The notes beneath the pieces were generated by a model that was not told the DNA's origin, did no database searches, and saw nothing but the letters and a program-made list of their open reading frames with translations. 27,636 nucleotides of DNA from a virus, in the IMG/VR virus record IMGVR_UViG_3300032053_000414, positions 1 through 27,636 of that record; one strand, written 5' to 3'. Below are positions 1 to 27,636 of this stretch, in pieces; position 1 is the first letter of the stretch, and each line of letters begins with the position of its first letter. The position numbers and the translations under genes are program-made.

Positions 1-1
1 C

Positions 2-118
2 AACGCATTTTTATTTAAACTTGATAATGGTGAAATGAAAAAAGTTTTTTTAAAGGATATGATACTGGAACAAGAAAAGGGAAATGATCGAACATTTACT
101 ATAAATGAAGTACGTTAG
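2..118 (+). CDS. 3' end of an upstream protein (partial)
   Basis: An open frame runs in from the left edge and ends at TAG 116-118, giving the last 38 residues of a protein. The visible end is charged and hydrophilic, finishing FTINEVR. It overlaps the ATG of the next gene (105) by 14 bases in another frame, a common arrangement in compact phage genomes. No family can be recognised from so short a tail. The call rests only on an open frame to the edge and on the tight overlap, so it could also be a chance frame. Confidence 0.55.
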   Translation, partial: NAFLFKLDNGEMKKVFLKDMILEQEKGNDRTFTINEVR

Positions 119-647
119 AGAACATATTGATGAAAAATTTTCTGAAGAATCAGATCCAATTTATGACTTAGGAATTGGTAAGAAACATAAAATTATACAA
201 TGGATAAATTATATAAATACTACAAGGAGGCAAAATTATGATAATTTAATAAAACATTTTAGAATAAACCCAAATGGAACTATAGATGTGGGAATTAACT
301 ATAAAACAACTTATACAAAACAATACATAGCAAATAATATAGCTATTGTGCAGCCGTCTTTAATTATTAGAGGAAATATTATAACTGAATTACCAGATTT
401 TATAAAATTTAATGTATGTTATGGCGATTGTATGTTGAATGTAAGTAAATTAAAAAATTTAAAGGGTGTTCCTAGAATAATTTATGGATCTTTTTGTTGC
501 AATTATAATCATGATTTAAAATCATTAGAGTTTATGCCTAAAATAGTTTATGGCAATGTTTATATGTATGGTTGTGGAACTAAATTTACATCGCAAGAAA
601 TAAGAAATAGATGTAAAGTTTATGGTAATGTAGAAACAAAATTATAA
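105..647 (+). CDS. Repeat protein with N-terminal SDPI-DLGIG module (possible internal capsid protein)
   Basis: The 180-residue product starts with MKYVREHIDEKF followed by SEESDPIYDLGIG at about residues 13-25, the module that recurs at 3160, 15327 and 26203. The rest (about 70-180) holds degenerate leucine-rich-like repeats such as LKNLKGVPRIIYGSF and LKSLEFMPKIVYGNV, a pattern common in uncharacterised phage proteins. It ends with an NRCKVYGN motif shared with the protein at 26203-26847 (NKCKVKGN), so the two are paralogues. The M-K-x-x-x-E-x-I-x-E start resembles the capsid-targeting leader of T4 internal proteins, and I-D-E at 8-10 fits a gp21-type protease site. Packaging into the head is therefore an inference; the biochemical role is unknown. 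A strong terminator follows directly. Confidence 0.8.
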   Translation: MKYVREHIDEKFSEESDPIYDLGIGKKHKIIQWINYINTTRRQNYDNLIKHFRINPNGTIDVGINYKTTYTKQYIANNIAIVQPSLIIRGNIITELPDFIKFNVCYGDCMLNVSKLKNLKGVPRIIYGSFCCNYNHDLKSLEFMPKIVYGNVYMYGCGTKFTSQEIRNRCKVYGNVETKL

Positions 648-650
648 AAA

Positions 651-686
651 TAGAGCTTAGTAAAACTTAAGCTCTATGTTTTTTTT
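651..686 (+). terminator. Rho-independent terminator, possibly bidirectional
   Basis: The stem TAGAGCTTA (651-659) pairs with TAAGCTCTA (668-676) around an 8-base loop and is followed by a T run at 679-686. It lies just after the stop of the 105-647 gene. It overlaps the end of the convergent GIY-YIG gene, whose stop is at 667-669 on the other strand. A-rich sequence before the stem would give a weaker T run on the - strand. Confidence 0.8.
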
Positions 687-1347
687 CGCTACTATTTTTT
701 ACTCTTTCATCGGTTTCATTAGTTAATCCTTTGTTCCATGGAATTTGCCCTGTGTGTATTTTACTATGTTTTTTTCTTGTTTCTTCAGATACAAAATGCC
801 CTATTAATGATAATCTAATTTTTTCTTTTGTTTCTTCAGATTCAACATGTCCTAATAAAGATTTACTTCTTTTTTTCTTTGTTTCTTCAGATTGTTTTTT
901 TCCAAACATAGGACTATTTTGTCCAGATAGTACGCCCTTTAAAGATTCTCTTCTTTTTTTCTTTGTTTCTTCTGATTGAGGTTTTCTATTTTTAGCTTTA
1001 TTTCGCATAAGTTGTTTTGATTCTTCTATATGTTTTCTTTCACCGTTGCATGTTCCACCATCCCAACTAACATTATATCCTCCTTGAGATATGTGTGTTT
1101 TATATAGTCTTATATAATATCCTTGTTTTTCGCCGGCTTCTTGTCTTGTTTTAAATTGTTCTAAAATAATTTTTGAAAAATTTGTTTTTTTATATTTAAT
1201 TATAGCTTTTTTAATTTCTCTTCCGCTTCCTAGATAATATTTATCTTTTTCTGGTTCTTTATGAGAAGTTCTGTCACCTACGTATTGTTGTTTAGTGATA
1301 TTATTTGTAATTAAATAAACATAATAAAAATTTAATTTATTTTTCAT
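667..1347 (-). CDS. GIY-YIG homing endonuclease with NUMOD3 repeats
   Basis: The 226-residue product has an N-terminal GIY-YIG nuclease domain. YYVYLIT (about 8-14) and YVGDRT give the two signature strands, followed by YYLGSGREIKKAIIKY. The C-terminal half carries serial NUMOD3-type DNA-binding motifs (repeats of SEETKKK with short Gly/Lys linkers, about 120-215), ending in a motif with IPWNKGL. This is the architecture of free-standing Seg-like endonucleases of T4-like phages, which cut DNA at a specific target and spread their own gene. It lies on the strand opposite to its neighbours, between a terminator and the divergent helicase gene, as expected for an intergenic insertion. The NUMOD3 tail resembles those of the endonucleases at 11424, 20014 and 21530. 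The frame appears intact. Confidence 0.88.
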   Translation of the reverse strand: MKNKLNFYYVYLITNNITKQQYVGDRTSHKEPEKDKYYLGSGREIKKAIIKYKKTNFSKIILEQFKTRQEAGEKQGYYIRLYKTHISQGGYNVSWDGGTCNGERKHIEESKQLMRNKAKNRKPQSEETKKKRRESLKGVLSGQNSPMFGKKQSEETKKKRSKSLLGHVESEETKEKIRLSLIGHFVSEETRKKHSKIHTGQIPWNKGLTNETDERVKNSSEKKHRA

Positions 1348-1410
1348 AATTTATATTATTCAAATTTTAAATCTTTTATATATTTTATTCATAATAATAT
1401 AAAAAGATTT

Positions 1411-3132
1411 ATGTCTAAAGAAGAAATAGAGGAAAAAATAGAAAAATTTAGAATTATATTTTTAGGAGAAAGTTGGATTTGGAGAAAGGGCCAAAGAGAA
1501 GTAATTATAGAAATAATAAAAACATATCTAAATAAAACTCACAAAGTTATGATATTAAGTTGTCCTACTGGAAGCGGTAAATCGATAATTGCTATGTGTG
1601 CATCTTGGATATTTAATCAATTAGAAAAAAAATGTTATATTCTTACGTCTGATCTTTCTTTGCAGGAACAATATGAAAAAGATTTTGAAAAATTTAATCT
1701 TTATTGGGGTTCTATAAAAGGAGTTGACAATTATATATGTATAGATAATATGGAAAAAAATTCTTTAGGAACTTGCCATATAAGAAGCATTCAACCGCAA
1801 AAAATGAGTTGTTATTCAAATTGCCCATATTATTATGCAAGAGATAAAGCTTCACAGTCTTCAACATCTTTATTAAATTATGCTTATTGGTTAATTTCTC
1901 AAAATTATGTGAATCAAAGTATAGAAGAACCTATATTTCCTCCGCGCGATGTAACTTTTTGTGATGAAGGCCATAAAATTCTTGATATAGTTCAAAATCA
2001 TTATTCTCCTAAATTTGATCCAAAAACAATAGAAAAAATTGAAAAACTTACCGAATTTTTTGCAGTTTATAAAGTTAAAAATCATATAGAAGATTTATCC
2101 GATATTAAAGTCAATATTAAAAAATTATTTAATACTGAAAATCAAGATACTTTGCATGAAATCTTATTAGAAATAGAAGAATCTTTTGAATCATACAGAA
2201 GTTCTTGGGAATTATTAAAAGAAAAAGTTAAAAAAGAATATCCTCATGAAGATCCACCAAAAGAATGGAGAGAAACTTTAAGACTTTGCGATTGGCTAAA
2301 AGATTTACATTGTAAAGTAGAAGATTATAATGATATTGTTAATAAAACTTCAACCCGTAATATAGTTAAAAATCCTACAGGAGATAAAGAACTTACATTT
2401 AATTGTTTAGAAGAATCTTATATGATGCATAAGTATTTTCATCAATGGACAGGATTTACAGTGTTAATGTCTGCTACATTTGCTGATCCAACTGATTATT
2501 TAAGAAGTATTGCGTTAAATTCAGCAAAATATATTAAAATGGATTCGCATTTTGATTTTGAAAAATCTCCAATATATTTTTATAATAAACGAAGAATGTC
2601 TTATAGTCAAATAGAAGGTAATCTTCCGTGGATGTATGAAACTATAAATGAAATTTTAGACAAACATAAAAATGAAAGCGGTATTATTCACACAGCTTCA
2701 TATGATTTAACTATGAAAATTTATGAAAATATCTCTAAAAAACATAGAAAAAGAATATTAGTTTATAGCGGAACTGAGGAAAAACGACAGGTATTAGATA
2801 TACTTAAAAAAGATAAATCAAAAGTATTGATGGGGCCATCTCTTCTTGAAGGATTAGATTTAAAAGATAGTTGGAGTAGATTTGCAATTTTTGCAAAAGT
2901 TCCATATATGAGTTTAAGTGATAAATTTGTGGCGACAAAACTTAAAATAAATCCAGATTGGTACCGGTGGAAAGCTATAATTAGTATCTTGCAGGGAACC
3001 GGTCGTTCTGTTAGAAGCGAAACTGATTGGGCTATTACTTATATATTAGATGGATCTCTTGCTGATCTAATTCATAATAATAGAAAAGCATTCCCGATAG
3101 AATTTATAAAAAGAATTCAAGTAGTAGAATAG
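1411..3132 (+). CDS. DinG/XPD-like Fe-S superfamily 2 DNA helicase
   Basis: The 573-residue protein shows the hallmarks of XPD/DinG helicases. Walker A is CPTGSGKS at 51-58 and the Walker B box is DEGH at 185-188. Between them lie four cysteines (C110, C122, C134, C138) spaced like the 4Fe-4S cluster ligands of this family. The C-terminal motor domain contains LMSATF and ends with the arginine motif QGTGRSVR (family pattern QGxGRxxR). Such enzymes unwind DNA 5' to 3', so a role in phage replication, recombination or repair is likely, but the exact substrate is unknown. The start has only an A-rich leader. The gene is divergent from the GIY-YIG gene across 63 bp and is followed by the ankyrin gene after a late-promoter-like box. 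Confidence 0.87.
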   Translation: MSKEEIEEKIEKFRIIFLGESWIWRKGQREVIIEIIKTYLNKTHKVMILSCPTGSGKSIIAMCASWIFNQLEKKCYILTSDLSLQEQYEKDFEKFNLYWGSIKGVDNYICIDNMEKNSLGTCHIRSIQPQKMSCYSNCPYYYARDKASQSSTSLLNYAYWLISQNYVNQSIEEPIFPPRDVTFCDEGHKILDIVQNHYSPKFDPKTIEKIEKLTEFFAVYKVKNHIEDLSDIKVNIKKLFNTENQDTLHEILLEIEESFESYRSSWELLKEKVKKEYPHEDPPKEWRETLRLCDWLKDLHCKVEDYNDIVNKTSTRNIVKNPTGDKELTFNCLEESYMMHKYFHQWTGFTVLMSATFADPTDYLRSIALNSAKYIKMDSHFDFEKSPIYFYNKRRMSYSQIEGNLPWMYETINEILDKHKNESGIIHTASYDLTMKIYENISKKHRKRILVYSGTEEKRQVLDILKKDKSKVLMGPSLLEGLDLKDSWSRFAIFAKVPYMSLSDKFVATKLKINPDWYRWKAIISILQGTGRSVRSETDWAITYILDGSLADLIHNNRKAFPIEFIKRIQVVE

Positions 3133-3136
3133 AATG

Positions 3137-3144
3137 AATAAATA
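3137..3144 (+). promoter_or_regulatory. Candidate late promoter box (AATAAATA)
   Basis: AATAAATA extends into AAAATAAAA and lies 15 nt before the TTG start at 3160. It resembles the T4 late promoter TATAAATA read by gp55. An AT-rich background makes single matches weak evidence. Confidence 0.35.
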
Positions 3145-3159
3145 AAATAAAAATTCTAT

Positions 3160-4464
3160 TTGAAAATCATCAAAGAATATATTAACGAAAAATTTACAGC
3201 GGATTCAGATCCTATACAAGATATGGGAATTGGTATGGCAGGCAAATTAGAAAAATTTATTAAAGATTTACATGATATGCTAAAATACGACATATACATG
3301 AAAAAAGAATTCGAAAATGATAACGATCTTCTGTGGATTAGTACAAAATTTGGAAAATTAGATTTAGTAAAATATCTTCTTAACAAAGGAGCAGATATTC
3401 ATTACTTAGAAGATAGAGCTTTACGATGGGCTGCAAAAAGAAAACATTATGACGTTGTAAAATTTTTATTAGATAATGGTGCAAATATACATGCACAGGA
3501 TGAAGGCGCCTATTATCTTGCGCAAGATGATAAAGATTATAAATTAATTGAATTGTTAAAACAATATGGCGGAATTCCACGTTCAGTTAATGAAAAATTT
3601 ACAGCAGATTCAGATCCCATAAAAGATTTAGATATAGGTTTTGATTTTATTAAATTTTGGAGTAAAAAAAAGGATGAGATAGGACATATGTTTCCCGCAG
3701 ATGCTTATAAAAAATATTTTTCACCATCTTTAAAAAATATTGATAATATAAACAAAACATACGAATATGCACTTTATGATATACTTGTGCAGGTAACGGA
3801 ACCTGATAAAAAAACACCGGAAGAAGCCTTTGAATATATATGTAATAGAGATGAAAGATTTTGGGGAGATCTAGAAAAAAGAACTGTAAACACAATCAGA
3901 AAAAAACTTGCTCAAGTATTAAAAGATCATTTTCATATGGAAATTAAACACCCTATAAAAACAATAAATGAAAAATTTACAGATGAATCTGATCCAATTC
4001 ATGATATGGGTATAGGAATAAACAGCATAATAAAAAAATACATAATTAAAGAATACGGCATAGGAATTTATTATGATATAGAAAAATATAGATTTGGTGA
4101 ATCACATGGATATAATGCAATATTAGTAAATTTAGCTAGTAGAAATAAAATAGAAATTATGCCATATTTATTACTTAGTAAAAAAGTTGATCCTAGTAAT
4201 AATAATAGTTTTGCATTAAGATGGGCAGCTGCAATAGGAAATCTTGATATGGTAAAATTATTAGTGAAATGTGGCGCGGATATTAATGGATTTAAGATAG
4301 GAACTGCTCTTTCTTGCGCAATTTTATATGGGCATAAACATATTGTTGTATATTTAATAAGTTTAAACGCAAAAGCTTCTATGGAAGATATTAGAGATGC
4401 GCATGCAAAAAACTTTGATAAATACATAATTGATAAATTAATTACATTAAAAAACAATAAATAA
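3160..4464 (+). CDS. Three-module ankyrin protein, probable internal-protein polyprotein
   Basis: The 434-residue frame begins at TTG. I accept this start because MKIIKEYINEKF then matches the start of the 105 and 15327 genes. The module NEKFTADSDPI...MGIG occurs at residues 9-25, again at about 144-161 (NEKFTADSDPIKDLDIG) and at about 270-287 (NEKFTDESDPIHDMGIG). The first segment (about 50-140) carries ankyrin repeats such as LDLVKYLLNKGADIH and YDVVKFLLDNGANIH. The middle segment (about 162-266) is unrelated and unrecognised. The third (about 345-410) is ankyrin-like again, with LDMVKLLVKCGADIN. Each module includes V/I-N-E, which fits cleavage after Glu by a gp21-type prohead protease. 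I infer a polyprotein cut into three parts. A fusion of tandem genes without processing is the alternative. Confidence 0.82.
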   Translation: MKIIKEYINEKFTADSDPIQDMGIGMAGKLEKFIKDLHDMLKYDIYMKKEFENDNDLLWISTKFGKLDLVKYLLNKGADIHYLEDRALRWAAKRKHYDVVKFLLDNGANIHAQDEGAYYLAQDDKDYKLIELLKQYGGIPRSVNEKFTADSDPIKDLDIGFDFIKFWSKKKDEIGHMFPADAYKKYFSPSLKNIDNINKTYEYALYDILVQVTEPDKKTPEEAFEYICNRDERFWGDLEKRTVNTIRKKLAQVLKDHFHMEIKHPIKTINEKFTDESDPIHDMGIGINSIIKKYIIKEYGIGIYYDIEKYRFGESHGYNAILVNLASRNKIEIMPYLLLSKKVDPSNNNSFALRWAAAIGNLDMVKLLVKCGADINGFKIGTALSCAILYGHKHIVVYLISLNAKASMEDIRDAHAKNFDKYIIDKLITLKNNK

Positions 4465-4472
4465 AAACAATA

Positions 4473-4480
4473 GATAAATA
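4473..4480 (+). promoter_or_regulatory. Candidate late promoter box (GATAAATA)
   Basis: GATAAATAAAATAAAAT lies between the ankyrin gene and the gene at 4498, with the box ending 17 nt before the ATG. It shares the extended form NATAAATAAAAT with several other intergenic spaces here. Confidence 0.4.
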
Positions 4481-4497
4481 AAATAAAATTCAATTAC

Positions 4498-4911
4498 ATG
4501 AAAGCAAAATTAGTTAAAGAAAGTATAAACAAAAATGAAAAGTTAAATGAAGTAATTCATTGGCCAGCTATGATCATGGGCTTATTTTTTCTTTACAGAT
4601 TTATTAAAGGATATTTAAATAAACCCTCTCATGAAAAAACAATAGAAGAATTAGAACAAGAAATAATAGAAGGTTTAGCCAAAAATATTAAAACTGCTAT
4701 TGAAGAAAAAAGACACATCTTATATTCAGAAAATATATTATATCATATATTTGAAATTAATAATGATATTATAAAATTAAATAAACAAGATAGAACAGTA
4801 TTATATGCTCTAAGATTACACAGATTTCATGAAAAAGAATTTACTAAATTTCCAATAAAATTAACAGAAAAGCAGTATAACGATTTCTTACATCTTATAG
4901 AAGAAAATTAA
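4498..4911 (+). CDS. Small membrane protein of unknown function
   Basis: The 137-residue product has one hydrophobic segment at about 21-40 (WPAMIMGLFFLYRFIKGYL), followed by a charged, mostly helical region rich in Glu and Lys. The N-terminus MKAKLVKESINKNEKLNE loosely recalls the capsid-targeting-like starts of neighbouring genes but lacks the SDPI-DMGIG part. No family is recognised. It sits 8 bp before the gp15-like gene, with its own candidate late box upstream, so it is probably expressed with structural genes. A virion or membrane role is possible but not shown. Confidence 0.7.
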   Translation: MKAKLVKESINKNEKLNEVIHWPAMIMGLFFLYRFIKGYLNKPSHEKTIEELEQEIIEGLAKNIKTAIEEKRHILYSENILYHIFEINNDIIKLNKQDRTVLYALRLHRFHEKEFTKFPIKLTEKQYNDFLHLIEEN

Positions 4912-4919
4912 ATTAACTA

Positions 4920-6263
4920 ATGGCTTTACATCAACGATATAATAACGAAGATATACTTTCCCGCGCTATAATTGCTGGCCTTCTTAATATTTTAAATAAT
5001 AAGATAAACTATGAACAGGTGTGGAGTAATGAAGTTATAGAAACCATAAGTATTCCTTGGTATTATAATATGTCAGGCGATGAAAGATTTATGCAAGATT
5101 TCTATACACATTACGCAGATTGTATACCGCCTAAACCTGCAGATGGAAATTTTGATATGATTCCTAGAGGAATTCTTACATATACAGGTTCTGTTATAGA
5201 TTCAGTTAGAACAACTTCTCGTTATATTCAAGGAAGTTATCTTAAAGAAATAAACGGTCAATTACAAACATATCGCTCATTTCTTTATTCAATACCTTTA
5301 AATGTTAATTTTGATTGTGAACTTTGGTTAGATACTCAAATAACTGGTCTTAAAGTTGAACAGTTAATTCGTGAATTATTTTATAAAACTATCACATTTT
5401 ATGTTTATTATAAAGGAATGAGAGTAGGGTGCACAGTAGGATTTCCAGAAGATGTTACACTTGAAAAAAATATTCAATATTCCTTTGAAACAGCCAATAG
5501 CACTCAAATAAAAATTAAATTTGCATTACAAGTAGAATCTTATCAACCAGTATTTGATCCAACTGCAGAAACAAACGCAAATGATTATATGACAGGTATA
5601 GGTTATCGTCTTATTGATAAAAATGTAAGTCCAAATGATGGTATCATAACAGTAACTTCGCCTACTAGTGGAACTACAAATTCACCTTTAATGGTTCCTA
5701 AATCATATCCATTATTAATAGAATGGACATATCACGATGAAAACTCTAATATAAATCGTATATCAGCGTATTGGTTAAATCATGGAGAAAATGAAAAAAA
5801 TTTAATAGAAAAACTTGTTCCTAATAATGAATATTATGTTTGGAATATACCAGAAACCTTTACTAACTACAAACATCCAGTAATATTATGGGGTGAAGAT
5901 TCAAGTATTTCATTATACAGAAAGCCTATTGTTAGAATATTGCCCGATACAGTTACAAAAGAAATTTCTGAAAGTTCATTTACAATTGTAGATAGTGGAT
6001 ATTTTTTGTCTCCTCAACCAGACATTTCTATTAATGCAGTATTAGAAATGAAAGATACTTTAGGTAAAGTAATTTATTCCGGAGATGCATCTTTATACTT
6101 TAATTTAATTGGAAATAAAATAGATGAAAATCATCCGGTTACTTTACCTTATGGTAATATTATATTTCCGGGGTTAGTAGATTATAAGTTAATAGATATA
6201 CAAATTGCTAACAGTGTTAACGAAGACGTATTTGATGTTATCCAGAATATAAAAATTGTCTAA
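4920..6263 (+). CDS. gp15-like tail completion / sheath stabilisation protein with C-terminal extension
   Basis: Residues 1-230 follow the layout I recall for T4 gp15, the protein that caps the top of the tail and joins it to the neck. There is an N-terminal helix with NIL-type residues, then a VPITY-like strand (ISIPWYYNMSGDERFMQ), and a stretch like NPSPIKMIYELSIFTRYEDDM represented by YSIPLNVNFDCELWLD. It closes with a strand resembling the WSLTFEVNGWMYPPV end (IKFALQVESYQPVFDP). T4 gp15 is about 270 residues; here another ~210 residues follow, beta-rich and Ig/fibronectin-like (ITVTSPTSG, LLIEWTYHDEN, YYVWNIPETF). The extension could be a decoration or contact domain. The match is by eye and remote, so another neck or baseplate protein is possible. 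Confidence 0.55.
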   Translation: MALHQRYNNEDILSRAIIAGLLNILNNKINYEQVWSNEVIETISIPWYYNMSGDERFMQDFYTHYADCIPPKPADGNFDMIPRGILTYTGSVIDSVRTTSRYIQGSYLKEINGQLQTYRSFLYSIPLNVNFDCELWLDTQITGLKVEQLIRELFYKTITFYVYYKGMRVGCTVGFPEDVTLEKNIQYSFETANSTQIKIKFALQVESYQPVFDPTAETNANDYMTGIGYRLIDKNVSPNDGIITVTSPTSGTTNSPLMVPKSYPLLIEWTYHDENSNINRISAYWLNHGENEKNLIEKLVPNNEYYVWNIPETFTNYKHPVILWGEDSSISLYRKPIVRILPDTVTKEISESSFTIVDSGYFLSPQPDISINAVLEMKDTLGKVIYSGDASLYFNLIGNKIDENHPVTLPYGNIIFPGLVDYKLIDIQIANSVNEDVFDVIQNIKIV

Positions 6264-6277
6264 AAAAACAAAAAACT

Positions 6278-6293
6278 GATAAATATATAAATA
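6278..6293 (+). promoter_or_regulatory. Tandem candidate late promoter boxes (GATAAATA, TATAAATA)
   Basis: GATAAATA (6278-6285) is followed immediately by a perfect T4-type TATAAATA (6286-6293) and then AAAA. The second box ends 32 nt before the ATG at 6326, leaving room for a short leader. Confidence 0.5.
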
Positions 6294-6325
6294 AAAATAT
6301 TGTTTTATAAAATTAATAGATAGAT

Positions 6326-8500
6326 ATGATAACAAAGATCAATAATCTTAAATTTCAAACAAAGAATGCTGAAGTTCAAGCGTTGTGCGAATCAACTATA
6401 GGTGCAATTAGTTCGGCCATTTATAACGGAGTTTCAACTGATGCACGTTTAGAAATTGAACGTGTTGCTATAGGCAATCTTTTTGAGAGCTTAGAAAAAT
6501 ATTCTAATGATAAAGTCATTAGTGAATGGTTAAGTAATCAAAAACGAGTTTACTCAGTTAAGAATTTAGGAGTAAGAAAAGCCATCAACACTTTGATTGA
6601 AAAAGAAGCAAAGTTTGATTTTACTCTTGCTTCAATTCTTGAAAACTTCAAAGAAAGACTCGAAAATGTTCCCGAAGTTCTTTTGTATGAAAGTTTTATT
6701 TCAGCTGTATCCGATTTTAATTATCTTCCAACGGTAACTACAGAATTAGGAGCTATTGCTAATAAAGTAAAACAATATAAAAATGATGTTGACATATCTA
6801 AAATACTTGAACTTATGAAAGAAACTAGAAGTAGTTATCTTATTCCTTATGTTCAAGATTATATTGATAATTATCTTAATGATAAAACTGAACAAACTAA
6901 GCATCTTTTAAAAGAAGCTCTTGTTAAATTTAGTTATGATCCATTTGTTCGCGATATTATTAACATTGTAACATTAGATGCTACTTCATTACAATTAGAA
7001 TATTCTAATTCAGCTTGTGCAATTGAAGATAAATTATTTTCTCCAATTTTATATTTAGGAGAAAATGAAGTTTTGTTTAATGTAGCAGGAACTTATTATG
7101 TTAGAAAGGGTAATAATATCAATAAATTGAAAAAAGATGATGTTGTCAATATTAACGAAAACTTTAAAACTCTTTGTGAAATTGTTAATCTTCCCAATGT
7201 AGAAGTATCTAAAAGAGACATTAAAGTATATGTAGGAGAAGACAACGCAGTTTTAACAGAAACAGAAACACTTGTTAATGGAAAATCTTTTGGAAAAAAT
7301 CAAATAAATGAATCGGCAACTGTATCTCAGTGGGTGGGAAATCAAGAATTTTTTAATATAGTTAATGCATTGAGAGAAAATTTTGATGAAATTGCAGAAT
7401 TAGATTTTGTTAAAAGAGTATATTTACTTGAAAATGAAAATTATGCAGCCAACATATTTAAACTAAGAGATAATATTTTTATTACAACATTTGATCCACT
7501 TAATAATAAATCAACTTTTTATAGAAATATTAATCCTATTCAAGCTGAAAAAATTATGATGGAACATATGAGATTTGATGTTTCAAAAACTTTTGAAGAT
7601 ATTCTTCCTAATAAAGAAAAAATATTATCAGAAATAGAATCTACAAAACAAGAATATTCAGATTATATTAAAGATATACAAACAAGAATGGATAAATTTT
7701 CATCCGATTATGATAATAACGATACTTCAAAGGCTGTTGTAAATGCATTAAGTGAAGAACTTGAAGAAATTAAATTAGATTTTAAAAATTATCTTAACGA
7801 CGTTGAACAGTATGTTAATGTTACTGAAAATTTAAATATAACAGTCCAGGATGATCAATCTGGAAAATCTTATACAGTAGTTGTTCCTACAGGAGCTATG
7901 GCTGCTAAAGGTGAAACTGGAAAAGATGATATTGGATCAGAAGGTGATGAATTTGGAACAGAAGTAGGTATGGCAAGTTTACCGGCAGCAGATGGCGCAG
8001 CTTCTGCAGTTACATTTGATGATGATAAATCAGAACTTATAAGTGATGAACCATCTGATGATACAGATAAAGTTGATTTAGGCGCAGACGAAGTTGAAGC
8101 ATATGCAGACGTAGTAGATGCTGAAAAAGATTTAGAAACACCAAAAGGTGAAGAAGAAGCGGGCGATGAAAGTAACGCAGGTCAAACCGGCGAAGCTCCA
8201 ACAGAACAAACTCCAACAGAACAACCGGCGGGAGAAGGCTCAGGCACTGATGAATTAAATCTCGGCGATAGTGGTGAAAAAGGTACTACAGAATTAGATA
8301 TTGAATCTCCTGAAAGCAAAGATGGCGAATCGGAAGAAGCTCCTGAAGCTCCAGAAGAAGAAAAGAAAAAAGAAGAAAGTGTAGAACCGCCAGAAAAAAA
8401 TCTTGAAAGAACAAATTTCAATAAGGATAAAAATCCCGGAGATTTAGAAGAACCTAAAAAAGTTAAAAAGGTATTTCTTAAAAGACCAAAGAAACAATAA
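6326..8500 (+). CDS. Large structural or scaffold-like protein with long acidic tail
   Basis: The 724-residue protein has an N-terminal two-thirds (about 1-530) that is mostly helical and of no family I recognise, with a coiled-coil-like stretch at about 430-500. From about 540 to 690 it becomes a low-complexity acidic linker rich in Glu, Asp, Gly, Pro and Thr (for example GEAPTEQTPTEQPAGEGSG and EAPEAPEEEKKKEE). It ends with a basic tip (KKVKKVFLKRPKKQ). Acidic disordered tails with a basic end are common in phage scaffold or head-core proteins, and the gene lies in the structural cluster behind two late-type boxes. A head or virion role is an inference. It is followed by the 8517 gene after 16 bp. 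Confidence 0.75.
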   Translation: MITKINNLKFQTKNAEVQALCESTIGAISSAIYNGVSTDARLEIERVAIGNLFESLEKYSNDKVISEWLSNQKRVYSVKNLGVRKAINTLIEKEAKFDFTLASILENFKERLENVPEVLLYESFISAVSDFNYLPTVTTELGAIANKVKQYKNDVDISKILELMKETRSSYLIPYVQDYIDNYLNDKTEQTKHLLKEALVKFSYDPFVRDIINIVTLDATSLQLEYSNSACAIEDKLFSPILYLGENEVLFNVAGTYYVRKGNNINKLKKDDVVNINENFKTLCEIVNLPNVEVSKRDIKVYVGEDNAVLTETETLVNGKSFGKNQINESATVSQWVGNQEFFNIVNALRENFDEIAELDFVKRVYLLENENYAANIFKLRDNIFITTFDPLNNKSTFYRNINPIQAEKIMMEHMRFDVSKTFEDILPNKEKILSEIESTKQEYSDYIKDIQTRMDKFSSDYDNNDTSKAVVNALSEELEEIKLDFKNYLNDVEQYVNVTENLNITVQDDQSGKSYTVVVPTGAMAAKGETGKDDIGSEGDEFGTEVGMASLPAADGAASAVTFDDDKSELISDEPSDDTDKVDLGADEVEAYADVVDAEKDLETPKGEEEAGDESNAGQTGEAPTEQTPTEQPAGEGSGTDELNLGDSGEKGTTELDIESPESKDGESEEAPEAPEEEKKKEESVEPPEKNLERTNFNKDKNPGDLEEPKKVKKVFLKRPKKQ

Positions 8501-8503
8501 ATA
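8496..8503 (+). promoter_or_regulatory. Candidate late promoter box (AATAAATA)
   Basis: AATAAATAAAATAT spans the stop of the 6326 gene and lies 13 nt before the ATG at 8517. Overlap with the TAA stop makes chance occurrence plausible. Confidence 0.3.
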
Positions 8504-8516
8504 AAATATCTTAATT

Positions 8517-9149
8517 ATGGATAATCTTAATGAAGAAAAACAAGAATTAGAATTTAATTCTCTTAATGAAAGTGTTCAAATAGGCGATGCAGTAAAATTA
8601 GACGGTCAAAAAGGTTTTGTTATTGGAGAAATTGGCGGAAAAGTTATAGTTCAAATTCAAGGAAACACTAAATTAGTAGATCCTTCAAAAGTTAAAGAAA
8701 ATAAAAAACCAGATCTTCAAGTTGAACCTCATATGAAGTTTGATGATGAAACACAAAAACTTCTATTTGAACAATATGTAAGATGCGGTATTTTTATGGG
8801 CAACGTTCCTATTAAATTAAACGATTGCTTTGTTAAATATAGTTCTTGGGAAAAAGCAACTCCAGAAAAACAAATAAAAGTTCTTATGGAAGGCAACACT
8901 ACATTTGTTACGAAATCTCAAATTAGAATATTTGAAGATATAAATGATTTTGCGAATGAAGATAATTATATCCCAGGAGTTATCATAGATGAAACAAATG
9001 AAGATGCTCTTGAAAATATTTTAATTAACGCTATAGATTTTTCAAATGCTATAGGAGATGCAGACGCAGTTAAAATTATTCGTAAAACTGTCAATGGCCA
9101 AGAAATGCAAACAATGCCCAGAGCTTCTTTAAGAACTCTTTCTGTATAA
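8517..9149 (+). CDS. KOW/SH3-like small structural protein, function unknown
   Basis: The 210-residue product has a short N-terminal segment containing two L-N-E tripeptides (4-6 and 16-18). A beta barrel-like stretch follows at about 22-60 (VQIGDAVKLDGQKGFVIGEI, then VIVQIQG) that resembles KOW or SH3-like folds. The remainder is mixed alpha/beta, with a second similar stretch around NVPIKLNDCFVKYSSW. It ends TMPRASLRTLSV. The gene follows the acidic-tail protein closely, so co-expression and a virion role are likely. The L-N-E sites would fit prohead protease cleavage, but this is speculative. No named family is recognised. Confidence 0.72.
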   Translation: MDNLNEEKQELEFNSLNESVQIGDAVKLDGQKGFVIGEIGGKVIVQIQGNTKLVDPSKVKENKKPDLQVEPHMKFDDETQKLLFEQYVRCGIFMGNVPIKLNDCFVKYSSWEKATPEKQIKVLMEGNTTFVTKSQIRIFEDINDFANEDNYIPGVIIDETNEDALENILINAIDFSNAIGDADAVKIIRKTVNGQEMQTMPRASLRTLSV

Positions 9150-9167
9150 TTTTAGTTGTATAGTATT

Positions 9168-9641
9168 ATGATAAAAACTTTTTTAGAATTTTTTAAAGTA
9201 TATTGGGGGTATTTCATGGTATTTGTAACTGCAGTTACATTTATTTGGACGTTAGGAGTAAAATCAGAAAGAAAAGATAACGAAAAAATATCTATTAAAA
9301 AAGATGTACAAGAAATAAAAAGTACACAAAGCATACAAACTTTGAAAATAGATTCTTTGTTTAATATTGTCAATTCAATTAAAACTAGCCAAAAGGATAT
9401 ATTAATAAATCAACGTGATGTAATAAAAAATCAAAATGCAATGCGCGATTCATATGTTATGTTTCTTACTAATCAGAAAGGCTTAACATTACATGATTTT
9501 ATACAATATATGAATGGTTTACAATTTCAAGTAGTATCTCCTGAAGATAATTTAAAAGTTACACCTAATATAGATACCATAAATAATGTTAAAAAATCAA
9601 ATTATAACATAAAGGTAGTGCCAATATCTCCTAAAAAATAA
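9168..9641 (+). CDS. Membrane-anchored coiled-coil protein, spanin- or holin-like
   Basis: I take the ATG at 9168 rather than the in-frame TTG at 9156, giving 157 residues. One transmembrane segment (about 8-29, YWGYFMVFVTAVTFIWTL) follows a short N-terminus. A long polar region, probably helical coiled coil, comes next, rich in Lys, Gln and Ile (about 35-100, for example SIQTLKIDSLFNIVNSI). This one-helix anchor plus extended coiled coil resembles inner-membrane spanins, but no partner outer-membrane lipoprotein is identifiable next to it. A terminator follows at 9666, so it ends a transcription unit. Function is uncertain. Confidence 0.65.
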   Translation: MIKTFLEFFKVYWGYFMVFVTAVTFIWTLGVKSERKDNEKISIKKDVQEIKSTQSIQTLKIDSLFNIVNSIKTSQKDILINQRDVIKNQNAMRDSYVMFLTNQKGLTLHDFIQYMNGLQFQVVSPEDNLKVTPNIDTINNVKKSNYNIKVVPISPKK

Positions 9642-9665
9642 AAATTAAAATGATTTAAATGTAAC

Positions 9666-9690
9666 ACAGTAAAACTTTACTGTTTTTTTT
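9666..9690 (+). terminator. Rho-independent terminator
   Basis: ACAGTAAA (9666-9673) can pair with TTTACTGT (9676-9683), closing on a tight loop with probable fraying of the last pairs. Eight T residues follow, counting from 9683. It separates the 9168 gene from the gp55 gene. Confidence 0.75.
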
Positions 9691-9726
9691 ACATATAAAA
9701 TTAAAAATTAATTAAGATTTAATACT

Positions 9727-10074
9727 ATGGCGATACATGTAAAAAACGCGGACCTAAGAAATCAAATAATAAAATCTAAAGAAAACAATGAATTAACAAA
9801 AGAAGCTTTAGATATGTTTATTTTAATGGCAAAGAAATTTTCTACAAAATTAAATTATATTTACACCGAAGATAGAGAAGATTGTATTTCTTTTGCTGTT
9901 ATGGATTGTTTTCAATACTGGAGAGGATATGATCCAGAAAAATCTCAAAATGCATTTGCATATTTTACTCAAATAATTAAAAATGGATTTGCAAAAGGTT
10001 GGAGAAAATTATATGGAAATATGCCAAAAAGTAAAAAAATATCTACATCAAGCAATAAAATTTATAATATATAA
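9727..10074 (+). CDS. 55: gp55-like late-transcription sigma factor
   Basis: The 115-residue protein matches the core of T4-family gp55, the sigma factor that directs host RNA polymerase to TATAAATA late promoters. Visible features are MFILMAKKFSTKLNYI, then YTEDREDCISFAVMDCFQYW and the conserved-looking stretch YDPEKSQNAFAYFTQI, close to the region in T4 and cyanophage gp55 that reads DxxKxxNPxAYxTQ. It then continues IKNGFAKGWRKLYG. It is shorter than T4 gp55 (about 185 residues) and lacks most of the C-terminal tail that carries the clamp-binding end. The gene lies directly before gp4, in a head/neck region. Candidate late boxes across the window support the assignment. Confidence 0.75.
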   Translation: MAIHVKNADLRNQIIKSKENNELTKEALDMFILMAKKFSTKLNYIYTEDREDCISFAVMDCFQYWRGYDPEKSQNAFAYFTQIIKNGFAKGWRKLYGNMPKSKKISTSSNKIYNI

Positions 10075-10080
10075 ATAAAA

Positions 10081-10668
10081 ATGCAAGCTGACGCGTATAA
10101 AAAATGGCACGCTCCCAGCAGAAATCCTAATTCTGTAGTAAAACAAGGGTATTACATAATTCAAAATAAAGAAAAATATATAGGAAATTCAGATCTCGTA
10201 GTTTATAGAAGTTCTTGGGAACATTCTTTTTGTCGTTGGTGTGATTTTTCTGCATCTATTGTTAGGTGGAGTTCAGAACCAATTAAAGTTCCTTATTATG
10301 ATCGTGTATCTAAACTTGAAGAATGTAAAAAATATGGATTAGATCCTAACGATCCAAAAAATTGGGTAATAAGAAATTATCATACAGATTTTTATATAGA
10401 ACTTAAAAAAGATGAAAATCTTATTGAAAAATGGTTTGTTGAAATAAAACCGTCAGCTAAATTAAAAAAACCTGTACCGCCAAATCCAGAAGCATTATTA
10501 AAAGAACATAAAAGATTTAATTTAAACGCAAAAGAATACTTAATAAACGAGGCAAAATTTGCAGCCATGAAAGCCTATGCAGAAAAAAACGGCTGTAAAT
10601 TTTACGTATTTACTGAACAAACACTTCAACAACTAATAGGAAAATTTTGGGCAGGAAATAATCAATAA
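10081..10668 (+). CDS. 4: gp4-like head-completion nuclease
   Basis: The 195-residue product matches T4 gp4 (head completion, also called gp50/gp4 family), required to finish DNA-filled heads before tail joining. Shared features are YRSSWE at 42-47 (T4 has YRSNWE), a W-S-S-E-P turn at about 63-67, YYDRV, then a PD-(D/E)XK-type active site with D103 in HTDFYIEL and E121-I-K123 in WFVEIKPS (T4 IEIKPK). The C-terminal KFYVFTEQTL matches the T4 KFRILTEDGL. The protein is longer than T4 gp4 (about 150 residues), mainly by an insertion around residues 78-98. A TATAAATA sequence lies only 3 nt upstream, too close to serve this start unless the transcript is leaderless. Confidence 0.88.
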   Translation: MQADAYKKWHAPSRNPNSVVKQGYYIIQNKEKYIGNSDLVVYRSSWEHSFCRWCDFSASIVRWSSEPIKVPYYDRVSKLEECKKYGLDPNDPKNWVIRNYHTDFYIELKKDENLIEKWFVEIKPSAKLKKPVPPNPEALLKEHKRFNLNAKEYLINEAKFAAMKAYAEKNGCKFYVFTEQTLQQLIGKFWAGNNQ

Positions 10669-10670
10669 TT

Positions 10671-11375
10671 ATGGAATCTCCAAAAAATACATATGAACAA
10701 TTTAAAAAAATTGATAAGATAAAAGATCTTGCATATACTCGATTATTTGAAAATTATCTTAAATTAGATTTAAAGGAAAGTAAAAAATTGATAGATATTG
10801 ATTCAACAGATCAAGAATCTAAATTAAAAAAACTTAAAGATGGTATACCTACTCAAGGAATGGTATACACATTTATTCATTTAAATGAGACAAATCTTTC
10901 GGTATTACAAAATCTAAAAACAGGAAAACAAATACAATATCACGATTTTACACCTATATTATTTTGTACCAATTATCTTTATGATAAAAAATTAATATGT
11001 GGTATTAATTTAAATATGTTGCCGTCATTAGAAAGATTAAAGTTTTTTCAAGCATATTATGAAATGTATAAAATTTTTTTAGATAATGTAGAAGAACTTA
11101 CTGAATATAATCATATTGCAATAAATTTTAAATATGTAATTGCAACTTTATCTAAAAAAAATCCTGCTATATTTGAATATTTTAATAAAAGTCAACAAGC
11201 ATTATTTACATACGCATATAGATCATATAATATTGAGAATATTCGTAAGCTTAGAATGATTGAATATCAAGAATGGCCATACATTCCATTCTTTTCTCCA
11301 AAAGAATCGTTTAAAAAAATAGGGTTACAATTAATGTATAACACATATTGGGATAATAAAAATAAAACTCTTTAA
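10671..11375 (+). CDS. Uncharacterised T4-like phage protein following gp4
   Basis: The 234-residue product begins 2 bp after gp4 and is surely co-transcribed. The centre carries GMVYTFIHLNE, FTPILFCTNYLYD and CGINLNMLPSLERLKFFQAYYE. These recall uncharacterised proteins of T4-like marine phages with GMMYxFxY, YYDxFPLV and GxNLHYLPPxxR blocks. That resemblance is from memory and the function of those proteins is not known to me. It ends EYQEWPYIPFFSPKESFKKIG. T4 has gp53 after gp4, but I see no gp53 features, so I do not name it gp53. A structural or DNA-end-associated role is possible. Confidence 0.72.
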   Translation: MESPKNTYEQFKKIDKIKDLAYTRLFENYLKLDLKESKKLIDIDSTDQESKLKKLKDGIPTQGMVYTFIHLNETNLSVLQNLKTGKQIQYHDFTPILFCTNYLYDKKLICGINLNMLPSLERLKFFQAYYEMYKIFLDNVEELTEYNHIAINFKYVIATLSKKNPAIFEYFNKSQQALFTYAYRSYNIENIRKLRMIEYQEWPYIPFFSPKESFKKIGLQLMYNTYWDNKNKTL

Positions 11376-11423
11376 TGGCAAGATTTACATTTAGTTCATG
11401 AATATATAATAAAATATATCTTT

Positions 11424-12133
11424 ATGGAAAAAAAATATAACATAATTTATATAACCACTAATTTAATTACCAATAAACAATACGTAGGAAGTCACTCAAC
11501 CAATAATATTAATGATAAATATTTGGGCAGTGGTAGATACTTATTAAAGGTTATTAAAAAATATAAAATAGAAAATTTTAAAAAAGAAATATTAAAAGAA
11601 TGCAGCAATATATTACAAGCTAGGGAATTTGAAGAATATTATATAGAACTATACAATACTTTATATCCTATGGATATAACATAAGTCCTAAGGGAGGAAT
11701 TGGTTTTAATAATGCAACTTTAGCAGAAAGTACAAAACATAAAATAGGTAGAGCAAATAAAGGAAAAATTCGTACACCCGAAATGAGAAAAAATATGAGT
11801 AACAATCGTAAAGGTAAACGAGTCGGCGAAAAACACCCAATGTTTGGTAAACATCATAAACAAGAATCAATAGATAATATTAGCAAACATCGTAAAGGAA
11901 AACATACAGGAAAGGATCATCATTATTTCGGCAAACATAGAAATGAAATAACGCGACAAAAAATTACAAAAGCATTAACAGGAAGATCTCTTTCTGAAAA
12001 ACATAAAGATAATTTAAAAGAAGCATCCTTAAATATTAAAAAAATAACATGTAATCATTGCAAAAAAGAATTTACTCCATGGGGGTTAAAGAATCATCAA
12101 AATGCTATTCAAAGAAAACAAAATAATAAATAA
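11424..12133 (+). pseudogene. GIY-YIG homing endonuclease broken by a one-base frameshift
   Basis: The first part (11424-11684, 86 residues) is a GIY-YIG domain: NIIYITTN, YVGSHS, KYLGSGRYLLKVIKKY, and an active-site-like E in REFEEYYIELYN. The frame stops after YPMDIT. In the neighbouring frame the sequence continues at once as GYNISPKGGIGFNN, then NUMOD3-like repeats and a final Cys/His motif (CNHCKKEF, then H) through 12133. The junction CCTATGGATAT reads as CCTAATGGATAT with one A restored, which would give YPNGYNIS. A single-base deletion near 11668-11670 thus explains the break. It is either a decayed mobile gene or a sequencing error. Unlike the other three homing endonucleases, it lies on the + strand, between the 10671 gene and the portal. 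Confidence 0.85.
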
Positions 12134-12149
12134 TAGATATAATATATAA

Positions 12150-12157
12150 AATAAATA
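12150..12157 (+). promoter_or_regulatory. Candidate late promoter box (AATAAATA)
   Basis: AATAAATATTTAAAT precedes the portal gene, with the box ending 7 nt before the ATG at 12165. This spacing would leave almost no leader. The 3' flank differs from the NATAAATAAAA form. Confidence 0.25.
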
Positions 12158-12164
12158 TTTAAAT

Positions 12165-13973
12165 ATGAGTGGTTTCACACTACATAATCTCGACAAAGGT
12201 TCTAGATCTTTTTTAGATAATATTCAACGAAATATAAGATACTGGAGCGTTCTTGGAATGCGATGGGATGAAAAGGTAATTAAACAATCTAAAGCAATCG
12301 GTATTGCAGAAATGCAAGAAGATTCAATGTATAGTTTATACGGACAACATCAATTGTATTCAGGAGCAGATATTAATCAAAAAGAATTTATTGCATTTTT
12401 TGATAAAGAATATCCTACAAGAAGAGATTTTCTTCGTAGATTTGCAATGAATGGAGAAATTGAACATGTTATAGAAATTATTGCAGATGAAACAATTATT
12501 CAAGATGATGCAAATTTCTTTGCATATCCTAATACTAAAAAATTAAAATCTGTTCTTAAAGCCGATAGAGCTAAAGAAATTGTAGATGATCTTAATGAAT
12601 CATTTAAAAAAGTATATTATGCGTTTGGTTTTAACACAGGACATGATGGCTGGCATTATGCAAAAAAATTCTTAATTGATGGATTTCTTGCTTTTGAAAT
12701 TATTTATGATGGTGAAGAAACAGAAGATGCAAAAAATGTATTAGGATTTAAAGAACTTGATCCAGTTACTCTTGAACCTGAAATGAGAAAAGATGATGAC
12801 GGTAATGAATTTAGAGTATGGACTCAATTTAGAGGCGATTCAGAAAAGCAAAGAGAATTAGTTGACGGCAATGTAATTTATATTTCTTGGGCCAGAGGAC
12901 AATTCATATCACGTTTATCATATGTTGAAAGACTTGTAAGAGCATTTAATATGCTTCGTACTTTGGAAAATTCACGTATAATATGGAACGTAATAAATTC
13001 ACAATTTCGTATGAAAGTAGTAGTTCCAATTGGAACTCAGTCAGAAGTTAAAGCAAGAACACGTTTATCTGAATTACGTGCTATGTATAAAGAAGATGTT
13101 ACTATTGATTATCATAGTGGCGAAATAACTATGAACGGAACGCCTAATTTTTCATTTGCTAAACAATATATAATTCCTTCTAAAGAAGGCGGTGGACAAG
13201 TTGAAATAGATTCAATTCAACCAGCCGGTTATGATTTATCTGGAACTATGGCTCTTGATTATTTTTGGAAACGATTTATAATTGAAACTAAAGTTCCTAA
13301 AGATAGATTTTCATCAACAGGTGATGAAGGTGGTGGAAGTAATTCTAACTGGAGTACGGGAGGAGAAAGTATTGCTAGAGAAGAAATACGATTCGGATAT
13401 TTTATTAATCGTATTCGTTCTATTCTTCAAGAAATGTTATTAAAACCTACATGGATTCAATTTTGTTTAAAACATCCTGAATTTGCAAAAGATAAAGCAT
13501 TAAAAGGTGCAGTGGGCCTTGAATATGTTGAAGAAAATTTATTTACAGAAACCAAAAAACGAGATATTGCAAGGCAGGGAGCAGGTATAGTTGGTGAACT
13601 TATGAATATAAAACAGCCAGAAGTAAATGGAGAAGGAGAAATATCCTATGATGGTATGTATTTTGATCCTAAGTTTTTAGTTGAAAAATATATGAATTAT
13701 ACAGAAGAAGATCTTAAACTTAATGAAAAATACAAAAAAGAAAGAAAAGAACAACTTACACGTATTTCACAAAATGTTAAACGTATAAATGCAGCAAAAG
13801 GTGAAGAAACTGGAGGTGCAGCCGGTGGTGCTGGTGATATGGCTGGTGGCATGGGCGGTGGAATGGATTTAGGCGGTGGAATGGATCTTGGTGGTGGAGG
13901 CACAACAGAACCTGGAGCCGGTGGTGAAGCCGGAGGAGCTGAAGCTGGCGGAGCAACTAATTTAGGAATATAA
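12165..13973 (+). CDS. 20: gp20-like portal vertex protein
   Basis: The 602-residue protein has the pattern of T4-type gp20 portal proteins, the 12-subunit ring at one head vertex through which DNA is packaged and the tail attached. Supporting stretches are EYPTRRDFLRRFAMNGEIE and IADETIIQDD near the N-terminus and ARGQFISRLSYVERLVRAFN in the middle. The WNVINSQFRMKVVVPIG and YFWKRFIIETKVPKDRFSS segments match the stem/clip regions I recall for the family. T4 gp20 is about 524 residues; the extra here is largely a C-terminal Gly/Ala-rich tail (about 545-602) with GGGMDLGG repeats, probably disordered. The gene follows the broken endonuclease, whose likely target was a site near this essential gene. 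Confidence 0.87.
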   Translation: MSGFTLHNLDKGSRSFLDNIQRNIRYWSVLGMRWDEKVIKQSKAIGIAEMQEDSMYSLYGQHQLYSGADINQKEFIAFFDKEYPTRRDFLRRFAMNGEIEHVIEIIADETIIQDDANFFAYPNTKKLKSVLKADRAKEIVDDLNESFKKVYYAFGFNTGHDGWHYAKKFLIDGFLAFEIIYDGEETEDAKNVLGFKELDPVTLEPEMRKDDDGNEFRVWTQFRGDSEKQRELVDGNVIYISWARGQFISRLSYVERLVRAFNMLRTLENSRIIWNVINSQFRMKVVVPIGTQSEVKARTRLSELRAMYKEDVTIDYHSGEITMNGTPNFSFAKQYIIPSKEGGGQVEIDSIQPAGYDLSGTMALDYFWKRFIIETKVPKDRFSSTGDEGGGSNSNWSTGGESIAREEIRFGYFINRIRSILQEMLLKPTWIQFCLKHPEFAKDKALKGAVGLEYVEENLFTETKKRDIARQGAGIVGELMNIKQPEVNGEGEISYDGMYFDPKFLVEKYMNYTEEDLKLNEKYKKERKEQLTRISQNVKRINAAKGEETGGAAGGAGDMAGGMGGGMDLGGGMDLGGGGTTEPGAGGEAGGAEAGGATNLGI

Positions 13974-13975
13974 GC

Positions 13976-13983
13976 TATAAATA
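13976..13983 (+). promoter_or_regulatory. Candidate late promoter box (TATAAATA)
   Basis: A perfect TATAAATA lies just after the portal stop, ending 7 nt before the ATG of a 31-codon gene at 13991. It may serve that gene with a very short leader, or the 14097 gene. Confidence 0.4.
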
Positions 13984-13990
13984 AATAAAT

Positions 13991-14086
13991 ATGAAATCAC
14001 TTTTAATAATTGTAGCAATTTTAATAATACTTGGGGTTTTAATTATATGGGATATAATAGAAGATAAACACAAAAAAATAAAATAA
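13991..14086 (+). CDS. Tiny single-pass membrane protein
   Basis: A 31-codon frame encodes a short basic start (MKS), a hydrophobic helix of about 20 residues (LLIIVAILIILGVLIIW) and a charged end (DIIEDKHKKIK). It fills the space between the portal and the 14097 gene, follows a TATAAATA box, and its composition differs from random AT-rich sequence by the clean helix-then-charge layout. Small membrane proteins of this kind in phages include lysis regulators and accessory holin-like proteins, but nothing assigns a role here. Confidence 0.55.
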   Translation: MKSLLIIVAILIILGVLIIWDIIEDKHKKIK

Positions 14087-14096
14087 ATTTATAATT

Positions 14097-14315
14097 ATGT
14101 GGGAAAAAATTAAACTTTGGTTAGAAAAAGCAGGAAAAGCTGTAAGACAATTTTTACGTTATGCATATGCATCTCAGATTAGTTACCTTACATTATCTGT
14201 ATTATTCTATTTTTTAACAAGTAAATTTTTTGGTATAATTTTATTTGCATGGGGAGTTATTCTTCTTGTTGCAGAAATTAGACAACAAAAAGCTGAAAAA
14301 ATTATAACACCTTAA
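14097..14315 (+). CDS. Small membrane protein of unknown function
   Basis: The 72-residue product has an amphipathic basic N-terminus (MWEKIKLWLEKAGKAVRQFLRYAY) and then a hydrophobic stretch at about 28-60. That stretch could form one long or two short membrane helices (SYLTLSVLFYFLTS and FFGIILFAWGVILLV). It closes with a polar tail. It lies 10 bp after the tiny membrane gene and before the tmRNA. A holin-like role is possible on size and layout but unproven. Confidence 0.68.
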   Translation: MWEKIKLWLEKAGKAVRQFLRYAYASQISYLTLSVLFYFLTSKFFGIILFAWGVILLVAEIRQQKAEKIITP

Positions 14316-14338
14316 ATTTAACAAAAAATAACAAAAAC

Positions 14339-14368
14339 TATAATATAATTACATAAAATTATATTATA
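14339..14368. repeat. 12-bp perfect AT inverted repeat upstream of the tmRNA
   Basis: TATAATATAATT (14339-14350) and AATTATATTATA (14357-14368) are perfect inverted repeats around ACATAA. No T run follows. It may be a promoter-region operator, a weak hairpin, or an accident of pure A/T composition. It sits in the only spacer of more than 300 bases without a protein gene (14316-14712), which otherwise holds the tmRNA. Confidence 0.4.
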
Positions 14369-14457
14369 TTAGTTCTTTAAGATATTGAGAGTGCCAGCGA
14401 TGGCTAATTATAGAGTAAGTATGCAAGACGAGGATTCGAATTCCTCCACCTCCACAA

Positions 14458-14537
14458 ATCTGTTCAGAGGATGGTAAGGCTTAGTACCTTGAACTAAGCA
14501 TCTGAGGTTTGTAAGATAACGTAACATTACCTATTTT
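14458..14537 (+). other. Intervening segment of the permuted tmRNA precursor
   Basis: About 80 nt separate the acceptor 3' end from the coding-piece 5' end. The segment contains a 7-bp hairpin, GCTTAGT (14479-14485) with ACTAAGC (14493-14499). It should be removed by tRNA-type 5' and 3' processing to give two mature RNA pieces held together by the acceptor stem and P2. It has no anticodon arm or other tRNA feature. Confidence 0.8.
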
Positions 14538-14662
14538 GGGGGTGACTTGGATTTGATTGCATATTAAGGGCAATAGTAATTATCTCAATAACGCAAGTAA
14601 ACGGCGAAAAAGTTACAGAATTGGCAATGGCTGCTTAAGAAGCACTCATTTACAGGAGATTT

Positions 14663-14689
14663 GCCCGTAGCCTAAATACGGGCTTTTTT
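14663..14689 (+). terminator. Terminator after the tmRNA coding piece
   Basis: GCCCGTA (14663-14669) pairs with TACGGGC (14677-14683) and is followed by six T residues. It competes with the possible GGGCAA/TTGCCC long-range helix of the tmRNA. It probably defines the transcript's 3' end. Confidence 0.85.
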
Positions 14690-14712
14690 ATTTAAAATAA
14701 TTAAATACCTAT

Positions 14713-14940
14713 ATGAAATCATTTTTAAATATAATTTTAAATTTTTTTCAAAAAAATGGAATATTTAAAATAATTGTATCATTTTTATTGTTAGCTTTAT
14801 TTGTTAATTTATACAATAGAACCCATAGCAATATATTCAATTATTTAGCAATTATTCCCATTGCATATTTAGTAATAACATTTTTATTATTTTTAGTTAC
14901 AGGCATAATAAATACAATTAAAGATTTTAAGAAAAAATGA
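14713..14940 (+). CDS. Small two-helix membrane protein
   Basis: The 75-residue product has two hydrophobic segments (about 19-34, IIVSFLLLALFVNLY, and about 44-66, LAIIPIAYLVITFLLFLVTG) and a lysine-rich C-terminus. Its stop overlaps the ATG of the next gene (ATGA at 14937-14940), implying translational coupling. It starts soon after the tmRNA terminator, so it may have its own promoter. No family is recognised; two-helix layout is compatible with many phage membrane proteins. Confidence 0.7.
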   Translation: MKSFLNIILNFFQKNGIFKIIVSFLLLALFVNLYNRTHSNIFNYLAIIPIAYLVITFLLFLVTGIINTIKDFKKK

Positions 14941-15308
14941 TATCGATTATTTTAATATTTTTATCTGGTATACTGAATGCTTGCGTGGACATTGTAAAAT
15001 ATCATTGGGATATATGTATTTTTACTACATGGCCAAATCAAAATTGGATTAATCCTTCTTTATCTTGGCCTAATAAATGGAAACCAACTACTAAAATGGG
15101 AAAGTTTATTATGTCCACTGCATTAGTATGGGTTACTGATTTTTGGCATTTTTGTAAATTTTTAATGTTATTTTCTATAATGACTGCAATTGTATTATAT
15201 GTTCCTTTTATTAATTGGTGGGTAGATTTATTAATATTATATTCCATATTTACAATTACATTTGAATTATTTTTTAGTAAACTGCTAGTTAAGCATAAGA
15301 ATATATAA
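14937..15308 (+). CDS. Multi-pass membrane protein of unknown function
   Basis: The 123-residue product has a hydrophobic N-terminus and two to three further membrane segments. It carries a polar, tryptophan-rich central part (TTWPNQNWINPSLSWPNKWKP) and a TDFWHFCKF motif at about 66-75. The Trp- and His-containing pattern resembles uncharacterised small membrane proteins that I recall from Bacteroidota genomes, which would fit the suggested host; this is memory, not a search. It is translationally coupled to the preceding gene by a 4-base overlap. Confidence 0.7.
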   Translation: MISIILIFLSGILNACVDIVKYHWDICIFTTWPNQNWINPSLSWPNKWKPTTKMGKFIMSTALVWVTDFWHFCKFLMLFSIMTAIVLYVPFINWWVDLLILYSIFTITFELFFSKLLVKHKNI

Positions 15309-15311
15309 ATA
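15304..15311 (+). promoter_or_regulatory. Candidate late promoter box (TATAAATA)
   Basis: TATAAATAAAATTAAG overlaps the stop of the 14937 gene. The box ends 15 nt before the ATG of the module-bearing gene at 15327. Confidence 0.42.
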
Positions 15312-15326
15312 AAATTAAGCGCGTCA

Positions 15327-15740
15327 ATGAGAGCTAAATTTGTTAATGAAAAGTTTAAAGAAGAATCAGATCCTATAAAAGATATGGGCATAGGCTATTC
15401 CGAAAAAATGTTAAATACAATATCTTGGAGAGTACTTAAGTTTATTGAAAGCAAAGGAAATGAAGGTGCTAGATTAACTGATATACAACATTACATTTAT
15501 GTAAATTTAACAGGACATTCGGAAAAAGATTTTTGGAAAAAAGAAAGAGCATATTTAAGAGGAAGCTTCGTAAGAATGCCAAACGCTATTAGACAAACTA
15601 GAGGATGGTGGTCAGATCAACTTTATGGAACATATAATCAAGCAGGTTTATTACATAAATATTGTAAAAAGAATCCTATAACACATAGATGGGTTTTAGT
15701 AAAAATGCCAAGGCCTAATGAGAATTTTTTCAGTAAATAG
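15327..15740 (+). CDS. SDPI-DMGIG module protein with a winged-helix-like domain
   Basis: The 137-residue protein begins MRAKFVNEKFKEESDPIKDMGIG, the cleanest single copy of the module seen at 105, 3160 and 26203. The body has a helix-rich segment, ISWRVLKFIESKGNEGARLTDIQHYIYVN at about 31-59, that looks like a winged helix-turn-helix start. It continues with an Arg/Trp-rich stretch (MPNAIRQTRGWWSDQLYGTYNQAGLL) and ends HRWVLVKMPRPNENFFSK. DNA binding is plausible. If the module targets the capsid and is cut after V-N-E at 6-8, the domain would be delivered into the host with the DNA. That is an inference from the shared leader, not shown. Confidence 0.8.
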   Translation: MRAKFVNEKFKEESDPIKDMGIGYSEKMLNTISWRVLKFIESKGNEGARLTDIQHYIYVNLTGHSEKDFWKKERAYLRGSFVRMPNAIRQTRGWWSDQLYGTYNQAGLLHKYCKKNPITHRWVLVKMPRPNENFFSK

Positions 15741-15767
15741 ATAGATATATAAAATAAAAGAAATATT

Positions 15768-16373
15768 ATGAAAGCAGGACAATTTAACATCGATGATTAT
15801 TTAGAAAAACTTTATGAAGAATCTACACAAATGATGGATGGCGGAGAAGGTTTATCTAATCAAGAAGGCATTGTTATTCCTGATACCAATGTAAAATCAT
15901 ATAATTGGTTGAAAAAAGAATTTCAAAAAGGAAAAGTTGAAGTTAAAGTTGAAATGAAAATGGGTGGAGCCGAATTTGAACCTGGATATGATCTTCAAAC
16001 AGATCTTAAATCGGTTAAAGATTTTAAACCGGGAATGTTTGGCGAAATAAAAACTGCTGACACAAAGGGAGAGAAAAAACCCGTTAATACTCTTGACGCT
16101 AAAAAAGCAAGTCCTGATTTTAAAAAAGGAGAAGGCGATAAAGATGAAACTTCGAAATCTAAAGATGAAGTCGGAGATATAAAGAATAAGGAACATGTTA
16201 AGCACGAAGCTGGCGAATCCGAAGAAAAAGAAGAAAAAGAAGAACACGAAGCTGGCGAATCTAAAGAAAAAGAAGAAAAAGAAGAACATGAAGCCGGTGA
16301 ATCAAAAGAAAAAGAAGAAAAAGGTGGCGAAGCGAAAGTTAAAAAATTAGATCTTAAAACAAAAAAGAAATGA
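15768..16373 (+). CDS. Highly charged repeat protein, possible prohead-core component
   Basis: The 201-residue product is rich in Lys and Glu. The N-terminal part (about 1-60) includes QFNIDDYLEKLYEE and a possible beta region (KVEVKVEMKMGGAEFEPGYD). From about 90 it becomes low-complexity, with three 14-residue repeats at 146-187 of the form HEAGES-x-EKEEKEE, and ends with a basic KVKKLDLKTKKK. In T4 the portal gene is followed by small charged prohead-core genes (67, 68) before the protease and scaffold. This gene lies a few genes after the portal and could play such a role, but there is no sequence match that I can claim. The next gene overlaps its stop (ATGA). Confidence 0.7.
   Translation: MKAGQFNIDDYLEKLYEESTQMMDGGEGLSNQEGIVIPDTNVKSYNWLKKEFQKGKVEVKVEMKMGGAEFEPGYDLQTDLKSVKDFKPGMFGEIKTADTKGEKKPVNTLDAKKASPDFKKGEGDKDETSKSKDEVGDIKNKEHVKHEAGESEEKEEKEEHEAGESKEKEEKEEHEAGESKEKEEKGGEAKVKKLDLKTKKK
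16203..16328 (+). repeat. Three 42-bp in-frame tandem repeats
   Basis: Units 16203-16244, 16245-16286 and 16287-16328 each encode HEAGES followed by a Glu/Lys run. Units 1 and 2 are nearly identical at DNA level; unit 3 has more silent changes and a diverged end. They are coding repeats within the charged protein. Confidence 0.88.
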
Positions 16374-16654
16374 CTTTAATAAATAATTCTTTAGGTGATA
16401 AACTAAACAATTACAAAAATAAAAAAATCTCGCCATTAAAAGAAACAGATAAGAATAACTTACCGTATTTATCTGATTTATTTACTTCAATATTCTTTAT
16501 TTGTATGTTTCTTTTTAAATCATTTGTATTTGGGTATAGTTTAAAATTAATTTTCCATACAGATTGGAAATTTTGGAGTCTTTTATGTATAGGACTTTCA
16601 ATTAGTTTAATATTTGAAAATATAAACAATATAACTCATAATAAAAACTCTTAA
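16370..16654 (+). CDS. Small membrane protein of unknown function
   Basis: The 94-residue product has a polar N-terminus of about 33 residues, then two hydrophobic helices (about 36-58, LFTSIFFICMFLFKSFVFGY, and about 68-86, FWSLLCIGLSISLIFENI). It starts inside the stop of the charged repeat gene by a 4-base ATGA overlap, so the two are likely translated together, and it lies 12 bp before the thymidylate kinase. No family is recognised. Confidence 0.68.
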   Translation: MTLINNSLGDKLNNYKNKKISPLKETDKNNLPYLSDLFTSIFFICMFLFKSFVFGYSLKLIFHTDWKFWSLLCIGLSISLIFENINNITHNKNS

Positions 16655-16666
16655 TATTTTATTAAT

Positions 16667-17392
16667 ATGTATAATGCAAAATTAATTGTATGTGAAGGCT
16701 GTGATTGTGTAGGAAAATCAACACAAATAGAATTAATAAAAAAATATTTAGAAGAACATAAATATAAATATGAATACCTTCATTTCCCTATATACGGAAA
16801 TAACGAAGCTAGCAATGTAATTGCTGCATATCTAAAGGGAGAATATGGAAATATTGATAAAGTTAATCCAATTTTTGTCGCTAATATGTACGCAATGGAT
16901 AGATTTTTATATCTTCCAGAATTACAAAAACAATTAATGAATAATGATGTTGTTCTTTTAGATCGTTATGTATTTTCCAATATGGCATATCAAGGAGCTA
17001 AATACGATAACGATGCTCAGTCACAAATTATAAAAGAATGGATAGATGAATTTGAATTTGGATTCTTAGAACTACCGTATCCAGATTTAAACATATTTTT
17101 TGATGTGCCTATCCCATTTATAGAAGAACGCTTAGCTAATAAACGTGAAGGCACTGATAGAAAGTATTTAGATGGGAAAACCGATATTCATGAAATTGAT
17201 ATAAATTTTCAGAAAAGAGTAAGAAATAATTATCTTTCGTTAAGTAGTTATCAAAATTTTGAAATTGTTAATTGTTCTATAGAAATACATTTAGCAGGTT
17301 CGCAATCACTAGCATTAAAATTATTTTCCCCTGAAGAACTTTTTGAAAGATATAAACATATTTTAGACAAAGTGATGTTAATACCAAAATAA
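16667..17392 (+). CDS. tmk: Thymidylate kinase (dTMP kinase)
   Basis: The 241-residue enzyme phosphorylates dTMP to dTDP for DNA synthesis. The P-loop is EGCDCVGKST at 10-19 (family pattern EGxDGxGKST, with Cys replacing the usual second Gly at 14). The dTMP-binding motif DRY is at 99-101, followed by FSNMAYQGA. LNIFFDVPIPFIEERLANK gives the lid-adjacent strand and helix. Length is slightly above the bacterial norm of about 210. Supplying dTTP would suit a very AT-rich genome; that link is my inference. Its stop overlaps the next ATG by one base. Confidence 0.93.
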   Translation: MYNAKLIVCEGCDCVGKSTQIELIKKYLEEHKYKYEYLHFPIYGNNEASNVIAAYLKGEYGNIDKVNPIFVANMYAMDRFLYLPELQKQLMNNDVVLLDRYVFSNMAYQGAKYDNDAQSQIIKEWIDEFEFGFLELPYPDLNIFFDVPIPFIEERLANKREGTDRKYLDGKTDIHEIDINFQKRVRNNYLSLSSYQNFEIVNCSIEIHLAGSQSLALKLFSPEELFERYKHILDKVMLIPK

Positions 17393-17661
17393 TGTACAAA
17401 AAACCTATAAAAAAACAAAAAAAAGAAGCAGTTGAAAATATTAAAGATTACGCTAATCATAATAAACTTTATATTTTAACAAAAACCCATTCCTCTCAAA
17501 CAACGGTATTCATAGAAGATGCAAATGATGATTGGTTTATTTATGTTATAACTTATAGAACAAAATCTGGTGTTATAACAGATAGAAGTATGATTATTAA
17601 ATCAGATGTAGATACTAGATTAAAACATTTAACTAATCTCGGTCATATATTAAAAATATAA
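17392..17661 (+). CDS. Small basic protein of unknown function
   Basis: The 89-residue product starts within the stop codon of the thymidylate kinase (shared A at 17392), so it is translationally coupled. It has a lysine-rich N-terminus (KKPIKKQKKEAVENIKDYA) and a compact region with alternating beta strands (KLYILTKTH, TTVFIEDANDDWFIYVITYRT). No motif identifies it. It could be a small nucleic-acid-binding or regulatory protein; nothing in the sequence decides. Confidence 0.65.
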   Translation: MYKKPIKKQKKEAVENIKDYANHNKLYILTKTHSSQTTVFIEDANDDWFIYVITYRTKSGVITDRSMIIKSDVDTRLKHLTNLGHILKI

Positions 17662-17741
17662 CAAAAGATTAACTTTTTTAATTGAAATTAACACTAAAAT
17701 ATATTATATTAATATATAAAAACTTTTTAAATTTTTTTACA

Positions 17742-17749
17742 TATAAATA
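17742..17749 (+). promoter_or_regulatory. Candidate late promoter box (TATAAATA)
   Basis: TATAAATAAAAAAC lies in the 115-bp spacer before the 17777 gene, ending 27 nt before its ATG. The spacer is otherwise almost pure A/T with no clear terminator. Confidence 0.48.
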
Positions 17750-17776
17750 AAAAACTAAATTAAAATAACATTTATT

Positions 17777-18088
17777 ATGGAAAACAAAAATCAGATCACA
17801 ACACCACCAGCCGTATCTCCTGCAGTAGATGCAACACAAAAGGTTGAAACTAATGCATATGTTCCAACTTATAAAATTAAACCTGAATTTAAAAAGGCTC
17901 TTTTACAATCAATTGGTGATAGGCCTTTTAATGAAATAGCTGGACTTATTAATGCAATAGATGTTGAAATCATGGATCATCAAACTCTTACACAAATAAT
18001 TAATGCTATAGGACAATTTCCATTTGTAAAAGTGGAAGGACTTATGAAAAATGTAGGAAACCTTGTGGAACAAGTTATTTCGGATTAG
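17777..18088 (+). CDS. Small protein of unknown function with Pro/Ala-rich start
   Basis: The 103-residue product has a disordered-looking N-terminus (NQITTPPAVSPAVDATQKVE) and a helical domain at about 35-100. That domain includes YKIKPEFKKALLQSIGDRPFNEIAGLINAI and then an internal similar motif, LTQIINAIGQFPFVKVEGLM, so the two halves (GDRPFNEIAGLI and GQFPFVKVEGLM) look like a weak repeat. No family is recognised. A well-placed TATAAATA box suggests late expression and perhaps a virion role. Confidence 0.7.
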   Translation: MENKNQITTPPAVSPAVDATQKVETNAYVPTYKIKPEFKKALLQSIGDRPFNEIAGLINAIDVEIMDHQTLTQIINAIGQFPFVKVEGLMKNVGNLVEQVISD

Positions 18089-18096
18089 CATAAATA
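18089..18096 (+). promoter_or_regulatory. Candidate late promoter-like box (CATAAATA)
   Basis: CATAAATACACA immediately follows the stop of the 17777 gene, 47 nt before the ATG of the ECF sigma gene. It lacks the A-rich 3' extension, so it is a weak candidate. Confidence 0.22.
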
Positions 18097-18143
18097 CACA
18101 ACATATATACATATAATTTAATTAAAAATAAAAAGAGAAATTT

Positions 18144-18773
18144 ATGATTAAAAAAGGCTCAAGTATTCAAACATTAGCATTAGAATTTATAGAAAATAAA
18201 AATAACGAAACATTTAAAATATTAGTTAATAGATTAAGACCCGGACTTCTTTCATTTGCATATAAATACGTTAAAGATAGAGATTTGAGTAAAGAAGTAA
18301 CTTCTCAAACCTTTATTACTGTTTGGGAAAAAATAGAACAGTATAAACCTCAATACAATTTTTCAACTTGGGTATATGCAATTGCAAAAAATGAAGCTCT
18401 TGGTATTATAAGAAATGGAAATAAAAATTTATCATATGACAAATATTTAAGTAATAATTCACGTTTGCTTCAAATGTATAATCCTGTATTTGTTATGAAT
18501 ACAGAATGTGTAGGGCCGAGCGGTGAAGAATTAACTCAACAACTTTATGATGTATCTATTTCGGCAATAAATAATCTAAATGAACCTTATAGAACTGTAA
18601 TGGTTGAAAGGGAACTTAATCAAAAACAATTAAATGATATTGCCGATGATTTGGGATGGAATCTTTCTACTGTTAAAACAAGACTTAGAAAAGCCAGAAA
18701 AGATGTTGCAGAAATATTATATAAAAAATATCCAGATTTAGTGGATTCTTATTTTGGAAATAATGAAGAATAA
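18144..18773 (+). CDS. ECF-type RNA polymerase sigma factor
   Basis: The 209-residue protein has the two domains of group IV sigma factors. Sigma-2 spans about 25-92 (LLSFAYKYVKDRDLSKEVTS, then QTFITVWEKI and FSTWVYAIAKNEAL), and sigma-4 about 140-193 (INNLNEPYRTVMVERELNQ and the helix-turn-helix QKQLNDIADDLGWNLSTVKT). The linker is longer than usual (about 93-139). It should redirect host RNA polymerase to its own promoter class. It is distinct from the gp55-type factor at 9727, so this phage probably encodes at least two sigma factors. Which genes it controls cannot be told from the window. The next gene starts 3 nt downstream. Confidence 0.9.
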   Translation: MIKKGSSIQTLALEFIENKNNETFKILVNRLRPGLLSFAYKYVKDRDLSKEVTSQTFITVWEKIEQYKPQYNFSTWVYAIAKNEALGIIRNGNKNLSYDKYLSNNSRLLQMYNPVFVMNTECVGPSGEELTQQLYDVSISAINNLNEPYRTVMVERELNQKQLNDIADDLGWNLSTVKTRLRKARKDVAEILYKKYPDLVDSYFGNNEE

Positions 18774-18775
18774 AA

Positions 18776-19267
18776 ATGAAATTTTTTGATTGGTTTAAAC
18801 CTCATAATTGGGGGTGGATGAAAGTCTATAGAGATTTTGAAAATTATGCAGATTGGATACGTACAATTAGACGAGAAGAATCTGATCCAAAATCAAATTA
18901 TAATAAATGGAAGCTTGAACGTACTAAATTATATGACATTTTTGTAACTGTTAATTTAGAAGAATCTGATTCTCCATTACCTGAAGTTGTTAAACGTACA
19001 AAGGTGCTTGAAACTTTAAATCCTCTTAATCGTTATTTAGATGAAAATTTAGGTTTTGCAGAATGTCTTAATTGTGAATTTAATCAATTTGAAGATGATA
19101 AAGGAAATCCTACACTTTCATATTTAATTGTATATAGGTTTAATTTTAATAAGTTTTCAATAATATGGTTATTAAAATTCATTATTACCACTACATTATT
19201 GGTAATAGTTATTATTAAGCTTAACATTATACCCACTCTTATTAAATGGCTTTTAACTTTGATTTAG
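18776..19267 (+). CDS. Protein with C-terminal membrane segment, function unknown
   Basis: The 163-residue product has a Trp-rich N-terminus (FFDWFKPHNWGWMKVYRDFENYADW), a mixed central domain of about 100 residues, and one or two hydrophobic helices at the end (about 128-163, SIIWLLKFIITTTLLVIVIIKL and IPTLIKWLLTLI). It follows the sigma gene by 2 bases, and its end overlaps the nuclease gene by 22 bp. An anti-sigma role would be conceivable from its position next to an ECF sigma, since many anti-sigmas have one membrane helix, but no anti-sigma motif is visible. Confidence 0.7.
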   Translation: MKFFDWFKPHNWGWMKVYRDFENYADWIRTIRREESDPKSNYNKWKLERTKLYDIFVTVNLEESDSPLPEVVKRTKVLETLNPLNRYLDENLGFAECLNCEFNQFEDDKGNPTLSYLIVYRFNFNKFSIIWLLKFIITTTLLVIVIIKLNIIPTLIKWLLTLI

Positions 19268-20019
19268 ATAAAATTACATGGATAAAAGGATCTTACGGAC
19301 TGCCAGAAGCAGTCCTTAAGATTAAAGTACCCTCAGTATCTACTGTAATTGGTGAAATGCTTGCAGATCCAGAATGGGATGCATTTGTTGCAAGTGTAGG
19401 AAAAATTAAAGCTGATCAAATAATGACTTCCGCTGGTAACCGAGGATCGGCAATGCATTGTTTTATTGAAAATTTTGTAGAAAAATATTCTTCTTCTAAA
19501 GATATTTCAGAAGCATTAAAATATACACAAGTAGAGAGCCCAAAATTATTAGAAATAGATAATATTCCTAAAGATAAAATAGAAGAAGGAAGAAATCTTT
19601 TTTATAAATTTTATTATTCAGAATATTGTGCACAATATTCTGAAATATTAGCAATAGAGATGGGAATATACTCTCCATCTTTATTTTATCGAGGAAAATT
19701 AGATATTCTTTACAAAGATAAATTATTTGGTCTTTCTTTAACCGATTTTAAATCTTCCAACGGCAAAATTAAAAAAGGAAGCACAAAGGAACTAAAATAC
19801 TTTTTACAATTGGGAGCTTATTCAAATTGTATACGAGAAATGTATAAAGAAAAAAATATAGTTTGTAACAGAGCTTCAATTTTATGCGTAGATAAACAAA
19901 ATGATATTTTACAAGAAATTTTATTATCTGGTTTAGAATTAAAAAAATATGAACAACAATTTTGCGAATTGGTTAAAGAATATCATTATAAAAATGGCAA
20001 TGATTATCTAATATTATAA
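19246..20019 (+). CDS. RecB-like PD-(D/E)XK exonuclease
   Basis: The 257-residue protein shows the RecB/Cas4-type nuclease layout: NRGSAMHCFIENF at 65-77 (the conserved G-x-x-H helix), E138, YRGKLDIL with D153, LTDFKSSNGK with D167 and K169 (motif D-x-K), and KYFLQLGAYSN with Q188. These are the metal-binding and QxxxY residues of the family. A role in phage recombination, DNA repair or host-DNA degradation is likely. The N-terminus overlaps the previous gene by 22 bp; the next in-frame Met would remove only part of the overlap and I keep this start. Its end overlaps the convergent HNH gene by 6 bp. Confidence 0.78.
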   Translation: MAFNFDLDKITWIKGSYGLPEAVLKIKVPSVSTVIGEMLADPEWDAFVASVGKIKADQIMTSAGNRGSAMHCFIENFVEKYSSSKDISEALKYTQVESPKLLEIDNIPKDKIEEGRNLFYKFYYSEYCAQYSEILAIEMGIYSPSLFYRGKLDILYKDKLFGLSLTDFKSSNGKIKKGSTKELKYFLQLGAYSNCIREMYKEKNIVCNRASILCVDKQNDILQEILLSGLELKKYEQQFCELVKEYHYKNGNDYLIL

Positions 20020-20763
20020 TTTTTCTCTTTCCCTTCTTTTTTGTTGTGACATACGCATTTTTTCCTTTGTTTGAGATGAATGAGTTGTTCCAGTTTTATA
20101 TAAAACATTATTAATCCCGAGGTGTTTCTTAAATTCTTCATCATGACATTTAATTCCTAAGTGCGATTTACTCATTTTTTCCAATGTTTCTTTAGAAAAA
20201 CAATCTTTTTTACCTTTATTCCATGGAATATGTGTTTTATGTTTTTCGATTGTTTCTTTTGAACATTTTCTATCTTTAGAGTTTTCTCTTATTTTTTGTT
20301 TTAATTCTACTGATTTTTGTAAGCCAACTTCTTCACCGTATAATTCTGAAAATAATTGATCAAAACTTTTTCCTTTTTTACTAGAAGGTCTGCCTTTTCC
20401 TACTTTACTTAATTTTTTACATGTTTCTACTGATACAGGTATTATACTAAGTAATTTTCTTGCGTATTCATAATCTCTGGAAGAAATAATAGTTCCATAT
20501 CTTTTACTAAATGACATTTTATGAAATGCACAAGCTATTTTTCGGTTTTCGTGATAAATATAAGTTAATAGTTTATGACAAACATAATGTTCTTTTGCTG
20601 TTAATAAAACTAAATTTTCTCTCTCATTTGTTCCGTTTAAACATTTTGGAAGTATATGATGATCATCATAATAAATATAATCTTCTTGATTTTTCCTTAA
20701 CTTAACTCTATTTTGAGATTGTGCTTTCTTAATTATAGATTCATAAATATTTTGATGATTCAT
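20014..20763 (-). CDS. HNH homing endonuclease with NUMOD3 repeats (copy 1)
   Basis: The 249-residue product has an HNH-type core at about 33-68 (YYDDHHILPKCLNGTNERENLVLLT followed by AKEHYVCHKLL). Its C-terminal tail has NUMOD3-like motifs (SKETIEKHK, IPWNKGK, SKETLEKMSKSHLG). It is a close paralogue of the endonuclease at 21530-22345, sharing MNHQNIYESII and most of the first 70 residues, while the middles differ. It is inserted against the direction of its neighbours, with its end overlapping the RecB-like gene by 6 bp. It probably spreads itself by cutting a nearby site in related phages that lack it. Confidence 0.88.
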   Translation of the reverse strand: MNHQNIYESIIKKAQSQNRVKLRKNQEDYIYYDDHHILPKCLNGTNERENLVLLTAKEHYVCHKLLTYIYHENRKIACAFHKMSFSKRYGTIISSRDYEYARKLLSIIPVSVETCKKLSKVGKGRPSSKKGKSFDQLFSELYGEEVGLQKSVELKQKIRENSKDRKCSKETIEKHKTHIPWNKGKKDCFSKETLEKMSKSHLGIKCHDEEFKKHLGINNVLYKTGTTHSSQTKEKMRMSQQKRREREKL

Positions 20764-20797
20764 AAAACTTTTTATCTTTAATTTTATATTATATAAA

Positions 20798-20805
20798 AAT
20801 AAATA
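20798..20805 (+). promoter_or_regulatory. Candidate late promoter box (AATAAATA)
   Basis: AATAAATAACTA lies between the divergent HNH gene and the 20841 gene, 35 nt before the ATG. Its 3' flank departs from the extended form. Confidence 0.3.
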
Positions 20806-20840
20806 ACTATTGTTTTTTAAATTAAAATAAATTTATAAAA

Positions 20841-21488
20841 ATGAAAGACCAAAAAGAAAAAACTGTATTAACAGTTGTTAAAGATGGAGAAGAAACAAAA
20901 AAAGAAGTTAATAAGCCAACTCCTGAAGAAGTTGAACAATATAAACAAGATTTTCAAGTAGCTTTAAAAGATTTTGATGAAAAGAAATGGATTATAAGCG
21001 AACCTGGAAAATTTGGATCTAATGATGTAGGATTATACCTTATTGATTTTATGAATAAATATGCATTTTGGTCAAAAACAGAATGGATGGGTATTCTTAA
21101 AATGGAATTAGAACTTCAAAAAACTATGTCTCTTGCAGATGAAAACACTGCGTTGCAATTAGGGTATCAAGCGCTTGAATTTTGTGCATATATGTTAGCA
21201 AATCCAGGTGGAACAGGCCTTAGACTTGCAAAAGATTTTGAAGCACAAGCTGATAAATATGCAAAAATTGGAGTAGTTGTAGGAACAAAAATTGAAGAAG
21301 CAAGAAAACAATTAAAAGATTTGCAATATCTTCAAGAAAAGTGGGCAGCTGCCTGCCAAGGTTTCTATTTAGCTGAGTTAGAACCTAAAAAAGAAGAAGA
21401 ACCTATAACAGAAAAAATAGAAGGTAACGCAGTAGTAATTGAACCTACTAAAGATGAAAAAGTTAAGCCTGAAGTAGTTAAAAAATAA
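20841..21488 (+). CDS. Conserved-looking helical protein of unknown function
   Basis: The 215-residue product has charged, low-complexity ends (MKDQKEKTVLTVVKDGEETKK and the C-terminal run EPTKDEKVKPEVVKK) around a helical core at about 35-185. Notable stretches are DFMNKYAFWSKTEWMGILKM, TALQLGYQALEFCAYMLANPGG and LQYLQEKWAAACQGFYLAELE. No family is recognised. It is flanked on both sides by the two paralogous HNH endonucleases. Homing genes usually insert beside conserved phage genes, so the protein is probably important to the phage, but its job is unknown. Confidence 0.72.
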   Translation: MKDQKEKTVLTVVKDGEETKKEVNKPTPEEVEQYKQDFQVALKDFDEKKWIISEPGKFGSNDVGLYLIDFMNKYAFWSKTEWMGILKMELELQKTMSLADENTALQLGYQALEFCAYMLANPGGTGLRLAKDFEAQADKYAKIGVVVGTKIEEARKQLKDLQYLQEKWAAACQGFYLAELEPKKEEEPITEKIEGNAVVIEPTKDEKVKPEVVKK

Positions 21489-21529
21489 TCAAAGTATTTT
21501 TTATAATGATATATAAACAAAACTAAAAA

Positions 21530-22345
21530 TTATAGTTTTCTTTTATTCCACGGTATTCTTTTTTTAAATTTTTCTATTGTTTCAGCCGAATGTTTTCTTC
21601 CAAAAAATGGATTTTTATTTCCCAGTTTAATTTCACTTTGTTTTTTCTTTGTTTCTTCAGAATGTTTTTTTCCTTTTCGGGATTTACTCATTTGTTTTCG
21701 AGTATTTATAGATACTAATCTTCCTAGAAGATATTCATTATCTAAATATTCTTGTATTTCATTTTCTTTAACTAAAAGAGATATATTTAATTTCATGCTA
21801 AACATCCAACAATGTTTATTTTTTTTAATATAATGTTTTCCTTTACGAGATTCACTTTGTTTTCTTATAGTTTCTTGTGAATGTTTTATTCCTTTATGCG
21901 CATTACTCATATTCTTTCTTGCTTCTAGAGAAAAAGATTTATGAGATTTTCTCATTTTTTGTTTTGTTTTTTCTGTTCTTGGCTTTCTTATTTTTTGTTT
22001 TGTTTTTTCTTCCATAGGAATTGAAGATATTAATTTTTTGATAAATGCATAATCTCTAGATGTTAAATTATACAACTTTAATTTTTTTGAATATCTAAAT
22101 CTTTGCAACGCTAATACTAGCCCTCTAATATTTGGATAAATATATGTTAATAATTTATGACATACATAATGTTCTCTTGCAGTCAATAAAACTTTATTAT
22201 ATTCTTCATTACTACCATTCAAACATTTTGGAATTATATGATGATTTTCATAATAAACATAATTTTCTTGATTTTTTCTTAATTTAATTCTATTTTCAGA
22301 TTTAGCTTTCTGAATTATAGATTCATAAATATTTTGATGATTCAT
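21530..22345 (-). CDS. HNH homing endonuclease with NUMOD3 repeats (copy 2)
   Basis: I choose the ATG at 22345, three codons inside the longest frame, because it aligns with the MNHQNIYESII start of copy 1. The 271-residue product has the HNH core YYENHHIIPKCLNGSNEEYNK with AREHYVCHKLL, followed by an unusually long series of NUMOD3 motifs (about 120-270; repeated SEETKKKQSE-type and KQKMRKSHK-type units, and a final IPWNKRKL). An inserted stretch without such motifs lies near 180-215. Strong N-terminal similarity to copy 1 and a divergent tail suggest duplication followed by a change of target specificity. Confidence 0.87.
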   Translation of the reverse strand: MNHQNIYESIIQKAKSENRIKLRKNQENYVYYENHHIIPKCLNGSNEEYNKVLLTAREHYVCHKLLTYIYPNIRGLVLALQRFRYSKKLKLYNLTSRDYAFIKKLISSIPMEEKTKQKIRKPRTEKTKQKMRKSHKSFSLEARKNMSNAHKGIKHSQETIRKQSESRKGKHYIKKNKHCWMFSMKLNISLLVKENEIQEYLDNEYLLGRLVSINTRKQMSKSRKGKKHSEETKKKQSEIKLGNKNPFFGRKHSAETIEKFKKRIPWNKRKL

Positions 22346-22411
22346 AATTTTCATTTTTTAGTTTGATATATAAGTTATATTCGTTAAAACTTTTATAGTT
22401 TTTAATTATAA

Positions 22412-22419
22412 AATAAATA
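22412..22419 (+). promoter_or_regulatory. Candidate late promoter box (AATAAATA)
   Basis: AATAAATAAATTAAAA lies 12 nt before the ATG at 22432, in an otherwise A/T-only leader. Confidence 0.3.
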
Positions 22420-22431
22420 AATTAAAATAAT

Positions 22432-22782
22432 ATGGTTACTCCTCAAAGTTTTTTTACAAAAAATATGAAGTGGATAGCTCTTTGTTTATTTTTATTATTA
22501 TGTTTTAAATCAATACAAAGTTGTAATCGTAATATGAATATTACCATAGTTCAAAAAGAATATACTCATATTATAGATTCTTTAAATAAAAAATGCAATG
22601 AGTTAGAAAAAGAAACTACTGCAACTATAAATCAACTTCAATTTGAATTAAGATTACAAAGCGAAAGAGCAGGAGAAGCAAATAAAAGAGCCGAAGCAGT
22701 TCAATCTGTTGCTGAAAAAATGAAAGCTAATACAACGATAAATGTTAAAGGAGCATCATTAGATACAGCCAGAAAAAAATAA
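22432..22782 (+). CDS. Membrane-anchored coiled-coil protein, spanin-like
   Basis: The 116-residue product has an N-terminal membrane anchor (about 12-26, WIALCLFLLLCFKS) followed by IQSCNRN. A long helical coiled coil follows at about 40-100 (LNKKCNELEKETTATINQLQ, then LRLQSERAGEANKRAEAVQ). The cysteine after the hydrophobic stretch could be a lipobox, but the fit is poor. This resembles Rz-type inner spanins or minor structural coiled coils. It is 8 bp before the AT-hook membrane protein, so the two probably act together or are at least co-expressed. Confidence 0.68.
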   Translation: MVTPQSFFTKNMKWIALCLFLLLCFKSIQSCNRNMNITIVQKEYTHIIDSLNKKCNELEKETTATINQLQFELRLQSERAGEANKRAEAVQSVAEKMKANTTINVKGASLDTARKK

Positions 22783-22790
22783 TTAAGATT

Positions 22791-24020
22791 ATGAGATTAT
22801 CAAAAATTAAAATTACAAATAAAGGACTTTATTGGGGATTAATACTTACATTTCTTATCATATATATTTGTGTAGGTTTTGTATCAACATTACATGCAAT
22901 AACCTTTTTTCAAATGGCTAATACTACATCGCTTGCTATTTTATTAGCACTTGCATTTGAAGTAGGGCAATCAAGCGTTTTATTTTCTATATTGATGGCC
23001 AAAAAAGGAGATGAAAAATTTTTACCTTGGATTCTTATGATTCTCTTGACAGGATTGCAAATAACAGGTAATGTTTTTTCTTCATTTAAACACATAATGA
23101 CATCTGGTAATCTAGATTGGCAATATTTTCAAAAATCCATTCTTTTTGGTGTGCAAGCAGCAAATCCTGAAATGTATCAAGTTATAATATCTTGGCTACA
23201 GGGGGCACTTTTACCTATAGTTGCTCTTGGTCTTACAGCATTAGTTGCTCAAAAAATCAATATATTAATTCCCAGAGAACAAGAAAATGAAGAAACAAAT
23301 AAAAAAGTAGGAAGTGTTCCGGATGAAGAAGTAGATAAAATAATAGTTAATGAAGTTGAAAAAAGAGTTAAAGAAACATTATCTCCTATAGATTTAACAA
23401 ATGTTGAGCCTGATATAACTAAAGATAAAGAAGAAATTAAAAAACAATTAGAATTACAAAATGAATTATTAAAACAAAATGTTGAATTAAATGCTGAATT
23501 AGATGAAGAAGCTGAAAGATTAACTCCTAAGTTAATTGCTCCACAGCTAGTAAGTATTACACCAGACGTTGATCCATTATTATCTTATGAATTTGAAAAA
23601 GATTTTGTTGAACCAGAAAAAATTATTAAAAAACGAGGTCGGCCGCCTAAACAAACTGAAACTGCGGCCGAGCCAAAAAAAGAACAGGGATTCTTACAAA
23701 AAGAGGAAAACGTAAGCGTCCCGCAAGAACAAAGAAAAAATAGATCAATTGATCCTCTAAAAAGAAAAAGCACAACTCAAACAATTAAAAATCTTGATGA
23801 AATAATGAAACCTTCAAAAGGTGAAGAAGTAATTAAATTACTCGAGAGCATAGATAAAGCTAAACTAAAGGAATCTATTATAGAAACTAATAAAGATGAA
23901 GATATTGCACAAGAATCAATTCTAGGGCTACCAGAAGTACTTACACCTTATATTAATGGAGGTGTAGAAGTTATAGATGCAAAGGCAATTCCTAAGTTAC
24001 CTGAAGTAAAAAAAAATTAA
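22791..24020 (+). CDS. Four-helix membrane protein with cytoplasmic AT-hook tail
   Basis: The 409-residue protein has four hydrophobic segments in residues 13-165 (LYWGLILTFLIIYICVGFV; SLAILLALAFEVGQSSVLF; FLPWILMILLTGLQITGNVF; ISWLQGALLPIVALGLTALV). About 240 soluble residues follow. The tail includes a coiled coil at about 220-245 (EIKKQLELQNELLKQNVELN) and an AT-hook core, KKRGRPPKQ, with R282-G-R-P285. AT-hooks bind the minor groove of AT-rich DNA, so this may tether phage DNA or a DNA complex to the membrane; that is an inference. The annotated frame stops after an A9 run, and the -1 frame continues for 24 convincing residues (see the frameshift entry). A terminator follows at 24089. Confidence 0.78.
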   Translation: MRLSKIKITNKGLYWGLILTFLIIYICVGFVSTLHAITFFQMANTTSLAILLALAFEVGQSSVLFSILMAKKGDEKFLPWILMILLTGLQITGNVFSSFKHIMTSGNLDWQYFQKSILFGVQAANPEMYQVIISWLQGALLPIVALGLTALVAQKINILIPREQENEETNKKVGSVPDEEVDKIIVNEVEKRVKETLSPIDLTNVEPDITKDKEEIKKQLELQNELLKQNVELNAELDEEAERLTPKLIAPQLVSITPDVDPLLSYEFEKDFVEPEKIIKKRGRPPKQTETAAEPKKEQGFLQKEENVSVPQEQRKNRSIDPLKRKSTTQTIKNLDEIMKPSKGEEVIKLLESIDKAKLKESIIETNKDEDIAQESILGLPEVLTPYINGGVEVIDAKAIPKLPEVKKN

Positions 24021-24088
24021 ATAAAAATGTAGACAAATGGGGAATTCCCGTAAATCCCGGAGAACACACAAATTTTGATAGAATTTAG
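24008..24088 (+). other. Likely -1 frameshift site and C-terminal extension
   Basis: Nine A residues (24008-24016) precede the zero-frame TAA (24018-24020). In the -1 frame the reading continues KLNKNVDKWGIPVNPG and EHTNFDRI to TAG at 24086-24088, one base before the terminator stem. The heptamer A-AAA-AAA is placed correctly for -1 slippage. The extension uses balanced codons (W, P, G, H) unlike the surrounding A/T spacers. It may be programmed frameshifting or a one-base homopolymer error. Confidence 0.6.
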
Positions 24089-24112
24089 AAGAGGCTTAAG
24101 CCTCTTTTTTTA
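24089..24112 (+). terminator. Rho-independent terminator
   Basis: AAGAGGC (24089-24095) and GCCTCTT (24100-24106) pair around TTAA, with a T run from 24105 to 24111. It ends the 22432-24088 unit. Confidence 0.9.
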
Positions 24113-24115
24113 TGA

Positions 24116-24123
24116 GATAAATA
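24116..24123 (+). promoter_or_regulatory. Candidate late promoter box (GATAAATA)
   Basis: GATAAATACAAA follows the terminator directly, 42 nt before the lysozyme ATG. Confidence 0.4.
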
Positions 24124-24144
24124 CAAATATCATATTAAATTTTG

Positions 24145-24152
24145 AATAAATA
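24145..24152 (+). promoter_or_regulatory. Candidate late promoter box (AATAAATA)
   Basis: The sequence ATTAAATTTTGAATAAATA followed by AAATAAAATA precedes the lysozyme, ending 13 nt before its ATG. The same 19-mer occurs before the 25191 gene. Confidence 0.42.
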
Positions 24153-24165
24153 AAATAAAATAGAA

Positions 24166-25134
24166 ATGCGTCTTGTTTCAACAACTTTAAATGAATCTAT
24201 AGAATATTTTAAAATCTATAATATTGCTAATAATGATCTTTTATATGAAAATATATTATTAGAATCTATTAATGAAGAATTTAATGTTGAAAAAATACGA
24301 AATATAGTAAATAAAATAAAAAATAAAAAAATATTATTAAACAATTTAATAAAAAAATTCAATGAAACAACAAATTCAAAATTAAAAAAATATATAGCAA
24401 GTATTTTGGCTGTAATATTATTATCTAATTTTGTAATTAAAAATAATCAATGGGCAGAAGTTTCGCATTATACAATTGATAATATAAAATCAAAAATTCT
24501 TAAAAACGAAAAATTATCCTTTCCCGAATTAACTAAAATAACAAATATTAAACCTCTTTCTATACTTAAAAATAATATAACATATAAAATAGTAGAAATG
24601 GCTATAGATATTGCAACTGTAAAAACATCTGAAGAAGCAAAAAATTCTATAAAAGAAAGCGAAAAATTAAAATTAATGCCATATATAATAAATTATACTA
24701 TTAAAGATAAAAAAGGTAAACTCATTAAAAAGAATGATGGTATGATAACTGTTGGTTATGGACACGCTGAACCTATAAGAACTTCTAAATACAAATTAGG
24801 AGAAATTATTACTTTAAATGAAGCTAATAAATTATTTGCACTTGATATTAAAAAAGCTGAAAATGGTATTAAAAGAATGTTCAAAGAATGGAAGGCCGAA
24901 GGAAAAGACATAAAAATAACTCAGAATATGTTTAACGCAATGGTTTCTATGTCATATAATATGGGAATTTCTAGATTTAGACAAACTGAATTTATAAAAC
25001 ACTTAAAAGATAATAATCATATAATGGCTGCAAAAAATATAAAATTATCGGGTATTTCAAAAAAATATCCTGGTTTAATTATTAGAAGACAAAAAGAATA
25101 TGATTTATTTGCAAAAGATTTATCATCAAAATAA
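24166..25134 (+). CDS. GH24 (T4-type) lysozyme with long N-terminal extension
   Basis: The C-terminal part of this 322-residue protein is a GH24 muramidase that cuts peptidoglycan glycan chains. IKESEKLKLMPY at 162-173 aligns with IKEFEGLRLKAY, placing the catalytic Glu at E166. MITVGYGH at 193-200 is the TIGYGH motif, and MFNAMVSMSYNMGISRFRQTE matches the QxxALVSFAFNVG helix. Residues 1-160 are an extension absent from T4 lysozyme. It has L-N-E at 8-10, ESINEEF at 33-39 that resembles the INEKF of the module proteins, and one hydrophobic segment at about 76-91 (YIASILAVILLSNFVI). This suggests a virion-carried or membrane-anchored lysozyme for entry rather than, or as well as, the lysis endolysin. 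That role is an inference. Confidence 0.85.
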   Translation: MRLVSTTLNESIEYFKIYNIANNDLLYENILLESINEEFNVEKIRNIVNKIKNKKILLNNLIKKFNETTNSKLKKYIASILAVILLSNFVIKNNQWAEVSHYTIDNIKSKILKNEKLSFPELTKITNIKPLSILKNNITYKIVEMAIDIATVKTSEEAKNSIKESEKLKLMPYIINYTIKDKKGKLIKKNDGMITVGYGHAEPIRTSKYKLGEIITLNEANKLFALDIKKAENGIKRMFKEWKAEGKDIKITQNMFNAMVSMSYNMGISRFRQTEFIKHLKDNNHIMAAKNIKLSGISKKYPGLIIRRQKEYDLFAKDLSSK

Positions 25135-25161
25135 AAAGTTTAATTTCTTTGATTAAATTTT
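25135..25161 (+). terminator. Weak AT-only hairpin, possible terminator
   Basis: AAAGTTTAAT (25135-25144) can pair with ATTAAATTTT (25152-25161) around a 7-base loop, with one G-U pair. All pairs are A/T or G-U and no long T run follows, so termination would be weak. Confidence 0.3.
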
Positions 25162-25162
25162 G

Positions 25163-25170
25163 AATAAATA
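25163..25170 (+). promoter_or_regulatory. Candidate late promoter box (AATAAATA)
   Basis: ATTAAATTTTGAATAAATA, then AATAAAATAA, ends about 20 nt before the ATG at 25191. It duplicates the motif upstream of the lysozyme gene. Confidence 0.42.
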
Positions 25171-25190
25171 AATAAAATAATTAAATAATT

Positions 25191-26201
25191 ATGTCCACTG
25201 ACTTATTTAATAATAATACTTCTAATGATTATGTTAATCCAGATTTACCACAATGTCCAGGTGAATCTGATTCAGCAATTTTTGAATTTTTACCAAATCA
25301 ACAAGTTGGAGTAATATCTGGAAGTGATATCATAATGTCGATGTCATTGGGGGACATACTGCAGCCTGTTACTGGATGGGTACAACAAACTAAAATTTTA
25401 CAACCCGGAGAAGTAATATTTGTACAAGGTTTAACTAGAGGTATTTCTAGTAAAGTTCAAATATTTCCCTTTGATGCATCAGTAATATATACTGGTTCAA
25501 ATCATCAATATTATTTAAGTGTTGATATGTCCATTAATTATTACAAAAATTTTAGGTATTATCAAGACTCAATATATGTAACTGCTGATTATACTAATCA
25601 AATAAATATAGAAAATGCACTTAATATAGAATTTGATAATAGAGGAATAACTGTAAGTGCTTCATATGATCCAAGTGCATTATCATTTACATCGAATGTA
25701 TTAGGATATAATTATAATATAACTTCTTTAGATGTAAGTTTATTTCAGTTTGATACCAGTACAAATAGTATATTAGCGGAAGATACGTCATCTAATATTC
25801 CTGCTTTTAAATATCCTAATGGAGCAATGTTGGGATATGTATTAAAAATTACTTACCCAAATTCTGTTACTGATCAATCTTCTATGTACATAGATATTAA
25901 TCATGCGCCAGATTATTTAGTTTATTTTGAACCAAGCACCGGAAATACTGATGCTTATCTTAGATATTACAAAGCGGTTGATGTAGGGTTAAATGGCGCT
26001 AGTACTGATGATACAATGAGTGCTGCTGATTATTTAGATTATGTACAATCAAATAACAAATGGGAAAAAGTCGGCGTGTTAAAAATATGGTTAGCAGCGC
26101 AAGATCCAGAAAATTCAAATGTTGAAAATTTAATTACAGGATTTTATTTATTTAATCCACAAACATTTGCAGTACAAATAGAATATATGATAATTTTATA
26201 A
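25191..26201 (+). CDS. Probable virion structural protein, beta-rich
   Basis: The 336-residue product is rich in Tyr, Asn, Ser and Asp with few Lys, typical of beta-sheet structural proteins. Visible stretches are FLPNQQVGVISGSDIIMSMS, LQPGEVIFVQGLTRGISSKV and repeating strands such as SVIYTGSNHQYYLSVDMSI and YIDINHAPDYLVYFEPSTG. It ends FNPQTFAVQIEYMIIL. No signal peptide or enzyme motif is seen. I suggest a tail, fibre or baseplate-associated protein on composition and on its strong late-type leader, but no family match can be claimed. The next gene starts 1 bp after its stop. Confidence 0.7.
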   Translation: MSTDLFNNNTSNDYVNPDLPQCPGESDSAIFEFLPNQQVGVISGSDIIMSMSLGDILQPVTGWVQQTKILQPGEVIFVQGLTRGISSKVQIFPFDASVIYTGSNHQYYLSVDMSINYYKNFRYYQDSIYVTADYTNQINIENALNIEFDNRGITVSASYDPSALSFTSNVLGYNYNITSLDVSLFQFDTSTNSILAEDTSSNIPAFKYPNGAMLGYVLKITYPNSVTDQSSMYIDINHAPDYLVYFEPSTGNTDAYLRYYKAVDVGLNGASTDDTMSAADYLDYVQSNNKWEKVGVLKIWLAAQDPENSNVENLITGFYLFNPQTFAVQIEYMIIL

Positions 26202-26202
26202 T

Positions 26203-26847
26203 ATGAAATTATTAAAAGAACATTTATATAATCAATATTTAAGATTTACTGAAAACGGAGATCCTATTGAAGATATGGGTATTGGTTTAAAATCCCGTAT
26301 TGAAGAATGGTTAAAAAATGCAGGAATAAATGATTATAGATTTACAAAAAAATTTTCAATTAATGTTTATCATACTACACTTCTTTCAGATAAAGGATTT
26401 ACTGATTTTCCAGTTTACATAAAATTTAATCATATATCTGGAGGATTTCATTGTGATAATAATGAATTAACAAGTTTAAAAGGTGGTCCATATAGTGTAA
26501 CGGGATCTTTTATGTGTAGCTACAATAATTTAAAAGATTTACAATTTGGTCCACGTGTAGTTAAACAGAGTTATGGTGCAAGTTATAATAATTTAAAATC
26601 ATTAGAAGGTATAGCAGAAATTATAGGGGAATCTTTATATATAAATAATAATGAATTAAGTACGCTAGAATATATTCCTTCTATAATAAAAGGAAATTTA
26701 TCAATATGTAGCAATCCTATAACAACCTTACAATATTTTCCAAAAGAAGTATATGGTGATATACATTATTCACCGTCACAGATTTTGTCAGAAACTACTA
26801 TAAAAAATAAATGTAAAGTAAAAGGCAATATAATTAAAGAAATTTAA
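26203..26847 (+). CDS. Leucine-rich-like repeat protein with diverged DPIEDMGIG module
   Basis: The 214-residue product begins MKLLKEHLYNQYLRF and continues TENGDPIEDMGIG (about 16-28), a variant of the module at 105, 3160 and 15327 that has lost the N-E-K-F core. From about 60 to 195 it holds six or so repeats of about 20 residues with the pattern L-x-S-L-x-G-x-P-x-x-V-x-G-S-F-x-C-S-Y-N-N (for example LTSLKGGPYSVTGSFMCSYN and LKSLEGIAEIIGESLYINNN). The ending KNKCKVKGN matches the paralogue at 105-647. Such repeats may bind proteins. Capsid targeting is less certain here because the cleavage-like I-x-E is missing. Confidence 0.8.
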   Translation: MKLLKEHLYNQYLRFTENGDPIEDMGIGLKSRIEEWLKNAGINDYRFTKKFSINVYHTTLLSDKGFTDFPVYIKFNHISGGFHCDNNELTSLKGGPYSVTGSFMCSYNNLKDLQFGPRVVKQSYGASYNNLKSLEGIAEIIGESLYINNNELSTLEYIPSIIKGNLSICSNPITTLQYFPKEVYGDIHYSPSQILSETTIKNKCKVKGNIIKEI

Positions 26848-26864
26848 ATAAAAAAATAAAAAAT

Positions 26865-27636
26865 ATGAACGAAAATTATTATCCATTATTAGAAGATTTT
26901 TTATATAAACTTAAATCTGGAGTAACCTTGGATGAAGCAAAAAAACCTTTACCTTCTATACCTATGGGTGCAAAAATTGAAGATATGGAAGAAGCAGTAT
27001 CTCCTTATACTGGAAAAGTTATAAATGTCAAGAAAGTAAAAGAAGAGATGGAAAAAGCTAAATATAAAATAGTTACACAATCTCCTCTTTATCGTCCTTA
27101 TGTACATGAAATGAATCCGACTATTTATACATGGCTAGTACCTACTATGGCAACAGATGGAGTTAGATTATTTGTTAATCCAGAATTTGCTGATGGTCTT
27201 TCATGGATGGGAAAAATTTTCGTTATAATTCATGAAATTATGCATTGTATATTTATGCATATGCAAAGAGGAGAAGGGTTTGATCAAAAAATATTTAACA
27301 TCGCAGCAGATCTAGAGATTAATCCTATAATTGTAGATACTACAGATGATTTTGATGAAAAATTTGTTTTGGAAGAAATTCAAGGACTGTATGATAAAAA
27401 ATATTTAAATCTTCCCGTTGAACAAATTTATCATGATATATTAAAAAATATGCCTAAATTACCTCCTCCGCCTCCAAGTGCTGGTCAAGGTCAAGGCCAG
27501 GGGCAGGGTCAAGGCCAAGGACAGGGTCAAGGACAGGGTCAAGGCCAAGGACAGGGTCAAGGGCAAGGTCAAGGGCAAGGACAAGGTCAAGGTCAAGGAC
27601 AGGGTCAAGGGCAAGGCCAAGGGAATAACGATATTG
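26865..27636 (+). CDS. Metallopeptidase-like protein with Gly-Gln tract (3' end outside window)
   Basis: The frame opens at 26865 and runs off the right edge (257 codons seen). A zinc-binding HEIMH motif at 123-127 is followed by NIAADLEIN at 145-153, supplying the downstream Asp/Glu position. This pairing is the pattern of the DUF2201-type metallopeptidase domain, which is usually followed by a VWA-like domain. After PKLPPPPPSA a run of 23 Gly-Gln pairs starts at residue 207 (27483). The tract is probably a flexible linker to that second domain, beyond the window. Phages that carry this family often place it near a MoxR-type ATPase; none is visible here. Catalytic activity is unproven. Confidence 0.75.
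   Translation, partial: MNENYYPLLEDFLYKLKSGVTLDEAKKPLPSIPMGAKIEDMEEAVSPYTGKVINVKKVKEEMEKAKYKIVTQSPLYRPYVHEMNPTIYTWLVPTMATDGVRLFVNPEFADGLSWMGKIFVIIHEIMHCIFMHMQRGEGFDQKIFNIAADLEINPIIVDTTDDFDEKFVLEEIQGLYDKKYLNLPVEQIYHDILKNMPKLPPPPPSAGQGQGQGQGQGQGQGQGQGQGQGQGQGQGQGQGQGQGQGQGQGQGQGNNDI
27483..27623 (+). repeat. Gly-Gln dipeptide repeat (23 units plus Gly)
   Basis: A 141-bp run of GGN-CAR hexamers uses mixed GGT, GGA, GGC and GGG and CAA and CAG codons. The codon mixture shows selection on the protein sequence rather than recent slippage. Its high GC is out of character for this genome. Confidence 0.9.

Follow-up and report, generated by a model that had tools for sequence, protein, structure and literature searches.

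A circularly permuted tmRNA gene in a large T4-like phage related to the Lak phages and probably infecting Bacteroidota

tmRNA is an RNA that releases stalled ribosomes. The order swap that gives a circularly permuted tmRNA gene was previously known also from some marine phages. Permuted tmRNA has been described from three bacterial lineages (alphaproteobacteria, betaproteobacteria and cyanobacteria), and it has its own Rfam family, RF04321, the seed of which merges sequences from these three lineages exclusively (PMC11915505). For phages, 53 two-piece tmRNAs have been counted, and one has been described in phage Melnitz (PMC9004378). In a literature search of partial coverage we found no description of permuted tmRNA in Bacteroidota phages, and tmRNA database tables may list such genes. 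The new part of the present work is therefore taxonomic, namely a group borne by Bacteroidota phages; phage-borne permuted tmRNA itself is already published. An earlier note on the DNA described here had called a phage copy notable, which holds for its occurrence in Bacteroidota phages and not for carriage by a phage as such (PMC9004378).

We analysed a 27,636-nt stretch of DNA (the window) from IMG/VR record IMGVR_UViG_3300032053_000414, in which a tmRNA locus occupies positions 14383–14689. The permuted model RF04321 (tmRNA_permuted) matched positions 14400–14638 over its whole length with 63.2 bits (E 3.2e-10), passing the gathering cut-off of 47 bits, and ARAGORN independently reported a permuted tmRNA with the tag GEKVTELAMAA. 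By contrast, the standard one-piece model, RF00023, scored 14.3 bits in the window and failed its cut-off of 47. The covariance-model comparison suggested in the earlier note thus favours the permuted form. The note had also proposed the lineage-specific models, and here only the general permuted model passed: alpha_tmRNA (RF01849) scored 16.6 bits against a cut-off of 50, beta_tmRNA (RF01850) 36.6 bits against 84, and cyano_tmRNA (RF01851) 30.8 bits against 70, a cut-off that no control genome reached either. The elements that the note had listed are all present where it placed them, as judged by reading the sequence, by RF04321 and by ARAGORN, and it was correct that the acceptor stem, P2 and T-arm pair only in the permuted order, as every paired element needs that order. 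One-piece genes do occur in Lak phages and in Cellulophaga phage phi38:1; nevertheless, given the model scores and the order that the paired elements require, the reading as a standard one-piece tmRNA mistaken for a permuted one is ruled out by the covariance models and keeps next to no probability. The features of the locus, and the portal gene upstream of it, are as follows.

12165–13973, plus strand: portal protein gene, the syntenic marker upstream of the tmRNA (phrog_213, E 7.9e-50)
14383–14390, plus strand: third-helix strand at the 5′ end of the acceptor piece, TATTGAGA; pairs with 14583–14590
14393–14404, plus strand: acceptor-piece hairpin GCCA GCGA TGGC; stem present in the window
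14418–14426, plus strand: P2 3′ strand, AGTATGCAA; identified by pairing and covariation
14430–14446, plus strand: T-arm GAGGA TTCGAAT TCCTC (stem 14430–14434/14442–14446, loop TTCGAAT); within the RF04321 match
14447–14453, plus strand: acceptor 3′ strand CACCTCC, followed by discriminator A at 14454; holds U70 of G3.U70
14455–14537, plus strand: spacer (intervening sequence) of 83 nt; predicted to be removed
14538–14544, plus strand: acceptor 5′ strand GGGGGTG; RNase P cut expected at 14537/14538
14545–14556, plus strand: D-like region ACTTGGATTTGA, including GGATTTGA at 14549–14556
14557–14565, plus strand: P2 5′ strand, TTGCATATT; 9/9 pairs with 14418–14426, one of them G-U
14583–14590, plus strand: third-helix strand of the coding piece, TCTCAATA; pairs with 14383–14390
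14597–14616, plus strand: resume-codon hairpin GTAA ... TTAC; both sides change in relatives
14603–14638, plus strand: tag reading frame with resume codon GGC at 14603, peptide GEKVTELAMAA and stop TAA (sequence, ARAGORN)
14632–14644, plus strand: stop-codon hairpin TGCTT AAG AAGCA; both sides change in relatives
14663–14689, plus strand: intrinsic terminator-like stem GCCCGTA/TACGGGC with a T run (sequence)

Two small refinements can be made to the earlier note: the spacer is 14455–14537 (about 14458–14537 in the note), and the RNA starts before the acceptor hairpin, at about 14383 or further upstream. The spacer measures 16 to 159 nt in relatives, and its folding in the window is no more stable than that of shuffled sequences (z 0.06). 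CCA is not encoded after the discriminator, where the next bases are CAA. A stem with a T run stands at the terminator position in most members of the clade described below. Near 14365–14372 lies a candidate Bacteroidota-type −7 box, TATATTAG, with one mismatch and without a matching −33 box. A boxA-like reading of GTTCTTTAAGATATTGAG upstream was set aside, its 3′ half being the third-helix strand. Elsewhere in the window, four ORFs (667–1347, 11424–12133, 20014–20763 and 21530–22354) look like homing endonucleases by eye, and one of them has a NUMOD3 domain (Pfam).

We measured covariation in 23 distinct sequences, with partner strands slid by one column as the control. The T-arm and acceptor 3′ strand are encoded upstream of the acceptor 5′ strand, and the stems that they form covary. 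Pairing was seen in 99.4% of cells for the acceptor stem, where 4/7 pairs showed double changes, and in 100% for the T-stem, where 5/5 pairs did; the slid controls gave 48–71% for these two stems and 39 to 71% overall. P2, which is strong in the window, was paired in 73.9% of cells and doubly changed in 9/9 pairs. The G3.U70 pair is the alanine identity pair. It was present in 23/23 distinct sequences, and A73 was found in the window and in all sequence blocks listed. The GGGGGTGA start was rejected as a sign of permutation, since L039 and L171 share it yet are one-piece genes.

A third helix, which links the two pieces through 14383–14390 and 14583–14590, is supported by ten syntenic copies from the clade, with compensatory changes from TTGAGA/TCTCAA to TTAAGA/TCTTAA and TTAAAA/TTTTAA in relatives. 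Strands scored a mean of 15.9 with their own partners and 13.4 with partners from other species, and a fraction of 0.00065 of 20000 permutations reached the own-partner score; because the helix was first spotted by eye and the sequences are related, this figure tests the matching of strands and is not a probability of discovery. Reversed controls on the ten clade sequences showed no effect. The local hairpins also vary in relatives: the acceptor-piece hairpin appears as GCTC/GAGC, TCTC/GAGA, TCTTT/AAAGA and GTTGG/CTAAC, the resume-codon hairpin as ATAAAC/GTTTAT, TTAAAC/GTTTAA and ATAAATG/CATTTAT (for L027 and L032 the automatic search picked a different or shorter stem), and the stop-codon hairpin as AGCAT/ATGCT, TGCGT/ACGCA and AGCTT/AAGTT. 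By eye, host one-piece genes also show palindromes that resemble the resume-codon hairpin.

We next consider the relatives of the window. Querying IMG/VR with the portal gene returned 21 loci. Permuted tmRNA matches were found in 12 of the 16 whole related contigs searched (10 of the 12 above the cut-off), on the same strand as the portal gene and at a distance of about 0.5 to 1.5 kb on its downstream side, as in the window. Three contig pairs have identical tmRNAs, so the clade comprises ten distinct sequences including that of the window. No permuted tmRNA was detected in the other 4 of the 16 contigs, in which the gene may be dispensable, or else may lie beyond the reach of the search or have diverged too far to be recognised by the model. 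The tag frame, ending in a hydrophobic C-terminus and a stop, is intact in all ten members. Besides GEKVTELAMAA, the clade tags are GENSYALQMAA, GENVYDYQMAA, GENVYNEYRIAA, GENSYEYRMAA, GEQFKEYRMAA, GETVYEMAMAA, DANIYEMQMAA and ANTFMNTEMMMAA; tags such as GENSYALQMAA and GENVYDYQMAA begin like those of Bacteroidota hosts (GENNYALAA, GENTYALAA), whereas clade tags end in MAA or IAA and host tags in ALAA. Models, covariation and synteny together uphold the phage-borne circular permutation claimed in the earlier note. The nearest named phages by portal protein are the Prevotella phages Lak, at about 40% identity. Two clade members, L029 and L032, combine an alpha-like T-loop GGCGGAA and D region with TAG with a clade-like tag and locus, a mixture that may have come from recombination.

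A portal search in bacterial genomes, made to find the host, returned no relative; judging from its relatives, the phage probably infects Bacteroidota. Among 395 Bacteroidota genomes (drawn evenly), a single match passed the RF04321 cut-off in a scan with stricter filters that may miss weak matches. This match, in genome G262, adjoins phage-type helicase and DNA polymerase genes (ORFs read by eye) and tRNAs, and the copy was absent from three other genomes of the same genus; the G262 genome additionally has a standard tmRNA (160 bits). The one-piece gene exceeded its cut-off in 11/12 Bacteroidota genomes tested. As sampled here, Bacteroidota bacteria thus look to use one-piece tmRNA. The earlier note's statement that the permuted form is not typical of the Bacteroidota fits the bacteria, in which the sole match is phage-borne, and does not fit their phages, which often carry it.

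Permuted genes were found in other phages as well. A pattern search of IMG/VR gave five further non-beta genes (L197, L198, L202, L203 and L204) and two of the beta type (L196 and L200). Six crAss-like phages exceeded the RF04321 cut-off (cr10_1, cr50_1, cr53_1, cr114_1, cr124_1 and cr130_1) and three more have a permuted gene below it (cr60_1, cr272_1 and cr273_1); ARAGORN called the permuted form in 8/9 of these, cr53_1 being unreported. The cultured Chryseobacterium phage MA9V-3 has a permuted tmRNA (64.7 bits with RF04321), whereas the tmRNA of a Chryseobacterium genome is one-piece (148 bits). The MA9V-3 paper names the SsrA gene and is silent on permutation, and most crAss-like and MA9V-3 records annotate SsrA only. 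The permuted tags of crAss-like phages share a DYT motif, unlike host tags (GNVNNIVDYTNVA, GNFYVTDYTRIAA, GNNFVTDYTQLAVA, GNINVVDYTGLQEAA and others; L211, L212, L215, L216, L217, L207 and L002). In cr114_1 (L217), a tRNA-His gene (1039–1111) lies within the spacer of the permuted tmRNA (971–1289); this spacer would therefore itself yield a tRNA. In the crAss-like phages L207, L214, L216 and L217, RAGATH RNAs are found no more than about 1 kb away from the tmRNA genes or tmRNA-like matches, and a contig with a permuted tmRNA also has a Pistol ribozyme (L203:12718–12780, 58 bits).

Based on the sequence comparisons above, we propose, with a probability of about 0.88, that a large T4-like phage, which is related to Lak and most likely infects Bacteroidota, carries at this locus a functional, circularly permuted ssrA (tmRNA) gene, the product of which would mature in two pieces and rescue ribosomes with host SmpB. 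The structure, covariation, synteny, conservation and tag frame of the locus are observed directly; a precursor, spacer removal, CCA addition, alanine charging and resumption at GGC would follow from established tmRNA biology. A single transcript would start upstream of about 14383 and finish at the terminator (14689). From it, tRNA-processing enzymes would excise the 83-nt spacer, RNase P cutting before 14538 and 3′ trimming acting after 14454, and CCA would be added after 14454. The acceptor piece and the coding piece would be joined by the acceptor stem, P2 and the third helix; AlaRS would charge the RNA via G3.U70, host SmpB would bring it to stalled ribosomes, and translation would resume at GGC 14603 and append GEKVTELAMAA. 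A search of 11 clade contigs (one of 405 kb), MA9V-3 and the tested crAss-like records found no SmpB, which a Bacteroidota control genome does have; host SmpB would therefore be used in what is presumed to be trans-translation during infection. Infection probably yields many truncated mRNAs, which would make a second tmRNA useful, and the likely benefit is the rescue of ribosomes stuck on these broken mRNAs.

A permuted tmRNA could instead mainly compete with or block host trans-translation, like the tagless form of phage DS6A, or change proteolysis through its own tag. The MAA or IAA endings in the window clade, the DYT motif common to crAss-like tags and the report of a phage form that lacks a CDS and inhibits host tmRNA (PMC11915505) are consistent with such a role; however, a pure inhibitor would have no need of the tag frame and stop that are intact in 10/10 clade members. 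We regard this role as unlikely, and the intact resume codon, tag and stop speak for working trans-translation rather than for a tagless inhibitor. That a tmRNA gene was captured and has since decayed into an untranscribed relic seems highly improbable: the four related contigs that have no match speak for it, but the compensatory changes in acceptor stem and T-stem, the conserved tag frames and synteny, and the terminator-like stems all argue against it.

The origin of the permuted form is a separate matter. In one account, which concerns origin alone and would fit this structure and function equally well, it came into this phage pool from alphaproteobacteria, betaproteobacteria or cyanobacteria, or from phages of these groups, and took on Bacteroidota-like features later. 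L029 and L032 point in this direction, with their alpha-like T-loops, RF01849 scores of 49.8 and 46.2 bits, just below the cut-off of 50, and a grouping with alpha sequences (UFBoot 91) in a tree of 48 tRNA-like columns that is mostly unresolved and by itself cannot show origin. Over the same columns, the window is about as close to beta sequences as to host one-piece sequences. Against acquisition, the window scores too low for the alpha, beta and cyano models, whereas genuine alpha and beta phage copies, taken for comparison, clear the cut-offs of their own models (83.8, 159.3 and 142 bits); CCA is encoded in 0/23 genes and in all three alpha/beta phage copies; the tags begin like those of hosts; and the tRNA-like domain of L173 nests among host one-piece tmRNAs in the 48-column tree. 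We therefore consider acquisition doubtful. Model scores, CCA, tags and L173, weighed against L029/L032 and the 48-column distances, make a fourth, Bacteroidota-phage-borne group of permuted tmRNAs, separate from the alpha, beta and cyano families, well supported by sequence, and independent permutation within it likely. With somewhat better than even confidence, we suggest that at least one additional, independent permutation took place within phages, starting from a Bacteroidota one-piece tmRNA, and gave rise to a virus-only fourth lineage while the host phylum kept the one-piece form, with Lak and the window clade as two states in related phages.

Such a group, in phages of a phylum that is one-piece as sampled, would show that permutation can arise or persist in viruses. 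The consistent differences between phage and host tags (MAA in the window clade, DYT in crAss-like phages) make the use of trans-translation in infection testable in a cultured phage. Compared with the RF04321 seed, the window family has the same gene order, acceptor stem, T-arm, P2 and tag region, and differs in its unencoded CCA and its Bacteroidota-like tags. It shares with the two-piece tmRNAs of phage Melnitz and pelagiphage HTVC008M a phage-borne, permuted gene with a full tag; however, the hosts of those phages are SAR11 and OM43 (PMC9004378), and the HTVC008M copy is of the alpha type with an encoded CCA (90.6 bits with RF04321, 83.8 with RF01849). The crAss-like phages and MA9V-3 have the same permuted form, no encoded CCA where measured and tags mostly starting with G, but belong to other phage groups, with the DYT motif in the crAss tags. 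The Prevotella phages Lak-A2 and Lak-B5 are the nearest named phages by portal protein, their tmRNA likewise adjoins the portal gene, and the Lak-A tag ends in RMAA, like some tags of the window clade; by contrast, their tmRNA is one-piece and upstream of the portal gene, and the phage encodes SmpB. The Lak loci (L186:2374–2768 and L187:2200–2609; records W04 and W05) also carry a tRNA called as Pyl (anticodon cta) and the C-terminal domain of a Clp-type ATPase. With one-piece genes in Lak and permuted genes in the window clade, these related phages offer a setting for asking how a tmRNA gene becomes permuted.
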